Shown one piece after another: positions 1-64,000 of a DNA stretch of 64,000 nucleotides. The DNA is taken from positions 1-64,000 of the forward strand of contig CAMFLR010000013.1 in the NCBI GenBank assembly GCA_945957605.1. The letters run 5' to 3'. Source of the DNA: an uncultured Isosphaeraceae bacterium. GTDB taxonomy: Bacteria > Planctomycetota > Planctomycetia > Isosphaerales > Isosphaeraceae. The position numbers were made by a program, and so were the translations under genes. Positions within the stretch are counted from its first letter, which is position 1, and every line of letters begins with the position of its first letter. The notes under the pieces are model-generated. The model did not search any database, was not told the origin of the DNA, and was given only the letters and a program-made list of their open reading frames with translations.

Positions 1-95
1 GGCGCTCTGATCGGTCTTTTGCTATCACCACCCTGCAATCCGGCATGAGCCAAGAATTCAGTGTTTGTTCAGATACGGCCTTGGGAAAAGACCTT

Positions 96-198
96 GAACA
101 GAAGTGAACGAAGGTAACGAAACGAAGAAGTGGACGTTTGGGTGGTTGGGTTGAGTTTGGAAGAGGTTTGGAACAGAAGAGAGCGAAGGTAGCGAAGA
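96..198. repeat. Imperfect 28-bp direct repeat in a gene-free stretch
   Basis: Two copies of a 28-bp unit lie at 96-123 and 171-198. Both begin GAACAGAAG and share CGAAGGTA and CGAA, differing at about six positions. The first 344 bases hold no convincing open reading frame, and the repeat is the only structure I see there. It sits downstream of the minus-strand RND-like gene. Function unknown. Confidence 0.5.
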
Positions 199-344
199 GT
201 TTGGGATCTCTTTGGCGGGTCTTGGTCGGGCTTCGCTATGGAAAGGTCTGCATAAGAAATCGCATTGAGATGTAGGAATTCGATTGGCTCGAATCTTCCG
301 CGGGTGGCAGGGCGCTTTTCATGGGCGATGGCGAGAACTGAGCT

Positions 345-1817
345 TTAGCGATCGATCTCGATCAGCCCTCGCTTCTTTTTGAATTGTAGGAATGAGCTGT
401 ACGATACGGGTTCGCCGCGGTTGTTTTTGATGGACAGGGTCGACGGATCGTCGACGAATTGCTTCAGTGTCTGCTGGGACTGGACGCTGCCGCCGAAGTT
501 CTGGGCCAAATGTTCCAATGTGGTTGAAATCGACAACCCGTTTTGCGTGGCGGTATCATTATTAATGATCAGTTCATGCTTTGGGTAGTTGCTGGCAAGG
601 AATGTGAAGAAACTTGCCAGGTCGTTGCGGTTAAGCAAGTTGGCCATGAGTGTTTCGCGGTTTTCTTGCAGCCGCCAGTTGTTAATCGAATTCGTTTTGT
701 CCAGGACTCGTACCGAGAAACCTCCGGCCGCGACGAAAACCGAAAACGCGGGTGGCTCGAGGAACTCGAGAAGGACGTCCAACTTACGACTTTTTTCTTC
801 GAGGTTTCCGATGATCTGGCGTGCGGTCAGCATGCGACCGGGCCGACTCTTGAGTTGGATGAGGCAGGTTCCCAAGTTCGGACTGCGAGTCTCGGTTCGG
901 ATGTCGTAACCTGCCAGCGTCCAGACCGACTCGATCTCGTCGTTGCGTTTGGCGATTGCAAGTAACTTGTGGCAAATATTTCGCGTGTCATCGAGTGTTG
1001 AATCTAAAGGAGCCTCGATGACCGCGTAAATGACGTCTTCGCTGTCGGGCGGAATGATCTGAGTCTTCACGTCGCGAGCGAATCGTTTCGTGTTTATCTC
1101 TTTCAGGTCTGTCTCTAGCGACGCAACGGCCATGGCGCCGCTCCAGGTGGCGTATGGCTTGAGAAAGACCACGCTTGCTGGAATTCCGTCCATGTCTGTG
1201 GAGACCGCGGGAATATCGAAAGCCGTCTCTGCTGCCCGGCCGACGTCCTTGAGCTTCAGAATCTCGCCGTCACGTTTGGCTTTCACAATGATGTTTTCGA
1301 ATTGCTCCGGCCGATTGTATCTTCCCACAATGAGTATCTCGTACTCCTTCACCTGAAACACTTTTCCCGTGCCCTCGTCGATTCGCTCGTTTGAAATTCT
1401 CGTCGCTGACGGTTTGAGCAGGTCCATCATTTCGCCGGATGTCAGCCCATTGGCCCGCAAGAGGTCCGGGTCCAGCACGATGCGCATGGCGGAAGTGCGG
1501 TTGGTGAGACTCTTGATGACATCGATACCCTGGGTTCGTCCGAGACAGGCAATCACGTCCATGTTGGCTTTGTAGAGATCGCTTACAGGATCGCCAAAAT
1601 GGTCGGTCGAATAGAGGCCGATGTAAACCGGCTTGCCGTCCGGTATGAAAGTGCGGCGTTTGGTTGCGTTGCTCCCGGCGGTTTCCGCCACCGCCTTTGA
1701 CGTGGCGCTTCCGTGCCCGCCTTCGCGATTGGATAGAAGCAACCCAATTGCCAGGCTCGCTATCGCGCACGAGGTCAGCAGAACCACCGCGCTGACCTTC
1801 CACCTGGTGCGGAGCAT
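345..1817 (-). CDS. RND efflux (AcrB/HAE1)-like porter-domain protein lacking the transmembrane domains
   Basis: About 490 residues. One hydrophobic segment near residues 8-28 would anchor the protein in the inner membrane and place the rest in the periplasm. Residues about 63-250 follow the N-terminal porter loop of AcrB-type permeases: SAMRIVLDPDLL matches the AMRIWLDADLL strand, and ILKLKDVGRAAE plus a D-P-A...G-P-A pattern match the VRLKDVARVE region. Residues about 257-490 then follow the second porter loop: IIPPDSEDVIYAVIEAP aligns with LPEEDQGVFLTMIQLP, and IESVWTLAGY with VESVFTVNGF. The roughly 230 residues of TM2-TM7 between these loops are absent, as are PN1 and TM8-12. ATG at 1817 is chosen because AGGAG lies 8 nt upstream; the GTG three codons earlier abuts it. 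Without the proton-relay helices it cannot pump by itself. The role is inferred only as periplasmic binding or scaffolding. No partner genes are adjacent. Confidence 0.75.
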   Translation of the reverse strand: MLRTRWKVSAVVLLTSCAIASLAIGLLLSNREGGHGSATSKAVAETAGSNATKRRTFIPDGKPVYIGLYSTDHFGDPVSDLYKANMDVIACLGRTQGIDVIKSLTNRTSAMRIVLDPDLLRANGLTSGEMMDLLKPSATRISNERIDEGTGKVFQVKEYEILIVGRYNRPEQFENIIVKAKRDGEILKLKDVGRAAETAFDIPAVSTDMDGIPASVVFLKPYATWSGAMAVASLETDLKEINTKRFARDVKTQIIPPDSEDVIYAVIEAPLDSTLDDTRNICHKLLAIAKRNDEIESVWTLAGYDIRTETRSPNLGTCLIQLKSRPGRMLTARQIIGNLEEKSRKLDVLLEFLEPPAFSVFVAAGGFSVRVLDKTNSINNWRLQENRETLMANLLNRNDLASFFTFLASNYPKHELIINNDTATQNGLSISTTLEHLAQNFGGSVQSQQTLKQFVDDPSTLSIKNNRGEPVSYSSFLQFKKKRGLIEIDR

Positions 1818-2282
1818 GCTCGACACTCCTGCGGTTGAAAGAGGCGGACGGTCGCGAATCTCGCCGCCGATAGCCGGGACTCGTCCAGACTCACGATCGT
1901 GCTAGGTCCGCTCAATCATATCAATGAAGCCAGCTCACAGCCGGGAATGCGAATTGGAAGCTGCGTCAGCGGCCTCGCCCGAAAAGGCCTGGGTGTGTTC
2001 GGGAGAAATCTGAGCCGGATCGGCCAAGAGTTCTCGAGGTCGATCGCTACGAGCGCAAACCATCTCTCAGTAACTACTTCTGGCCACTCTGAAGGTGAAA
2101 AGCTCGGGGATGGCCATTGTGCTTGCAGAAGGTTGGCGTTCGCTCAGGGACGCAGATCGCAACGTTTGTTTGGTTTTTGTACATCGAAATATAGACCTGC
2201 CACGATGACGATGGTTAGAATCCGGCGACGGATGTAACAATTCGTTTTGCGCTCGGGATAAGCACTACAGGGAGGAGCACCG
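1818..2282. other. Divergent intergenic region, no gene recognised
   Basis: About 465 bases between the divergently transcribed RND-like gene and the secreted protein at 2283. It must hold promoters for both. I see no convincing small gene or hairpin. A purine-rich GGAGGAG immediately precedes the ATG at 2283 and serves as its ribosome binding site. Confidence 0.5.
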
Positions 2283-4784
2283 ATGACCGCGCTACGAATC
2301 CCGCTTGTGGCTTCGCTTCTGCTGATTGCGTCGTGCGTTCAGGCTGCGGACGATAAAACGACGCCCGCCAGATTCATTCCGGCGAAAAACCTCGCGGTTC
2401 TTGTTGAGTACGACGGCCTCGGCGCTGCTCCCGAGCGCTGGAAGCAAACGGCGGCCTATGCGGTTTTGAATCAAACTTCCGCCGGCGAAATGCTCGGCAG
2501 CGTGGGACGGCAGGTCGTCGAACGGCTGCTCAAGGAAGAGACGGGCGCAAAGATTACTGGGGCGGATTTAACTCGATACACAGAAACCGCCTTTCAACGC
2601 GGATTTCTCTTTGCGGTTTATCAGCGTGAAAATGCTGAAGACGAAACCGCGGTGATGATTCTCAAGGGGTTTGGGTCGAAGGACGCCCGGCCGAGCAGCG
2701 AGCGGCTGTTGAAATTGCTCGCCGATGATGACTCGGTTGCGAAGTCGGTGAAGTTGCGAGGTCGCGAACTGTTTCAGATGGAGGAAGTGAAGAAGCCCGA
2801 AGATGCGCCGGCCGATGGCGAGAAGTTTGAGAAGAAGCTTCTCGAGCGAAACGTGGTGCCTGGCTCGCTGAGTGGACTTCCTTCCGCCGAACTGCAAGTG
2901 GCGCCGAGCGGAATCGCACCAGCATCGCCGACTGGAAATGTGTCATCTCCTCTGCCGGCTGTGGCGCCTCCCACTGCAACTGCACGAGCGATTCCCGCCG
3001 CACTTCCGCCCGCTGCGCCAGCGGTTGAACCCGCGACTCCTTCACCCGCACCACCGGCGGCAGTGCGCTCGCTTCCGCCCCAGGCAGTGCAAGCAGCGAC
3101 GCCGACTCCTGCGTCGCAGCCTCGTTTTGTCGAGCCGGTCGCTGCGCCGCTACCCGACGATGCGGACGAAAAGGCGAAGAAGAAGCCCGAAGGTCCCAAA
3201 GAGGTAATGACATGGTGGTTTGAAGGTGATGATCTCATCATCGCCGATGGAGTGCTTCGTACGGGTGCGACTGATCCCAAAGCGAAGCCGGCTGAGGCTG
3301 GATTCGATATGGTCAGCCTGGTTCTCGACGCCATCGAAGGGAAAACGCCGAACGCGGTGGCGTGGCCCGGGCGCGTGGCTGCGCTTGAGGAAGGGAAGGC
3401 GATCAAGGGATTCGCGGCGAATGGTCTGGCGGTGATTGAGTCGGGTCACGGCGGTTTCTTGTTGCAGGACGTCGTGAAAAAGGTGAATACGCCTGTTGTT
3501 GCTAATCTTTCGTTGCAAGAGTTGGTCTTGCCGGGCGCTGGGAGCGTCGTGAAGAACGGCGATGACGCGAAGGAAAAGCCGCGCGAGGAAGATGTCGAGC
3601 TGAAGACGCTTGGGCTCGACCGGCTTAAACGAGTGATTGTGCGTTGGGGTTTTCAAGACAAGGCGTTGATGACCGTTGTTCGCTTCGAGATCCCCACGCC
3701 GCGGACCGGGCTGCTTGGCCTGATCGACCAGCCTCGTTTGCAGGTTGATCGCCTGCCGCCGATTCCAAAAGATGCAGGGGCGTTCGCGGTTGGATCCTTT
3801 GATGCGGGCAAGAGCTACGACACGGTTGTTGCCGCGTTCAAGAAGCTTCAGCCCGAAGCTGCGGCCGAGATCGATGCGATGTTTGGGCTCGTTTCCAAGG
3901 GTTTGCGCGACGCAACCGGCCAGCGACTTCGCGAGGATTTGCTGGCACACATCGGGCCGGCGTGGAGCCTTTACATTGCCCGCACGGACATTTGGGAAGA
4001 GCCAGATTCGGCCGCTCCCACGCTTCTTCTGGAGGTTCGCGACCCTGAGGCGTTTGGCAAGGTGTTTGATACCCTGATCGCCCGAACCAACGATGCGCTT
4101 CGCGGCCCCAAACCAGAGGCGGACAAACAGGAAGCGGCGGACGCTCCCGCGTTGCAGTTCGAGCGGCTGCCCGCGCCGGATCGCGGCTACCGGCTGGTTT
4201 CGCCCGAAGGCGTGGTGCCCTGGCTCTGGGGCGGAGTCCAGCCGACGATTCTCCTGGGCAAGTCGTCCCTGGTCGTGGCGGTGAACCCGGAAGTGGCACG
4301 CGCGGCTCTGGCGACGGAGTCGGATCCCGCGAAGCGCTGGGCAGCGAGTGGAAACCTTGCCAAGACATTGGCGTTGCTGCCGCCGGGGCTGACGTCGCTG
4401 AGCGTCGGCGATCTGCGCGACTCGATCTGGCCTTCGGGGCTAGCGAGTCTGCCGCGCACCGTGCAGTACTTTGGCAACATCCTCGGCGCATCGAATGGCG
4501 ACGGGGGAGAAGCAGGATCGGGTTCGGCGATGCTCGCCATGCTGGGCGTTCCTGGGCCGGGCGGTTTCCGGATCAAAATCGATCCGAAGAAGGTGCCCCG
4601 CGCCGCGGAGATTCGGGCTCTGCTATTCCCGAGCGTACTGGCGACGGTGGTCGACGATCGCGGGCTTTGCTTCATCGGCGCCGAGGCAATGCCGTTCGCG
4701 TGCATCACTCCCCTATCCTCTTTCAAAGTCGACTCGAAGAAGACGCTCGGCGTCCGGATGAATCCCTTCTCGCTGTTCAGGTGA
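2283..4784 (+). CDS. Large exported protein, DUF3352-like, unknown function
   Basis: 833 residues. The N-terminus MTALRIPLVASLLLIASC is a signal peptide. The I-A-S-C motif also fits a lipobox, so lipidation and ordinary cleavage after CVQA are both possible. Residues about 205-285 form a Pro/Ala-rich linker that splits the protein into an N-terminal part (about 35-190) and a C-terminal part (about 305-833). The phrasing of the C-terminal part (AGAFAVGSFDAGKSY, LREDLLAHIGPAWSLY, LLLEVRDPEAFGKVFD) resembles secreted DUF3352-type proteins that are common in planctomycetes. No catalytic motif is visible. The ATG at 2283 is supported by GGAGGAG a few bases upstream. It lies 157 bp ahead of the formylglycine-generating enzyme gene on the same strand, so cotranscription is possible. 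Family placement is tentative. Confidence 0.7.
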   Translation: MTALRIPLVASLLLIASCVQAADDKTTPARFIPAKNLAVLVEYDGLGAAPERWKQTAAYAVLNQTSAGEMLGSVGRQVVERLLKEETGAKITGADLTRYTETAFQRGFLFAVYQRENAEDETAVMILKGFGSKDARPSSERLLKLLADDDSVAKSVKLRGRELFQMEEVKKPEDAPADGEKFEKKLLERNVVPGSLSGLPSAELQVAPSGIAPASPTGNVSSPLPAVAPPTATARAIPAALPPAAPAVEPATPSPAPPAAVRSLPPQAVQAATPTPASQPRFVEPVAAPLPDDADEKAKKKPEGPKEVMTWWFEGDDLIIADGVLRTGATDPKAKPAEAGFDMVSLVLDAIEGKTPNAVAWPGRVAALEEGKAIKGFAANGLAVIESGHGGFLLQDVVKKVNTPVVANLSLQELVLPGAGSVVKNGDDAKEKPREEDVELKTLGLDRLKRVIVRWGFQDKALMTVVRFEIPTPRTGLLGLIDQPRLQVDRLPPIPKDAGAFAVGSFDAGKSYDTVVAAFKKLQPEAAAEIDAMFGLVSKGLRDATGQRLREDLLAHIGPAWSLYIARTDIWEEPDSAAPTLLLEVRDPEAFGKVFDTLIARTNDALRGPKPEADKQEAADAPALQFERLPAPDRGYRLVSPEGVVPWLWGGVQPTILLGKSSLVVAVNPEVARAALATESDPAKRWAASGNLAKTLALLPPGLTSLSVGDLRDSIWPSGLASLPRTVQYFGNILGASNGDGGEAGSGSAMLAMLGVPGPGGFRIKIDPKKVPRAAEIRALLFPSVLATVVDDRGLCFIGAEAMPFACITPLSSFKVDSKKTLGVRMNPFSLFR

Positions 4785-4941
4785 TTGGTAAGAGAGAGCT
4801 GCGACGTATGGCCGCGCGGAGCGAAGCGGGAGGACCGCCGCTCCGCGCGAGTCGCCACGAAATGGACACGCGAAATGGCATGGTTTACGATGAATCTGGA
4901 GATTCAGGAGTTCGCATCAATCTGGCGAGAGTAGGTTCGTT

Positions 4942-6096
4942 ATGAGTCGTGAGCGTCGTGAGCGAGCTCGGGCCCGCGCAGTGACCGAGGCCAAGGTAGA
5001 ATCCCCGAGCGCTTCGAAGTTTCCGAAATACTTGCTCTATGGCGCGATCGCGATTGGAGCATTCGCGTTTACATATGCCGCGACGACCATGAGCGGGGCA
5101 TCGAAGACGAAGTCCGACGCAGCGCCTTCGGCCGCGACGAACGCTGAGAAAGCGTCGCCGGTTACACGGCCGGATAGTCCCGCGCCCGACAGCCCCGCGC
5201 CTGAGGGAATGGTTTGGATTCCCTCGGGCACGTTTGCGATGGGCTGCGACGACCCAGCGATGGGTGATGCACGCCAGTGGCACAACGTGACGCTCGACGG
5301 TTTCTGGATGGACAAAACCGAGGTGACGAACGCACAGTTCGCCGCGTTCGTGAAGGCGACGGGCTACAAAACCTCGGCCGAGCTTGCGCTCGACCCCAGG
5401 AATTTCCCGGGAGTTCCGCCGGATAAACTGGCACCAGCGAGCCCGGTTTTCACGCCTCCCAGCCAGCCGGTGCCGCTGAACAATCATGCGATCTGGTGGG
5501 ATCTGGTGCCGGGTGCCGACTGGCAACATCCCGAAGGGCCGAAGAGCAATATTGTGGGTCGCGAAAACTATCCGGTTGTGCAGGTGAGTTTTCAGGATGC
5601 CGCCGCCTATTGCAAATGGGCCGGCAAACGTCTGCCGACCGAGGCTGAGTGGGAATATGCTGCGCGTGGCGGGTTGGCGAAGAAAGAATTCGTGTGGGGC
5701 AACGAGTTCCGTCCGGGTGGGAAAGTGATGGCGAATACCTGGCAAGGTCGCTTCCCGATCGAGAACACGAGCGAGGACGGTTATCGCGCCTCTGCGCCGG
5801 TGGGAAGTTATCCCGCGAACGGCTTTGGCCTGTTCGACATGGCGGGCAACGTTTGGGAATGGTGCAGCGATTGGTATCGGCCCGATACTTATGCCAACTC
5901 ACCGGAGAAGAATCCGACCGGTCCGCCCGATAGTTATGATCCGCTCGAACCCGGAATGGCCAAACGCGTGCAACGCGGGGGATCGTTCCTGTGCACCGAT
6001 CAGTATTGCAAACGGTATGATCCGGGCGGGCGCGGGAAGGGTGACCCGAACTCGGGGGCGAATCATGTGGGGTTTCGGTGTGTGAAGGCGAAGTGA
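4942..6096 (+). CDS. Membrane-anchored formylglycine-generating enzyme (SUMF1/FGE-sulfatase family)
   Basis: 384 residues. A basic N-terminus (SRERRERARARA) and one transmembrane helix near residues 31-50 are followed by a Ser/Pro/Ala-rich linker and an FGE-sulfatase domain from about residue 88 to the end. Family hallmarks are GMVWIPSGTFAMG, DKTEVTNAQFAAFVKATGY, YCKWAGKRLPTEAEWEYAARG and FDMAGNVWEWCSDWY. Near the C-terminus GGSFLCTDQYCKRY has two cysteines five residues apart, matching the copper-binding catalytic pair of true formylglycine-generating enzymes (GGSYMCHRSYCYRY in the human enzyme). Many bacterial SUMF1-domain proteins lack this pair. The expected role is oxidation of a cysteine to formylglycine in type I sulfatases, acting at the membrane or in the periplasm. 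No sulfatase gene lies in this window. Confidence 0.88.
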   Translation: MSRERRERARARAVTEAKVESPSASKFPKYLLYGAIAIGAFAFTYAATTMSGASKTKSDAAPSAATNAEKASPVTRPDSPAPDSPAPEGMVWIPSGTFAMGCDDPAMGDARQWHNVTLDGFWMDKTEVTNAQFAAFVKATGYKTSAELALDPRNFPGVPPDKLAPASPVFTPPSQPVPLNNHAIWWDLVPGADWQHPEGPKSNIVGRENYPVVQVSFQDAAAYCKWAGKRLPTEAEWEYAARGGLAKKEFVWGNEFRPGGKVMANTWQGRFPIENTSEDGYRASAPVGSYPANGFGLFDMAGNVWEWCSDWYRPDTYANSPEKNPTGPPDSYDPLEPGMAKRVQRGGSFLCTDQYCKRYDPGGRGKGDPNSGANHVGFRCVKAK

Positions 6097-6133
6097 TGTG
6101 AGGGTGTGAGTCTAGGACCATGCAGATATTAAG

Positions 6134-6249
6134 GGGTGGCCGGGACAACTTGTTGTCCCGGTCGCGAAGCGACAGGAGGCGATGGCAACCTGTTCTGATT
6201 TGCCCTCTTGTGGCTGCGCCACCCGGACAACAAGTTGTCCGGGCCACCC
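6134..6249. repeat. Inverted-repeat element, copy A (116 bp), upstream of the RAYT gene
   Basis: The ends are GGGTGGC and GCCACCC. The left arm holds a hairpin of CCGGGACAAC and GTTGTCCCGG around TT (6140-6161), then GTCGC-GAA-GCGAC (6161-6173). The right arm holds CTCTTG, GTGGC-TGC-GCCAC and a second hairpin of CCCGGACAAC and GTTGTCCGGG around AA. The right arm is close to the reverse complement of the left, with about 35 variable bases between. It ends 46 bases before the transposase start. Confidence 0.92.
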
Positions 6250-6295
6250 GATCCTGTCGATCATCATTCCCCAATAGCGTAATTCCCAAGCTAGC

Positions 6296-6807
6296 ATGAC
6301 ATCAAAACGTATCTTCGACGAAGAAGGTCACGCTCATTTTGTGACCTATTCGTGTTATCGAAGACGTCGTTTGCTCGATCACGATCGGTCCAAGAAAGTT
6401 GTGCTTGGTGTGCTTCGCTCCCAGTTGTCGAAACAATCGGGACGATGTGTTGGCTTTGTGATCATGCTCGATCATGTTCATGCGATTGTTTGGTTTCCGG
6501 AAGCCAATCAACTTTCTCATTTCATGAAACAGTGGAAGCAGCGGAGTTCTTTCCAGATCAAGAGGCTGGCTCAGGACGTATTGTTAGAATATTATTCGCA
6601 TGTTGATCTGGCAGAGTCTTTCTGGCAGGCTGGGTATTATGGATTTAACTTGTTCGCTGAAGAAAAAACTGAGGAAAACTGACCTACACGCATCAGAATC
6701 CTGTAAAGGCTGGCTTGGTTGATCGGCCTTGCGACTGGCCGTGGAGTTCGGCTCGATATTACGAACAGGGTGGGAGCGTGGGGGTTCCGATTGGCTGGTT
6801 GGAATAG
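6296..6807 (+). pseudogene. REP-associated tyrosine transposase (IS200-like, RAYT), frameshifted
   Basis: The open frame runs 6296-6682 (128 residues). It starts in family style (HFVTYSCYRRRRLL) and holds the HUH metal-binding motif in GFVIMLDHVHAIVW and the catalytic-tyrosine region FWQAGYYGFNLF. It then hits TGA at 6680-6682. The rest of the family's C-terminus continues in the -1 frame from about 6676 to TAG at 6805-6807: [17 protein letters not shown], then [12 protein letters not shown]. Loss of one A from the A-run at 6675-6678 explains the break. RAYTs are single-copy domesticated relatives of IS200/IS605 transposases that act on REP-type hairpins. This gene is flanked directly by hairpin elements (6134-6249 and 6808-6853), which supports the assignment. 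It may be inactive, or the missing base may be a sequencing error. Confidence 0.88.
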
Positions 6808-6853
6808 CCTCTTGTGGCTGCGCCACCGGGACAACGAGTTGTCCCGGCCACCC
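6808..6853. repeat. Solo right arm of the inverted-repeat element (copy B)
   Basis: This begins at the base after the restored stop codon of the RAYT gene. It has CCTCTTG, GTGGC-TGC-GCCAC and a hairpin of CCGGGACAAC and GTTGTCCCGG around GA, ending GGCCACCC. No left arm is present. It lies just ahead of the ribosome binding site of the next gene. Confidence 0.9.
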
Positions 6854-6869
6854 ATTTAGGAGGGTTTAC

Positions 6870-7649
6870 ATGGCATTATCTGCGACTGAATCGCCACTCC
6901 AGCAGATACTCCCGTGGAGGGATTTGTTCCGCCAGGAGATGAATTGCCAGATCCTCAAGGATTCGATTCATTTCCGCTCGGGCTGGACGCGAGAATACTT
7001 GCTCCGCGACGGATCAACCATCGTTGGCTATGGCTCAGTCGCGGTTGCGGGACCGTGGAAAGATCGGCCGACGATCTATGAGTTTCATATCATGCCGCCG
7101 GCGCGCGACCGGGTGTTCAAGCTGTTTGAAACTTTGCTCGAGGCAAGCGGAGCTGTGGCGATTGAGACGCAATCGAATAATCCGCAACTCGCCGTGATGC
7201 TGCACTTGTTCGCGAGCAACGTTGAAAGTGAGAGCATCCTGTTTCACGACAGGCTGACAACGCACCACCCTGCCCCATCGGGTGCGGTTTTTCGCCGCGC
7301 GACGACCGAAGATGCAGCGCGTGGAGCTGAGAATAAACTGGAGTGGGATCCGAACTCGGAATCGACGTGGTTACTTGATTTGGATGGCGCAGTCGTCGCG
7401 GCGGGCGGAGTTTTGTTCCACTACAACCGGCCGTACGGCGACATTTACATGGCGGTGGGCGAAAACTTTCGGCGACGTGGCTTTGGTGCTTATCTGGTTC
7501 AGGAAATGAAGCGGATTTGCTACGAGCACGGTGATGTTCCGGCTGCTCGATGTAACCGGACGAATGTCGCGTCGCGGTTGACGTTGCAGAAGGCGGGATT
7601 TGTTCCGTGCGGGCATATTTTGGTCGGGAAGATTGAGAAGCCGCATTGA
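6870..7649 (+). CDS. GNAT-family N-acetyltransferase
   Basis: 259 residues. The ATG at 6870 is chosen because TAGGAGGG lies 4-11 bases upstream; the open frame extends further 5' only through the repeat arm and the RAYT gene. The C-terminal half (about 130-259) is the GNAT fold. AVVAAGGVLFHYNRPYGDIYM gives beta4, ENFRRRGFGAYLVQEM gives motif A with the R-R-R-G-F-G acetyl-CoA pyrophosphate loop, and NVASRLTLQKAGFVPCG gives motif B. The N-terminal half (IVGYGSVAVAGPW, TIYEFHIMP) looks like a second, degenerate GNAT-like lobe. The substrate is unknown. It is monocistronic, with the neighbouring gene on the opposite strand. Confidence 0.85.
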   Translation: MALSATESPLQQILPWRDLFRQEMNCQILKDSIHFRSGWTREYLLRDGSTIVGYGSVAVAGPWKDRPTIYEFHIMPPARDRVFKLFETLLEASGAVAIETQSNNPQLAVMLHLFASNVESESILFHDRLTTHHPAPSGAVFRRATTEDAARGAENKLEWDPNSESTWLLDLDGAVVAAGGVLFHYNRPYGDIYMAVGENFRRRGFGAYLVQEMKRICYEHGDVPAARCNRTNVASRLTLQKAGFVPCGHILVGKIEKPH

Positions 7650-7698
7650 GAGCGGGTCGGCAGGATTACTTGTTCGACCTGTGCCAGCCAGCCATGAT

Positions 7699-8205
7699 TT
7701 ACTTCGGCGGCGAAGGATCGGGCGGGACAGTCAGCCAGGGATAGCAAGCGACCTCTTGGTATTTGCGTTCAAGCTTTTGATAATATGAACGTAATTCTGC
7801 GTATTCTCCGACATCCTTCTTATCACGCGCGATCTGATCTGTATTCGCATTCTTCGATCGCTGAAGTTCGTCCATCTGAACGATTGTTTGCCGATACTCG
7901 TCCAGCACCTGCTTGGGGACTTCTCTATCGTTGTCGGCCGCAGCAATCTGGCGCCGCTTGGCGAGAAGCGCGATCTCATAGAGCGCGACGCTCCTGTCGG
8001 TCTCGGCGATGTCATTCTCTTGACTTTGAATTCGTTCAACTGTCTTTCGCTCGTTACGAGCGAAACTCGCTGCATATTCTCCGTACTTCCGCGCAAGCCT
8101 CACCCGCTGCACGGTCTGCCATGCGAAACGAGTTCCCGTAACAACCAGCGCCACGATCGCTACAGCGGTCATCAGCGTTCGGATGCGGAAGAGGCGGCGG
8201 AACAT
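7699..8205 (-). CDS. Small membrane-anchored coiled-coil protein (planctomycetal RFRIRTLM type)
   Basis: 168 residues from the ATG at 8205. The open frame continues 36 codons further upstream, but the sequence there is not hydrophobic or conserved-looking, and FRRLFRIRTLMTAVAIVALV is a recognisable planctomycetal N-terminus with one transmembrane helix (about 9-25). Residues 30-150 are charged and heptad-like, so a coiled coil is likely. The C-terminus YPWLTVPPDPSPPK is a proline-rich tail seen in related planctomycetal proteins. Function is unknown. It converges on the GNAT gene with 49 bp between the stop codons. Confidence 0.72.
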   Translation of the reverse strand: MFRRLFRIRTLMTAVAIVALVVTGTRFAWQTVQRVRLARKYGEYAASFARNERKTVERIQSQENDIAETDRSVALYEIALLAKRRQIAAADNDREVPKQVLDEYRQTIVQMDELQRSKNANTDQIARDKKDVGEYAELRSYYQKLERKYQEVACYPWLTVPPDPSPPK

Positions 8206-8408
8206 AGGGGCCTCGATTATTGATCGCAATAAAGGTGTGCCACGATCATGAAGTCTCGTGATTCGTAGCGACTCATGCTTGTGCGTTATCGAACATCTTC
8301 GAGCGGCCTTCACACGTCAAGAGGTCGGTGGCCGGGGAATGCATCACCAGCGAGTTTCACTGTATTGCACGAAGAGTTTCGCATTTGTGTCAGATATGAG
8401 GCCGAATC

Positions 8409-8524
8409 GGGTGGCCGGGACAACTTGTTGTCCCGGTCGCGAAGCGACAAGAGGTGATCGCAACCTGTTCCGTTTTGACCTCTTGTGGCTACGCCACCCG
8501 GACAACAAGTTGTCCGGGCCACCC
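8409..8524. repeat. Inverted-repeat element, copy C (116 bp)
   Basis: Same length and design as the copy at 6134: GGGTGGCC end, CCGGGACAAC/GTTGTCCCGG hairpin, GTCGC-GAA-GCGAC hairpin, ACAAGAGG, a variable centre, then CCTCTTG, GTGGC-TAC-GCCAC, a CCGGACAAC/GTTGTCCGG hairpin and a GGCCACC end. It lies between genes, upstream of the arabinose-5-phosphate isomerase gene. Confidence 0.92.
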
Positions 8525-9013
8525 CGTCATGTTCGCGGCTAGGTCAACCGTTTTGGGTTGCCACTGGTTGAACTCAACCGATTTTCTAGATGTCACTTAA
8601 GGAACACTGGTGGGGTACCACCAGTGGCACCCGATGGTCTATTTCCGACCATCACCCCGAAATCGAGCATGAGCCACGTTCATATGGGCGCTCCCCCTTA
8701 CGCAGTCTGTCGAAGTAAAAGCAGTCGATACTCTCCAGTAACTTCTCACTAATCGGTGTATTTTTCCGTAAACGAAATTGTTTGCTAATCTCACCATTCA
8801 TCCAATTCGCCGTCATTCTGACAAAACAACGCAAGCCATCCATCTTCGCGGACCGAAGAAGATTTACGGTACCCTGGGCGCTGGTCCGCGTTGACGGTTC
8901 GGTGTCAATGGGCTATGGTCCCGTCACGACCCTCTTTACCTCTCGGTAGGATACCTACGGGTAAAGGTTGGGAAAGGATTCGGATCGCCCGTCGGGGTGC
9001 AAGGAGGCACTCG
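8525..9013. other. Intergenic region with an isolated 9-bp hairpin
   Basis: About 490 bases without a convincing gene. CACTGGTGG and CCACCAGTG form a perfect hairpin around GGTA at 8605-8626. A GGTTGAACTCAACC palindrome lies nearby. AAGGAGG at 9001-9007 is a strong ribosome binding site for the following gene. Confidence 0.55.
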
Positions 9014-10036
9014 ATGGCCACAGTCGCGGAAACGTCTCTGGGCTGGGAAACCGAAGCCGATGGCATCGCGTTTGCGCGCGAAGTCTTACGCATCGAGGCC
9101 AACGCCCTCATTCAGGTGCGAGATCGCGTCGACGAGTCGATCGCTCGCGCGGCCGAGGTGATTTTTCGCTCGCGCGGAAGTGTCATCGTCACAGGTATGG
9201 GCAAGGCAGGGATCGTCGGCCAGAAGCTTGCGGCGACACTGTCGTCGACCGGCACCGCCGCGTTTCCGCTCCATCCTGGCGAGGCTGTCCACGGCGACCT
9301 TGGTCGAGTTCGCGCCGGCGATGTGGTGATCGTGCTGTCGCAAAGCGGCGAGACCGAAGAGGTTTTGCGGTTGTTGCCCTCGATCCATCGGCTTGGCGTG
9401 ACATTGATTGCGATCACCGCGCGGGGGGAAAGCTCGCTCGGCAAGGCGGCGGATTTGTGCCTGTTGCTGGGGCCGATCGAGGAGGCGTGTCCGCTCGGTT
9501 TGGCACCATCGGCCAGCACAACGGCCATGATGGCTCTGGGAGATGCACTCGCACTGCTCGTCAGTCGCTTACGAGATTTCCGCGCGGAAGACTTTGCGAT
9601 GAATCATCCGGCAGGAGCGCTTGGCAAGCGGCTGAATCGCGTGGAAGACGTGATGCGGTCGGGCAAGCGGTTTCGCGTGGCGCATGTGGAACGCACGGTT
9701 CGCGACGTTTTCGTGAGCTTTGCGGGACCTCGGCGACGATCGGGTGCGGTGCTGCTTGTGGATGACAGCGGGCGGCTCGTGGGGATTTTTACCGACTCCG
9801 ACCTCGCGCGTCTCTTCGAACAAAGGCGCGACGCGATGCTTGATCAGCCAATTCGCGACGTGATGACGGCCGACCCAGTGCAGGTGACGGTTGGCTCTCC
9901 GGTGGCGATGGCGGTCGACGCGATGCGCGAGCGGAAAATCAGCGAGCTGCCGGTGGTGGATCGTGCGGGAAGTCCCGTCGGCCTGATCGACCTGACCGAC
10001 CTGATCGGCCTTGTTCCGGCTGAGGCCGAGGAGTAG
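9014..10036 (+). CDS. kdsD: Arabinose-5-phosphate isomerase (KdsD/KpsF family)
   Basis: 340 residues. It interconverts D-ribulose 5-phosphate and D-arabinose 5-phosphate, the first committed step toward KDO for lipopolysaccharide. An N-terminal SIS domain (about 30-190) has VIVTGMGKAGIVGQKLAATL and the sugar-phosphate loop VLSQSGETEEVLRLLPS, plus LAPSASTTAMMALGDALA. The linker NHPAGALGKRL is typical of the family. Two CBS motifs follow (about 205-340). The ATG at 9014 is fixed by AAGGAGG 7 bases upstream; the longer open frame starting at 8891 lacks such a site. The kdsC gene starts 3 bases after this stop, so the two are almost certainly cotranscribed. This supports a real KDO pathway. Confidence 0.93.
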   Translation: MATVAETSLGWETEADGIAFAREVLRIEANALIQVRDRVDESIARAAEVIFRSRGSVIVTGMGKAGIVGQKLAATLSSTGTAAFPLHPGEAVHGDLGRVRAGDVVIVLSQSGETEEVLRLLPSIHRLGVTLIAITARGESSLGKAADLCLLLGPIEEACPLGLAPSASTTAMMALGDALALLVSRLRDFRAEDFAMNHPAGALGKRLNRVEDVMRSGKRFRVAHVERTVRDVFVSFAGPRRRSGAVLLVDDSGRLVGIFTDSDLARLFEQRRDAMLDQPIRDVMTADPVQVTVGSPVAMAVDAMRERKISELPVVDRAGSPVGLIDLTDLIGLVPAEAEE

Positions 10037-10039
10037 ACC

Positions 10040-10591
10040 ATGCCCGCTCCGCCCAAATCACTGCTCGACCTGGCCGACCGCTGCTCCGCGATCGAGTTGC
10101 TGCTCGTGGACGTCGATGGCGTACTGACCGACGGCGTTATCGCGATTGACGACAAAGGGATCGAGACGAAGCATTTTCACGTCCGCGATGGGAGTGCGTT
10201 CCACCTCTGGAAGAAGGCCGGCAAGCGCGCGGCGATTCTTTCGGGTCGGTGGGCGCCGCTGGTCGATCGACGCGCAGCTGAACTGGGAATCGCGCCTGTA
10301 ATTCAGGGTGCGCCTCAGAAAGGCGGACCGTTTCGGGCCTTGTTGCGCGACCTGGGACTCGACCCGAAGCAGGTGTGTTACGTGGGCGACGACCTGGCCG
10401 ACTTGCCAGTTTTGAACGCGGTCGGCTTGGCATGTTGCCCGGCGGATGCTGCTCCGGAAGTTCGCGAGTCGGTGCAGCTTGTCACGAACCAGCCAGGTGG
10501 GCGCGGGGCGATTCGAGAGATTGTTGAAGTCATTCTCAAGCACCAGGGTGTTTGGGACGAGATAGTCGATCGCTACCGGGTGCCGGCTTGA
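10040..10591 (+). CDS. kdsC: 3-deoxy-D-manno-octulosonate-8-phosphate phosphatase (KdsC, HAD family)
   Basis: 183 residues. It hydrolyses KDO 8-phosphate to KDO and phosphate in the cytoplasm. HAD motif I is LLLVDVDGVLTDG near residues 21-33, with the Asp nucleophile and acid/base Asp. Motif II is the Ser in AAILSGRWAP, motif III the Lys in QGAPQKGG, and motif IV is CYVGDDLADLPVL. The small capless C0 layout and length match KdsC. The start lies 3 bases after the kdsD stop codon. Together with kdsD and the following LptC/LptA-like gene, it forms an outer-membrane lipopolysaccharide module. Confidence 0.93.
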   Translation: MPAPPKSLLDLADRCSAIELLLVDVDGVLTDGVIAIDDKGIETKHFHVRDGSAFHLWKKAGKRAAILSGRWAPLVDRRAAELGIAPVIQGAPQKGGPFRALLRDLGLDPKQVCYVGDDLADLPVLNAVGLACCPADAAPEVRESVQLVTNQPGGRGAIREIVEVILKHQGVWDEIVDRYRVPA

Positions 10592-10847
10592 GAAAAATTG
10601 CCGTCTCGAGGCTGTAAAAGGTGATATTTTCAATTGAAGGGATATGCAATGCGTCGCAATTCTGGCGGTTACACACGGCGAGCTTGCCGGTTGAGTTGAC
10701 TCTGCGGGATAGCTCGCTGCGATCAGCACGCGAAATTACGTTTGGCATGACATTGGCTTGATAGCGACGTACACGGATCGAACAGCCTGAGGGATCTGGC
10801 GGCTGGTCGAATCGGTAAGCGAATAAGGTTCAACGGCGGGAGTGGTT

Positions 10848-13800
10848 GTGTTCAAGAAAGCGTTGCAAATCGTCGTGACGTTGGGAATGCTGCTGGGAGG
10901 CTACCAGGTCTACCTTGTCGCCTTCGCCATGCTGACCGACCGCATTGGCGCGGCGCCCACTCTGCCACCCGAATGGAAGCAAATCGAGTCGCGCACCTCG
11001 CGCGAAGCGAGGCGTCTGGCCATTGAATCGTTCGGCGCCGATCACTGGACGGCCAAGCCCGATCTGAGAATTCGCTTTTATGATGCCGCACGCGGATTCT
11101 ACATGTATGCAGGTGATTACACGCGACTGGAAGACGGCAAGAAGTTCGAGTTCTTTCCGTTTGCAATTATCTGGCTCTCGAAGGGCGGAGCAGCGCGCAA
11201 GCTCGCCACGAGCGATCGCGCGACGGTCGAGCTGAATGAAAAGCTCGGCCTGGGTAAGTCTGAACAGGCGATCCATGTCATTGAAGCACGCCTGGAACAG
11301 CAGGTTGTGATTCGCGACGACAAGGGGACGTTGCTCGACCCGAGCGACGACCTTGTGGTCGGTCCCCTGCCCGACATCAAGTACTCGGAAAAGACCAAGC
11401 CGGCCGTCATCAGCAGCGTGAACAACATCAAGATTGTCGACCGCAACCTGATGATCACCGGATATGACTTGCTGATCGAACTTCGCGACGCCGACGCTCG
11501 CGACAAGTCGCAAACCGGCTTCGATGCGCAAATGGCGCGGTTGAAGACGAACACGCATATTGCTGTGAAAGACGTCGGAAAATCAGGCGTTTTGCCGGGC
11601 ACCTCGCGTAGCACGACCAAGACCGAAGATCCAACTCCGCTCGACCTGCGCAGCGACGGCGAAATGCGCATCGACTTCCCGCCCAAGCCCAAGCCTTTGC
11701 GGCCGATGTTTGTTGGTCCGCCCGAACCCGAAGGACCAACGTACGCGACATTCCAGCGCAATGTGGTGGTCGAGCGCGGGAAGGAATTGCTCAAAGACAT
11801 TCTCAATTGCGACACCTTGCGGCTGACGCTTTTGCCCGCGCCCAAATCGCTTACGCTCGAACCGCGGTTTGGTGCCGGTGTGGTTGTGATGGGTGTTCAT
11901 TCGGCAGCGCCGGGCGCGGCGGGAGTTTGGCCGCGATATGGCAATAGCGATTCGTCTGGTCCGCTTACCGAGCTGGCGATTCGCGAGGCGAATGCGACCG
12001 GTTTTGCCGTGTGGCTTACCTCGACGGCGCAAGGCATTCGAGCGAAATGCAACGAGCTGATCTACAAAAAGCAGATGCCCGTTTCCGAGGATGAGACTTA
12101 TCTTCGCGGAACGCTTACGACGCCGATTGAGGTGGTCAAAACCGATCACGAAGCACCTGCGCCGAATGCCGGCAAGGTGACGTCGGTCACCTCGATCTGG
12201 GCCCTCGACGCCAAGATTTTTGACGACGGCAAGGGTGGTTCGGCGTCGACGGTACGATCGCGCGGTCCTGGCCGGCTCGAGACGCGCCCCGCGCTCGATC
12301 AGCCCGCCGAGCATGGTGCGACGTGGCAGACCGAACTCGTCATGCAGACGATTCCGATGCCGGCCGATCGCAATGCCGATCCCAAGGCACCCGTTCCGGT
12401 GCGACGACTGATCACGCTGACCGGCGACCCCAAGCTGCAAGACTTCGTCAAGGCGATGAAGCTCGAAGCAAAGCAGAAGGTGGTGGCGAGCCTCAAACCG
12501 CGTGACAAGTCGGACGAGCCGGTGAACGAGAAGCAGGCTGAGGCCGATCGTGGTTTCGCAGCGGCTGGCGTTCCTCCTGCGAAGGAGAAAGATCCGCTCG
12601 GCTCGGGCTCGTATCAGATCGAATGGATCCAGGCGAAGGAAAACGTGCGGCTGACGTCGCCGGGCAAGACGATGATCGCCCGCGACGAATTGAACGCGCC
12701 GTTCGAGCATGTGGCTGCGCTCGCGAATGAACCGGCCAGCCCGGTGCGCGACGATCCGGCCGGTGGTCCCAAGACCGCGGCAAACGCCGAGCTGCCCAAG
12801 CCGGATGGTCCTGCGTTTGGCACAGGTCAGCCCGCCAATGCCGACACCAAGGGCAAGCCGCCCGCCAATGCGGTTGCGTCGAACATCAAGCCGGAAAAGC
12901 CGGCTGAGCCGAATGTTGAAGTGACGGCGCATCGCGTTTGGGCGAAGATTCGTCAGGCGAACGGTAAGTCGGAAATCGCCGAGGCCCGCCTGCGTGGCGA
13001 GGTGAAGTTCCATCAAGACGCCGCGCCGGACAAGAAGCGTCCCACGAACGTGACGGGCGAAGCGCTTGACCTCGAGACGATGGCAAGTGGCAAGATGAAG
13101 TTCCGCCTGTTCAACACCGATCCGTCTGCGCTTGCTGATTCGAACCGCTTGGCGGCGAACGGTAACATCAGACTCTCGCCGATTCTTCCCGCTCGCATCG
13201 AAACCGAAGATTACACGATCATTGGCCCGGCGATTTACCTCGACCAGTCGCTCGACTACGCCTGGGTGAACGGTCGCGGCAGCTTGACGCAGCTTGCCGA
13301 TCGCGGATTCCTGAGCGACAAGGGAGTTCAGGATTTCGTTCGCGAACAGAATCGCAAGAAGACGCTGCAGATCGCTCAAAACAACCCAGGCGAGAAGAAG
13401 CCGTCTGACAAGATTCCGTTCATCATTAGCTGGGCCGACCAGATGCAATTCTTCGGCCGTGCGACCGATCCGCAAGGTCGCCCCGCCGGCAAGATGGTGT
13501 TCCGCGGCGACGTTAATGCTCGAATGGAAGACGGCTTCATTCATGCCGACGAGATCGACGCATACACCGATCGCCCCGTTTCGCTGGCTCAACCGAAGAA
13601 GCAGACTTCGACGCCGCTTAACGTTGGCAGCGACACCCGGAAGATCGACGAGATTCTCCCCGTCGCCGCCAATCGACCGATTGGCGTGAACGGCGAAGAT
13701 GTGCCGATGGCTGCGTTCGGCAAGGACGGCGACGACAAGCCCGAGATGTCGTACATCGAGGCGCGAAGCAAGCCCAAGCCCAAGGGCTATGGCACCGTTG

Positions 13801-14717
13801 CACGAAACGTGAAGCGCGACCCAGAAACGGGCGAGCATATCGAAAACCAGTATATTTCTGGCGATGTGCTTACGTACGACCGCCGTTCGGGTGATTACCG
13901 CATCCCCGGCAAGGGTGAGGTTTATCTCTGGCGTCGTAGCGCTGAGGGTGAAGCCAAAAAGGATGCCAATCCGCTGGGCGGCGGCGGGCTGGTGCCGACG
14001 GCTGGTCGCACCCGGCCGGTTTCCAATGCCACTGGCGGCACCGTCGCGAAGGGTGCGAAGGGCCCGAAGAAGACGTACACGCCGTGGGAACTGACCCAGA
14101 TCCGATTTGAAGAGAGGATGCAGGGTCGGTTTGGTTCCGGCAAGAGCGACGCCGACAACGAGTGGCGTACGGCCGACTTCTTCGGCGCGGTTCAGGTGCT
14201 GAACGCCCCCGTCTCCAAAGAAGGCTCCGCCTTCAACTTCGACGACCATCCGCCCGACTTCAAGCGCATGACGGCCGACTCGCTACGCGTGGCCTCCGAG
14301 CCGCCCGATCCCAACAACAAGGGTGCATCGGCGCAAACGCTTGTAACAGCCGAGAAGGACGCACAGGCAACGACCAGAACGCATACCGTTGCGGCGGATA
14401 TCATCAAGTATGATTCCGATAAGCAGATGTTCCATGCGTACGGTTTGGGCGGTCGCCAGGTTACGATCGTGAACCAGGCTCGCACGGGTCAGCAAGCGAC
14501 AACGGTGAATGCCGAAGCCGCTGAATACAACTACAAGACGGGTGAATCGAAGGCGGTGAACGCCAGCTCGATTCAGCTTCTGGAGCCGAACGGCGGGATT
14601 CGACCGGTCGAAGAGAAACCGGCTGGGCCAGCGCCGAAGGCCAAGAGAAATCAGCGGCCGAATTTGCGTCCGCCGCCGCGTGGACATATTGAACGCCGAG
14701 GGTTCGGCGGGCACTAA
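10848..14717 (+). CDS. Giant LptC/LptA (OstA)-like envelope protein
   Basis: About 1289 residues. A GTG start at 10848 is preferred because GGGAG lies 5 bases upstream; another GTG at 10842 is in frame. One transmembrane helix near residues 5-25 resembles the LptC anchor. The rest is beta-rich, with recurring OstA-like strand patterns: YATFQRNVVVERGKELL (about 299), IQAKENVRLTSPGKTMIARD (about 593), AEARLRGEVKFHQD (about 710), KMVFRGDVNARMEDGFIHAD (about 883) and FFGAVQVLNAP ... MTADSLRVAS (about 1113-1150). Low-complexity Pro/Ala/Lys linkers separate them. E. coli LptC and LptA are each under 200 residues. Position directly after kdsD-kdsC and the repeated OstA-like modules suggest a single-chain periplasmic lipopolysaccharide bridge. 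This is inference; LptB/F/G/D are not in the window. Confidence 0.7.
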   Translation: MFKKALQIVVTLGMLLGGYQVYLVAFAMLTDRIGAAPTLPPEWKQIESRTSREARRLAIESFGADHWTAKPDLRIRFYDAARGFYMYAGDYTRLEDGKKFEFFPFAIIWLSKGGAARKLATSDRATVELNEKLGLGKSEQAIHVIEARLEQQVVIRDDKGTLLDPSDDLVVGPLPDIKYSEKTKPAVISSVNNIKIVDRNLMITGYDLLIELRDADARDKSQTGFDAQMARLKTNTHIAVKDVGKSGVLPGTSRSTTKTEDPTPLDLRSDGEMRIDFPPKPKPLRPMFVGPPEPEGPTYATFQRNVVVERGKELLKDILNCDTLRLTLLPAPKSLTLEPRFGAGVVVMGVHSAAPGAAGVWPRYGNSDSSGPLTELAIREANATGFAVWLTSTAQGIRAKCNELIYKKQMPVSEDETYLRGTLTTPIEVVKTDHEAPAPNAGKVTSVTSIWALDAKIFDDGKGGSASTVRSRGPGRLETRPALDQPAEHGATWQTELVMQTIPMPADRNADPKAPVPVRRLITLTGDPKLQDFVKAMKLEAKQKVVASLKPRDKSDEPVNEKQAEADRGFAAAGVPPAKEKDPLGSGSYQIEWIQAKENVRLTSPGKTMIARDELNAPFEHVAALANEPASPVRDDPAGGPKTAANAELPKPDGPAFGTGQPANADTKGKPPANAVASNIKPEKPAEPNVEVTAHRVWAKIRQANGKSEIAEARLRGEVKFHQDAAPDKKRPTNVTGEALDLETMASGKMKFRLFNTDPSALADSNRLAANGNIRLSPILPARIETEDYTIIGPAIYLDQSLDYAWVNGRGSLTQLADRGFLSDKGVQDFVREQNRKKTLQIAQNNPGEKKPSDKIPFIISWADQMQFFGRATDPQGRPAGKMVFRGDVNARMEDGFIHADEIDAYTDRPVSLAQPKKQTSTPLNVGSDTRKIDEILPVAANRPIGVNGEDVPMAAFGKDGDDKPEMSYIEARSKPKPKGYGTVARNVKRDPETGEHIENQYISGDVLTYDRRSGDYRIPGKGEVYLWRRSAEGEAKKDANPLGGGGLVPTAGRTRPVSNATGGTVAKGAKGPKKTYTPWELTQIRFEERMQGRFGSGKSDADNEWRTADFFGAVQVLNAPVSKEGSAFNFDDHPPDFKRMTADSLRVASEPPDPNNKGASAQTLVTAEKDAQATTRTHTVAADIIKYDSDKQMFHAYGLGGRQVTIVNQARTGQQATTVNAEAAEYNYKTGESKAVNASSIQLLEPNGGIRPVEEKPAGPAPKAKRNQRPNLRPPPRGHIERRGFGGH

Positions 14718-14751
14718 CTCCTGGCCGGCTCCGTTGTGGTAAATTGATCAG

Positions 14752-14806
14752 TTCGATCCCACCTCGTTTCTTACGACGATTCGAGGTGGGATCGAATCGC
14801 TTTTCT
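14752..14806 (+). terminator. Intrinsic terminator after the LptC/LptA-like gene
   Basis: TTCGATCCCACCTCG (14752-14766) pairs perfectly with CGAGGTGGGATCGAA (14782-14796), a 15-bp stem with a 15-nt loop. It is followed by TCGCTTTTCTT. It lies 35 bases past the stop codon at 14717, so it closes the kdsD-kdsC-lpt transcription unit. Confidence 0.85.
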
Positions 14807-14855
14807 TGGTGGTGATTTTTATATCGAACGGCCCGGACGTAGCGAGGGATATCGC

Positions 14856-15422
14856 ATGATTAGCATTCCCCCTTTTCCGCCTCTTGAGTGGGATACTTAT
14901 TCTTGGTTAGGTGAAGTCGTCCTCAGCTCGTGGGCAGGGTTCCAAACGCGGCGTAGTTCGTATGGAGCGACTAGCTCGCAGGACGAATCCGATGGAAGCG
15001 CTGAACTTCATGTTGCAGCAATCGACAAAAAAAAGCGTACGCCACCTTCGCCGGAACAGTGTAGCGCGTTCCAGTTTTTGCTCGACAACGAACAGGCCGT
15101 TACTAATGCGATCTTGAGGGAGATTTTCCGTCGCTATCCGGAAGAACAAAAGGCGTATGGCTACAGTCGGAAAGAGGCCGCCAAGTACATGCCCAATCTA
15201 ACGAGCGCGGATCAATTAAGGTTGCTAATAGGTTTAGGGCACGTTCACATGCTGAATGTTGCGAAGGATGGACTCGCGTATATTGGGTTCCAGATTGGGT
15301 GCAAGTGGGACGATGATCATGGTGTTGGTGTGATGACGCACCGCGATCGTATTGTTCGCGTTGGCGGAGCAGATACTTCGTTTCTTGAGTGGATTGCTCA
15401 GGAAGACGCCAAGGCGAAATGA
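14856..15422 (+). CDS. DUF6985-like small cytosolic protein
   Basis: 188 residues with no signal peptide or membrane segment. The opening FPPLEWDTYSWLGEVVLSSW followed by PPSPEQCSAFQFLLDNEQAV and a charged C-terminal half fits the DUF6985 pattern, a family often seen among immunity-like proteins. The assignment is by remembered pattern and is tentative. GAGGG lies upstream of the ATG at 14856. The gene starts after the strong terminator at 14752-14806, so it has its own promoter. No toxin gene is adjacent. Confidence 0.62.
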   Translation: MISIPPFPPLEWDTYSWLGEVVLSSWAGFQTRRSSYGATSSQDESDGSAELHVAAIDKKKRTPPSPEQCSAFQFLLDNEQAVTNAILREIFRRYPEEQKAYGYSRKEAAKYMPNLTSADQLRLLIGLGHVHMLNVAKDGLAYIGFQIGCKWDDDHGVGVMTHRDRIVRVGGADTSFLEWIAQEDAKAK

Positions 15423-15632
15423 CTGCGGCGAATCGCTGAACGATTGCGCATTGTTGTGGAATTTCGCCTATCGTTGAGGAGGCGAGTTTCACGCCACCTC
15501 TCGTTAAACGGCCTGAGGTTGGATGGCAAAGAGCGAAACCCTGGGGCTTCCTTCGCCTTGCTCGATCCAACCCCAGCCACTCAATCCGATATGCCAGACA
15601 TGACAATGCACAACGTGCTGACTACCAAAACT

Positions 15633-16631
15633 TCACGCCATCGCGCGTGATGTTTCATCGAACGCTTCGCGAATCGCCGCACGCTCGTCATCGCTCAGTT
15701 TGAACGTGAGTGCCTTCGCGTTGTTCGTCGCCTGTTCCGCGTTGCGAGCACCGACAAGTGCGGCGGTGATGCCGGGTTCGAGGATCGTCCAGTTGATCGC
15801 GAGCTGCGCAAAGTTCACACCGTGGCGTTCGGCGATCGGTCGCACTTGTTCGAGCGATTCGAGCACGCGACGACGATTTTCGATTGAGAAGAAGCGATGC
15901 GTGGCACGATGGTCGCCGGGAGGGAAGATGCGATCGGGCGGGACCGTGCCGGCGAGAAGTCCGCGTTCGAGCGGTGAATAGACCATGACCCCAATGTTGT
16001 TCGCGCGACAGAACGGCAGGATTTCGGGCTCGATCTTGCGCTGGATGAGGCTGTAAGGCGGCTGCAAGCTGGCCAGCGGCGCGACGGCGATCGCTTGCTT
16101 CATCTGGTTCACGTCATAATTGCTCACGCCAATCGCGCGAATTTTCCCCTGTTCCTTGAGACGGACAAGCGCGTGCATCGTGTCTTCAATCGGCGTGCTC
16201 GCATCGGGCCAGTGGACCTGATAGACGTCGATCACATCGACACCAAGTCGCTTCAAGCTTTGTTCACACTCGTAAGCGATGCTATCCGGCTTCGAGTTCT
16301 TGCGAATGACGATATCGAGTCCGTCGCGATCTTTGTTGGGCCAGGGATCGGTGCCTTCAGTCGAGTTCCAGCGCATGCCGCACTTGGTGGCAACTTGCAC
16401 CTTATCGCGCCGGCCCTTGATCGCCTTGCCAACGATTTCCTCGCTGTAACCCTGGCCGTAAACCGGCGCGGTGTCGATGGTGGTGACACCGTGATCGATG
16501 CCGGCCTGAATCGCGGCGATCGACTCACTTTCATCAGCCCCGCCCCACATCCAGCCGCCGACGGCCCAGGCACCAAAGACAACGGGAGAAACAAAGACGT
16601 CGGACTCTCCGAGACGGCGCGGTTCGAGCAC
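15633..16631 (-). CDS. Aldo/keto reductase
   Basis: About 332 residues. An NADPH-dependent oxidoreductase with the AKR (beta/alpha)8 barrel. The catalytic tetrad is visible: Asp and Tyr in TIDTAPVYGQGYSEE, Lys in VQVATKCG and His in VYQVHWPD. GKIRAIGVSNYDVNQM and the C-terminal cofactor region ALVGARNAEQATNNAKAL are typical. The GTG at 16631 (protein starting at LEPRRLG) is preferred because AAGGA lies about 9 bases upstream. The open frame extends 16 codons more, without a comparable site. It is closest to the general-stress YdjG/YhdN-type group, with unknown substrate. It is monocistronic and convergent with the DUF6985-like gene. Confidence 0.85.
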   Translation of the reverse strand: MLEPRRLGESDVFVSPVVFGAWAVGGWMWGGADESESIAAIQAGIDHGVTTIDTAPVYGQGYSEEIVGKAIKGRRDKVQVATKCGMRWNSTEGTDPWPNKDRDGLDIVIRKNSKPDSIAYECEQSLKRLGVDVIDVYQVHWPDASTPIEDTMHALVRLKEQGKIRAIGVSNYDVNQMKQAIAVAPLASLQPPYSLIQRKIEPEILPFCRANNIGVMVYSPLERGLLAGTVPPDRIFPPGDHRATHRFFSIENRRRVLESLEQVRPIAERHGVNFAQLAINWTILEPGITAALVGARNAEQATNNAKALTFKLSDDERAAIREAFDETSRAMA

Positions 16632-17041
16632 GATCAAAATCCTTGAATTTGCGATGGAATTCACGCGAGCCGAGACCAATCGATGGCGCGTGCGACTATG
16701 CCGACATCATTTCCGAAATACGAGCCGTCGCACAAGTCTGGAGGTGCAATTGTTCGATGGCGACACGGTTCTCGCCACTTCGACGCCGCAGGGCATCCGA
16801 GTTTTTCGCTGAACAACCTGAGCGTGGGTACGCACCACATCTCGACGGTTTACTACGGCGATGACGTTTTTCGTCACGCCCCTGACGTACAAGAACGCGT
16901 TTGTCGTCGCAAGTAAGTAACGGAAAACGGGTGACGACACGTAATCTTCACGCGTTGCTTGGCCCAATTTCTTTCGATCACGCATTCAATCTTTTATAAT
17001 CCGACGCGATGGGAAGGCGAATAGCGTGGGAGCGATTGATC
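16632..17041. other. Divergent intergenic region
   Basis: About 410 bases between the aldo/keto reductase and the DUF4303-like gene. No gene is recognised; the short open frames here show no family features. CTTTTATAATCC near 16990-17001 is AT-rich and could be a -10 region for the rightward gene. GGGAG about 10 bases before 17042 supports the chosen start there. Confidence 0.45.
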
Positions 17042-17731
17042 ATGGTCGAAGAACGATTTGATTTCGCGGAAGCCCGACGGTTCGTCAAGGAAGGCGCGAA
17101 GGCGTTTTTCACGAGGATGCACGAGAAGCATCCCGACGAGACTTTTTATGTCTATGTTGCCTATGGAACCGACGATGATCCGAAGTTGGTGACCCTGACG
17201 GCGAATTCGGAAGGCGGATACACCAGGGTCGTCGAGAAATATCGCGCTCGGTATGCGGAAGATCCGCGACGAGGGGAAGTTAATCCCAACTATTTTCGCT
17301 GGGGATTTCCTGAGTGGGGCTACGGCGGCGGTGCTCAGGATATGGATCCGTTCTACGAAATCATTGCAAAGGCCGAGGAAAACGAAGAGGACGACGACGA
17401 ATTCCCGGGTCCCGATACGAACGTCGAGCTGCGATCGCAGGCTTATGCGGCGATGATGCTGGGCCTGTGGGATCTCGACCGCGAGGGATTCTTTGGTACC
17501 GGCGAGGCACGCGATAAGGTTGTGCTTTATTGCTCGATGCTCGACTCCGAAGAGACGGCTTGGTTTGAGTCGGAAACCGCGCGATTGCTCAATCCGCCGC
17601 ACGTTTTCGACCGGTTTTTTGTCGAGTGGTCGGCCGGCATGGGCATGGCCAAGGACCTTGAAAGAAGTCGCGAGAATCCCAGTTCGATTCGCAAGGCATT
17701 TTTTGAACTTATGAAGCAATATATGAAGTGA
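17042..17731 (+). CDS. DUF4303-like acidic cytosolic protein
   Basis: 229 residues. The ATG at 17042 is used because GGGAG precedes it; the upstream ATG at 17009 has no visible ribosome binding site. The protein is acidic (AEENEEDDDEFPGPDTNVE) and has the plan of DUF4303-type proteins: helical start (FAEARRFVKEGAKAFFTRM), TFYVYVAYGTDDDP, then FRWGFPEWGYGG and a helical C-terminus. That family is often linked to immunity to polymorphic toxins. The assignment is tentative and no toxin is adjacent. Confidence 0.6.
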   Translation: MVEERFDFAEARRFVKEGAKAFFTRMHEKHPDETFYVYVAYGTDDDPKLVTLTANSEGGYTRVVEKYRARYAEDPRRGEVNPNYFRWGFPEWGYGGGAQDMDPFYEIIAKAEENEEDDDEFPGPDTNVELRSQAYAAMMLGLWDLDREGFFGTGEARDKVVLYCSMLDSEETAWFESETARLLNPPHVFDRFFVEWSAGMGMAKDLERSRENPSSIRKAFFELMKQYMK

Positions 17732-17805
17732 ATGGATGTAGGTTAACAACCGCCGCTGGCTTCCGAGATGGATCGAGAAACCGCGGCGGTTGTTCAAATC
17801 ACAGA

Positions 17806-18615
17806 TCAGGCGCCTTCGCCCTGCGTGCGATGCGGCCGCGGCGCGTGTTCGTTGACATATTGCGAGAGGCTTTTGGCGAGGGTGACGAAGTCGGACGGGA
17901 TCATCAGCACGGTGGTGCTGTTGCTCTCGGCGCCGACTTCGGTGACCATTTGCATCCGCCGCAACTCGACCGCGACAGGGTTGTTCGCCATCTGATCGGC
18001 GGCGTCGCCCAGCTTGCGCGAGGCTTCGAGTTCGGCTTCAGCTTTGATGATGCGCGCACGCTTTTCGCGGATCGCCTGGGCTTGCATCGCCATCACTTCT
18101 TGCATCGCTTCGGGCAACTCGACGTCTTTCATCTCGAACCGTTCGACCTCGATTCCCCATGCGCCGCTGGCTCCGGCAATGTTGTCGCGAAGTAGGCCGT
18201 TGATCTTGTCGCGCTCTTGAAGAACGTCGTCGAGATCGTGCTGGCCGATGATGTTGCGCAGGCTGGTGAGCGCGAGTTGGTAGACGGCGGCGGGAGCGTC
18301 GGCCACGGAGATGACGAACTTGGCGGCATCGGTGACGCGGTACCAGAGCACGGCGTTCACCTTGATGGTGACGCTATCGCGCGTGATCGATTCCTGCCGC
18401 TCGGCCGAAACGGTGCGGGTGCGGATGTCAATTTGCACCGAGCGTTCGATTCCTAGCGGGATGATCCAGTACAGCCCTGGGCCGCGCACGCCGTGGTATC
18501 GTCCCAGCCGGAATACGATGCCGCGCTGGTATTCCTGGGCGACTCGCAACCCCGAAAGGGCAATCAAAGTGAGAACGAAAAGCACCACCACACCAATCAC
18601 TATGCCGGGTTCCAT
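17806..18615 (-). CDS. Slipin/stomatin-family SPFH (band 7) membrane protein
   Basis: 269 residues. An N-terminal transmembrane helix (about 3-22) is followed by the SPFH domain. RVAQEYQRGIVFRLGRYHGV, RGPGLYWIIPLGIE, RTVSAERQESITRDSVTIKV and YRVTDAAKFVISV are near-canonical for slipins. A charged coiled coil follows (IREKRARIIKAEAELEASRK). Slipins form cytoplasmic-face oligomeric rings that organise membranes and are often paired with an NfeD protease partner. No NfeD gene is present here. The ATG is preceded by GAGG at about 9 bases. It is transcribed divergently from the pectate lyase gene. Confidence 0.9.
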   Translation of the reverse strand: MEPGIVIGVVVLFVLTLIALSGLRVAQEYQRGIVFRLGRYHGVRGPGLYWIIPLGIERSVQIDIRTRTVSAERQESITRDSVTIKVNAVLWYRVTDAAKFVISVADAPAAVYQLALTSLRNIIGQHDLDDVLQERDKINGLLRDNIAGASGAWGIEVERFEMKDVELPEAMQEVMAMQAQAIREKRARIIKAEAELEASRKLGDAADQMANNPVAVELRRMQMVTEVGAESNSTTVLMIPSDFVTLAKSLSQYVNEHAPRPHRTQGEGA

Positions 18616-18790
18616 CGCATTGACCTCAACTGTCGGGAAAGTTCACGTAGTTTCGTTCTGAGCGATTCGCGTCTCGCGACCAAAGATTGGATGAGTTCCG
18701 AAATCGAGAAGCGTCTCGGACAAATCTGTCGTTTCCAGATAGGATAGGAGGGCAACGTTCTGCGAGGTGTTTTGCTGGGGGAATCGAAGC

Positions 18791-20185
18791 ATGAAAGCGG
18801 TGATCGCGTCGATTATGGTGCTGGCGATTGCTTCACAAAACGTGCGGTCGGCGGATCAGCCCGGTAACGATTCGATCAAGGCGTTTCCCGGCGCTCAAGG
18901 CTGGGGCGCGGTGAGTAAGGGTGGTCGCGGGGGCCGAATTATCAAGGTTACGAATCTCAGCAGTTCGGGGCCGGGAAGTTTGGCGAAAGCCTGCGCCGCG
19001 GATGGTCCGCGCATCGTTGTGTTTGAGGTGAGCGGAGTGATTCGTGGTGATGTTCGGATTACCAAGCCGTTCATTACGATTGCCGGACAAACGGCGCCGG
19101 GAGCTGGGATTACGGTTGAGGGAGTGATTTCAAGTTACGATCACGGCGTGCACGATGTGGTCATTCGCCACGTTCGCGTGCGGCGGAAGCGCGATATTGG
19201 CTCGGGCGGCGATTGTATTCAGCTTGGCGGGCTGGGACCGAAGAGGACGGGCACGTTCAATATTGTGCTCGATCATCTCTCGCTGAGTTGGGGGAATGAT
19301 GAGGTGATCGACCTTTATCATGCGCACGATGTCAGCGTGCAGTGGTGTACGGTCGAGGAGTCGGACGATCAAGGGCATGATAAAGGGGCGCACAATTTTG
19401 GAATCATTTCCACGGCGGAGGATAGCGGCGCGATTTCTATTCATCATAATTTGTGGGCACATCATGCGCGTCGGGTTCCGTGTTTAGCTCCTTATCGAGC
19501 AAATGCGGCAGGTGATTTCTGCAATAATGTGATTTACGATTGTCGCGGTGGATATTCGGATGATGGGCATGGAGATCGTGCGAAGAGTGCGGTCAATTTG
19601 CACAAAAACTACTATCGTCGCGGGCCACAAACGGAAGGGCGGATTTATCCCTTTGCGCTTGCGCCGAAGATGATGTATTTCGTGCGTGACAATTACTTTG
19701 AAGATTGGGGATATCAGAATCATCCCAGGCACTGGAAGTATGGCGACGTGCCGAGATGGATTCAATTCAACAACAATGGAAATGAGATTGAATCACCAGC
19801 ATCGGTTCCAGCCATTGAACTGGTCGATGCGAAGGCGGCGTACGAACTTGTGCTGGCGAAGGCGGGAGCTTGGCCGCGCGATCGGGTGACGACGCGGACG
19901 ATTGAGGAAGTGAAGTCGAAGACGGGGGCGTGGGGGCGTAATGCACCGCTCGAACCGACTGACGCCTTGTTCCTTGAAGGTCTAACGCCGGGCAAGCCGC
20001 CGGTTGATAGTGACGGCGATGGCATGCCCGACGTTTGGGAACAGGCGCATGGTTTCGATGCGAAGAATTCGAGCGATGCGACGGCGATTGTGGAGAAGGG
20101 CAAATCAAGCGGTGATCGGCATCGGGGATACACCGCTATTGAATTTTATATCAATGAACTTGCGGATCAGATTGTTGCGCCTTGA
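18791..20185 (+). CDS. Secreted pectate lyase (PL1-like)
   Basis: 464 residues from ATG at 18791, chosen over 18767 because a G-run sits upstream and the sequence from MKAVIASIMVLAIASQNVRS is a clean signal peptide. The parallel beta-helix pectate lyase core begins with AFPGAQGWGAVSKGGRGG. It includes IVVFEVSGVIRGDVRI, ITIAGQTAPGAGITVEG, VVIRHVRVRR and VLDHLSLSWGNDEVID. Near the C-terminus DSDGDGMPDVWEQAHGFD is a calcium-binding type-3-like repeat. It should cleave polygalacturonate by beta-elimination outside the cytoplasm. It is not in an operon with the PL10 lyase at 30-31 kb but suggests the same substrate. Confidence 0.9.
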   Translation: MKAVIASIMVLAIASQNVRSADQPGNDSIKAFPGAQGWGAVSKGGRGGRIIKVTNLSSSGPGSLAKACAADGPRIVVFEVSGVIRGDVRITKPFITIAGQTAPGAGITVEGVISSYDHGVHDVVIRHVRVRRKRDIGSGGDCIQLGGLGPKRTGTFNIVLDHLSLSWGNDEVIDLYHAHDVSVQWCTVEESDDQGHDKGAHNFGIISTAEDSGAISIHHNLWAHHARRVPCLAPYRANAAGDFCNNVIYDCRGGYSDDGHGDRAKSAVNLHKNYYRRGPQTEGRIYPFALAPKMMYFVRDNYFEDWGYQNHPRHWKYGDVPRWIQFNNNGNEIESPASVPAIELVDAKAAYELVLAKAGAWPRDRVTTRTIEEVKSKTGAWGRNAPLEPTDALFLEGLTPGKPPVDSDGDGMPDVWEQAHGFDAKNSSDATAIVEKGKSSGDRHRGYTAIEFYINELADQIVAP

Positions 20186-20197
20186 TGATGGCTACAA

Positions 20198-21166
20198 TCA
20201 AGGTGCGCCCCGTTTCAGCTCGGCGTCGGCAAGTTTGATGGCGCAGGTGGGACCGGTGTCGGCGAGAATCTTCTTGGCGATCACCTCGTTTGCAGGAGCA
20301 AGGACGCCGAAGTGATCGGTCCCCGTTACGGTGACGAATCGCACCTGCGAATTCTTGCACTGCGACTCCATGGAAATGAGCGCTGCGATGTTGCCGCCGG
20401 TCCCTTCGATGACGAAGAGCGGCGAGTGGACGCTGTCGAGCCAGTTTCCGGGTGAACGGAGTGAATTCTCCTTGGGATCGCCGGGCTTGTGATAGGTGAA
20501 CTGCCCACCGTAGCCGCGAATATCGCCTACGGGGCCGAATGCGAAGACGGCGCGGAAGCGATCGGTCGTCTCGGCGAGAAGCATCACGAGAGTTCCGCCG
20601 GTGCTATGTCCGCCGAGGTAGATGCGGCTCGTGTCGACATAAGGTTGCTTCGACAGATAATCGAGCGCGGCGATGACGTCGTCGACTTCGCCGAGAAACC
20701 CTTCGCGCTTGCCGGGGTTTTGGTTGCCGCCGCGCAGTGAGGGGAACATCATCACGATTCCGGACTTGCGATAGGCAGCGGCCGACTGATCGTTTTCTCG
20801 AGGCGCAGGATCCCAGACCTCGCCAATCGAGTTGCAGTCGCCGCCGGTCATCCAGATGATCGCCGGATGTTTTTGGCCGTCGCCTGGGTCGGGCGTGAGA
20901 TAGGCGGCGAGGTCGCCGACGGGTGATTTGTACTTGATCAGCCGGAACACGTCGGGAGGCGGCTCGTCAATCGGGTCGCCGGGCGGCTGCGCTCCAGCGA
21001 GCTTGGTAGTGAAGCCGCGTCGCGCTTCGGCAAGGGTTTGGCCGTCTGACGACGATGGGCTCGCGTTGGGCCTTGCGGTCGAGCCGGCGTCGTCGCAGCC
21101 GAACGGTATGACGAGTAGAGCGAAGATGGGAACGAGCTGTTTCGTGCGTAGGGTCACGAGGTTCAT
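20198..21166 (-). CDS. Exported lipoprotein alpha/beta hydrolase (dienelactone hydrolase/prolyl oligopeptidase-like)
   Basis: 322 residues. The N-terminus has a signal peptide ending in VIPFGC, compatible with a lipobox. The alpha/beta hydrolase fold is shown by IIWMTGGDCNS, IYLGGHSTGGTLVMLLAE (nucleophile elbow G-H-S-T-G-G), DSVHSPLFVIEGTGG and VTGTDHFGVL (catalytic His). Planctomycetal relatives are annotated as dienelactone hydrolase or peptidase S9-like. The substrate is unknown. It converges on the PL1 pectate lyase with 12 bp between the stops. Confidence 0.8.
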   Translation of the reverse strand: MNLVTLRTKQLVPIFALLVIPFGCDDAGSTARPNASPSSSDGQTLAEARRGFTTKLAGAQPPGDPIDEPPPDVFRLIKYKSPVGDLAAYLTPDPGDGQKHPAIIWMTGGDCNSIGEVWDPAPRENDQSAAAYRKSGIVMMFPSLRGGNQNPGKREGFLGEVDDVIAALDYLSKQPYVDTSRIYLGGHSTGGTLVMLLAETTDRFRAVFAFGPVGDIRGYGGQFTYHKPGDPKENSLRSPGNWLDSVHSPLFVIEGTGGNIAALISMESQCKNSQVRFVTVTGTDHFGVLAPANEVIAKKILADTGPTCAIKLADAELKRGAP

Positions 21167-21526
21167 CTCCCTGGCTCCGAGATTGAATGACGCGCGAGGT
21201 GCAAAGCAACGAAAGCGATCGTTGCAAGGTGTGGATTTTACTCGAACCGGGTGGCGAGCGGGGAGTTATGGAATTCGAAAAAGATCGGGTACGTACTCAA
21301 TTGTTAACAATTGCGCATATGAAGAACGCCGTTAATGCTAGGAGAATATAGGTACTTGAAAGAACAGGAAAGTAAGACAGTATTTATTATGCAAAATGTT
21401 CTGAATAAGTGGTGAATTCTTCTTGCTTGCAGCGATTTTAATGTTTACGTTTTTGGAGGTCGAGGCAGATTTCCACGTAGAAATGTTGGAAACAGTCGGA
21501 ATCCCCCTAAGCCATGAGGAGGGAAG
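21167..21526. promoter_or_regulatory. AT-rich divergent promoter region with a 14-bp palindrome
   Basis: About 360 bases between the divergent lipoprotein hydrolase and the small lipoprotein gene, clearly more AT-rich than its surroundings from about 21298. AATTGTTAACAATT at 21299-21312 is a perfect palindrome and a candidate operator. GAGGAGGG just before 21527 is the ribosome binding site for the small lipoprotein. No gene is seen. Confidence 0.5.
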
Positions 21527-21730
21527 ATGCGTCACGCATTTTCTCGGGTGGTCGTGCTTGCGCTCGCGCTCGGGGCGTCGCTTGCGAGCGGCTGCAACAC
21601 GAGCAATGAGATCCCGCTCGTCAAGTTCCCAGACAACATGCCGGCGCCCGTTGCTCCCAAGGCGGACAACGTCAAGGGACCGCAGGGTGCCAACACCAGC
21701 CAGGGCGATCCTCGCGATTATTCGAAGTGA
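21527..21730 (+). CDS. Small lipoprotein paired with a DUF1559 protein
   Basis: 67 residues. The signal peptide ends in a lipobox (LASGC), giving a mature lipoprotein of about 46 residues rich in Pro, Asn and Asp with no recognisable domain. GAGGAGGG lies close upstream of the ATG. Small lipoproteins like this often precede DUF1559 genes in planctomycetes, and the DUF1559 gene follows after 90 bases on the same strand. The function of the pair is unknown. Confidence 0.82.
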   Translation: MRHAFSRVVVLALALGASLASGCNTSNEIPLVKFPDNMPAPVAPKADNVKGPQGANTSQGDPRDYSK

Positions 21731-21820
21731 TCCGCTCCGTTAATCCCCGCCCCGATCATTCCCGAACGAACCATTGCGTTTCGTAACCCTTCCGTTCATT
21801 TCGCAATGAGAGGCATTCAC

Positions 21821-22924
21821 ATGATTTCCGTTCGCTCTCCGTACCGAGGTCGCGTTCTTCGCGGCTTCACGCTCATTGAATTGCTGGTTGTGATCGCTAT
21901 CATCGCGGTTTTGATTGCTCTCCTGTTGCCAGCCGTGCAGGCTGCGCGTGAAGCCGCCCGGCGGTCGCAGTGCGTTAACAACCTGAAGCAAATCGTGCTG
22001 GCATCGCAGAACTACGAGTCTGCCACGCAGTGCTTCCCCGGCGCCTATCCGGCGACGCGCGTTGGCGGTGCGGTTGGCGGCACCTGGGGTTCTTGGAGCC
22101 CGCAGTCGTTGATGTTGGGCTACATGGAAGCCGGCCCGATCTATTCGTCGATCAACTTCAACCTGCTCAACCAGGGCGATACCGCGAGCTACATCGGTTA
22201 TGTTGCGAACACGACATCGGTTCGTACTCGCATCAACATATTCCTTTGTCCGTCGTCGCCGGTTTTCCCCGGGACGACTTATGGCGCGGCTTCGCCGGGC
22301 AACAACTACTTCGCCTCCGTCGGCTCGAGCGTGCAATGGCAGGGCCAGGCCGCCAACAAGCCCAACGGGATTTATTGCTACAACGGCCCGCCGATTGGTA
22401 ATCGAGACATCCTCGACGGAACCTCGAACACCATCGCGTTCGGCGAGTGGCGTGGCGGCGACAACAACGACGCGATTCTGTCAGTTCCCCAGGACGTGAT
22501 CGAAATCGGTGCGTCGTACATCGGATCGGGTGCTGATACCCCGTTGAACAACATGCCGGCGGGTGGTTCAGGAACCAGCCCGACTCCGCTGCAGACGTGG
22601 CTCACGAACTGCGCTGGTCTGGCCAAGACGGCTCGTGGCCGCAGCTTCATCGGCGAGCGTTGGGATGTCGGTATGTTCGGCCGTGCGCTCGGTAATACGA
22701 TCCTGGCCCCGAACCCGCCTTACCCGAACTGCAACAACACGACGGGCAACGGCGACTTCGACAACCTCGGCATGTTCGGGATGAGCAGCTACCACTCGGG
22801 TGGTGGCAACGTCGGGATGGCTGATGGATCGGTCCGATTCCTCAAGTCGTCGACCTCGCTGCCCACGGTTTGGGCGCTTGGTTCACGTGCTCAGAGCGAA
22901 GTCATCAGCGCGGACTCCTATTGA
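21821..22924 (+). CDS. DUF1559 protein with type IV pilin-like prepilin N-terminus
   Basis: 367 residues. ATG at 21821 is favoured because GAGAGG is suitably spaced upstream; the ATG at 21806 overlaps that site. The N-terminus [20 protein letters not shown] is a class III (prepilin) signal cleaved after Gly, followed by the DUF1559 signature [20 protein letters not shown]. The C-terminus has the family ending [18 protein letters not shown]. This family is hugely expanded in planctomycetes and is probably exported by a pilin or pseudopilin route. Its role is unknown. A hairpin terminator follows at 22942. Confidence 0.93.
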
Positions 22925-22941
22925 TCAGACGGCCGCGCATC

Positions 22942-22977
22942 GCCTCCTAACGCGATTAGGAGGCACTCGACTTTTCA
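22942..22977 (+). terminator. Terminator hairpin after the DUF1559 gene
   Basis: GCCTCCTAA (22942-22950) pairs with TTAGGAGGC (22956-22964) around CGCGA. It is followed by ACTCGACTTTTC. It lies 18 bases after the stop codon. Confidence 0.75.
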
Positions 22978-23010
22978 GATCGTCTCCGGGTTTGGTCGTT
23001 CGGGGCACTT

Positions 23011-23080
23011 GAAAGAGTGGAACGTCTCCCTTTTCTCCTCAATCCGGGAGAAAGAGGGACGTTCTGCTCTTTCGCTTTTC
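23011..23080 (+). terminator. Long imperfect hairpin, probable second terminator
   Basis: GAAAGAG..GAACGTC..CCTTT..CTCC at 23011-23039 pairs with GGGAGAAAGAGGGACGTTC..CTCTTTC at 23045-23073, giving about 28 paired positions with a few mismatches. GCTTTTC follows. It backs up the hairpin at 22942 and may act on both strands. Confidence 0.65.
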
Positions 23081-23290
23081 TGGGTTGTATTTCTCCGTTG
23101 ATTTTTGGTTTCCACACGAAGTGGCAACGTGATCGAATGCGCTTTGCTGAATAGGTTTAGCCCGAAGCAGACAAAGTGTTCGATCCGGATATCATGGGAT
23201 GAACCTATTGGCTTGATCGCAGCCCGCCGTCGCGTGGGCTCAATTCGATCGAGTGAATATCCGAGCTTTCGTTCATGGGAAAGCAAAGCC

Positions 23291-23731
23291 ATGTCAAAAC
23301 AATCTCCTGCTTTGAATGAATTCCGCGCACGAGCTTTTGAAGAATTCCAGTTTCTCGTGGAGGCTTTCGGCTTCCGAGGGGAACCGGTGCCGAAGGGGTA
23401 TAACGAGTTTGGTGTCTGGTTTGTAAGCGACACGACGCGCATCGTCGTCGAAGGTATCCACTGGGGTACTAACGCCCGTGTTGCCTTCGGCAGTGCTGGA
23501 CGGCCCGAGGATTTCGAGGATTGTGACCTGATTGATTTCCTGAATCTCCGCTATCCCGACGAGATGCCGAACGAAGCCGAGATGAAGCGTGGCCAACATC
23601 ATCAGTTGGGCCTTTTTGCAGCCCTGCTCCGCCGCCATGCCGAGGAGATTCTGAAGGGCGATTTGAGTGTGGTTGCCGAGATCCTCGAGATTCAACGTCG
23701 ACGAGCTGAAGAATGGGAACAAGAGGATTAG
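23291..23731 (+). CDS. Small cytosolic protein, unknown (immunity-like)
   Basis: 146 residues from ATG at 23291, preceded by GGGAAAG. The longer open frame from 23105 is rejected because its first 62 codons have no protein-like pattern. The product is mixed alpha/beta: helix (FRARAFEEFQFLVEAFGF), strands (GVWFVSDTTRIVVEGI, ARVAFGS) and a charged helical C-terminus (EILEIQRRRAEEWEQED). The layout resembles small single-domain immunity proteins, but I cannot name a family. It converges on the YceI gene. Confidence 0.65.
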   Translation: MSKQSPALNEFRARAFEEFQFLVEAFGFRGEPVPKGYNEFGVWFVSDTTRIVVEGIHWGTNARVAFGSAGRPEDFEDCDLIDFLNLRYPDEMPNEAEMKRGQHHQLGLFAALLRRHAEEILKGDLSVVAEILEIQRRRAEEWEQED

Positions 23732-23839
23732 CTGACACAGGATGTTCAGCCGCAAATCATAGCAATTGATGAATTGAAACACGTTTCCGGTGCTTGGCGT
23801 CGAGAAGCAAGGAATGCAGTGATCGCAGTTGCAATCGAC

Positions 23840-23878
23840 AAAAAAACACCGCCGCGCGAAACGAGTCGCGCGACGGCG
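23840..23878 (-). terminator. Intrinsic terminator of the YceI gene
   Basis: Read on the minus strand, CGCCGTCGCGCGA pairs with TCGCGCGGCG across a short loop with a small bulge, then a run of seven T follows. It lies about 30 bases after the YceI stop codon and is the clearest terminator in the window. Confidence 0.88.
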
Positions 23879-23907
23879 TTCATCTCGATCAACTCAATCT
23901 TGGACGC

Positions 23908-24657
23908 TTAGCCCTTCTTTTCGGCCTTCACGTCGAGCTTGATGACGACTTCGTGACGGATCACGTCGCCGGGGCCGCCGAAGGTCATGCCGAAGTCGTT
24001 TTTGTTGAGCGCGAACTCGCTCTTGAGCGTGAGCGTGTTGCCTTCAACCTTGACCGTCGCGGGAATGGCGATCGACTTGGTCACGCCGTGAAGCGTGAGG
24101 TTGCCGACGAGGCTGTGCGTCGCGCCCTTTTCGCCGCCGGTCTTGATCTCAGTCGTCACGAACTTCGACGTGGGATACGTCGCGACTTCGAAGAAGTCTT
24201 TGTTCTTGAGGTGCTCGGTGAGCTTCTCGTTGTCGGAGAAGAGCGAGGTCGTGTCGATGTCGACCGTGAGCGACTTCAGCTCGGGCTTGCCTTCGACAAG
24301 GACCGCGTGGCCGGTGAAAGCCTTGAAGCCGCCGGGGTGCGGCGGGTCGGTGCCGATCTTCTTCGAGCCGACGAACTCAACCTTTGAGTTTGCGTCTGAG
24401 AAGACGAGCGCACCCGCGGGTGCGGCGGCCGCTACGGCGCTGACGGCGACGGGAGTTTCGGAAACCGCCTTCGACTGATCCGCCGGCTTGGTGTCGGCCG
24501 GCGCGGGCTTGGCATCGGCGACGGCAGGCTTAGTCTCGGCAGGAACCGGCTTGGGCGGCTCGGCCGTGACCTTCGTTACGTCCTTCGCAGGATCTTCACC
24601 ACAACCGACGATCATGGTTGCAAACATCAACGCGAACGCGGCAACTAGGGAGCGCAC
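23908..24657 (-). CDS. YceI-family lipoprotein
   Basis: 249 residues from GTG at 24657, which has AGGAG about 9 bases upstream. The protein starts VRSLVAAFALMFATMIVGCGED, with a lipobox at VGC. The longer open frame up to 24771 would bury this signal peptide. A Pro/Lys/Ala/Thr-rich linker (about 25-75) leads to a YceI lipocalin-like domain (about 85-249). Hallmarks are KVEFVGSK, FKAFTGHAVLV, DNEKLTEHLKNKDFFEVATY and SLVGNLTLHGVTKSI. YceI proteins bind polyisoprenoids or other hydrophobic molecules in the periplasm. An intrinsic terminator follows. Confidence 0.88.
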   Translation of the reverse strand: MRSLVAAFALMFATMIVGCGEDPAKDVTKVTAEPPKPVPAETKPAVADAKPAPADTKPADQSKAVSETPVAVSAVAAAAPAGALVFSDANSKVEFVGSKKIGTDPPHPGGFKAFTGHAVLVEGKPELKSLTVDIDTTSLFSDNEKLTEHLKNKDFFEVATYPTSKFVTTEIKTGGEKGATHSLVGNLTLHGVTKSIAIPATVKVEGNTLTLKSEFALNKNDFGMTFGGPGDVIRHEVVIKLDVKAEKKG

Positions 24658-24948
24658 GGGTCGTTTCTCCTGGGACGAAATGGGGTTAGAAGACGGATTC
24701 GCAGGAAGTTTATGGCGGCCGGCAAGCCTGGACGGTTGTCTCGAATTGGCACGGTTCTTGGGTCGGATCATGATTGGGATAACGGTTTGAGTCGTGATTT
24801 TGGTGCCTGCGCTCGATGCTCAGATCCAGAGTACGAACGCATGTGGGCGGAATTTGTCTAGCCAACGTTCCACGCGCCGCGTTCCATGGGCTAAATTAGC
24901 CGAACGATCGCTCAACCGACCCATTTCGCTTCGTGCAGTCATTCGCAT

Positions 24949-25557
24949 CTATTTCTTTTCTTTGGTTTCCAACGCTGGATCGATCTTGAGAGAGTCGAAA
25001 AACCGCATCGTTTCCGACTTTATTTTGGTTTCTGATCCGGTTGGGTTTTCAACCACGAGCATGAAGATTCGGTCGGGAAGTTGGATGTACCGTGACCAGC
25101 CGCCATCCCCTGGTCTGCTGGTCTGAAACTCGACCGCGGGAAATGTCTGGTATTTGAAATATCTCTCGTTCGAAACTTTCCACCCACCCTTCTCGCGGAA
25201 GCTGTTGACCACTTCCTTCAGAGTGTCCTTAGTCGGTGGCTTCTTACCTTTCATCTCAAGTACGCTAAATCCTTGGTTTTGAGCGTTCTTTGACGCGATC
25301 ATGTAAGTGACCAGTTCACTCGAATCGTCCAGCGTGATGGTGATATCGTTGAAAGGGATTGGCATTAAGACTCGAAAATGGCCTTCGGTCGACTTTGCCT
25401 CATACCAGCCGTCCTTCCCTTTCTCACCACCCTGAATGCGATGGGCCTTCATTCCTTTTGGAAGCTTTACGCCGGCATCCTGAGCCAAACTGGTTGAGTC
25501 AAAGATCGGCAGCAAACAGACGAACGACATCAGTCTTATGATCATAGAAAATCGCAT
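24949..25557 (-). CDS. Exported protein, unknown function
   Basis: 202 residues from ATG at 25557, where AAGGAG sits about 5 bases upstream; the codon before is TTG. A signal peptide ends near DSTSLAQ. The mature part has a PsbP/DUF1795-like outline: HFRVLMPIPFNDITI, VTYMIASKNAQNQGFSVLEM, YFKYQTFPAVEFQTSRPG, RYIQLPDRIFMLVVENPTG and FFDSLKI at the end. That resemblance is by pattern only. It is transcribed divergently from the class I aldolase gene. Confidence 0.75.
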   Translation of the reverse strand: MRFSMIIRLMSFVCLLPIFDSTSLAQDAGVKLPKGMKAHRIQGGEKGKDGWYEAKSTEGHFRVLMPIPFNDITITLDDSSELVTYMIASKNAQNQGFSVLEMKGKKPPTKDTLKEVVNSFREKGGWKVSNERYFKYQTFPAVEFQTSRPGDGGWSRYIQLPDRIFMLVVENPTGSETKIKSETMRFFDSLKIDPALETKEKK

Positions 25558-25960
25558 CAAAACTCCTTTACTGGAGCAAAGATGGTTGAGTTAATTCCGT
25601 CAGCAGGTGTACACCATATTACAAAAGAGTTTACTGTACGCAAGTATCCTGCATCTGGATTCTGATGAAGATCCGCCGCCGTTCTTAAAGGAGCGACGCG
25701 TGCTTGAATCGGCGCGACGGATTGCCTATAGTCGTTGCTTGCTTTCGTTGACTGGTCGATGGTACGCGCGGTAATCACCGCGCTCTGGCTGCGCTCGATC
25801 GAAAAGAACCGGGCGGAAGCGACCGCAACGCATCTAGGCGACGTCTCAGGGAAGAGGGCCCTCCCGCCCGCTTCGCGAAAAGCGTGGCGCGAGCAGGCTT
25901 TGCCTCTTCCGTTAACCATTTCAGCCGCCTTTGATCTCAATTTGAAGGAGTGATTCGCAC
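25558..25960 (+). promoter_or_regulatory. Long structured upstream region of the aldolase gene
   Basis: About 400 bases shared by two divergent genes. GCGCGGT (25766-25772) and ACCGCGC (25777-25783) form a perfect hairpin around AATC. GGAAGAGG (25850-25857) can pair with CCTCTTCC (25903-25910), enclosing a G/C-rich segment. AAGGAG precedes the ATG at 25961. TTGACT at 25748-25753 might be a -35 element, without a good -10. The arrangement suggests a long, structured 5' leader. Confidence 0.4.
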
Positions 25961-27091
25961 ATGGCCGCTTCCGAAACCCCTGCCCCTCGCACGATTGGTG
26001 CCACTGTCCTTCTGGGCAGGGGATTGACCCCGGGCAAGCTGCGTGGCCTTCAGCGCATCAGCAACGCCAACGGCACCCTGACCATGCTCGCCATCGACCA
26101 GAACAGCTCGATGATCGACATGGCGCAGAAGGCGCTCAAGGGTAAGGGCGTCGACCGCGAGCCGACTTACGAGGAAATCGTTGAAGCCAAGCTTGACCTT
26201 GCCCGCCAGATGTCGCCGGCCTCTTCGGGCCTGCTGATCGACGCCTACTACGGCGCCTGGCCCGCGATTGCCACCGGCGCGCTTGCTCCTGAAAAGGGAA
26301 TGCTGATTCGCGTCGAGAAGTCGGGCAGCGGCAAGAACAAGGTCGGCGGCCCGATGGGCGAAGTCGAGCCGGGTTGGTCGGTCGAGAAGATCAAGCTCCT
26401 CGGTGCCGACGCCGTCAAGCTGCTCGCGCCGTTCGAGCCGGGCGAGCCGATTTCGGCCGAGCACCAGCTCGCGCTGATCGAGCACGTCTACAACGAGTGC
26501 AAGAAGTACGACATCCTCTTCCTGCTCGAGCCCGTTGCCTTCCCCTACGGCAGCGAGAAGAAGACCGACAAGGCTTACCTCGATCGCAAGGCTGAAACCG
26601 TCATCGAGTCGGCCCGGCAGATCAGCGGTCTTTGCGACGTCTACAAGGCCGAGTTCCCCGGTACGCTGGGTCACGAAACCGACGCCCAGCTCGTCGACAA
26701 CCTGCACGCCCTGAGCGCGGCCAGCGAGCGCCCCTGGGTGCTGCTGTCGGCCGGTGTTGATTACCCCGACTACCTGAAGCAGGTCAAGATGGCGATGGAG
26801 TGCGGCTGCTCCGGCGTGCTCGGCGGCCGTGCGTTCTGGAAGGAATACTTCCTGCAGGACGGTGCGGAAGCCCGCAGCAAGTTCGCCGCGACGACCGGCG
26901 TTCAGCGCGTTTCCGAAGTGAACGACGTGGTGACCAAGAGCGGCACACCCTGGTTCGCCAAGTACGGCCTGACCAAGGACGACCTGACCCACATTCGCGC
27001 CGCCGAAGGCTGGCACGCTCGCTACGCTCCGCACGCGAGCGCTGCTGGCGGCCGTAGCGGTCACGTGGTTCGCGCGGGTGAAGTTTATTGA
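25961..27091 (+). CDS. Class I aldolase, LacD/YihT type (tagatose-bisphosphate aldolase-like)
   Basis: 376 residues. A TIM-barrel class I aldolase of the LacD (tagatose 1,6-bisphosphate) and YihT (sulfofructose-1-phosphate) family. Family features are TLTMLAIDQNSSMIDMAQKA, SSGLLIDAYYGAWPAIATGA, GADAVKLLAPFEP, LFLLEPVAFPYG, CDVYKAEFPGTLG (Schiff-base Lys region), RPWVLLSAGVDYPDYLKQV and GCSGVLGGRAFWKEY. Codon use is far more biased to C/G third positions than in its neighbours. This suppresses stops on the opposite strand and suggests high expression. It could be the main fructose-bisphosphate or tagatose-bisphosphate aldolase; substrate choice cannot be read from sequence. AAGGAG precedes the ATG and a strong terminator follows. 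Confidence 0.87.
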   Translation: MAASETPAPRTIGATVLLGRGLTPGKLRGLQRISNANGTLTMLAIDQNSSMIDMAQKALKGKGVDREPTYEEIVEAKLDLARQMSPASSGLLIDAYYGAWPAIATGALAPEKGMLIRVEKSGSGKNKVGGPMGEVEPGWSVEKIKLLGADAVKLLAPFEPGEPISAEHQLALIEHVYNECKKYDILFLLEPVAFPYGSEKKTDKAYLDRKAETVIESARQISGLCDVYKAEFPGTLGHETDAQLVDNLHALSAASERPWVLLSAGVDYPDYLKQVKMAMECGCSGVLGGRAFWKEYFLQDGAEARSKFAATTGVQRVSEVNDVVTKSGTPWFAKYGLTKDDLTHIRAAEGWHARYAPHASAAGGRSGHVVRAGEVY

Positions 27092-27126
27092 TTTTGATCG
27101 AAGTCTAACGCACTTCGAACCAACAG

Positions 27127-27167
27127 CCGCGCGTCGTTCCTCCTGGGGAATGACGCGCGGTTTTTTG
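27127..27167 (+). terminator. Intrinsic terminator after the aldolase gene
   Basis: CCGCGCGTC (27127-27135) pairs with GACGCGCGG (27152-27160), with GTTC/GAAT pairs extending the stem. TTTTTTG follows at 27161. It lies about 35 bases after the stop codon. Confidence 0.88.
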
Positions 27168-27240
27168 TTTGATGTGTAACGAATGCCGGAAACAGAATAT
27201 CGTCGGGACAGGCTCAGCCAACGCTCTTCTGCGAGGCGCG

Positions 27241-27831
27241 TTACGACGCGTCTACTCTGCGCGTGTGGCCGAAGCGGTATCGCCTCTTGAATGCAAAGAT
27301 GCCCACGAATCCGACAAGCGTGAGCACCATCGACGATGGTTCTGGAACCACTTTCGCAGAGTAGGAACTTAGCAGGAACGGTTCAGCCTCCATTCCGGTG
27401 CCGTAATCGGGGAACCTGATCTCCTTTAATGACGTTTGATATGTCCCTACATTGACTGCGTTAATGACATCGGACTCGTTGCTCAACGAGAAACCGAAAT
27501 TAGGTGAAGGCGTTGCCGTGTCGGGGTTTGATGCAAATCCATAGAAGTAGAAATCCCTGGTCCCGGACAAAGAGAGCGCGCTGATGGACAGACTCCAGCC
27601 ACCGAAGACGAACGGCGTGTCTGGACTTCCCGAGTAAACGGCCTGGATATTAGTGAAATCTATAACCCGGTCGCCGTCGCTTTGGAGATTTCCATCGGCG
27701 AGGCCAGAGACCGTCGTCCCGTCTTGAAACCGGTAGGAAAATGCGACCTCGACGAAGTCCGCCCTCGCTGCATTTGTCATCGCCGCCAGCAGGAATACGG
27801 CAACTACCGAAGCCCAAGTTGTCTTCCGCAT
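27241..27831 (-). CDS. PEP-CTERM sorting-domain protein
   Basis: 196 residues. The signal peptide MRKTTWASVVAVFLLAAMT ends near NAARA. The mature part is a beta-rich, low-cysteine domain of about 125 residues. The C-terminus is a PEP-CTERM signal: VPEPSS, a hydrophobic helix (MVLTLVGFVGIFAF) and a basic tail (KRRYR). Such proteins are processed by an exosortase and delivered to the outer surface. No exosortase gene lies in the window. The ATG is preceded by GAGG about 9 bases upstream. Confidence 0.88.
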   Translation of the reverse strand: MRKTTWASVVAVFLLAAMTNAARADFVEVAFSYRFQDGTTVSGLADGNLQSDGDRVIDFTNIQAVYSGSPDTPFVFGGWSLSISALSLSGTRDFYFYGFASNPDTATPSPNFGFSLSNESDVINAVNVGTYQTSLKEIRFPDYGTGMEAEPFLLSSYSAKVVPEPSSMVLTLVGFVGIFAFKRRYRFGHTRRVDAS

Positions 27832-28248
27832 GATCAGAGACCTCGAACCGGCATTAGGGGGGATGGATCATACCGATCGACGGCAGCGCAATGAGATGTG
27901 ACCACTGGCAACATCGCCATCGATCCTGGTGACGAATTCAAGCAAACGTCCGTGAATCGTCGCCAGTATTGTCGCATGTTCCGGATCGAGAAAACAGAGT
28001 CTTTTATCGGAAAGCGACGATCTAATCGAGAGGCAAGCCACTTGCGTAGGTATCGCTGATTCTTATTGGTGCACTCGTTTGGGCCCGACGCGGATGAGAT
28101 TTCGCGAATGCATGTCGAGGCGCAGGCGAACAAAATCGCACATAAATGGCCCCGCCCGAACGTCGAGTGCGCCGGAAATAACGCAATCGACGAAAATCGT
28201 GCGGAGCCAAAGGGTAAAAAATTTCTAGAATCACGCTGTCGCGATCAC
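27832..28248. other. Intergenic region, nothing recognised
   Basis: About 417 bases between the PEP-CTERM gene start and the DUF885 gene stop, both on the minus strand. It should hold the PEP-CTERM promoter. I see no gene, element copy or clear terminator. Confidence 0.4.
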
Positions 28249-30033
28249 TTACTTCGGCTTCTCTCCGACAAACTTCCAACTCGTCTTAAAATCGCGCGAG
28301 GGTTTTTGCTTCGTGAGAATGAGCCGGACGAGTTCGATCGGGATCATGTTTTCATGCAAGATCGCGTCGTGAAATTCCTTGTCCGTCATCAACTTTGATT
28401 CGACCAGTTCTTTGTGCAAGGCGCGGAACTGGATCGCGCCCATCATGTAGGCGACCTGATAGAGTGGGCCGTAGTCGCCATTGAAGCTGCGACGCACCTC
28501 TGCGGTGGCGTTTTCGCGCTCGTGGCCGACGCGATCGACAAGGAAATTGATGCATTGCTCAGGTGTCATTTCGCCCAGGTGGAATTTGAGCGAGAAGATG
28601 ATGCGGGCGCAGCGGTGCATGCGCCAGAAGAGGAAGCCGACGCGGTCTTCGGGCGTTTTGGGAAACCCCTTATCCCAGAGCAGCATTTCCCACCAAAGCG
28701 CCCAGCCTTCAACCCAAAATGGTGTGTTGAAGTTCTGGCGATAGGGGCGATAGCGATCGGCCATGAACATTTGCAGATGATGGCCGGGAATAAGTTCGTG
28801 ATGAACCGTTGCACGTGAAAAGTGTCGATTATTACCGCGCATCGACATGAGCTTTTGTTCGTGCGTCATCCCGCTGGTTGGGAACGAAACACTGATCACC
28901 TCGCCGCCGGTGAAGAACGGATTCACGAGCTGGCGTTCGGGCGTCATCATCTCCATGCGCCAGCAATCTTTTGCGAGCGGCGGCACGGTGACAAGGTTGT
29001 TGTCTTCAACGAATTTCGTCGATTCGATCGCGAGATCGCGAATCATTCCCGGCTGTTCGCCCGGCTCGACGTGTCGCGTTTTCACAAGCTCGAGGGCTTT
29101 TTTCCAGTCGTCGCCAAAGCCGAGGTCGCGGCTGGCGCGAAGCATTTCCTTGTCGCACCAGGCGAATTCCGTCTGGGCGATCGCAATCAGTTCTTCGGGC
29201 GTGTAAGGAATGAACGCGAACTTGAGGTCGGCGAGCAAAGCCTCGCGACCAATCGGATCGCCGATGATCGTGGTCTTGTCATCGGGCCTGAGGCCGACGA
29301 CGCGCTCGCGGAGGTATGTGCCGTATGATTCGAGCGTTTTGTCGGCGGTTTTGTACGGCTCGCTCGTCCACCAGGTAAACGTTGGATCGTAGGCGTTGAA
29401 CTCGGTGTCGAACTCTCGGAGCGTTCGCCTGAGGCCGTTCACAATGCGAACCGCGCGGTTGGCTACGACCTTGCTCGGCTTCTTATCGGTGCTGAGCGAC
29501 GCTTCGACGCGCTTGCGCGTCGCCTCGATTTGCTTGTTCAGTTCAACGAGCGTATCGGCGGCGTTGCGACCACTGGGGCGATCAATTCGCCGGCGCTCGG
29601 CGTCGAGGCCGTAAATGAGATCGGCGAAGGGAACCAGCGGCGCGGTTTCGACGGCTTTTTGAGCATCGAGCGTGAGCTTGCGCGTGTCGGATTCCAGGCG
29701 ATTTCTCAGCAGGAGATAGTCAATGCGATCGTCGAGACTCATCGCGTCGAAGTCGAGTTTCGCAAGCGCCTGCGTCCAGCTTTGGAGGAAACGCCGCGTT
29801 AATTGTTCACGCGCAGGGGAGTTGATGGGAGGGCTCGAGCGTTCGACACTGCCGCGATCCGCCTCGTACCGCGCGATGACGCCAGCCATCAGGCCCGGCA
29901 CGGGGCCGAGAGTGGCGAGATCGGCCTCGACGCTCATCGACTGGGCGGGATCGCCCTTCGCTCCGCTCGATTGCGCGGGCAAGGTGTTTGTAAAACAGAG
30001 CGCCGCCAGCAGGCTCGCCATCGCGGATTTCAC
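28249..30033 (-). CDS. DUF885 family exported metallopeptidase-like protein
   Basis: About 594 residues, the usual length for DUF885. A GTG start at 30033 is preferred because GGGGAG lies 6 bases upstream; the ATG at 30039 directly abuts it. A signal peptide ends near NTLPAQ. The zinc-site region HHELIPGHHLQMFMA (an HExxxGHH-type motif) is preceded by SMRGNNRHFSRATV and followed by PFWVEGWALWWEMLL, which provides the Glu of the family. The C-terminus has MIPIELVRLILT. Relatives are annotated as putative dipeptidyl or X-Pro peptidases; the substrate is unproven. An inverted-repeat element lies immediately upstream (30093-30208). Confidence 0.88.
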   Translation of the reverse strand: MKSAMASLLAALCFTNTLPAQSSGAKGDPAQSMSVEADLATLGPVPGLMAGVIARYEADRGSVERSSPPINSPAREQLTRRFLQSWTQALAKLDFDAMSLDDRIDYLLLRNRLESDTRKLTLDAQKAVETAPLVPFADLIYGLDAERRRIDRPSGRNAADTLVELNKQIEATRKRVEASLSTDKKPSKVVANRAVRIVNGLRRTLREFDTEFNAYDPTFTWWTSEPYKTADKTLESYGTYLRERVVGLRPDDKTTIIGDPIGREALLADLKFAFIPYTPEELIAIAQTEFAWCDKEMLRASRDLGFGDDWKKALELVKTRHVEPGEQPGMIRDLAIESTKFVEDNNLVTVPPLAKDCWRMEMMTPERQLVNPFFTGGEVISVSFPTSGMTHEQKLMSMRGNNRHFSRATVHHELIPGHHLQMFMADRYRPYRQNFNTPFWVEGWALWWEMLLWDKGFPKTPEDRVGFLFWRMHRCARIIFSLKFHLGEMTPEQCINFLVDRVGHERENATAEVRRSFNGDYGPLYQVAYMMGAIQFRALHKELVESKLMTDKEFHDAILHENMIPIELVRLILTKQKPSRDFKTSWKFVGEKPK

Positions 30034-30092
30034 GAGCATCTCCCCTGTTCATCAATCCGATAGAAGTTACGCATGTCGATATAATAGGTAAG

Positions 30093-30208
30093 GGGTGGCC
30101 GGGACAACTTGTTGTCCCGGTCGCGAAGCGACAAGAGGAGATCGCCATCTGTTTCGCGTTGCCCTCTTGTGGCCGCGCCACCCGGACAACAAGTTGTCCG
30201 GGCTACCC
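30093..30208. repeat. Inverted-repeat element, copy D (116 bp)
   Basis: Same length and layout as the copies at 6134 and 8409. It has a GGGTGGCC end, CCGGGACAAC/GTTGTCCCGG and GTCGC-GAA-GCGAC hairpins, ACAAGAGG, a variable centre, CCTCTTG, GTGGC-CGC-GCCAC and a CCGGACAAC/GTTGTCCGG hairpin. The right end is GGCTACCC, one mismatch from the consensus. It begins 60 bases upstream of the DUF885 gene and ends 4 bases from the pectate lyase stop codon. Confidence 0.92.
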
Positions 30209-30212
30209 AATC

Positions 30213-31256
30213 CTATCGATTGTCGTGTCCCAACCGGGAACTCCCGTTCGAGTGAGCTTTCGACCAGCTTGCAAACGACTTCGCCACCTTCTCGCCCCAT
30301 GCGCCGTACCAGGCGTAACCATTACGGCGCTCGGGCTCAATCTCGTTGATCGAATATTTGAGCACGCTATCACGTCCCGAAAAGATTGGCCGGTTCGTGC
30401 CAATTTCGTAGAACCGCGCCCAGAGCGGCGGCGCGGACGCATCGGCAACAATCACCTTGTCGCCCTCGCGAATTTCCTGGCGAATGCCGGTAATCTTGGC
30501 CTTCTCAAACCACGCGGTGCCGGCGCGGATTGCCTGTTTGACTTCGGGCGAAGGATTTTCCAGGCTCATGAGAAGCAAGAGAACGGCCGCACTCTCGGCA
30601 CCGCTGAGCGACACAAGCTCGAACGATCGAGCGGGACGTGGTTCGAGTGTGACTTCATCGTGCTGGGCGCACCAGACGGTTAATTCACCATTGACGCGAA
30701 TTTGCGACTTCACCAGGCATTCGATACCGCGATCAAAGGCGGCGGCAGACCTTGCTTTGATGCTGCTGTTGATGAAATCGAATTGTGGTGCGTGCGAGAC
30801 GTCGCGCAGCAGTTCCATCAAATTGACCATCGTATTATCATTCAAAGTAATATGGCGGTGATATTGTTTTCCGGGTGGATAGTATTGCGGCCAGCCTCCT
30901 GTGGGATACTGTGCTGCCAAGATCTGATTAAGCGCGCGATCGACTGCCGCCTTACAACGGGCATCTTTTGTCGCCGCAAAGACGCGAGCGAGGAAACGCA
31001 CTTCGTTCACCGTGGCGCCGTTATCGAACGTGCCGGACTCAGGTTTGGCACCGGGCTTGGGGGCGATGGTTGTATCGCCGTTCTTGGGCCATGCACCGTT
31101 TTGAGCCTGATTGGCGAGGACGTTGGCGACGATCGTTTCGCCCTCGGGCGATTTGAACCAGGCATCCGGCCGCGCCATAAGTTGCTTCCACGGCGGCGCT
31201 GCGTATGCGGATGAGGTGACAATGCAGGCTAGTGTGAAAATAGCTAAACGTTTCAT
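30213..31256 (-). CDS. Secreted pectate lyase, PL10 type
   Basis: 347 residues. The ATG at 31256 overlaps the stop codon of the upstream gene in an ATGA arrangement and has AGGAGG about 9 bases upstream, so translation is coupled. A signal peptide ([20 protein letters not shown]) leads to the (alpha/alpha)-barrel PL10 domain. Hallmarks are [61 protein letters not shown] and, near the end, [16 protein letters not shown]. It should cleave polygalacturonate outside the cytoplasm. It is the last gene of a three-gene operon with OYE-like and DapA-like genes. Confidence 0.88.
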
Positions 31257-32704
31257 GACGATGCCTCCTCGCCGAAGACGGTGCGGCGGATTGCGGCGAC
31301 GGTTTCGCGTTCGGGACGGGCTTTGTAGAAGGGATCGAGGGGATAGCAACCGGAGATCATGCCGTTGCGCGGGCCGGTGGTGCAATCGCTGAAAGTTCGG
31401 CAAATGCGCTTTCGCGCGAGAGGCTTGCCGGCGAGGACGTCGGCAGGAAGCTCAGGATACGAAAGCACCATCCGACCGATGCCGACGAAGTCGACGCCGT
31501 CGGTTCGCAAGACGTGCTGACCGACGTTGGGGAGCCATTCTTGCAAGTAGGAATAGCCGGATCCCACAAACGTGATTTTAGGATGACGTGATTTTAATTC
31601 GCGCGTGATGGCGATGTGGCGTGCGACGCCGACGAGCGGATCTTCGGGAGGAAGGTAGCCGTCGGACGGTGGGAACGCCGCGGGGCGAAGCAGGTGCGGG
31701 TTGTAATAGGGCGTGCCGGCCGAGGTGCAAACCCAGGTGATTCCCAGCGATTCGAGCACGCTCAGGAATGCGGAGGGTTCGGTGAGGTCGATTTTCAGGC
31801 CCTGATCGTCTGCGCCGAACGCATATTGGTAGCGATCACCCTCGATCGGTTGCGGAATGCCGTGGCCGTCGGGGCCGAGGACGAATGGGCGGAGGTCGAG
31901 CGCGCTCAGGCGAATGCCGATTTCGAGTCCGGGAGCCTCGGCGCGAATGCCGGCGACGACTTCGCGGAGGAAGCGTGTGCGGTTTTCGAGCGAGCCGCCG
32001 AAGGGGCCAGGACGATCGACGCTTGAGAGAAATTCGTGGCCGAGGTAGCCGTGACAATGTTTGATGTCGACGAATGCAAATCCGGCTTTGTGTGCACGTT
32101 TTGCCGCTACGACGAAGTCGTCAATGAGTCTGCGAATCTCATTGTCGCTGAGGATGTGCGGCGGTTCGCCGGAGGAGAATCGGGCGTCGAGCAGCGGGTG
32201 CGAATACAGAATCAGCGGTTCGAGGCGCTTCTTATCGTTGGGGCGGGCGAAGCGGCCAGAGTGGGTGAGTTGCAGGCCGACGAAGAGGTCGTCGTCGCGA
32301 GTGAAGCGTTCGACGTGCGCGGCGACGAGGGCGGTTCGCAGACCTTCAATGCTGGAAAGATTTGCGTCGTTGATGATGAGTTGATCGGGATTCGCGCGGC
32401 CGTCGGGGCGAACGGCGGCGGCTTCTCCACCCCAGATGAACTTCGCGCCTGAGATGCCGAAATTGATCCAGCGACGTTTGGTCAGGTCACTCGGTTTGCC
32501 GTCGGGCAGTCCGTCCCAGCCTTCCATTGGCAGGATGGCGAAGCGGTTGCCGATGGTTCGGTTTGTGGCGTGAAATGGCTGGCCGAGCGACGAATTGGGC
32601 CCGGTTTCGACGGTTTCGTCGAAGTCGATGGAGACGCCGGCCGCGGCTTGGGCTGCGCGGAAGTCGTCGGCGGTTTTGAGACTGGCGATGCGCCGGATTT
32701 CCAT
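31253..32704 (-). CDS. NADH:flavin oxidoreductase, Old Yellow Enzyme family
   Basis: 483 residues. An FMN-dependent (beta/alpha)8 barrel oxidoreductase. Features are [11 protein letters not shown] and [15 protein letters not shown] in the early barrel, [14 protein letters not shown], and the substrate-site [15 protein letters not shown] with two His. [19 protein letters not shown] and [13 protein letters not shown] with its phosphate-binding pattern follow. The C-terminal tail has several Cys ([21 protein letters not shown]), longer than classical single-domain enzymes. There is no signal peptide, so it is cytoplasmic. It begins 13 bases after the DapA-like stop and overlaps the PL10 start by four bases. 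The substrate is unknown; the operon suggests a pectin-derived or plant-derived carbonyl compound. Confidence 0.87.
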
Positions 32705-32717
32705 GGAAAGCGGGCTC

Positions 32718-33683
32718 TCAGATCTGGGCTTCGAGACGGTTCAAAATCGCGGCGAGAATTGCGCGATCGGATTCGGGACGAATCAAACTATCGGGATGCG
32801 TGGCGTCGTGATCGATCCAGCCGCGGAGCTTGAGGAACATGGCGGCGGAATGTTTGTAGGCCGGCACCGGAGCGCGAAATGCGAATGCGCCGAGGTATTG
32901 AAGTGTGTCGTTGAGTTCATAGAACCGGGCGTCGCCGGTTTCCCAGTAGGCGTCGCGGATGGCGAAGAGGTCGGGCGCGAAGCTGCTGAGGCCGAGCAAG
33001 TAATCGCTGCCGTACATGATCATGTCGATCGCGAGGTCGTTGCCGGTGTAGACGCGGAAGTCGGGCCGGACCTCATCGCGAAGGATGAGGCGTTGCCATT
33101 CGTCGACACGTTTGAGCGAAGAATGTTTGGCACCGATACACGACTTGATGTTCATCAAACGGCGATAAGCGTCGAGTGAGTAGATGCGCCCGAATGGCGC
33201 GAACATCGTACCGAGCTCGAAGGCGATGAAGCGATCGACGTGCGCGCCGATGTGTTCGTAGGACGTGATGAGATCGTCGTCGGATTGTTCGACGAGGCCG
33301 AATGACTGGAAGATGACCGGCGTGCCGCCGCGTTGGCTGATGGCGTCGATTTGCTGGAAATAAGCGTCGCGGGCGAAGGGGGCGCCGAGATGATCGGCCA
33401 CGAATGCGCCCGCGGCGAAGTTGGTGTTGCCGGTGAGAGCGGCTGTTTCGTCGAGGACTCGCGTGCGTGTGGCGTCGTCGATGAGATTGGCGTAGCCGGT
33501 GTCCATGTTCACCGCAGGGGTGAGGCCGGCTTCGAGCGTGCGCGTGACATGGGCGCGGAAGCCGGGCCAATCGATGGTGCCGGCGTCGTCGAGAAATGGG
33601 AGGAGAATCGCGGAAATACCTTCGACCTTGCGTTTGGGACGCAGGAGGTGGGTGGGGTCGAGGGGGGGCGATTGGTGAGTCAT
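32718..33683 (-). CDS. Dihydrodipicolinate synthase (DapA/NanA) family aldolase or dehydratase
   Basis: 321 residues. A class I Schiff-base TIM barrel. [19 protein letters not shown] opens the fold, [15 protein letters not shown] occupies the usual substrate-loop position, and [11 protein letters not shown] provides the catalytic Lys at the expected strand. The family includes dihydrodipicolinate synthase, N-acetylneuraminate lyase and keto-deoxy sugar acid aldolases or dehydratases. The operon with an OYE-like oxidoreductase and a pectate lyase argues against lysine synthesis and for a sugar-acid step, but this is inference. It is the first gene of the operon. Confidence 0.85.
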
Positions 33684-33732
33684 GGATGATGGAAGGCGAT
33701 GAATTATTGCAACTGTGGTGGTGGAATGAATT

Positions 33733-33847
33733 GGGTGGCCCCGGATCTTGATCCGGGGTCGCGAAGCGGCAAGACGATGGTCAGGTCGTGTTCAAACTTT
33801 GGACCTCTTGCGGCTACGCCGCCCAGGTTCGAGAACCTGGGCCACCC
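33733..33847. repeat. Inverted-repeat element, copy F (115 bp), variant stems
   Basis: Same frame as copy A: GGGTGGC end, hairpin, GTCGC-GAA-GCGGC, CAAGACG, a variable centre, CCTCTTG, GCGGC-TAC-GCCGC, hairpin, GCCACCC end. The main stems differ: CCCCGGATC-TT-GATCCGGGG (33739-33758) and CCCAGGTTC-GA-GAACCTGGG (33822-33841). Both remain fully complementary. Confidence 0.9.
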
Positions 33848-33877
33848 TTTGGTTGCGTCGTGTTCGCGGCTTTGCGT

Positions 33878-33920
33878 CTCTTGCGGCTGCGCCGCCCAGG
33901 TTCGAGAACCTGGGCTAACC
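33878..33920. repeat. Extra solo right arm following copy F
   Basis: TCTCTTG, GCGGC-TGC-GCCGC and CCCAGGTTC-GA-GAACCTGGG, ending GCTAACC. It repeats the right arm of the preceding copy about 70 bases later, without a left arm. It lies between the DapA-like operon start and the giant fusion gene's stop codon. Confidence 0.85.
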
Positions 33921-33991
33921 GGTACCGGCGGGGATATCGAATGGCCGCGGAGCATGGTCACCAGGATCAAAAGGGATCTGGTTCGTAGGAG

Positions 33992-36900
33992 TTACTTCTT
34001 TGAGAGCGACTCGAGGTAGTCGAGCAGTGAGGCGAATTCGCCGGTGGTGAGGGATTTCACCAGACCTTCGGGCATCACCGATGTGTTCGACTTGGCACGC
34101 TCGACGATGTTCGATGTTGGGATTGTGGTTTCGCGGCCGTCGGCGTCGCGAACGACGACGGTATCGGCGGCTTCTTTGGTCACGAAGCCGGTGAGCGTTC
34201 GGCCGTCTTCGAGGGCGAAGACGTTTGTGGTGAAGCCCTGGGCGATCGTTTTGCTCGGCTGCAAAATCGCCTCGGCGAGTTCACGTCGTTTGTAGGTTGT
34301 GGCGATGGTGCCCAGGAACGGGCCCTTGGGCGGGTCGCTTTGCTTCACCGTGTGGCAGTTCACGCAATTGAGTTGCGTGAAGAGACGTTCGCCGGCAGCG
34401 CGATCGCCCTTGGTTTTCGAGACGATTTCGAGCGTGCGATCGAGTGAGAGCGTTTCGACGCGCGGTCCGCTTGGACGTGCGCCGGGGTTGGCGGTGTCGA
34501 GCCGAAGGGCCATTGCGGCGTCGCGAGCAGCGGCAACAACCGCGGGATTCTTGTCGTGCAAGGCAGTGAGCACGTGTTCGCGCGAGTTCTGATCGGATGC
34601 GAGTGCGACGGCCTTGAGCAACGCGAGTTGGCGAGAAGGGTTCTTCCAGGCGGCGGCGAGGGCCGTGTTCGCCTGATCGCGCTGGGCGTTCATGTTGCGG
34701 GCTCGCGATTGGGCGACCGTCATCAGCGCGGCGTTGGCCCAGGTGGATCCGGGAGTGTCGTTTGCGGCGAGTTTTTCGAAGTCGGCGACGTGGGAGGCGA
34801 GGCGGTCGGAACTGAGGAAGGCGTCGCGTGCGGCGCGGAAGTCGTTGCTGTCGGCTGGCAAATCTTCGAGCGGTGCGAGCGCGGAAAGTGCTCGCCTGGC
34901 GTCGAAGCCGCCGGCGATTTTCAGCAGAGCGATGGCCGCGTTTGAACGAGTCGCAGGGGAATCGGTGCGTGAGCGGACCGATTCGAGGAGAACGGGTTCG
35001 ATCTCGCGCGGGACGGTCGCCAGCTTGGCGAAGTGCTTGATGATCAGCTCGTGCAGTACCTTGTCACTGGCACGTTTGGCGAGCGATTCGGTTTCGCCGG
35101 CAAAGCTGACCTTGTTGCGGGTCAGTTCTTCGAGAATCGCGGCGAATTCGGTTGGTTTCGCGGCGTCGAGTGCCTGGCGGAGCGCGGCTTCGATTTTCTC
35201 ACTGGCTTCCCAGGCTTCGGGCTGATAGTAGGGGCCAGACGTGTCGGGCCGCGTGCCCCAGCTATCGCCACGCCAGAAGCCTTCGCGATGGTCGAGACGG
35301 GCGAGCGCGGCGATGAGGCCGAGGCGACGAGCGGTGTCTTTTTCGGCGGCCAGACGAGAGATCAAACCGTCGGCGACGGGCGATTCGTGCAGCGCTTGCA
35401 GCACGCGAAGGGCTCCGATGCGTGCGGCCTTACCGGGGCTGGTTGAGTCGACGATTGCGAAGCAAGCATCCGCCCCGTTGAGGGCGACAAGGGCTTTGAT
35501 CGCCGTGTGCGCGACAACGGGGTCGGCATCACTCAGCAAAGCGGCGAGAGGCTTGCTGCCCGCTGGATTGCCCAGGCGAGCGAGGCTGATTGCCGTCGTT
35601 AAACGAACGCGGGGATTTGCATCATTGATGTATTTGACAATTGATTCAATCTGCACACCTTGTAGTTGATCGAGGCGATCGGTTAGGGCGCGAATGGCGA
35701 ACTCGCGGATTGTGGCATCGGTGGTGAGCGCGGCGATTTGCGCGTTCGCGGTAGAACCCTTCGCTTGCTTGAGCGTGAAGAGGGCAGCGACTCGTGTGTT
35801 GAGTGAACGATTGGTGTCAATTGCAAGGGCGAGCAATTCGGCAGCAACCGCATCGTTCACACCCTTCGCGAGCAGCGTGCGTTGGGCTTCGACGCGTCGT
35901 CGGTGGCTCGGCGAATTCAACTCGCTGACGAGCGAGGAAGCATCGAGCGTGTTGTAGTCGGGCAAAGGTGCGGGTTTGTTACCCTTTGGGGTAACGCGGA
36001 GGACATAGCCAACGTCTTCGCCTGCGAAGGTGAAGGTGGCGCCTTTCCAGCTTGAGACGAAGAGATGGCCCTGGGCGTCGACGTCGAGGTCGGTTACGCG
36101 GGGGACGGTGAGGAACTCGGTTTGATCGGCCGAAAAGGTTGCGCCTTTGGGCGTCATCTTGTGGCGATAGATGCGGTCGCGGCCCCAGTCGGCGGTGTAG
36201 AGGGCGTCGCCGTTTTCAGGGCCGAAGCCGGGTTCGCTCAGGTAGAGTCCGCCGCAACCGGAGCCTCCGCCGTAGTCGGCCAGCGGGGCGATCACTTCAT
36301 CGGTAAAGTTCTTGAACAGGCGTGGATATCCATGATCTTCCATGCCAGAGAAGTGATGCAGGCGGATGTCCCAGCCGCCGCCGTCGTTGGTGTTGTCGCG
36401 GGCGAAGCCGTTGAGCAGCGGGTCGACCGAGGCTTCGAGGATGTTACGGGTTCCTCGCGAGTAGAGTTCGAGGCCGGTGCCGTCTGGTCGTACGCGGACC
36501 ACGCCTCCGCCGCGAAGTTGGAGTTTGCGGCCGTCGGTTCCTTCGGCTTGCAGAAAGCCGAAGTCGCCGATGGCGAGGTAGAGCCAGCCGTCGATGCCCA
36601 TTGTCACGCCGTTCGACGTGTGGTCGGCGGGGCGATCCTTGAAGCCGAAGGCGATGTTCTTGACGAGGATTTTTTGCTCGTCGGCAATGCCGTCGTTGTT
36701 CTTGTCGATGAACGCACTGAGGTGCGGCGGATGCATCAGGTAGATGCGATCGCGGTCGAAGACGAGGCCGCGCGGGGAGTCGACGTCGGAGACGAATCGA
36801 CGCACCTCGTCGGCCTTGCCGTCGCCGTCGAGGTCACGCAGGCGGTAAACGCTGCCGCGAAGCTTGGCGCGGTCGAGTGACCCGTTGCGATCGGATGAAA

Positions 36901-38263
36901 CGTAGACATCGCCATTTGGCGCGGCGGCGACGTACACGGGATAGTTGATCGCGGGGGGCGCGGCGAAGACGGTGGCATCAAAACCGTCGGGGATTTTCAC
37001 GCCTTGAAAATATGATGCGTCTTTTTGCGCGGCGATGATTTTGGGGTCGAGCAATTCTTTCTTGTCGCCGTGAATCTCGAATTCGTTGATGCTGCCCCAG
37101 CCGTTTGAGTTGTTGCCCAGAAACGTCACGCGAACGTAGCGGGCCTGCGTGGGTTTGAAGGTAATCGCGTTCGGGCTGGGTTTGGTGTTCTTTGAACCGT
37201 CGACGAGCAACGACCATGTTTTGGCGTCGTTTGAGCCTTCGAGGCGAAACTGGTACGAACCGGTGTTTTCCCAATCGATCTTGGCGGCATCAATCTGAGT
37301 CGGAGCGCCGAGGTCAACTTGCAGCCATTCGCCGGTGTTGCCGCCGTTGGCACACCAGCGGGTGCCGACGTTGCCGTCGAACGCCTGGCGAATGAAGTTC
37401 CCCCCCTGCTCGCTCGACGCCGTTCCGGGCTTGCCCGCGGCGAGGTTTACCGGCACCAGTTTCGGGCCGTCATTGGCGGCGGTTTTGAGGTAGCGTGGTT
37501 CGAGCTTGCCGGCGGCCCAGAGCGTGCCTCGGGTGAGCATGTCGAGATACGGTTTTGCGCTTACAGTTTCGTTGTGATGGCCCAGCGTCGTGCCGAAAAC
37601 GCGAGCTTTTTCGTAGTCGTTCGTCCAGACGCAAACTTCGTCGTTACCCTTTTCACGGTTCTTCGCGGTGGCGAGGGGATGCGCGGTCGGCCAGACTTTC
37701 TCGATCCAGTAGAGCTCGCCGGCGGGATTGGCCCAGGCGGGTCCCCAGCCTTGCATGATCGGGTGGGCGGGATCGTTGTTCAGCACTTCGTGGCCGTAAG
37801 CTGCGCCGTGACGTCGCGAGGTGACGCCGCAGAACTTGAACCATTCGTCGGTGCCGTCGCGATAGCAGTGCATCGCACAGTGCAGCACGACCGCGCCCAA
37901 GCCAGCACGATGCGGCGCGAGGATGTTGGCGATGTATTTGGAATCCTTGACGTCGGAAAAGCATTCGTCATGGATAACGACGTCGTAACCCTTGGACCAT
38001 TCGGGGCTGTCGTAGATGGGGATCTTGCTGTTCGTCGCGGTGCCGCCTTGTTGTACGGCGGTCACTTTGATGTAGGCGCGTTCGGCCAGGCCTTCAGCGA
38101 TGAGTACTTTCTGGCGGGTGTAGTCGTGGCAGCAACCGCCGCAGATGAGCAATACTTCGAGCGGCTTGGGGGGCGGGTCGGCGGCGCGAGCGGTTGAGGG
38201 AACGATGGCGCAGAGCGAGACGAGGGCTGCGAGCGCAAGCGTGGCCGTTCGAGAGAGCGTCAT
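33992..38263 (-). CDS. ThuA + F5/8-type C + PVC-type beta-propeller + HEAT + cytochrome c fusion protein
   Basis: 1423 residues from ATG at 38263. The open frame extends 74 codons further 5' only by reading through a repeat element. A signal peptide (MTLSRTATLALAALVSLCAI) is followed by a ThuA-like domain (LEVLLICGGCCHDYTRQK, VVIHDECFSDV, VLHCAMHCYR). Next comes a discoidin/F5/8C domain (NLAAGKPGTASSEQGGNF, GEWLQVDLG, ARYVRVTFLG) and a PVC-type membrane-bound dehydrogenase propeller (FDATVFAAPPAINYPVYVAA, VYRLRDLDGDGKADEVR, HTSNGVTMGIDGWLYLAIGD). HEAT-like repeats follow (RVRLTTAISLARLGNPAG), then a C-terminal cytochrome c (LFTQLNCVNCHTVK, the CxxCH heme site, and SNTSVMPEG). The product is exported and probably redox-active on a carbohydrate substrate. 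The substrate is unknown. Confidence 0.9.
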   Translation of the reverse strand: MTLSRTATLALAALVSLCAIVPSTARAADPPPKPLEVLLICGGCCHDYTRQKVLIAEGLAERAYIKVTAVQQGGTATNSKIPIYDSPEWSKGYDVVIHDECFSDVKDSKYIANILAPHRAGLGAVVLHCAMHCYRDGTDEWFKFCGVTSRRHGAAYGHEVLNNDPAHPIMQGWGPAWANPAGELYWIEKVWPTAHPLATAKNREKGNDEVCVWTNDYEKARVFGTTLGHHNETVSAKPYLDMLTRGTLWAAGKLEPRYLKTAANDGPKLVPVNLAAGKPGTASSEQGGNFIRQAFDGNVGTRWCANGGNTGEWLQVDLGAPTQIDAAKIDWENTGSYQFRLEGSNDAKTWSLLVDGSKNTKPSPNAITFKPTQARYVRVTFLGNNSNGWGSINEFEIHGDKKELLDPKIIAAQKDASYFQGVKIPDGFDATVFAAPPAINYPVYVAAAPNGDVYVSSDRNGSLDRAKLRGSVYRLRDLDGDGKADEVRRFVSDVDSPRGLVFDRDRIYLMHPPHLSAFIDKNNDGIADEQKILVKNIAFGFKDRPADHTSNGVTMGIDGWLYLAIGDFGFLQAEGTDGRKLQLRGGGVVRVRPDGTGLELYSRGTRNILEASVDPLLNGFARDNTNDGGGWDIRLHHFSGMEDHGYPRLFKNFTDEVIAPLADYGGGSGCGGLYLSEPGFGPENGDALYTADWGRDRIYRHKMTPKGATFSADQTEFLTVPRVTDLDVDAQGHLFVSSWKGATFTFAGEDVGYVLRVTPKGNKPAPLPDYNTLDASSLVSELNSPSHRRRVEAQRTLLAKGVNDAVAAELLALAIDTNRSLNTRVAALFTLKQAKGSTANAQIAALTTDATIREFAIRALTDRLDQLQGVQIESIVKYINDANPRVRLTTAISLARLGNPAGSKPLAALLSDADPVVAHTAIKALVALNGADACFAIVDSTSPGKAARIGALRVLQALHESPVADGLISRLAAEKDTARRLGLIAALARLDHREGFWRGDSWGTRPDTSGPYYQPEAWEASEKIEAALRQALDAAKPTEFAAILEELTRNKVSFAGETESLAKRASDKVLHELIIKHFAKLATVPREIEPVLLESVRSRTDSPATRSNAAIALLKIAGGFDARRALSALAPLEDLPADSNDFRAARDAFLSSDRLASHVADFEKLAANDTPGSTWANAALMTVAQSRARNMNAQRDQANTALAAAWKNPSRQLALLKAVALASDQNSREHVLTALHDKNPAVVAAARDAAMALRLDTANPGARPSGPRVETLSLDRTLEIVSKTKGDRAAGERLFTQLNCVNCHTVKQSDPPKGPFLGTIATTYKRRELAEAILQPSKTIAQGFTTNVFALEDGRTLTGFVTKEAADTVVVRDADGRETTIPTSNIVERAKSNTSVMPEGLVKSLTTGEFASLLDYLESLSKK

Positions 38264-38445
38264 GGTGCGGCTTCTGGCTGTAGGAATGGAAACGGGCGGT
38301 GCACCGTGAGGGTCCGCGTTTGGTCCTGATTCTAACGTACGGCACGGCCGATTTGCCACGATCGCGCGGGGGATGAAGGGACGATTGCGTCGTTGTCTTT
38401 TTCCGTGCAGGTTATTGGATAATTCAACGATTTTTGAACCGTGTG

Positions 38446-38606
38446 GAGTGCTCCCGGTTCTTGAACCGGGACGGCGAAGACGCAAGACGATTCAGTTGAA
38501 GTATGAATCCCTGTGATCAGCTTGGAGGCTGACCATTTTGAAGGCGTACTGTCGCGTCGGGACTTCTTGCGGCTGCGCCGCCCCGGTTCGAGAACCGGGG
38601 GTACCC
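38446..38606. repeat. Inverted-repeat element, copy G (about 160 bp), variant stems
   Basis: The left stem is CCCGGTTC-TT-GAACCGGG (38453-38470), then GGCGAAGACGCAAGACG. After an enlarged centre come CTTCTTG, GCGGC-TGC-GCCGC, the right stem CCCCGGTTC-GA-GAACCGGGG (38581-38600) and GTACCC. The element lies between the giant fusion gene and the SbtA-like gene. Its translation produces the false N-terminal extension of the former. Confidence 0.85.
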
Positions 38607-38753
38607 ATTTCAAGGTTTGCCAAAGCGGACGAGTACGCAATGCATCCGTGGAAATCGAGATCGCCACAAAAGAGAAACGGCTTCCAAACGTATTCCCTCG
38701 TTGGGGAAAGACGCTGGAAGCCGTTGGGAGAGTGTAGCGAGCGTGTCGCGAAA

Positions 38754-40223
38754 TCAGGTGGGGAACATGCGCATCGCGGCCTTGGCGATTTCGATGTAGA
38801 CCGGGATGCCGATGGTGACGTTGTACGAGAACGTCAGGCCGAGCGAGGCGGCGAGAGGGAGCGTCGGGCTGGCTTCGGGGATCGCCAGTCGCTGCACGGC
38901 TGGCACGGCGATGTACGAGGCTGCGCCGCAAAGTACGGCGAAGAGGACGTACGTGCCGAGCTCGAAGGGCGTGCCGGTCAGGTGGCTGTAGATGTGGGCG
39001 ACGGTGATGCCAAGCGTCGCGAAGACGTTCGGGGCGATCAGTGCGAAGGCGATGTAACCGGCGCCTGCGGTTTTGAGGTCCATCAACTTGCGTGAGGCGG
39101 TCATGCCCATTTCGAGCAGGAAGAGGCAGAGCACGCCTTGGAAGAGGTTGATGAAGAAGGTGTCGTCGGCCTTCGTCACTTCGACGCCTTGCCGTCCGCT
39201 GATGAAGCCGACTGCAATGCCGCCGAACAGCAGGAAGAGGCCCGGATTCAGGAACACTTCGTGCAGCAGCTTGGGATCGAGAATCCCGCGCGATTTGGGC
39301 CGCAGGGTGATCTCGTCGCTATCGTCCTTGAGAACAGCGGCGGTTTCAACCAGCGGCGGTTCTTCGCCATGTGCACCCTCGTGGGCGACGGGAAGCGGCC
39401 GGGCCTTGGCGTCGTAGCCGGGTTCGTCGGGCATGTTGCCGCGAGCGTCCATACCGCGTTCGCGAAGCCGCGAGACGAGGTAGAGGGCGACAAGGCATCC
39501 CGGGATTTCCATCACGGCGAGCATGACCGGCATGTAGGCGTCGGTTGCGATCTTGGCGGTCGCGAGCGCACCCACGCAGGTGACGAACGTACCGGCCGAG
39601 TCGGAGCCGTAGTAGCCGGCGACCGTCGCTTTATCGACCTTGCGGAGCGTCGTGAAGGTGTTGAGCGCGAGGAAGGCGAGGATGCCGATCACGAAGTTCA
39701 AGAAGAACCCGACGATCATGAAGCCGACGGCTCTGCCTAGCAGTGCGGGGGGCAGAAACGCGAGCTCTTCGCCCCCGTGCCAGCCAATGGCGATGAGGAG
39801 ATAGATCGTGAGGGCCTGGTAGATCACGTGCGGGAAGTCGAGCTTCACGCGGAGGATCGGTACCAGGAAGCCCATATAGAAGAAGAGTAGAAGCGGCTTG
39901 AAGAGGTTCTTCTGAAAGTTGTGCCAGAAATCGAGAAGGATGTTGTGGCCTTCTTCGGGAGCGGCCGCGGTGGTGGCGGCTGCGGCCGGGGCGGCACCAT
40001 GACCCTCGGCGGCGGGGGCCGCGTGGCCAGTGGCCTCGGCCGCAGGCTTAGGAGCGCTCGCAGCCTTGGTCGCTTCGGTCGATTTTGATGCGGCGGGCTT
40101 CTGTAAGGTTGTGTCCTGAGGGGGCGTTGGGGTCAGCGCGCGGACGACGGTTGGGAGGGAAACGAAAACGAAGCAAGCGATCGCCCAGATCGCCCACGTT
40201 CGTTTCATGGGGCGAGACGACAT
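38754..40223 (-). CDS. SbtA-like sodium-dependent bicarbonate transporter with N-terminal extension
   Basis: 489 residues. The C-terminal about 390 residues match the sodium-dependent bicarbonate permease family: multiple hydrophobic helices, LRVKLDFPHVIYQALTIYLL, AIGWHGGEEL, GYYGSDSAGTFVTCVGAL, SRLRERG, a charged cytoplasmic loop (about 255-310), FLLEMGMTASRKLMDL, VLCGAASYIAVPAVQRLA and LGLTFSYNVTIGIPVYIEIA. Cyanobacterial SbtA is about 370 residues. The extra part is a signal-like helix (about 6-30) and an Ala/Pro/His-rich segment (about 35-92) that would be periplasmic. GGAG 8 bases upstream supports the ATG at 40223. No SbtB-like regulator gene is present. The two-component pair lies just upstream in the same orientation. 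Confidence 0.85.
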   Translation of the reverse strand: MSSRPMKRTWAIWAIACFVFVSLPTVVRALTPTPPQDTTLQKPAASKSTEATKAASAPKPAAEATGHAAPAAEGHGAAPAAAATTAAAPEEGHNILLDFWHNFQKNLFKPLLLFFYMGFLVPILRVKLDFPHVIYQALTIYLLIAIGWHGGEELAFLPPALLGRAVGFMIVGFFLNFVIGILAFLALNTFTTLRKVDKATVAGYYGSDSAGTFVTCVGALATAKIATDAYMPVMLAVMEIPGCLVALYLVSRLRERGMDARGNMPDEPGYDAKARPLPVAHEGAHGEEPPLVETAAVLKDDSDEITLRPKSRGILDPKLLHEVFLNPGLFLLFGGIAVGFISGRQGVEVTKADDTFFINLFQGVLCLFLLEMGMTASRKLMDLKTAGAGYIAFALIAPNVFATLGITVAHIYSHLTGTPFELGTYVLFAVLCGAASYIAVPAVQRLAIPEASPTLPLAASLGLTFSYNVTIGIPVYIEIAKAAMRMFPT

Positions 40224-40384
40224 GGTCTTGCACTCCGAATTGTACGAACCACCACCGCTGCGCCGACGACCATCGCCCGCGCATCAGCGAACACTTTCAG
40301 AGTTGAACGTCGGTCAGGCGGCTCTTTCGTAAGTCGCGACCCGGCATCGAGCCCATTATGGTCATCGATATGTAATTCCGCGAC

Positions 40385-40430
40385 CAGGATATCCGGTGAA
40401 AACCGTCAGGATATCCCTGACAAAGTCAGG
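40385..40430. promoter_or_regulatory. Repeated CAGGATATCC and overlapping hairpins between response regulator and SbtA-like gene
   Basis: CAGGATATCC occurs at 40385-40394 and again at 40407-40416, exactly 22 bases apart (about two helical turns); its core GGATATCC is a palindrome. CCTGAC and GTCAGG also form a hairpin around AAA at 40416-40430. On the minus strand GTCAGG-GATA-TCCTGAC followed by GGTTTT could instead be the response regulator's terminator. It lies about 160-205 bases upstream of the transporter start. Confidence 0.5.
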
Positions 40431-40439
40431 ACCGTGCGC

Positions 40440-41093
40440 TTATGCGTCTTGCAGCCATCCGCGCTGAATTGCGTAACGTACGAGGTCTGCGCGGCTACGC
40501 AGACCGAGCTTTTCGAACGATCGCGACTTGTAGGTTTCCACGGTTTTCACGCCAATATCGAGCTGTGCGGCGATTTCTTTGAGGCTGTAGCCGCGGGCGA
40601 GACGGAGCAAAACATCGCCTTCGCGATCGCTGAGCGATTCGACCTCAAACCCTTCTCGGGCAGAAGGTTTGAGCACCATTCGCCCCACAACTTTGCGCGC
40701 AAGAATCGGGTCGAGATAGACACCGCCTGACGAGACGACGCGAATTGCATGGATCAATTCATCCGCGGCCGCACGCTTGAGTGCATAGCCTGACGCGCCG
40801 GCTTCGAGCATGAGCCGGAGGTAGCCTTTGTCTTCGTGGACGGTGAGGGCCAGGACTTTGAGGGAGGAGTCGATCTTCTTGAGCAGTTCGGTGGCTTGTG
40901 CGCCACCCATCCCTGGCATCGAGATATCAATGATCACGACGTCGGGCCGGGTTTTTTCGGCGAGGGCGACGCCGAGGCGACCGTCTTCCGCTTCGCCGAC
41001 CACTTCCATGTCGGGCTGGGCGTTGATGAGGGTTTTGAGTCCTTCGCGCACGACGACGTGGTCGTCAATCAGCATCACACGCAGCGATTTCAC
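40440..41093 (-). CDS. NarL/LuxR-family response regulator
   Basis: 217 residues from GTG at 41093, with AAGGAG about 11 bases upstream. The receiver domain (about 3-120) has the acidic pair in VMLIDDHVVVREGLKTLI, the phospho-acceptor Asp in VVIIDISMPGMGG, Thr in LALTVHED and Lys in GYALKRAAADEL. The C-terminal LuxR helix-turn-helix has LSDREGDVLLRLARGYSLKE, IGVKTVETYKSRSFEKLGL and LVRYAIQRGW. The start overlaps the end of the histidine kinase gene by 29 bases, so the two are translationally coupled partners. The SbtA-like gene downstream is a candidate target. Confidence 0.93.
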   Translation of the reverse strand: MKSLRVMLIDDHVVVREGLKTLINAQPDMEVVGEAEDGRLGVALAEKTRPDVVIIDISMPGMGGAQATELLKKIDSSLKVLALTVHEDKGYLRLMLEAGASGYALKRAAADELIHAIRVVSSGGVYLDPILARKVVGRMVLKPSAREGFEVESLSDREGDVLLRLARGYSLKEIAAQLDIGVKTVETYKSRSFEKLGLRSRADLVRYAIQRGWLQDA

Positions 41094-42519
41094 GTTGGGC
41101 GATCTCCTTGTTCTCAGCGCGAGGGACGCGGATGAGGAGCGTGGTTCCAGAGCCCGGCGACGACTCGACATTTAGCGTGCCGCCGACGAGCGCCACGCGC
41201 TCCTTCATGCCGAGAATTCCCATGCCGGGGCTATGCGTGGTTTCGGTATCGAAGCCGACCCCGTCGTCTTCGATGATGACGAGCAAGTGGTCGCGCGCGT
41301 TTTCGACCACCAATCCCACGCGTCCGGCATGAGCATGTTTGACAACGTTATTGAAGGCTTCCTGGACGATTCGATAGATCGTGGTTTCGACCTGCGGGCC
41401 GAGCCGGCTGTGTTCGAGACCAGAGACCTGGAGATCGACGTCGATCCGGTAACGGTCGGTCCATTCGTCGACCATATTGAGCAACGCTGAGTGAAGGCCG
41501 AGGTCGTCGAGCGCGGTGGGACGCAGTTCGAGGGCGATCCGGTGCGCCTCGCGCGCGATTTCGTCGATCATGGAACGGAGCTGGTGCAGCAAACGGGCGC
41601 GTTCGGGCGAGACGGCCTCGGCTTCGTCGGACAGGGCTTTGATCCAGAGCAGAATCGCCGTGACGTGCTGGCCCATCTGGTCGTGCAGCTCGCGCGCGAT
41701 TCGGCGGCGTTCGTCTTCCTGGCTGGTGACGAGCTGGCGGAGCAATTCGGTCCGTTCTTCTTCGGCGCGGACGCGTTCGGTGATGTCCTGGAAAACGGTG
41801 ACTGCGGCGAGGATCGCGCCTGTTTCGTTGCGAATGGGTGCGGAGTTCACTGAGAGAATTGTCACCGAGCCGTCATCGTGAGCGTATCGCAGGGTTTCGG
41901 ACTTGATGACGTCGCCTTCCTGGACGGCGCGGGCGCTGGGGTATTCCTCTGCGCGATAGGGGCGGCCATCGGGATGGACGGCACCATAGAGCGGTAGTGG
42001 TGTGGTGGACTCGGACGGGACGAAGGGATGTCGGAGGAGCCGTTCGGCTTCGTCGTTGTGGAGCAGGAGCTTGCCGGATGGGGCTTCGACGATTGCCACG
42101 CCGAGCGGAAGCTGCTGGAGAATCGCCTCGAGCCGAGCGCTTTCGGTTTGAAGCTGTCGGAGGAGGAATTTCCGTTCCTGGTCGCTCCAATCGGCACGCA
42201 GGCGAGCGCCTGAGAGCCAGCTAATCACCACGGAAACCACCGTAAACTCGAGGAGCGAGTCAAAGATGGCGGGCGTCATGCCGATGTCGCCGGGCGGCAG
42301 GAGTAGCCAGCTTAGAACGGCGAAGAGAGTGGCGGCGAGTCCTGGCCAGAGGCCCCCGAGCCAGCCGGTGATAATGACGGCTGCGAACTCGAGCGCCATG
42401 GGCGCAGGGGCGAAGAACGGCCAGGTGCCGCGGAGGATTGCCGAAGCCGCCAGGACGAGCACGGCACCCAGCAGGATGCGGCGCGCGTACCCCGGACGGC
42501 TCATCCGTTTCATGACCAC
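41065..42519 (-). CDS. NarL-type sensor histidine kinase (DUF4118-like membrane domain, PAS, HisKA_3)
   Basis: About 484 residues from GTG at 42519, which has GGAGG 5 bases upstream; ATG at 42600 is an in-frame alternative. Four hydrophobic segments (ILLGAVLVLAASAILRGTWP through LSWLLLPP and a last helix) resemble the KdpD-like DUF4118 membrane domain, with no large periplasmic loop. A PAS domain follows (LEAILQQLPLGVAIVEAPSG, HNDEAERLL). The HisKA_3 dimerisation helix has the phospho-accepting His in RRRIARELHDQMGQHVTA. The ATPase domain has IVQEAFNNVVKHAHAG (N box), EDDGVGFD (G1) and GMGILGMKERVALVGG (G2). The signal is unknown, possibly sensed in the membrane or by PAS. Confidence 0.93.
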   Translation of the reverse strand: MVMKRMSRPGYARRILLGAVLVLAASAILRGTWPFFAPAPMALEFAAVIITGWLGGLWPGLAATLFAVLSWLLLPPGDIGMTPAIFDSLLEFTVVSVVISWLSGARLRADWSDQERKFLLRQLQTESARLEAILQQLPLGVAIVEAPSGKLLLHNDEAERLLRHPFVPSESTTPLPLYGAVHPDGRPYRAEEYPSARAVQEGDVIKSETLRYAHDDGSVTILSVNSAPIRNETGAILAAVTVFQDITERVRAEEERTELLRQLVTSQEDERRRIARELHDQMGQHVTAILLWIKALSDEAEAVSPERARLLHQLRSMIDEIAREAHRIALELRPTALDDLGLHSALLNMVDEWTDRYRIDVDLQVSGLEHSRLGPQVETTIYRIVQEAFNNVVKHAHAGRVGLVVENARDHLLVIIEDDGVGFDTETTHSPGMGILGMKERVALVGGTLNVESSPGSGTTLLIRVPRAENKEIAQREIAACDAD

Positions 42520-43004
42520 GAGATCCTCCGGCGCCGGTAGGTTTTCGAGCAGTCTCCCCCCTCTCTTATAAGCGGCATCACCTTCATGATTCAATTCCAT
42601 GCGCCTTGCCACCACCGGATAAAGAGCCATCAGCGTAGGGAATTCCCTTACAAAAAAAGCGGGAAGCACCTGACAGTGGGGAATCTAGGCGTGATGTATC
42701 TTTCTCTTGGGGCGAGGGAAGCCCTTGGCGCCGTTGGTTTCGTGCCGGGGGGCACGTGGTCAAGCCGTCAGGGTTCCTCGCCCCTTTTTTTTGCTCGACG
42801 CCCGCCTTTCCGTCCCACCCTCTACATCCGCTTCCATGTCCGGAAGCTTCTGTGACCCTCTCCCAGTCGATGAGCAATCGTTGCGTCTTCAGTTCGTGAC
42901 TTTCTGCACGAACTACGACCAGGCGCCCGATGGCACCACCGAGTCGGAGCCGACGTCGATCGACCTGCTCAGTCCGACCTGATCGGGAATTTCGTCACGG
43001 AGGC

Positions 43005-43145
43005 ATGATGGGCGGAATGGGCAGTGGAATGATGGGTGCCATAGGAGGTATGGGCGGCGCTTGGCCGGTACTCCTGACGGGAAAACTCTTTGCGGCGCTC
43101 GGCGGTGGTCAGACTTGTCGCATGCCAGTGCTGCTTGTGAACTGA
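43005..43145 (+). CDS. Possible small Gly/Met-rich protein (46 residues)
   Basis: An ATG at 43005 has CGGAGG immediately upstream at a short spacing. The product opens MMGGMGSGMMGAIGGMGG, a Gly/Met repeat, then AWPVLLTGKLFAALGGG. It could be a small membrane-associated or metal-binding peptide, or chance low-complexity sequence. Nothing else supports expression, so confidence is low. Confidence 0.25.
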   Translation: MMGGMGSGMMGAIGGMGGAWPVLLTGKLFAALGGGQTCRMPVLLVN

Positions 43146-43566
43146 AACGAGCCGGGTCTGCGAGAGACGAGACGGCGACGGGCTTACAGTTTGCGATTCG
43201 GCGGCCTGATTGGGATTCGACTGGTTGGAATTCGGCCAACTGGGCGAATCCGATCGAGCGGGCTTGGCCGAACACCTGTGGTGCAGCTTGAAGCCTGTAG
43301 CGTCGACGCTGAGACCAAAAGTTGGGCCGGGATATCTAGCGCGATCGAGCGGACCCGTTGCCGCTTGCAAGACTCAGATCATAGGCGACGAGGCACGTGT
43401 GCGATTCGCTGGCGATAACGGCTGAGGATAGGAGAAACAGGGCGGACGTTTTTCCTTGACGGTGGTCCATAATGATAAAGGGATGACTGACGCGGTCACC
43501 TTTGTCGACTCACTCGCTTAATTGGAACTGACTTAGCTTATAGATGCCGAGCTGGCGAAGTGCCTG

Positions 43567-43791
43567 ATGAATAGGAAGGAAAGATACAGGGTGACGATCG
43601 AAAATCACTCGCCGATGATCATGAACGGGATTGCGATATCGGGCGAAAAGCGAGAGGATTTAGAGATGATCACCGGATTCTGCCTTCCCCTACAAAAGAC
43701 ATTAGAGTTTCCCGCGCGCACCGAAGCGGCGCAGCGGCTTGGAATCAAGTGCGGCAGCCACGATCAAGGTGCCGACGTGAGCGGACTCTAG
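43567..43791 (+). CDS. Doubtful 74-residue open reading frame
   Basis: The frame from ATG at 43567 reads with a fair amino-acid balance (YRVTIENHSPMIMNGIAIS, then EMITGFCLPLQKTLEFPAR). It ends 8 bases before the branched terminator, which supports a transcript here. The ribosome binding site is unclear and no family is recognised. It could be the 3' remnant of a longer gene. Confidence 0.3.
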   Translation: MNRKERYRVTIENHSPMIMNGIAISGEKREDLEMITGFCLPLQKTLEFPARTEAAQRLGIKCGSHDQGADVSGL

Positions 43792-43798
43792 GAGCTGG

Positions 43799-43882
43799 GC
43801 CGGACGGAGAAAGACAGCCGTAGGGAGGATCTGCTCCTCATCCTCCCTCGACCCAGAGATCTCCGTCCGGCTCATTTTTCTC
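43799..43882 (+). terminator. Branched intrinsic terminator with nested stem
   Basis: GCCGGACGGAGA (43799-43810) pairs perfectly with TCTCCGTCCGGC (43860-43871). Inside it GGGAGGAT (43823-43830) pairs with ATCCTCCC (43840-43847). TCATTTTTCTCTCT follows. The two coaxial stems and T-run look like a terminator or the 3' end of a structured RNA. Confidence 0.75.
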
Positions 43883-44175
43883 TCTAGCACATCGAATTTG
43901 GTGCACAGTTTGGGGTCGAAATGGCTCAGTTCCTTGCTAATTGCGTCTGATCAATGCGCAAACTAAGCTCGATTTCATGAAGCCAACTTCACGCAACTGA
44001 CAGACGTTTAATGGGTAGCGGTTAAGCGAGCGGCTCGACTGCGCAAGGGACTTTGTTTCTCGTTTCTGGTGAACTCGACCGACGAGATTCGTGACTCTCC
44101 ACAGCAGATCGCAGCCGAATGGGTGATTCCGCCTCATCGGTCTCTGCGCTGCGGGGCATGAATTGAACGATCGAC

Positions 44176-44553
44176 GTGTTCGAGCGAGCGGCTTGGTCTA
44201 TGATCGATAATGTTCAGGCAATGATTCGGGAGACATTGCTGCACAAGAATGCCTTGGAAGACCTGTCGTTTAATCCGTCCGAATGCCGGGCTGTGATTTC
44301 CTTGCTGCAGCCGAACGATCGCTACCAATATCCTGATTATTTGCTCGTGTTTACATTCTCGGGTGTGAAGTCACTCGAAGTGAGTTCAGTTGGAGTTAAT
44401 CGCGTCGGCGAGAATGTATTCAATATCAAATGCTCGTACGACGAAGGCATGTACAAGGCTGAGTTCGCGCTGGGAGAAGTCGACAGGCCATCGTGGTTAT
44501 TGAGAATCGAATTTAGCGACTTGCACTACAAGCGCTCGCCTTCGTTTCCGTGA
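44176..44553 (+). CDS. Small cytosolic protein, unknown
   Basis: Up to 125 residues; the first codon may be GTG at 44176 or ATG at 44200, neither with a convincing ribosome binding site. The product is alpha/beta: a helical start (DNVQAMIRETLLHKNALEDL), then strands (YLLVFTFSGVKSLEVSSVGV, FNIKCSYD, YKAEFAL) and SWLLRIEFSDLHYKR. The layout resembles small immunity-like proteins. It is the first of four consecutive small plus-strand genes (44176-46266). Confidence 0.55.
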   Translation: MFERAAWSMIDNVQAMIRETLLHKNALEDLSFNPSECRAVISLLQPNDRYQYPDYLLVFTFSGVKSLEVSSVGVNRVGENVFNIKCSYDEGMYKAEFALGEVDRPSWLLRIEFSDLHYKRSPSFP

Positions 44554-44615
44554 GGCTCGATTCGCGTCGATGATGAATCGGTTTGAGCTGTGGTTTTCGG
44601 TATCGAGGATCGCCA

Positions 44616-45254
44616 ATGAAATCGCAATTGCTCGAGCCACCGACAAGAATTACTGAGAACATCGACCTGTCGGGGAATTATCGGATCTCCTGGCCGCGAC
44701 CGGATCCTGGTCCGCAACGATATCTTGTCGCCGCCTTTTTTTGTTTCTGGCTGTGCGGATGGGCGTTCGGGTGGGTTAGTGTTGGCAGTCAGGTTGTGCT
44801 CGGCCAGGCGAGTTTCGGAATCGTTTGTTGGCTTGCTGCATGGACTGCCGGCGGCGGTGTTGCGATCTGGCAAGTTTGGCGAATGGTTCAGCCATCCTTG
44901 CCAGAAGCGATTACGCTGGCACTCGATTATCTAATCTATGACCCTGGTCGATCGTGGACTCCGCCATCCAATTACCGAGGATGGGGAAACACGCCAATTC
45001 GCCGCCCTTGGCCGGGAGAGACTGACGAAATCAAGGAGCCGATCGTTGTCGCGAAATCGCGGATCAAGGGATTCGTACTCGAACGCGTCGGCGAACGCCA
45101 GCGGCTCAGATTTGACTGGGGAATGCTGCGTATTGAGGTCGGTGCAAATCTCACCGAGCCGGAACGAGAGTGGCTTCACGGCGTTGTTGAAAACTGGTTG
45201 CATGCCAAAGCGAAGACCAACCTCGACCCCATCGATTCGGATTTCCTGATGTGA
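44616..45254 (+). CDS. Two-helix membrane protein, unknown
   Basis: 212 residues from ATG at 44616, preceded by GAGGATC. Two transmembrane helices near residues 35-55 and 63-85 (YLVAAFFCFWLCGWAFGWV and ASFGIVCWLAAWTAGGGVAI) are followed by a cytoplasmic domain containing a PH-like outline (IKGFVLERVGERQRLRFDW, MLRIEVGANLTEPEREWLHG). No family name is recognised. Spacing to the previous small gene is 62 bases and to the next 69 bases. Confidence 0.68.
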   Translation: MKSQLLEPPTRITENIDLSGNYRISWPRPDPGPQRYLVAAFFCFWLCGWAFGWVSVGSQVVLGQASFGIVCWLAAWTAGGGVAIWQVWRMVQPSLPEAITLALDYLIYDPGRSWTPPSNYRGWGNTPIRRPWPGETDEIKEPIVVAKSRIKGFVLERVGERQRLRFDWGMLRIEVGANLTEPEREWLHGVVENWLHAKAKTNLDPIDSDFLM

Positions 45255-45323
45255 ACCCGCGCGGAAAAGAGCGTGTCTTCTGGCCGTCCCTCAAGCGATT
45301 CTCAGGCAGAAATGAGGAGCGGC

Positions 45324-45689
45324 ATGAGTGTAGTCGGATGGCTGAAATCATTTTGGAAACGAAAAGACGAACCGTCGCGCAAGACGCTGAATGTTGATGA
45401 AAATGGCGTTGCCTGCCACTGGACAGATCGCGCTGTGGATATTGTGAGCTGGGATGATTTGGTGCAAGTTGAGATTCGCACAACCGATGATGGACCGTTT
45501 ATCGATGATGTGTACTTCGTGCTGCGCGGAAGCGAAAGTGTGTGCGTTGTTCCCAGCGAGACCGAGGGATTTGGCGGCTTGCTCGAACGGCTTCAGAGAC
45601 TGCCTGGCTTCGATAATGAGGCTGTGATTCGCGCGATGACATGCACTGATAACGCGGTGTTCTTGTGCTGGCGGCGTGAAGGAGTGTGA
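45324..45689 (+). CDS. Small conserved cytosolic protein, unknown
   Basis: 121 residues from ATG at 45324, with GAGGAGC upstream; the ORF extends further 5' without support. The core IVSWDDLVQVEIRTTDDGPF, DDVYFVLRGSESVCVVPSE, LLERLQRLPGFDNEAVIRAM and FLCWRRE belongs to a small protein type that I recognise from many bacteria but cannot name. It has the look of an immunity-like single domain. It is the third gene of the small cluster. Confidence 0.68.
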   Translation: MSVVGWLKSFWKRKDEPSRKTLNVDENGVACHWTDRAVDIVSWDDLVQVEIRTTDDGPFIDDVYFVLRGSESVCVVPSETEGFGGLLERLQRLPGFDNEAVIRAMTCTDNAVFLCWRREGV

Positions 45690-45735
45690 TTCATCGGTTT
45701 GAAGCAGAATCAACATCAACTCAAATGCGGCTGAG

Positions 45736-46266
45736 ATGAAAGCACAATATGAATATGTTGGACCAAAGGACATTCGGGAGCGGGCTCGAAATCATGCGCC
45801 GGGGACGATTGTCAAATCGCTTCAAGAAGTTGCAATGTGGTTGCGGGCGAACTCTCAATTACAGGAGTTCGTGATTGCAACGTTTGTCGTAGACGAGGAC
45901 GGAAACCTCAGGCTTGCCGATCGTCACAGCGAGCACTTCGCCTGCGCTGGCGGAAGGCCGGTGTTGTCGGCAGGTGAGATCACGTTTCGTGTGAGGCCGG
46001 GCCGAATCTCCGTCGAAGCGGTAAGCAATCAGTCGACAGGCTACTGCCCCGAGGCCGATTCGTGGCCCACTGTTGAGCATGCGCTGATTACGATCGGACT
46101 TGACCCTCCACCTGGCTTTTATCAGGAATTCGTGTTTAGGCGTTGTGTGGGTTGCGGTCAGATCAACGTCGTGAAGGATGGAGTTCTCGAGTGTGCAGTT
46201 TGCGGCGCGGGACTGCCTCTTACGTGGAATTTCGGCGGACCCGAGAGGGGTTCGCCGGTTGAATGA
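45736..46266 (+). CDS. Small protein with C-terminal zinc ribbon, unknown
   Basis: 176 residues. The N-terminal domain has YEYVGPKDIRERARNHAPGT, VIATFVVDEDGNLRLADRHS, FACAGGRPVLSAGEITFRV and VSNQSTGYCPEADSWPTVEH. This is a compact conserved core found in diverse bacteria. The C-terminus FRRCVGCGQINVVKDG...ECAVCGAGLP has two CxxC knuckles forming a zinc ribbon. The function is unknown. It is the last of the small-gene cluster and converges on the PHP-like gene with a 29-base gap. Confidence 0.7.
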   Translation: MKAQYEYVGPKDIRERARNHAPGTIVKSLQEVAMWLRANSQLQEFVIATFVVDEDGNLRLADRHSEHFACAGGRPVLSAGEITFRVRPGRISVEAVSNQSTGYCPEADSWPTVEHALITIGLDPPPGFYQEFVFRRCVGCGQINVVKDGVLECAVCGAGLPLTWNFGGPERGSPVE

Positions 46267-46295
46267 AATTGCCGGTCGTCTAGATGCAGTTGGAA

Positions 46296-48470
46296 CTATT
46301 CCGCAATCCACACGGGTTGCGAGAACACACCATTCCGCGCAATATCCCACGCTTCGATTCGCACCCAGCGCCGCCCTTTGAGATCGACATCCACGGTGCC
46401 TTCTACTCGATCAAACGGGCGATGATTCGAGAGGTCGATTCGTTGCCGATGGACGTTCGCTCCGTCGCCTGAAATGACTTCGAGATACGCAGGCGGGAAT
46501 GTCCATTCGAGGTTGTAGGACAGTTTCGCAAGGCCGCTGAGAGTAACTGTCTCACCGCTCGATTTACCGTTGATTTTGAAGTCGCGCAGCAGCATTTCGC
46601 CGGTTGTTACGAAAAAGTTGCCGGCGCGGAGAGAGTCGAGCACGGGGTGCCAGCTCTCGTCGAATTTGGGAATGCGATCAAGCTTGAGATAATTGACATT
46701 CATGGCTCCATAAAGCTCATGAGTGTGATCGATCTTGAAGACGTCGACCTCGCCGATGAGCTGTTTCTTGTTGCCCCAGTTGCTCATGTCGTCGAGCAGG
46801 TTGAGCGTGCGCTCGCCGAGTTTGGGACGCGAGAGATCGGCCGGCATTGCCTTCCACGCTGCGCCCAACCAGCGATTTGAGGTAAAGAAATCTTCGTTAC
46901 GGTAAATGTCGGGAGCCCACGTCGAAGCCTTGATTCGCGCGTGCGCGGTCCAGGCGAGACCATTCTCCTCGTCAATCAGCTTCTTCATATCGGTCCGATT
47001 GCCGACGTGATAAACCCGGCCGACGCCTGGTACTTCCTCGACAAACGGTTGATCCTTGCCGCGAACCATCGTCCAGCGCACGGGTTTGGGGAAGAGGTAA
47101 AGCCAGTGACCCGGGTTGCCTGGTTTTGTCGGTCGGAGATGGACGTTTGCCTCTTCGCCAGGCAGGAAAAGCAGGCTGTCATCGGAGAGGCGGCGGCACT
47201 CATCGAACATGGCGTCGAGTTCTTTGAGTCGGGCCGGTCCGGGATCTTGAGGGTGACCGTCGCCGTGGAATTCGGCGAGATGAACGATGTTCACGCCCAG
47301 ATCATGGAACATTTTCACGAAATCGGGCGTCGATCGTTTGCCGCCCTTGGCCTGCTCGGCAAGCGCTGCCATGGAAATCGCCATGTGCCAGTGGCTGGTG
47401 AAGGTCTTGTAGCCGGGAATTTCGACGAAACGATCTTTCCGCGTATAGCGAAGGGACTCGTCGATGGCCTCTTCGGCAGATCCCTTGGTGATCAGGTAAA
47501 AGACGCCCAGATGCTGTTCGGTGCCGGGCGGAGCATTGAACCAGGGAACGTACGGCCCGCCGCCGGTTTCGGGCTGACGGATGCCAAATCCTGCGCGAGT
47601 TTCGAGCTTGCGATGGTTCGCACCGGCCCAGGTGAAGCCGAGGTTGTCGGTTACGTCGCGCGGGTAGAAATATTGATGCGGCAAAGGAAGGCAAGCGAGG
47701 GAGCCGCCTTCGGATTCGGCGACGATCGCCCGATGACGTACCGAAATCGCACGGTCGGAAAGTTTCGCTGAGAATGGCTCGCGTTGAAGCTTGCCTTCGG
47801 TATCGAGCCAGACGATGTTTTTCCATTTGGGATGCGCGGAAACCAGACCGGTGTCATACGTAAATGCGCGATTGGGTTCGTCGGTTTTGAGGATCGTTTC
47901 GACGTGAATCAGCCGCGAACCGGCATAGACTGTGAACCGAATCTCGCCTGTGAACGGGCCTGCGGTGACGTCTCCGAACGCGATGGTTGCGCGGTCGTGC
48001 TCGCTCGTCAGCTTGCCCCATTTGAGCGTGAGATTGGCGCGATTGGTTTCGTAAGGACGGCGCCAGGGGTTATCGAAGAAGACGTTGAACGGGCTCATTC
48101 CGGGAGGTCGATCGCGCTCGCCTTCGCGCGAGCCGAGGGTGATGAAGGTGATCGGGTCGGCGTCTTCGACGAGGAGTGTACGGTTCGAGGGTACAGCGTT
48201 GGAACGAATCGAAATATTTTTGATCAAAGGTTCCTGGGCGCTTCGATTGAATGTCATCGAGCCGGTTTCGGTCGGACTGACTGGCCATTCAATGGTAAAG
48301 CTGGCCGCAGGTTCGCCTTCGAGTGGCACGATGCCCTGAATGAGGCCGCGCTGGAATTTGGAAGCGTCGATTTCGATCGAGTCTTGGGCTTGGGTGTGCG
48401 TTGAAAGAAGGCCCAACGTGATGAGGGCAGCCCATATCCGAGAAGTGCGCGAAAGGGAGAATCGGGGCAC
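46296..48470 (-). CDS. Exported PHP-like (CehA/McbA-type) hydrolase-like protein
   Basis: 724 residues from GTG at 48470 (AAGGGA about 10 bases upstream). A signal peptide (RIWAALITLGLLSTHTQAQ) is followed by a beta-rich N-terminal half. The second half has a PHP-like metal-site pattern: FTSHWHMAISMAAL (paired His), VNIVHLAEFHGDGH, LLFLPGEEANVHL, and HTHELYGAMN with a late Asp/His. The ending NFFVTTGEMLLRDFKINGK and a beta-sandwich tail are typical of CehA/McbA-type planctomycetal proteins. Phosphoesterase or general metal-dependent hydrolase activity is possible, but the substrate is unknown. Confidence 0.68.
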   Translation of the reverse strand: MPRFSLSRTSRIWAALITLGLLSTHTQAQDSIEIDASKFQRGLIQGIVPLEGEPAASFTIEWPVSPTETGSMTFNRSAQEPLIKNISIRSNAVPSNRTLLVEDADPITFITLGSREGERDRPPGMSPFNVFFDNPWRRPYETNRANLTLKWGKLTSEHDRATIAFGDVTAGPFTGEIRFTVYAGSRLIHVETILKTDEPNRAFTYDTGLVSAHPKWKNIVWLDTEGKLQREPFSAKLSDRAISVRHRAIVAESEGGSLACLPLPHQYFYPRDVTDNLGFTWAGANHRKLETRAGFGIRQPETGGGPYVPWFNAPPGTEQHLGVFYLITKGSAEEAIDESLRYTRKDRFVEIPGYKTFTSHWHMAISMAALAEQAKGGKRSTPDFVKMFHDLGVNIVHLAEFHGDGHPQDPGPARLKELDAMFDECRRLSDDSLLFLPGEEANVHLRPTKPGNPGHWLYLFPKPVRWTMVRGKDQPFVEEVPGVGRVYHVGNRTDMKKLIDEENGLAWTAHARIKASTWAPDIYRNEDFFTSNRWLGAAWKAMPADLSRPKLGERTLNLLDDMSNWGNKKQLIGEVDVFKIDHTHELYGAMNVNYLKLDRIPKFDESWHPVLDSLRAGNFFVTTGEMLLRDFKINGKSSGETVTLSGLAKLSYNLEWTFPPAYLEVISGDGANVHRQRIDLSNHRPFDRVEGTVDVDLKGRRWVRIEAWDIARNGVFSQPVWIAE

Positions 48471-48766
48471 CGTGGTGTTCCCTTTGTGCGATGGGAGAGG
48501 ATTTGCAGTTCGGTGTCGTTATATCGCGCGGGTTCACCCGGCACTACGGTCTTGAAGGCGCGTCGACCGAAAGGCCTGCACCGATTGTATAAGGAAGTAT
48601 GATGCGTTTGTGCAACAACGCATGCGGATTCGGTTGCTGTATTCGGCATCAAAAAGTAGGCTTATTGGCTCTTCGCCGCGAGTGCGACCTATATTCGACC
48701 TAGATTGAAGGAACCCGCGCGGTTTTTGCGTGCAGGTTTTCTCTCACCTTGTGACCCGCAATAATC

Positions 48767-49903
48767 ATGCAAATCGTTGATATTGCAGCGGATAGGGCGA
48801 ATCTCGCAGAGGCGTGGGATCGGTTGATCGACGCGCGGCCGGGCGCCGCCAGCCTCTATCAGACGCGTGCCTATTACGAGCAATGTGCGGCCGTTCACCC
48901 TCATCAGCGAAGCCGGCTGTTTTGTGCCTGGGGCGATGAAGGCGAGCTAACGGGCGTGGTGCCGCTGGTCGCTGGCGTTGGGCGGCTGGAGCGAGATATT
49001 CGCGGTCGAACTATCTGGCGAAGCGGTGCGCTCAAATCGCTCGAAATCGGTTTGCGCGACCCGTTGCTACCGGAAGACTCTGCGGTGTATCGCGAGCTCT
49101 TTCAGTTCATCGACGATCAGTTTGCCGACGCGAGCATGCTGCGGTTCTCGCAGATCAACGTCGACAGCCATTTTTATCGCAGCTTGCAGGCTTTGCCCGA
49201 GGTGCGGGATCGCTATGTTTTGCACGACCTCGAAGGGTGCATGAAGCGGCTGATTATCGACCTACCCGAGACGTTTTCGGCGTATCTTGGTCGATTCGCG
49301 GCTGAGAAGCGGTACAAGCTGCGGCGGATTGTGAAGAAGCTGGGCGAGCGCTGCGGGACATTGGTGCTGGAGCGATTCGATCGGCCCGAACAGGTGACGG
49401 AGCTGATCGCACGTGCTTCGAGCATTGCGAAAGCGTCGTGGCAGGCGGGGATTGATCCCGACCAGATCGGCCTGCGCGACTATCACGAAGCGAAGCTGAA
49501 ATTCATGGCGAGCCGCGGCCAGCTTGCGGCGTACATTTTGAGCGCGGGTGGCAAGGATTGTGCCTACACGTTAGGATATGAAGGTTGTGGTCAGTATGAA
49601 TATGTGCAGCCGAGGTTTGATCGCAGCTTTGCGCATCATAGCCCAGGAACCGCACTTTTGGTTTTGATGATCGAGGATTTGATTGGCCGCGGGAATGTGC
49701 GGCGGTTTTCCTTCGGCGCGGGGGAATACGCTTACAAGCAGCACTTTGCCAACGATGTTGAAACGATTCGGTCGTTTTATCTCCTGCGCAAGACGCTGCG
49801 AAATCGGATTCTGACAACGACTGACCGGTTCGTTTATGCGGGCTTGGAGGCGGTGAAACGCGTGGCGCGACGTCGAGGCACGGCGAGTTTGCCCGTCGAA
49901 TGA
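48767..49903 (+). CDS. CelD/BcsL-family (FemAB-like) acyltransferase
   Basis: 378 residues, cytoplasmic. A double-GNAT fold of the BioF2/Acetyltransf_6 type: N-terminal half with SLYQTRAYYEQCAAVHPHQR and LTGVVPLVAGVGRLERDIRG, then YKLRRIVKKLGERCG. The C-terminal half has FMASRGQLAAYILSAGGKDC, AYTLGYEGCGQYEYVQPRFD, SPGTALLVLMIEDLIGRG and RRFSFGAGEYAYKQHFA, a classic motif of this family. Members act in exopolysaccharide or glycan acylation and cell-surface assembly. It is followed after 105 bases by a glycoside hydrolase gene on the same strand. Confidence 0.85.
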   Translation: MQIVDIAADRANLAEAWDRLIDARPGAASLYQTRAYYEQCAAVHPHQRSRLFCAWGDEGELTGVVPLVAGVGRLERDIRGRTIWRSGALKSLEIGLRDPLLPEDSAVYRELFQFIDDQFADASMLRFSQINVDSHFYRSLQALPEVRDRYVLHDLEGCMKRLIIDLPETFSAYLGRFAAEKRYKLRRIVKKLGERCGTLVLERFDRPEQVTELIARASSIAKASWQAGIDPDQIGLRDYHEAKLKFMASRGQLAAYILSAGGKDCAYTLGYEGCGQYEYVQPRFDRSFAHHSPGTALLVLMIEDLIGRGNVRRFSFGAGEYAYKQHFANDVETIRSFYLLRKTLRNRILTTTDRFVYAGLEAVKRVARRRGTASLPVE

Positions 49904-50008
49904 CGTGTGGCTCAAATCACGAGTCCCTTGGAACACTGGCGGGGAAATACTATCCTTGGGGCCAGTGCGGGGTCGTTTCACGTCATCACTTCAGCGTCGA
50001 GAATCACG

Positions 50009-51124
50009 ATGTTTCGGTTCCGGAATTACGCATGTGCGTTCGCGTTCGTGCTGGCTCTTGCGGCGGTTCCCGCCCAGGCCCGCGACCAATGGACGAAGGA
50101 TCAAGCCAAGGCGTGGTATGCGTCGCAGCCGTGGCTCGTCGGTTGCAACTACATTCCCAGCTCGGCGATCAACCAGCTCGAAATGTGGCAGGCCGAGACG
50201 TTTGACCCCGCCACAATCGATCGCGAGCTGGGCTGGGCTGAGGGCCTGGGCTTCACAAGCATTCGCGTGTTCTTGCATGATCTGCCGTGGAAGCAAGACA
50301 GCGATGGATTCATCAAACGCATCGACCAGTTTTTGAGCATTGCCGACAAGCATCACATCGGCGTGATGTTCGTGCTGTTCGATAGCTGCTGGGATCCTGC
50401 CCCCGCGCTCGGAAAACAGCGTGCGCCCAAGCCGGGCCTGCACAACTCGGGCTGGGTTCAGGCTCCTGGCCTGGCGATTTTGAACGACCCCGCCAAGCAG
50501 GCCGATCTCGAAGGCTATGTGAAGGGAATCGTCGGCCGGTTCCGGGCGGATCGTCGCGTGCAAGTTTGGGATTTGCACAACGAGCCCGATAATCGCAACG
50601 ATTCGTCGTACGGCAAGCTCGAGCCCAAAAACAAGTGGGAGCTAGTGCTTCCGCTCTTGAAGAAGACGTTTGCCTGGGCGCGTGAGGCTGATCCGTCTCA
50701 GCCACTGACTTCGGGTGTCTGGATTGGCGACTGGTCGGAAAACAAGCTCTCGGCGATGGCACGGTTCCAGCTCGATCAATCCGACGTGATTTCGTTCCAC
50801 GACTATTCACCGGTCGACAAGCTGAAGTCGCGGATCGCGAGCTTGCGGCATTATGAGCGTCCCCTGCTCTGCACCGAGTACATGGCACGGCCGGCCGGCA
50901 GCCGGTTTGACCCTTCGCTGGGTGAGATGAAGTCGCAAAACGTGGCGGCGTATAACTGGGGGTTCGTCGACGGCAAGTCGCAGACGATTTATCCCTGGGA
51001 TTCGTGGCAGAAGCCTTATGACAACGAGCCGCCGGTTTGGTTCCACGACATTTTCCGTCGCGACGGGACGCCGTATAAGCCGGAGGAAGTGGCTTATATT
51101 CGGAAGGTGACTGGGAAGAATTGA
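50009..51124 (+). CDS. Exported glycoside hydrolase, GH5/clan GH-A-like
   Basis: 371 residues from ATG at 50009, which opens a signal peptide (MFRFRNYACAFAFVLALAAV, cut near AQA). The longer frame to 49907 buries it. The TIM barrel shows GCNYIPSSAINQLEMWQ, GFTSIRVFLHDLPW, VMFVLFDSCWD, VQVWDLHNEPDN (acid/base Glu) and LLCTEYMARPAG (nucleophile Glu), with FHDYSP and NWGFVDGKSQTIYPWDSW between and after. Relatives are annotated as 1,4-beta-xylanase or cellulase-like. The exact substrate cannot be given. It may be cotranscribed with the CelD-like gene. Confidence 0.82.
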   Translation: MFRFRNYACAFAFVLALAAVPAQARDQWTKDQAKAWYASQPWLVGCNYIPSSAINQLEMWQAETFDPATIDRELGWAEGLGFTSIRVFLHDLPWKQDSDGFIKRIDQFLSIADKHHIGVMFVLFDSCWDPAPALGKQRAPKPGLHNSGWVQAPGLAILNDPAKQADLEGYVKGIVGRFRADRRVQVWDLHNEPDNRNDSSYGKLEPKNKWELVLPLLKKTFAWAREADPSQPLTSGVWIGDWSENKLSAMARFQLDQSDVISFHDYSPVDKLKSRIASLRHYERPLLCTEYMARPAGSRFDPSLGEMKSQNVAAYNWGFVDGKSQTIYPWDSWQKPYDNEPPVWFHDIFRRDGTPYKPEEVAYIRKVTGKN

Positions 51125-51143
51125 AAGGATTTTGATAATTTAC

Positions 51144-51279
51144 GGGTGGCACCGGTTCTTGAACCGGTGTGACGAAGTCACAAGAGTTGGCGTGATTTCG
51201 TTGCGATCAAGTCGGGCCGAAGTTTAGAGACTGAACTTCTTGCCGCTGCGCGGCACCGGATCGAGATCCGGTGCCACCC
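51144..51279. repeat. Inverted-repeat element, copy H (136 bp), variant stems
   Basis: GGGTGGC end; left stem ACCGGTTC-TT-GAACCGGT (51151-51168); GTGAC-GAA-GTCAC (51169-51181) in place of GTCGC-GAA-GCGAC; CAAGAG; a variable centre; CTTCTTG; GCCGC-TGC-GCGGC; right stem CACCGGATC-GA-GATCCGGTG (51254-51273); CCACCC end. Nearly every stem differs from copy A but stays paired. Confidence 0.92.
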
Positions 51280-51316
51280 TTTTTGAATCGATTCCGCTCG
51301 AGGTGCGCAGTTGGCC

Positions 51317-52315
51317 TTAGTCTCGCGCGTTATGGCGCTTCCGAGCGAATGCCAGCCCCACCACAGCCGCAATCGACCAAACAGCGACCGACGCCGGTTC
51401 CGGAACTGGGGCGGGCTGAGGCGTGTCGATGATGCCCGAGGCAAATGAGACGCCGTAGCCGAGCGAGCTCAGCGATGTGCCGTCGGTCGTTGTTACGCTG
51501 GCGATCCCGAGAGTTGCAGCATGTGATTCCCAGGAGCCGGTGTTGCTAGTTACAGATGCATTGGACATCGCTTCGAGCATAAGCGTGATCGGAACGGTTT
51601 TTCCCGAACTATCTACCGGAAGATCGATATGGAACTGACCGGTTTTAAATCCGTTGCCACTGTCTTTGAGGTTATCAAATGCCGACACCTCGTATCCGGG
51701 ATTGGCAGGTACTAGACCATCACTGTTGTAAAAGCTTGGCGAGGCCATTCTAACGTTTATCGATGTGTCATTTGCCGTTGCGCTGATTGAACCAAAGTTC
51801 CAGTCGGGTGTACCTCGGCCGTACGAAAGATAACCAAGCGTCGATGTGTCGAATGTAAAATTGAGATTGAGTCGAATCTCAGTGGGAAAAGCTGCCCCCG
51901 GCGCCGTTGTGAGCTGAATCGAGTCGCCTGTCCAGCTTGCAGAGGCTGTTGACTGGCCGACCGATCCTCCAAGGCCTCCTGTGCTGCCGGGATCCCATCC
52001 TGTCGCGTTTGTTTGGATTGTGAGCAGACTCGCCGCTGAGCTGCCGGCGGACGCGCTCGAAGTTCCGGAGCCGCCGAGGTGGAACTGCCCCGAGCCCGAA
52101 AGCGAATTATACGGCCCAGTGGATGATGACCAATTGATGCTCGCGTTGGCCGTCGCACCCGTTTGGTTATGCGAGCCTCCGTCGTATGATGCAGTCGCCG
52201 ATGCACCCGCCCAGGGCGCGATTTCTGATGCCTGCGCTGGGAGAGCAACCGAAAGCCAGAAGATCAGAGAAAGTCCGGCGACCCAACGGCTTTGATCAAA
52301 CACAAAACGGCGCAT
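51317..52315 (-). CDS. PEP-CTERM sorting-domain protein
   Basis: 332 residues. A signal peptide (VAGLSLIFWLSVALPAQAS) precedes a Ser/Thr/Gly/Asn-rich beta domain of about 260 residues with no cysteine or known catalytic motif. The C-terminus is a PEP-CTERM signal: PVPEPASVAVWSIAAVVG, then a hydrophobic stretch and a basic tail (ARKRHNARD). AGGA 8 bases upstream supports the ATG. It is probably surface-displayed after exosortase processing; the function is unknown. Confidence 0.88.
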   Translation of the reverse strand: MRRFVFDQSRWVAGLSLIFWLSVALPAQASEIAPWAGASATASYDGGSHNQTGATANASINWSSSTGPYNSLSGSGQFHLGGSGTSSASAGSSAASLLTIQTNATGWDPGSTGGLGGSVGQSTASASWTGDSIQLTTAPGAAFPTEIRLNLNFTFDTSTLGYLSYGRGTPDWNFGSISATANDTSINVRMASPSFYNSDGLVPANPGYEVSAFDNLKDSGNGFKTGQFHIDLPVDSSGKTVPITLMLEAMSNASVTSNTGSWESHAATLGIASVTTTDGTSLSSLGYGVSFASGIIDTPQPAPVPEPASVAVWSIAAVVGLAFARKRHNARD

Positions 52316-52461
52316 TGTTGAATTCCTGCGGCTGTCGAACGATTAGAGCACATGCATCCTTACTCGCGCGACGCCCTTATACATGTTCTTGAGTTGCCGT
52401 CAAGCCGAGCGCTTAGGTGACATTTTTGACGCGTAGATGAAATCCATTTCGAATTTGAACA

Positions 52462-52489
52462 TGGCACCGGACCAAGATCCGGCGCCATA
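52462..52489. repeat. Solo single-hairpin remnant of the repeat family
   Basis: ATGGCACCGGA and TCCGGCGCCAT form a near-perfect palindrome around CCAAGA. It looks like one arm of the intergenic element without the rest. It lies between the PEP-CTERM and DUF1264 genes. Confidence 0.6.
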
Positions 52490-52520
52490 AGCTCAATAAA
52501 ACCGGATTGTTAAAATCGGT

Positions 52521-53153
52521 TCACTTACCGCGATGCGCCCGCTCAAGCTCCACGGGCAGCTTGGCATCGGGCGATAGCACGAAAGGCTGCTCGCCGGTTA
52601 CCGACCAGAAGAGTCGGGCTGGGCCTCGGGGATAATCGGTGCCTGATGCCCACGTGTGATAGGCCTTTCCCCAGAGCGTTTTCACCGCGGCGAGCGTTTG
52701 TTTTTCCTCATCGCCCGACTGGGTCAGACTCTTGAGATAGCCGGCGTCGACTTCGTATTTGTGATCGTGCCAGTAAACTTTTTCCTCGGCGGGCATCTTT
52801 TGGTAGATGGCGTCGCTGACCAGGTATTCGACGCCGATTAGCTTGGCGTCGGGACCGGTGCCGTCGTAGAGGACGCACTGGTTCAGGTCAGCGTTTACCG
52901 GCTTGCAGAAGTGGTAGGCGACCTTGGAATACTCGGGAACCTCCTTGAGCAGGTGGACGCCCGCAAACGCGAGGGGGCAGTGAAGCACCTCCTGAATCGG
53001 CGACTTCACGCCGGCGGCCGGGGCGTTGTGGGCGGGTTTGGCGTCGTCGGCCCAGGCGCGACTCGTTCGCATCGCGCTTGAAATGAAAATTCCGGCGACC
53101 ACGCCGACGAGGCCGGCGAACAGGAGCGAGGCCTTGGTGCTCAGTCTGGACAT
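52521..53153 (-). CDS. DUF1264 (oil body-associated protein-like) exported protein
   Basis: 210 residues. An N-terminal hydrophobic helix (about 8-30) acts as a signal or anchor. The DUF1264 domain covers about 55-205. KVAYHFCKPVNADLNQCVLY, DAKLIGVEYLVSDAIYQKMP, EEKVYWHDHKYEVDAGYL and GKAYHTWASG match the plant OBAP/DUF1264 signature of conserved His and Cys. The biochemical role of the family is unknown. In plants related proteins affect oil bodies, which does not transfer directly here. It is transcribed divergently from the orphan DUF1501 gene. Confidence 0.87.
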   Translation of the reverse strand: MSRLSTKASLLFAGLVGVVAGIFISSAMRTSRAWADDAKPAHNAPAAGVKSPIQEVLHCPLAFAGVHLLKEVPEYSKVAYHFCKPVNADLNQCVLYDGTGPDAKLIGVEYLVSDAIYQKMPAEEKVYWHDHKYEVDAGYLKSLTQSGDEEKQTLAAVKTLWGKAYHTWASGTDYPRGPARLFWSVTGEQPFVLSPDAKLPVELERAHRGK

Positions 53154-53392
53154 CGGTGCTCAATCCTTCCTGATGAGAGTCTTGGAGCAAGCGCTTCCCA
53201 GCGGACACGTCAGCAGACGAGAGAATGGAGGCATCAGCGTCGATGTGGCGGTGCGTCGTGTCGCCGCCCTCAGTATTGGATGCGCCGAACCGAGCCTGCA
53301 AGAAAATACGCGCTGGCAAATCGCCGGCGTGACCAAGCGGATCCAAGTCGACAATCGCACGGCGCCTGAAATCGCCCCGCCAGCCCCTTGGA

Positions 53393-53451
53393 TTGACGGA
53401 ACTGCCGAATTTCAGTTAAAATCCAACCGATGTTGAACAGCCCAACATCGG
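53393..53451 (+). promoter_or_regulatory. Sigma70-like promoter with a hairpin at the predicted transcript start
   Basis: TTGACG (53393-53398) and TTAAAA (53416-53421) are separated by exactly 17 bases. CCGATGTTG (53427-53435) pairs with CAACATCGG (53443-53451) at about +1, just before the weak ribosome binding site of the DUF1501 gene (ATG 53464). The remaining upstream region back to 53154 shows no gene. Confidence 0.6.
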
Positions 53452-53463
53452 GATAAACTTGCC

Positions 53464-54822
53464 ATGCCGCTTTCGCCCTGCACCGGGCCGATCCGCCGCC
53501 GGGAGTTCCTCCGACTGGGCACGCTCGCGCTGGGCGGCCTGGGACTGGATCGCCTGCTGGCTGCACGAGTTGTCGCGGGGCGGAGTGAGCCCGATACGTC
53601 GGTCATCCTTTTTTGGATGTGGGGCGGCCCGAGCCAGTTTGAGACGTACGACCCCAAGCCCAACGCTCCCGACTCGATTCGCGGGCCGTTTCGTCCCATC
53701 CCCACCGCTGTTCCGGGGATGGATATTTGCGAACTTTTTCCGCTCCAGGCTAAGGTTGCGGATAAGTTCTCGCTCGTCCGATCGCTGCATCACGAAATGT
53801 CGGCGCATAACGATGGCTCGATCGAACTGCTGACCGGCAAGACGCCAGCGCGGCCGGATCCGACCTCCACCGCCCTTTCCGACCACCCCGATTTCGGTAT
53901 GGTCGCCAGCCGTGTGCGCGGGGTTCGGGCCGATGGCATTCCGCAGTATGTCGGAATTCCTCGCCAGCCGTTCATGACGCGGCCGAACTATCTGGGCGTC
54001 GCACATACTGCGTTTCCCACCGGCGACCCCTCCATTGCCGGCTTCCGGCCGCCGAATTTGAGCATTGCTGCGGGCGTGGATGGGAAGAGGCTGGACGATC
54101 GTCGCAGCCTGATGGGGCAGTTCGACGGCCTTCGTCGCACGCTTGATGGGCAAGAGCGAGCGGATGCCGATCCGTTCCGTCAGGCGGCGTTTCAGATGCT
54201 GACGAGTCCCAAGGTCGCCGACGCGTTTGATCTCTCGCGCGAAGACCCAAGGCTACGCGATCGCTACGGCCGCCACCTTTGGGGCCAGTCGTGCCTGCTC
54301 GCGCGTCGATTGGCCGAAGCAGGGTCGACGGTGATCACAATCGATGCCCTCGCCCCGACCCTTTCCGATCGTTATTTTAGCTGGGATGATCATATTAACA
54401 CCCAGACGCGATGGAGTTTGAACGACGCGATGCGGTATCGCGCCCCGTTCGTTGACCAGGCGCTGGCGACGTTAATTGAAGATGTGCACGCGCGAGGGCT
54501 CGATCGCAAGGTGATGATCGTCGCCGTAGGTGAGTTCGGTCGCACGCCTCGTTTGGTGAATATTGAAGGGCTGCTGGGACGCGATCACTGGCCGTTTGCA
54601 CAATCGGCTTTGGTGAGTGGCGGCGGGTTGAGGATGGGTCAGGTTGTGGGTGCGACGGATCGTCGAGGTGAATATCCGGCCGACCGTCCGCTGACGCCGA
54701 AGGATTTGCTGGCGACGATGTATCGCCACCTGGGGATCGATCATCACGCCGAATTCCGCGACGTGGAAGGTCGGCCGTTCCCGATTCTCGCGCACGGCGA
54801 ACCGATTCGAGATTTGATCTGA
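53464..54822 (+). CDS. DUF1501 protein with twin-arginine-like start (orphan)
   Basis: 452 residues. The N-terminus RRREFLRLGTLALGG is a Tat-type signal. The DUF1501 domain shows sulfatase-like fold features: VILFWMWGGPSQFETYDPKP, LSLVRSLHHEMSAHNDGS-type region, CLLARRLAEAGSTVITID, VMIVAVGEFGRTPRLVNIEG, GRDHWPFAQSALVSGGGL and DLLATMYRHLGID. This family is abundant in planctomycetes and of unproven function. DUF1501 genes usually pair with a DUF1549/DUF1553 gene; here there is none, and the neighbours are a DUF1264 gene and small genes. The ribosome binding site is weak and follows a leader hairpin. Confidence 0.9.
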   Translation: MPLSPCTGPIRRREFLRLGTLALGGLGLDRLLAARVVAGRSEPDTSVILFWMWGGPSQFETYDPKPNAPDSIRGPFRPIPTAVPGMDICELFPLQAKVADKFSLVRSLHHEMSAHNDGSIELLTGKTPARPDPTSTALSDHPDFGMVASRVRGVRADGIPQYVGIPRQPFMTRPNYLGVAHTAFPTGDPSIAGFRPPNLSIAAGVDGKRLDDRRSLMGQFDGLRRTLDGQERADADPFRQAAFQMLTSPKVADAFDLSREDPRLRDRYGRHLWGQSCLLARRLAEAGSTVITIDALAPTLSDRYFSWDDHINTQTRWSLNDAMRYRAPFVDQALATLIEDVHARGLDRKVMIVAVGEFGRTPRLVNIEGLLGRDHWPFAQSALVSGGGLRMGQVVGATDRRGEYPADRPLTPKDLLATMYRHLGIDHHAEFRDVEGRPFPILAHGEPIRDLI

Positions 54823-54844
54823 AAAGTGGCCGCCGAGTTTTCGG

Positions 54845-55072
54845 CTACGATTTCTTCGCCAGGTGCTCGCGGAGCGCGGCGGTCACTTCGGCGACGATCT
54901 CCGGCGGTACGCCGTCGACCCACGGACCGCGTTCGAAAAAGCTTTCAAAGCTTTGATCACAGGCGGCACCGCTGGCGAATCGTACGGGGCCTTCCTTTTC
55001 GACCCACGTCAAATGATCGTCGTGAAGTTCGACGCCTTCTCGGTCCCATTCCCACCACTTTAGCATTGCCAT
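54845..55072 (-). CDS. Small acidic cytosolic protein, unknown (75 residues)
   Basis: 75 residues, rich in Trp, Glu and Asp (LKWWEWDREGVELHDDHLTW, then AEVTAALREHLAKKS). The start is 1 base after the stop of the gene at 55074-55580, so translation is coupled. No family is recognised. It is the last of three coupled small genes and converges on the DUF1501 gene. Confidence 0.65.
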   Translation of the reverse strand: MAMLKWWEWDREGVELHDDHLTWVEKEGPVRFASGAACDQSFESFFERGPWVDGVPPEIVAEVTAALREHLAKKS

Positions 55073-55073
55073 G

Positions 55074-55580
55074 TTATCTCCTCATGCTGCGCCGGACTTC
55101 TCCGAACAAATCGAAGCCGGCTGAGCCTGGAGCGATCGCGTGCGCGCGATTCGCGTGCTCGACCAGCAGTGGGTGAAATGGGTCTTCTATGCTTTCGGTC
55201 ATCGCGGCGATCATTTGCGCGTACACAACAATTACTTCAAGGAGTTGTCCAGAGTCGACGCCGGTTTCCCCGGGATAGGCTTCCTTGTAATACATCTTCA
55301 GGACACAGCCATTCAAAATGTAATAGTCATCGGTGGATCGATTGACGACATGCCAGAGGCCATCGATTTCGGCGGCTTTCTTGTCCACGAATTTGAGTTG
55401 CCAGAACTCCAGTTTCGTCACATCGTAGCGTGAGAGGAGTTCAAGGACGGGATCGGGCGGATGGTTAAAGGCGGGCTTTCGTCGCTTGCGAACTTTTCCC
55501 CACGCCCGAGTGTAATCGCGCTCTGCCGAATCTGACTTGCCTGCCGCGGCGATTGCGGCGACGAACTCATCGGCGGTCAT
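55074..55580 (-). CDS. Small cytosolic protein, unknown (168 residues)
   Basis: 168 residues without signal peptide or membrane segment. It is mainly helical with a central beta region (EFWQLKFVDKKAAEIDGLWH, DDYYILNGCVLKMYYKEAYP). It begins 3 bases after the stop of the membrane-protein gene at 55584 and ends 1 base before the next start. The small-domain layout recalls immunity-like proteins. No family is recognised. Confidence 0.68.
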   Translation of the reverse strand: MTADEFVAAIAAAGKSDSAERDYTRAWGKVRKRRKPAFNHPPDPVLELLSRYDVTKLEFWQLKFVDKKAAEIDGLWHVVNRSTDDYYILNGCVLKMYYKEAYPGETGVDSGQLLEVIVVYAQMIAAMTESIEDPFHPLLVEHANRAHAIAPGSAGFDLFGEVRRSMRR

Positions 55581-55583
55581 CAG

Positions 55584-55808
55584 TCATGCCCCGTCCTGGG
55601 TCATTGCGTAAATCAAACCAGCGGCTGTGAATCCTGCAATGAGCAAGGCAACGCCCAGGACCAGACCGATCGCCAGACCCCACCAACGGCCGATTAGCCA
55701 ACCAAGTCCCGTCAATCCCGCGGCGACGGCGAACAATCCTGCCACGACGGCCTGGAAAACGCGGGTTGCGTCTTGCCGAAACTTCGCAGATTTCTCAGCG
55801 TCGTCCAT
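55584..55808 (-). CDS. Small two-helix membrane protein, unknown
   Basis: 74 residues from ATG at 55808 (MDDAEKSAKFRQDATRVFQA). The longer frame to 55856 is less likely. Two transmembrane helices follow (AVVAGLFAVAAGLTGLGWLI and GLAIGLVLGVALLIAGFTAA), both Gly/Ala/Leu-rich. It is the first gene of a tightly spaced three-gene operon with two soluble proteins. Confidence 0.65.
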   Translation of the reverse strand: MDDAEKSAKFRQDATRVFQAVVAGLFAVAAGLTGLGWLIGRWWGLAIGLVLGVALLIAGFTAAGLIYAMTQDGA

Positions 55809-55885
55809 GTGATTGCTGGCTTGGGGGGTGAAGCTGGAATACTCGCAGATAGGCAAACTTTGTATATGTCAAATACATGATCATC

Positions 55886-56000
55886 GGGTAGCAGGAACGA
55901 CTTGTAGTCCGATCGCGGAGCGACAAGAGGACATTGCAAACGTCTTGGCGTTATCCTCTTGTGGCTGCGCCACCTGGACAACGAGTTGTCCAGGCCACCC
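55886..56000. repeat. Inverted-repeat element, copy E (115 bp), left arm degraded
   Basis: Left part GGGTAGC...GAACGACTTGTAGTCC with CGC-GGA-GCG and CAAGAGG has several mismatches. The right arm is intact: CCTCTTG, GTGGC-TGC-GCCAC, then CCTGGACAAC and GTTGTCCAGG around GA, and a CCACCC end. The C-to-T and G-to-A changes in the right stem compensate each other. It lies between the small operon and the MsrB gene. Confidence 0.87.
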
Positions 56001-56075
56001 GAATCTTTCCCCACGCTATTCCGATTCCAAGCGTAGGGATATGATAAATCGAGACGTAATTAGTTCAGCGTAAGA

Positions 56076-56735
56076 TTACTTCTTGATGGTCGCGGGAATG
56101 TCCTTCCCTTTGGGGTAGAACTTCATCGACAGCGAATTGACGCAATGGCGCGTGTTCTTGGCGGTGAATCCCTCGCCGAGGAACACGTGGCCGAGGTGGC
56201 CGCCGCAGTTGTTGCAGACGATTTCCGTGCGCGATCCGTCCTCGTCGGGAACTCGCTTCACCGCGCCGGCAATTTCGTCGTCGAAGCTGGGCCAGCCGCA
56301 TTCGCTGGCGAATTTGCTGTCGGACTTATAGAGCGGTGCGTTGCAGCGCCGGCAAACGTAGGTGCCGACTTCCTTGTTGTCGGTGTATTCGCCGATGAAC
56401 GCCCTTTCCGTCGCCTTCCGCAAGATAACGTCGGCTTCCGCGGTGGTGAGCTTGTTGAACTTGTCCACGGATTTTTCCGAAGAGGCGGCGGGCGGCTGCG
56501 ATTCTTTCTGAGCGGGTGCCGGAGGTTGCGATTCTTTTTGAACCGGCGTTGCTGGTTGCGATTCTGTTTGAACGAGTGACGTCGGCTGAATCGTGGTTTC
56601 GACTGTTCGGGTTTGGAGCGTAGTGTCGCCTGTCTGTTTCACTGTGGTTTCGCTTGTGCGATTCACCGTGGCTTCGCTGCAGCCGAGCAATGCGGTGAAC
56701 GACAGAAGCGCAATCGTATGGCGAATCTTCTTCAT
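56076..56735 (-). CDS. msrB: Lipoprotein methionine-R-sulfoxide reductase B
   Basis: 219 residues from ATG at 56735. A signal peptide with lipobox (LLGC) is followed by a Thr/Gln-rich region and tandem QKESQPPA-type repeats (about 55-85), then an MsrB domain. [20 protein letters not shown] and [17 protein letters not shown] provide the two zinc CxxC pairs and the fold. The catalytic Cys is in [13 protein letters not shown], and CGWPSFDD is characteristic. It reduces methionine-R-sulfoxide in exported proteins, in contrast to most cytosolic MsrB enzymes. The longer open frame to 56909 hides the signal peptide. It is divergent from the PEP-CTERM propeller gene. Confidence 0.9.
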
Positions 56736-57187
56736 GGTCTGATTCTCGTTGGATTGCACGCGAGGGATTGTCAAGGCGGCTTCGCGCCTGGCAATCCGCG
56801 GTGCGCTTCGAAACCCTGACGTTGGGCGATTCATTCCGCTACGAGGCACCGAATTTAGACTCAGCGCCATCTGCGATGGTACTCGTGATTGTCGCTCGAG
56901 CCAACACATTCATTACGGCGCTGGTTTGCGGTTGGTTTGTCTGATGCAAGTCGAAAGTTGTCCAAACGTCGCGACTAATGTGATACGGGCGACTTCGACC
57001 CCTTCGAAGGCGGTGCGTACTTGGGGTCAGTTTACGGCGCAAATGCAAGCGTGATTGCATGAAAAATGTGTCGCGAAACGGCTTTTTATCATGAGCAATT
57101 GCCGATTCATCGATGTCGTGTCAATGCAGTTCGTACTGTTATGTAGTAACCTCGACCTTTTGACATCGAAGTAAGGAAATTCGTGCA
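56736..57187. other. Divergent intergenic region
   Basis: About 450 bases between msrB and the NHL/PEP-CTERM gene. It must hold both promoters. No gene or clear hairpin is seen. AAGGAAATTCGTGCA immediately precedes the ATG at 57188. Confidence 0.45.
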
Positions 57188-58129
57188 ATGATTCGGCTTT
57201 TCCCCCTCGTTCTCGCGGTGGCGATCGTTGGTTCCAGCGTATCGTCGGCAATTGCTGGCCCCTCGATTTACGCGACGAGTTACTACTCGAATAGTGCGTT
57301 CGCGGTGAATTCGGATGGGACCACGACGGTCTTCAACACGCCGATTGCGCATGCGTCTGGCATTACGATTGATTCGGCCGGGAATGTTTATGTCGGGAGC
57401 GAGTCGGACAACTCGATTCTGAAGTTCACGGCTGCGGGAACGCTCATCGGCACGTTTACGACAGATCACATCAGTGCGCCGGTGGGGATGGCGTTCGACG
57501 CGGCGGGGCACCTGTTTGTTGCGAATAATTCGTCGGGAAATGTCACGGAATACACGTCTGGTGGTGCCTATATCACGACGTTCGCCACAGGCTTCAATGC
57601 GCCCGAAGGACTGCTGATTGACTCATCGGGCAATATTCTTGTGTCAGACATTCTCAACGGCGCCGGCAATGGTGTGGTGAAGAAGTTCAACTCGTCGGGA
57701 ACGTTTCTGAACAGTTTCTCGAACGGACTTAGCTATCCTGGCCAGATTGCGGAGGATAGCGCGGGGAATCTGTACGTGTCGAACGCGGGCGGTAATTTTA
57801 TTGGTAAGTACAATAGCGCGGGTGTCTATCAGGGACAGTTTGCATTCGGCACCGGCTCGAATGACTATGGTGTTGCCTACGACGCCGCCACGAACACGTT
57901 TTACCAGGGAACTTTCGGTCCCACGCCGAACAGTAACGGTGCGATCCAGCACTTCGACGCGAATGGTCAGTCGCTTGGTTATCTCGCGACCGACCAGCCC
58001 ACGGCTTACTTCATTGCGGTCGTGCCGACGGCCAGGCCCACGGGTGTTCCTGAACCGTCGACCATCGTCGCGGCGAGCATTGCTGGGGTGGTTGCGATCA
58101 CTGTGAGCCGACGTCGACGCACGGCTTAA
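57188..58129 (+). CDS. NHL-repeat beta-propeller with PEP-CTERM signal
   Basis: 313 residues. A signal peptide (LFPLVLAVAIVGSSVSSAIA) precedes six or so NHL/SMP-30-like repeats with patterns such as ITIDSAGNVYVGSESDNSIL, VGMAFDAAGHLFVANN, APEGLLIDSSGNILVSD and GQIAEDSAGNLYVSNAGG. They form a beta-propeller. The C-terminus VPEPSTIVAASIAGVV, a hydrophobic stretch and RRRRTA is a PEP-CTERM sorting signal. The mature protein is likely displayed on the surface; the ligand is unknown. It converges on the cation efflux gene. Confidence 0.9.
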   Translation: MIRLFPLVLAVAIVGSSVSSAIAGPSIYATSYYSNSAFAVNSDGTTTVFNTPIAHASGITIDSAGNVYVGSESDNSILKFTAAGTLIGTFTTDHISAPVGMAFDAAGHLFVANNSSGNVTEYTSGGAYITTFATGFNAPEGLLIDSSGNILVSDILNGAGNGVVKKFNSSGTFLNSFSNGLSYPGQIAEDSAGNLYVSNAGGNFIGKYNSAGVYQGQFAFGTGSNDYGVAYDAATNTFYQGTFGPTPNSNGAIQHFDANGQSLGYLATDQPTAYFIAVVPTARPTGVPEPSTIVAASIAGVVAITVSRRRRTA

Positions 58130-58180
58130 GCGGCTTGGATGTTCAGCTTGTGGGCGCGCTCGCGACGTTGCGGGCGCGTC

Positions 58181-59089
58181 TCACGCGTTTTCGCTTTGCG
58201 TGGGAGGTTCACCGTCGTCGGGTTCAACGTGGACGAGGACGTCTCGCACGGATGGGATTGAGTCGATCAGGTGGGCTTTCACGCGGTGGGCGATGGTGTG
58301 GCCTTCGCGGACGGTGAGGTTGGGGTCGACTTCGATGTGGATGTCGACGAGGAGGTCGAGTCCGGCTTTGCGGATTCGCAACTTTTCGACATTGCGCACA
58401 CCGGGGACGAGCTGGGCTTCGCTACGGGCGCGGGCGAGTGTTTCGGGATCGGCCTGGCGGTCCATCAGGCCTTGCACGTTTTCCCAGAGCAGGCTGGCAC
58501 CGACCCAGAAAATCGTCGCCGCGACGATGAATGCGGCGGCGTGATCGGCCCAGTGCCAGGCGGGTCCGCCCCAACGCGCAGCGGCCACGCCGAGAAGCAC
58601 GGCAACCGAGCCGAGGGCATCCAGGCGGTAATCCCAGGCGGTTGCGAGCAGGGCGGTTGAGCCGGATTGTCGCGCGATTCGGCTGGTGTACTGGAAGAGC
58701 ATTTCCTGGACGATTGCGCCCAACGCGGCGATTGCCAGCGTGAACGGTTTGGGGGCCTTGTAGGGGTTGCCAAACGCAGCGATGACGCCCCATCCAATGC
58801 CGACCGCAAGCGCCATCAGAATCAGGGCGATGAGCTGGCCTGCGAGGGCTTCGACACGTCCGTGGCCGTAGGGATGTTCGCGGTCGGCGGGGCGTTCGGC
58901 CCATTTCAGGGCGCAGAGAAGGAAGGTTGAAAGAACGGCGTCGACGAGTGAGTGCGCGGCGTCGGAAACGAGCGCGATCGAGCCGCCGAAGAGGCCGCCG
59001 CAAAGTTTGACCACACCGAGACCAATGCTGACGGAGAGGCCAAAGCTGGCCGCGCGTCGGCCTTGCTGATAAAGGACGTCGATGCTCAC
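58181..59089 (-). CDS. Cation diffusion facilitator (CDF) efflux protein
   Basis: 302 residues from GTG at 59089 (AAGGATC upstream). Six transmembrane helices and a C-terminal ferredoxin-like domain. Metal-site regions are IALVSDAAHSLVDAVLS in TM2, PADREHPYGHGRVEALAG after it, and AWDYRLDALGSVAVLLG in TM5. The C-terminal domain has LVPGVRNVEKLRIRKAG, LDLLVDIHIEVDPNLTV and VLVHVEPDDG. TM2 has HxxxD and TM5 DxxxD, a combination not typical of zinc-only exporters. It expels divalent cations in exchange for protons; specificity is unresolved. Confidence 0.9.
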   Translation of the reverse strand: MSIDVLYQQGRRAASFGLSVSIGLGVVKLCGGLFGGSIALVSDAAHSLVDAVLSTFLLCALKWAERPADREHPYGHGRVEALAGQLIALILMALAVGIGWGVIAAFGNPYKAPKPFTLAIAALGAIVQEMLFQYTSRIARQSGSTALLATAWDYRLDALGSVAVLLGVAAARWGGPAWHWADHAAAFIVAATIFWVGASLLWENVQGLMDRQADPETLARARSEAQLVPGVRNVEKLRIRKAGLDLLVDIHIEVDPNLTVREGHTIAHRVKAHLIDSIPSVRDVLVHVEPDDGEPPTQSENA

Positions 59090-59271
59090 AAATGAAGATC
59101 CTTCGCGCTGCCTGGTCGCCTCGTGGAGCTACAGGATACGCGAAAAGCAGCGCGAAGGGCTATGAGGAGTTTGTCGAGATTGTGGGAAAAAGAATGGCCG
59201 CAGGAGCGGCCGGGAATCGGTTCCCACGCAGAGCATGGGAACCAGATTAGATATTCATTAGTAAGAGAAAA

Positions 59272-60735
59272 TTACGCGAGGACTTCTTTGATCACGTTGC
59301 CGTGCACGTCGGTCAGGCGATAGTCGCGACCCTGGAAACGGTACGTAAGCTTCTTGTGGTCGATGCCCAGGAGATGCAGGATCGTGGCTTGCAGGTCGTG
59401 AATGTGCACGGGGTCGCGGGCGACGCTGAAGCCGAGCTCGTCGGATTCGCCATGCATCATGCCGCCTTTGATCCCAGCGCCGGCGAGCCACATCGTGTAG
59501 CAGTCGGGGAAGTGGTCGCGGCCAAGAAGGTTACCCGCGGCGGTGCGGCCTTCGCGGAACGGAGTGCGGCCGAATTCGCCGCCGCAGATGATCAGCGTTT
59601 CGTCGAATAGGCCGCGAGCCTTTAGGTCCTTGATAAGCGCGGCGATGGGCTTGTCCATCGTGGCACACTTCTTGGTCAGACCGTCGCGGATATCTTCGCC
59701 GGCGCCGGTGCCGTGGAAGTCCCAGCCCCAGTCGAAAAGCTGGACGTAGCGCACTCCGCCTTCGACGAGTCGACGTGCGAGCAAGCAGTTGTTCGCGAAG
59801 CTTGAGGCGCCTGGCTGTGCGCCATAAGATTCAAGCGTGTTCTTAGATTCGCGCGTAATATCCATCACCTCGGGGACGGCGGTTTGCATGCGGAATGCAA
59901 GCTCATATTGAGCGATGCGCGTCGCGGTTTCGGGATGGCCGAGATCGCGGGCCTGCATTTCGTTCAGGTCGCGCATGGCGTCGAGGCTCATCCGGCGCAT
60001 CGAGCGATCCATGCCGGCGGGGTCCGATGCGTAAAGCACCGGATCGCCCTTGGAACGGCACTGGACACCTTGGTAGACCGACGGCAAAAAGCCCGAACCG
60101 TAGGAGTTGAGGCCGCCGTTGGGTTGCACGCCGCTGGAGATGAGCACGACGAAACCGGGGAGATTCTGATTCTCGGAGCCGAGGCCGTAGGTGATCCAAG
60201 AACCCATTGACGGTCGGCCCGAACGGGGCGAGCCGGTGTAGAGCAGTAGCTCGGCGGGGGCGTGGTTGAACTGGTCGGTGTACATCGACCGGATCGTGCA
60301 GATATCGTCGGCGACGGTGTGCAGGTTGGGGACGGCGTCGGACATCCACACGCCCCCCTTGCCCCGTTTTTCAAACTTGCGTGGCGTGCCGAGCAGCTTG
60401 GGAACGCCCGACGTGAACGCGAACCGCTTGCCTTTGAGGAAGGCGTCGGGGCAGTCCTGACCGTTGCGCTTGACCAGCTCGGGCTTGTAGTCGAAGAGGT
60501 CGAGGTGCGGCGGCGAGCCGGTGAGATGCAAGTAAATGACGCGCTTGGCCTTCGCGACCATTGGCGGCTTTTTGGGCGCGAGCGGATCGACGACGTTGCT
60601 CGTCAGGTCATTCGCGCGGCTGGGCGAATCGTTCGCAAGCAGCGAGGCGAGCGCCATGGCGCCGATGCCGGCCTGGCTTTCCTTGAAGAAATGCCTGCGC
60701 GTGATGTGCTGGATCTGTTCGTCGCGCAAATTCAT
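59272..60735 (-). CDS. DUF1501 protein with twin-arginine-like start
   Basis: 487 residues. The N-terminus TRRHFFKESQAGIGAMALAS is Tat-like. Domain features: KRVIYLHLTGSPPHLDLFDY, DDICTIRSMYTDQFNHAPAE, LLLYTGSPRSGRPSMGSWIT, CLLARRLVEGGVRYVQLFDW, LIICGGEFGRTPFREGR and LLGRDHFPDCYTMWLAGAG. The stop of the upstream DUF1553 gene is 32 bases away on the same strand, the canonical planctomycetal pairing, so both are probably one operon. The function of the pair is not established. Confidence 0.92.
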   Translation of the reverse strand: MNLRDEQIQHITRRHFFKESQAGIGAMALASLLANDSPSRANDLTSNVVDPLAPKKPPMVAKAKRVIYLHLTGSPPHLDLFDYKPELVKRNGQDCPDAFLKGKRFAFTSGVPKLLGTPRKFEKRGKGGVWMSDAVPNLHTVADDICTIRSMYTDQFNHAPAELLLYTGSPRSGRPSMGSWITYGLGSENQNLPGFVVLISSGVQPNGGLNSYGSGFLPSVYQGVQCRSKGDPVLYASDPAGMDRSMRRMSLDAMRDLNEMQARDLGHPETATRIAQYELAFRMQTAVPEVMDITRESKNTLESYGAQPGASSFANNCLLARRLVEGGVRYVQLFDWGWDFHGTGAGEDIRDGLTKKCATMDKPIAALIKDLKARGLFDETLIICGGEFGRTPFREGRTAAGNLLGRDHFPDCYTMWLAGAGIKGGMMHGESDELGFSVARDPVHIHDLQATILHLLGIDHKKLTYRFQGRDYRLTDVHGNVIKEVLA

Positions 60736-60767
60736 ATGAGTGATCCCCTGCGTTGTCGCCTATGGGA

Positions 60768-63700
60768 TTAGCGTTTCAGGAGCATTTCGTCGAGGTTGAG
60801 CAGCACGTTGCCGACGACGGTCCAGCTCGCCAGATCGGCGAGATCGGCGTCCTTGGGAGCGGGGCCAATTGGCTCGGTGGCAAGTTGTTTGGCGTGTGCT
60901 GCATCGGCTGCGAAAACGGTTTTTGACTTGTCGTGCAAAGTCACGAGTCGCGCGACTTCGGCGTCGGTTGCGTTGCGGGTGAGGGCGAGTTTGAGGCCGG
61001 TGCGCACCTTGTCAGCGGTAGATCCCGCGGTGCCCGACATCTTGCGGCCGAGGGCCTGCGCGGCTTCGACGTAAACGGGGTCGTTCAACGTCACGAGTGC
61101 CTGCAGCGGCGTATTGGTTCGCGTGCGCTTGAGCGTACAGATTTCGCGGTTAGGGGCGTCAAAAGTGGCCATCGAGGGATAGGGGCTCGAGCGCCGCCAG
61201 GTTGTGTACAGACCGCGGCGGAAGCGGTCTTCGCCCTTGCTCGTTTCCCAGTCGACGGCCGAACCGAACGCTGCGCTCAGGCCGAGCGAAGGCTGCGGCG
61301 GCTTGACCGGCGGACCGTACATTTTCGTGCTGAGCAATCCGCTGACGGCGAGGGCCTGGTCGCGGACCATTTCGGCGGAGAGGCGAACGCGTGGGCCGCG
61401 AGCGAGCAGGCGGTTATCCGGGTCGCGCTGGACGAGTTCGGGCGACACCTTAGATGACTGACGATACGCTGCCGAATTGACGAGTAAGCGGAGGAGATGC
61501 TTCATATCCCAGTGGCTGTCGATCACTTCGACGGCGAGCCAGTCGAGAAGTTCGGGGTGCGAGGGGAGATCGCCCTGGGCGCCGAATTCTTCGCTGGAGG
61601 CGACGAGTCCGATGCCGAACATTTGCTCCCAGTAGCGATTGGCGATCACTCGTCCGGTGAGCGGATTTTCGGGACTGACGAGCCAGCGGGCGAGCGTAAG
61701 GCGGTTTGCCGGGGCGTTGGCGGGCAGGTTGCCGAACGCGACGGGAACGCCTTCCTTCACCTCGTCGCCCAGGTCCATGAAATTGCCGCGGCGCTGCAGT
61801 TTCGTCACCCGACGCGCCTTGGAATCCATCTCGCGATAGATCGGCACGGTGGTGTCGGGCTTCATCGCGGTAATTTGCATTCCAAGCGACGCGACCCGAG
61901 CTTTCTGTTGCTTGATGACGGGTGAAAGATTGTCAATGTAATACTTCGATAGCTCGTCGGTCTGTGACTTCGAGCGTGCGGAAATCGAAGTCTTGAGAAT
62001 GGCAACGATTGGTTGCGGCAGGCTGGCGAATTCCGCGGCGCGGACGTCGGCGGTTGTCGAGACGCGGAATGATCCCAGCCCCTTCTGATCGATCGTAAGC
62101 GCGAGAGTCGCGCCAGTTTCGAGGTCGGCGGGGGCTTTGGGGACGAGTACGAGCGAGTGCGGTTGCTTGGCCGCGTCGCTGGTTACGCGCCAGCCCTTGG
62201 CGAGATCGACGGGGGTGAGGTCGGCCTGGGCCAGCTTGAAGTCGATTGGCCGCGGGCCGCCAGTGGAAAGGGCGACGCTCGGCGTCGGTGGCTTGCTTAC
62301 CACTTGCGACCAGACCGGTTTCTTCTTGTCATCGAGCAGCGTCACCTTGAAGTCGGCGAGTCGCGCTTCGACGCCGTCGAGGCGATTCCAGATCACCACG
62401 CGATCGACGCCTTGAACCGACTTCAAATCGACTTCCCACCAGGGGTCGTCGGAGATCGTGGTGTGCGTGGTCGATTTGGCTTCGACATAGCGGCCGTCGG
62501 TGTTGCCGTCGATTGCGAGCTTGGCGGGGCCTTCGTAATCGGTGCTGCTCTGCTTCGCTGCGCCCTTGAGTGCGACGTTCGTATCGCCCTGGAAAACCTG
62601 CACTTCGGCGAGCGAGAGGATCTTGCTTTTGCCGGGAATTTCAATTCGCACGAATCGGCCCGACTTGCGAGCACCGCCCGGCGGAATGGCTTCGAGCTTG
62701 ATGTCGTTGATCGCGAATTCGGTTGCGCCGGGAAGGGTTTCGACGCGAATCGCTTGGAGCGCACCATTCGTCGGGGGCAGCGTGAGCGTGAAGGTATCGG
62801 CCGGACGGTTGTCGACCACGATCGCATGATCGGGCTGAGTCTTCAACTTCACACCGCTCTTGAATTCGAGGGATCTCGGTTCGATCGTGTTCCACGTTGC
62901 GCCTGCGGCGTATTGTTTCTCCCAATCAGCCTGCGCGGCGAGCGTTTCGGGGGCGGGATTCTTCAAGGCTTTTTCGAGACTGACGATCTCATCGGCCCAG
63001 GCGGCTTTTTGGCGTTTTTGCTCGGCGCTGAAGATCGGCAGTGTGGGGGTTTCGTCGCGGGTGTCGGCGTCTTGCGTGTTGTTCAGAATCGCGAAGAGGC
63101 GGAAGTACTCGGTTTGCGAGATGGGATCATATTTGTGGGTGTGGCACTGGGCGCAGGCCATTGTCGTGCCCATCCACACGGCCATCGTCGTGTTCGTGCG
63201 ATCGACGACGGCGACGTTGCGAAACTCTTCGTCGTTCGTACCGCCTTCATTGTTCGTGAGCGTGTTGCGGTGGAAGGCAGTGGCGACGAGTTCTTCTTCG
63301 GTCGGGCTGGGAAGTAGATCGCCGGCGAATTGTTCGATCGTGAAGATGTCGAACGGCTTGTTCTTTTCGAACGATCGAATGACGTAGTCGCGATAGGCCC
63401 AGATGGTGCGCGGGGGATCGTCGGCATAGCCGGCCGAGTCGGCGTAACGGGCGAGGTCGAGCCAGAGGCGGCCCCAATGTTCGGCGTAGGCGGGCGTGCT
63501 CAGGAGGCGATCGACCAGCTTTTCGTAGGCATTGGGTGATTTGTCATTCGTGAAGGCGTCGGCCTCGGCGACGGTCGGCGGCAGGCCGGTGAGGTCGAGG
63601 CTGAGACGGCGAATGAGCGTGTAACGATCGGCCTCGGGCGAGGGCTTGAGCCCTTCTTTTTCGAGTCGGGCGAGAATGAAGCGATCGATCGCGTTCTTGG

Positions 63701-64000
63701 ACCAGGTTGTGTCTTTCGTCGCGGGGACTTCGGGGCGAACTGGTTTGACGTACGACCAGTGCTTGGCGAAGGGTGCGCCCTGCTTGATCCAGTTTGTCAG
63801 GAGCGCCACTTCATGTTGTGAAAGCTTCTTGGCGTGCTTGGGGGGCGGCATCACCTCGTTAGCGTCGTCGGAAACGATCCGGGTGATGAGGTCGCTATCG
63901 TCGGGTTTGCCGCGGACGATTGCTGCGTAGCCACCGAGGTCGGCGAAAGCGCCTTCTTCGGTATCGAGGCGGAGCGGCTTGGTGACGCCCTTGCGTTTCG
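60768..64000 (-). CDS. PSCyt1/DUF1549/DUF1553 protein, partial at window edge
   Basis: At least 1077 codons; the frame stays open past an internal Met at 63854 to the end of the window, so the true start lies outside. The segment near 63850-64000 reads LRLDTEEGAFADLGGYAAIV then DDANEVMPPPKHAKKLS, which is the PSCyt1 cytochrome-like domain; its CxxCH heme site must lie upstream. DUF1549 follows (SKNAIDRFILARLEKEGLKP, DLTGLPPTVAEADAF, HWGRLWLDLARYADS). A discoidin-like domain occupies the middle, then DUF1553 at the C-terminus (NRYWEQMFGIGLVASSEEFG, EMVRDQALAVSGLLS, NTPLQALVTLNDPVYVEAAQ). It is exported and possibly redox-active. It pairs with the DUF1501 gene downstream. Confidence 0.93.
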   Translation of the reverse strand, partial: KRKGVTKPLRLDTEEGAFADLGGYAAIVRGKPDDSDLITRIVSDDANEVMPPPKHAKKLSQHEVALLTNWIKQGAPFAKHWSYVKPVRPEVPATKDTTWSKNAIDRFILARLEKEGLKPSPEADRYTLIRRLSLDLTGLPPTVAEADAFTNDKSPNAYEKLVDRLLSTPAYAEHWGRLWLDLARYADSAGYADDPPRTIWAYRDYVIRSFEKNKPFDIFTIEQFAGDLLPSPTEEELVATAFHRNTLTNNEGGTNDEEFRNVAVVDRTNTTMAVWMGTTMACAQCHTHKYDPISQTEYFRLFAILNNTQDADTRDETPTLPIFSAEQKRQKAAWADEIVSLEKALKNPAPETLAAQADWEKQYAAGATWNTIEPRSLEFKSGVKLKTQPDHAIVVDNRPADTFTLTLPPTNGALQAIRVETLPGATEFAINDIKLEAIPPGGARKSGRFVRIEIPGKSKILSLAEVQVFQGDTNVALKGAAKQSSTDYEGPAKLAIDGNTDGRYVEAKSTTHTTISDDPWWEVDLKSVQGVDRVVIWNRLDGVEARLADFKVTLLDDKKKPVWSQVVSKPPTPSVALSTGGPRPIDFKLAQADLTPVDLAKGWRVTSDAAKQPHSLVLVPKAPADLETGATLALTIDQKGLGSFRVSTTADVRAAEFASLPQPIVAILKTSISARSKSQTDELSKYYIDNLSPVIKQQKARVASLGMQITAMKPDTTVPIYREMDSKARRVTKLQRRGNFMDLGDEVKEGVPVAFGNLPANAPANRLTLARWLVSPENPLTGRVIANRYWEQMFGIGLVASSEEFGAQGDLPSHPELLDWLAVEVIDSHWDMKHLLRLLVNSAAYRQSSKVSPELVQRDPDNRLLARGPRVRLSAEMVRDQALAVSGLLSTKMYGPPVKPPQPSLGLSAAFGSAVDWETSKGEDRFRRGLYTTWRRSSPYPSMATFDAPNREICTLKRTRTNTPLQALVTLNDPVYVEAAQALGRKMSGTAGSTADKVRTGLKLALTRNATDAEVARLVTLHDKSKTVFAADAAHAKQLATEPIGPAPKDADLADLASWTVVGNVLLNLDEMLLKR

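Follow-up and report, generated by a model that had tools for sequence, protein, structure and literature searches.

The giant protein encoded behind the KDO synthesis genes kdsD and kdsC in the window (the whole 64,000-nt stretch of the uncultured Isosphaeraceae genome analysed here) is very probably LptC and LptA naturally fused into one chain. The basis for this reading was computed: it comprises the homology of two of the four ordered blocks of the protein (I and III), the fold of two (I and IV), the conservation of the gene, the gene order, and the presence of LptB, LptF, LptG and LptD in the same genome. In E. coli the genes are ordered kdsD-kdsC-lptC-lptA-lptB. The slot of lptC plus lptA is kept in the planctomycete order and filled by one gene, while lptB lies elsewhere. 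As the planctomycete order thus matches the kdsD-kdsC-lptC-lptA of Proteobacteria, a fused LptC-LptA is the best reading of the giant.

A single gene behind kdsD and kdsC

The identity of the two upstream genes is supported by matches of the kdsD product to TIGR00393 (257 bits, cut-off 204) and to the Pfam SIS and CBS domains (9.4e-24 and 4.2e-19), and of the kdsC product to TIGR01670 (148 bits, cut-off 107). They lie 3 bases apart (10036 to 10040), as the sequence-only reading had it, and a further 256 nt separate kdsC from the giant frame, whose claimed length of 1289 residues holds with the GTG at 10848 as the best start. The same reading had the unit end in a 15-bp terminator: the inverted repeat is perfect and followed by a weak T run, but a terminator role is only possible, as terminator-like sites were not in excess in a consensus scan of the region around the giant gene. 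A promoter scan of this region gave results at chance level. Further upstream, a small ORF at 6296-6682 of the window resembles, by eye, a REP-associated (Y1-type) transposase.

Features of the kdsD-kdsC-giant locus (window positions; residues are those of the giant protein)
Feature	Coordinates	Strand	Description
kdsD	9014..10036	+	KpsF/GutQ-family arabinose-5-phosphate isomerase, SIS and two CBS domains, 340 aa, ATG at 9014
kdsC	10040..10591	+	KDO-8-phosphate phosphatase, 183 aa
Likely ribosome-binding site	10836..10842	+	GCGGGAG, 5 nt 5' of GTG 10848, predicted from sequence
Giant LptC-LptA-like protein	10848..14717	+	1289 aa, GTG start
N-terminal hydrophobic helix	10851..10943	+	residues 2-32, presumed inner-membrane anchor
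Block I	11070..11837	+	~residues 75-330, LptC-like beta-jellyroll
Block II	11973..12710	+	~residues 376-621, all-beta (AlphaFold strands; homology to L068), probable LptA-type module
Block III	12915..13568	+	~residues 690-907, all-beta OstA-like module (hhalign to anammox-type OstA region)
Block IV	13746..14558	+	~residues 967-1237, LptA-like beta-jellyroll
Inverted repeat, possible terminator	14752..14796	+	perfect 15 bp, arms 14752-14766 and 14782-14796, 15-nt loop
DUF6985 protein gene	14856-15422		next gene after the giant

The host genome (8.84 Mb) belongs to an order whose 45 genomes all fall into one family, the named relatives being Isosphaeraceae such as Singulisphaera and Aquisphaera. 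We found the giant in 43 of the 45 at ~32-60% identity, mostly as frames of 1200-1580 aa on contigs of sufficient length, and with kdsD upstream at every locus reaching far enough. Such conservation of sequence and position indicates that the giant ORF is not a chance frame. In most loci kdsC lies between the two; none was detected there in L024/L045, L027/L052 and L051. The giant was not matched in two genomes of the order, G014 (92% complete) and G026 (77% complete). In two Singulisphaera-type genomes (G038:C5:5123856-5125208 and G037:C1:132777-133412) its N-terminal part is present a second time as an incomplete copy, with a TGA in one of these frames.

Homology and fold of the giant

With single-sequence HMMER searches, the window protein scores 10.2 bits against LptD_N (PF03968), far below the Pfam cut-off of 20.4. 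Across 24 members of the giant family, LptD_N matches five (best 1.6e-4; the one from G025 exceeds the cut-off, at 21.4 bits) and LptC (PF06835) matches three (best E 0.0032), and these are the two best-represented of the 24,736 Pfam families scanned. When PDB sequences were compared with the giant profile, the only match at E <=10 was an LptA (E 0.099). Clearer matches come from another Planctomycetia family, two genomes of which encode proteins of 997-1028 aa directly behind kdsD with LptD_N scores of 32.9 and 23.4 bits, which exceed the cut-off. When four such ~1000-aa Planctomycetia homologues were made into a profile, it could be aligned to the giants across 983 columns (hhalign E 3e-56).

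In families f45 and f76, which we label anammox-type by inference, and in related lineages, the slot behind kdsD-kdsC is occupied by one chain of 635-665 aa (loci L109, L110 and L112) with an N-terminal helix, an LptC match of 60-68 bits, which exceeds the Pfam cut-off, and LptD_N matches of 75-93 bits in 2-4 stretches. This chain and the Isosphaeraceae giant profile match with E 1e-7. Taken separately, blocks I and III align with the anammox-type fused protein at E 3.3e-8 and 8e-8 (reversed controls 0.14 and 0.18), block III on its OstA region and with a second placement (E 6e-6), and blocks II and IV give weak hhalign matches to the anammox-type profiles (E 0.002 and 0.03). Block II is probably an LptA-type module, judging by its homologue in L068, of the same class, in which the best LptD_N stretch covers residues 267-397. 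A single chain with LptC-like and LptA-like modules recurs across several Planctomycetota lineages. Behind the fused gene, the anammox-type loci have a conserved gene of ~610-670 aa (L109:3920-5746, L110:5816-7828, L112:5858-7687), the start of whose product resembles, by eye, a glycerophosphodiester phosphodiesterase, and then a gene resembling, again by eye, a uroporphyrinogen methyltransferase.

The main AlphaFold2 model (residues 45-1244, 19 sequences) is all-beta, with a mean pLDDT of 72 and a pTM of 0.54, and has disordered stretches near residues 334-373, 627-684, 916-962 and 1035-1073. The sequence-only reading had counted at least five OstA-like segments, which is too many or unproven: the model has about four ordered beta blocks with disordered linkers, and two of them have an Lpt fold match. 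Residues 1-336 modelled alone reach a pLDDT of 75 and a pTM of 0.74, and the top 16 rows of the fold search with this model are all Lpt proteins (LptD, LptC, LptA and LptF/G chains), LptC having a Foldseek probability of 1.00. Block I superposes on LptC 6mit_C with Z 8.7 (3.9 A over 136 residues) and on 4b54_B with Z 8.5 (122/125 residues); these Z values are moderately above the tool's level for unrelated matches and were thus weighed together with the sequence evidence. The LptC-like N-terminus proposed earlier is borne out by this fold together with the LptC matches in relatives. Block IV superposes on LptH 4uu4 (Z 13.0, 2.5 A over 118) and on LptA 2r19_B (Z 12.9, 2.7 A over 133). In the proposed comparison by structure prediction, one end of an all-beta chain falls on LptC and the other on LptA. 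Long Foldseek alignments of the giant to LptD, teneurin and DDB1 were disregarded, as their rmsd was 27-50 A. At the very N-terminus, AlphaFold helices at residues 2-17 and 19-32 are of low confidence, and the hydropathy maximum is 1.8 within ~residues 1-28, which is moderately hydrophobic. LptA has ~160 mature residues, and the ordered residues of the giant amount to several such units.

Weighing against the fusion are the Pfam scores of the window protein, which stay below the cut-offs, the weak sequence matches of blocks II and IV, the pTM of 0.54 with four long disordered stretches, and the low-confidence, moderately hydrophobic anchor.

Partners, rival readings and a possible mechanism

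The remaining Lpt components are encoded elsewhere in the host genome. The LptF and LptG genes are adjacent to each other, and one LptB exceeds the curated cut-off (334 bits). It is the product of a lone gene (L065:8039-9013, 324 aa), exceeds the 239-position model by ~80 aa, and its gene adjoins two signal-peptidase-like genes. The Pfam LptD models PF04453 and PF19838 gave nothing useful in the genome; a profile of planctomycete LptD candidates detected an LptD-like protein of 1301 aa at L108:2722-6627 (E 5e-79), which contains an extended Pro-rich insert and escapes the Pfam LptD models. An LptD_N match at C5:35670 (L001) was rejected as chance (E 0.47, in a frame unlike an Lpt protein in sequence).

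No separate LptA or LptC was detected in the host genome with the Pfam models, but the same models also miss the giant itself over cut-off, so that the absence of separate proteins is unproven. A small, highly diverged LptA could have escaped in the same way, and small LptA-like proteins do occur in some Planctomycetota (a 207-aa frame in G124 and a 190-aa frame in G072). The giant could then be an extended LptC that still needs such an LptA to reach LptD. We consider this unlikely, as its C-terminal block already superposes on LptA, its length is that of several LptA molecules, and both domains are found in full in the kdsD-kdsC-linked single chains of the anammox-type genomes. That the giant is some other periplasmic lipid bridge, of the AsmA/TamB or bridge-like lipid transfer type and carrying phospholipids rather than LPS, is highly improbable: a long all-beta chain with an N-terminal helix is typical of that class and Foldseek did return the LPD-3 bridge-like lipid transfer complex (E 2.5e-5, probability 0.69), but the sequence profiles lead to LptC and LptD_N and to none of the AsmA/TamB families, the best-aligned folds at low rmsd are Lpt proteins, and the gene is linked to KDO genes.

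As a fused LptC-LptA, the giant would be anchored in the inner membrane by its N-terminal helix, with the block I jellyroll sitting on LptB2FG, as LptC does. The later jellyroll blocks would take the role of the E. coli LptA polymers as a periplasmic slide, with the last of them docking on the N-terminal jellyroll of LptD, and LPS expelled by LptB2FG would travel along a hydrophobic groove. These docking partners, LPS as the cargo, the continuity of the groove and a length sufficient to span are what we infer for the giant. It is possible, if on balance somewhat doubtful, that the LPS bridge of Planctomycetota in general is one covalent chain of fixed length from LptB2FG to LptD, made without LptA polymerisation and with its length set by the gene, from ~650 to 1300+ residues depending on lineage. 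A link between the length of the giant and the enlarged planctomycete periplasm is weak, since the enlargement varies between cells and is caused by invagination of the inner membrane (PMC5394234), and since the anammox-type chains are half as long.

It has long been asked how many LptA units an LPS bridge contains and whether it is a stable or a transient structure. In a bridge made naturally of one chain, both stoichiometry and order would be fixed, and chain length could be compared with the width of the periplasm in different lineages; what is elsewhere built from pieces may in planctomycetes be a single molecule. The giant would also supply a missing part of the LPS pathway of planctomycetes, as the main genomic survey found for this group used LptD as the LPS marker and left LptA and LptC unmentioned (PMC3422733).

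Comparison with known Lpt systems

No description of an LptC-LptA fusion was found in the freely accessible literature searched, and a prior description in subscription papers is possible. Lpt genes have been catalogued by profile search, and the passages of that catalogue consulted describe no fusion (PMC8871954). The term 'LptCA' was rejected as a report of one, being shorthand for the E. coli gene pair.

The Lpt cluster of diderm Firmicutes resembles the giant in that divergent OstA-domain proteins have been proposed as LptA and LptC, but these are two unfused proteins of ~200 aa (PMC5007114). LptD shares the LptD_N fold through its N-terminal jellyroll and stands high in the fold lists; unlike LptD, the giant gave no sign of an outer-membrane barrel when searched by sequence, and a separate LptD of 1301 aa is encoded elsewhere. 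With LptC and LptA/LptH of E. coli and Pseudomonas the giant has in common an N-terminal anchor and jellyroll (LptC), further jellyroll (LptA), the slot behind kdsD-kdsC and the presence of the partners LptB, LptF, LptG and LptD. It differs from them in being one chain of 1289 aa with long disordered inserts rather than two proteins of ~190 aa, in that LptA polymerisation would in principle be unneeded, and in the location of lptB elsewhere in the genome. The 635-665-aa chain of the anammox-type and related lineages is half as long as the giant, with clear Pfam domains and little insert, but has both the gene order and the fused domain plan in common with it.
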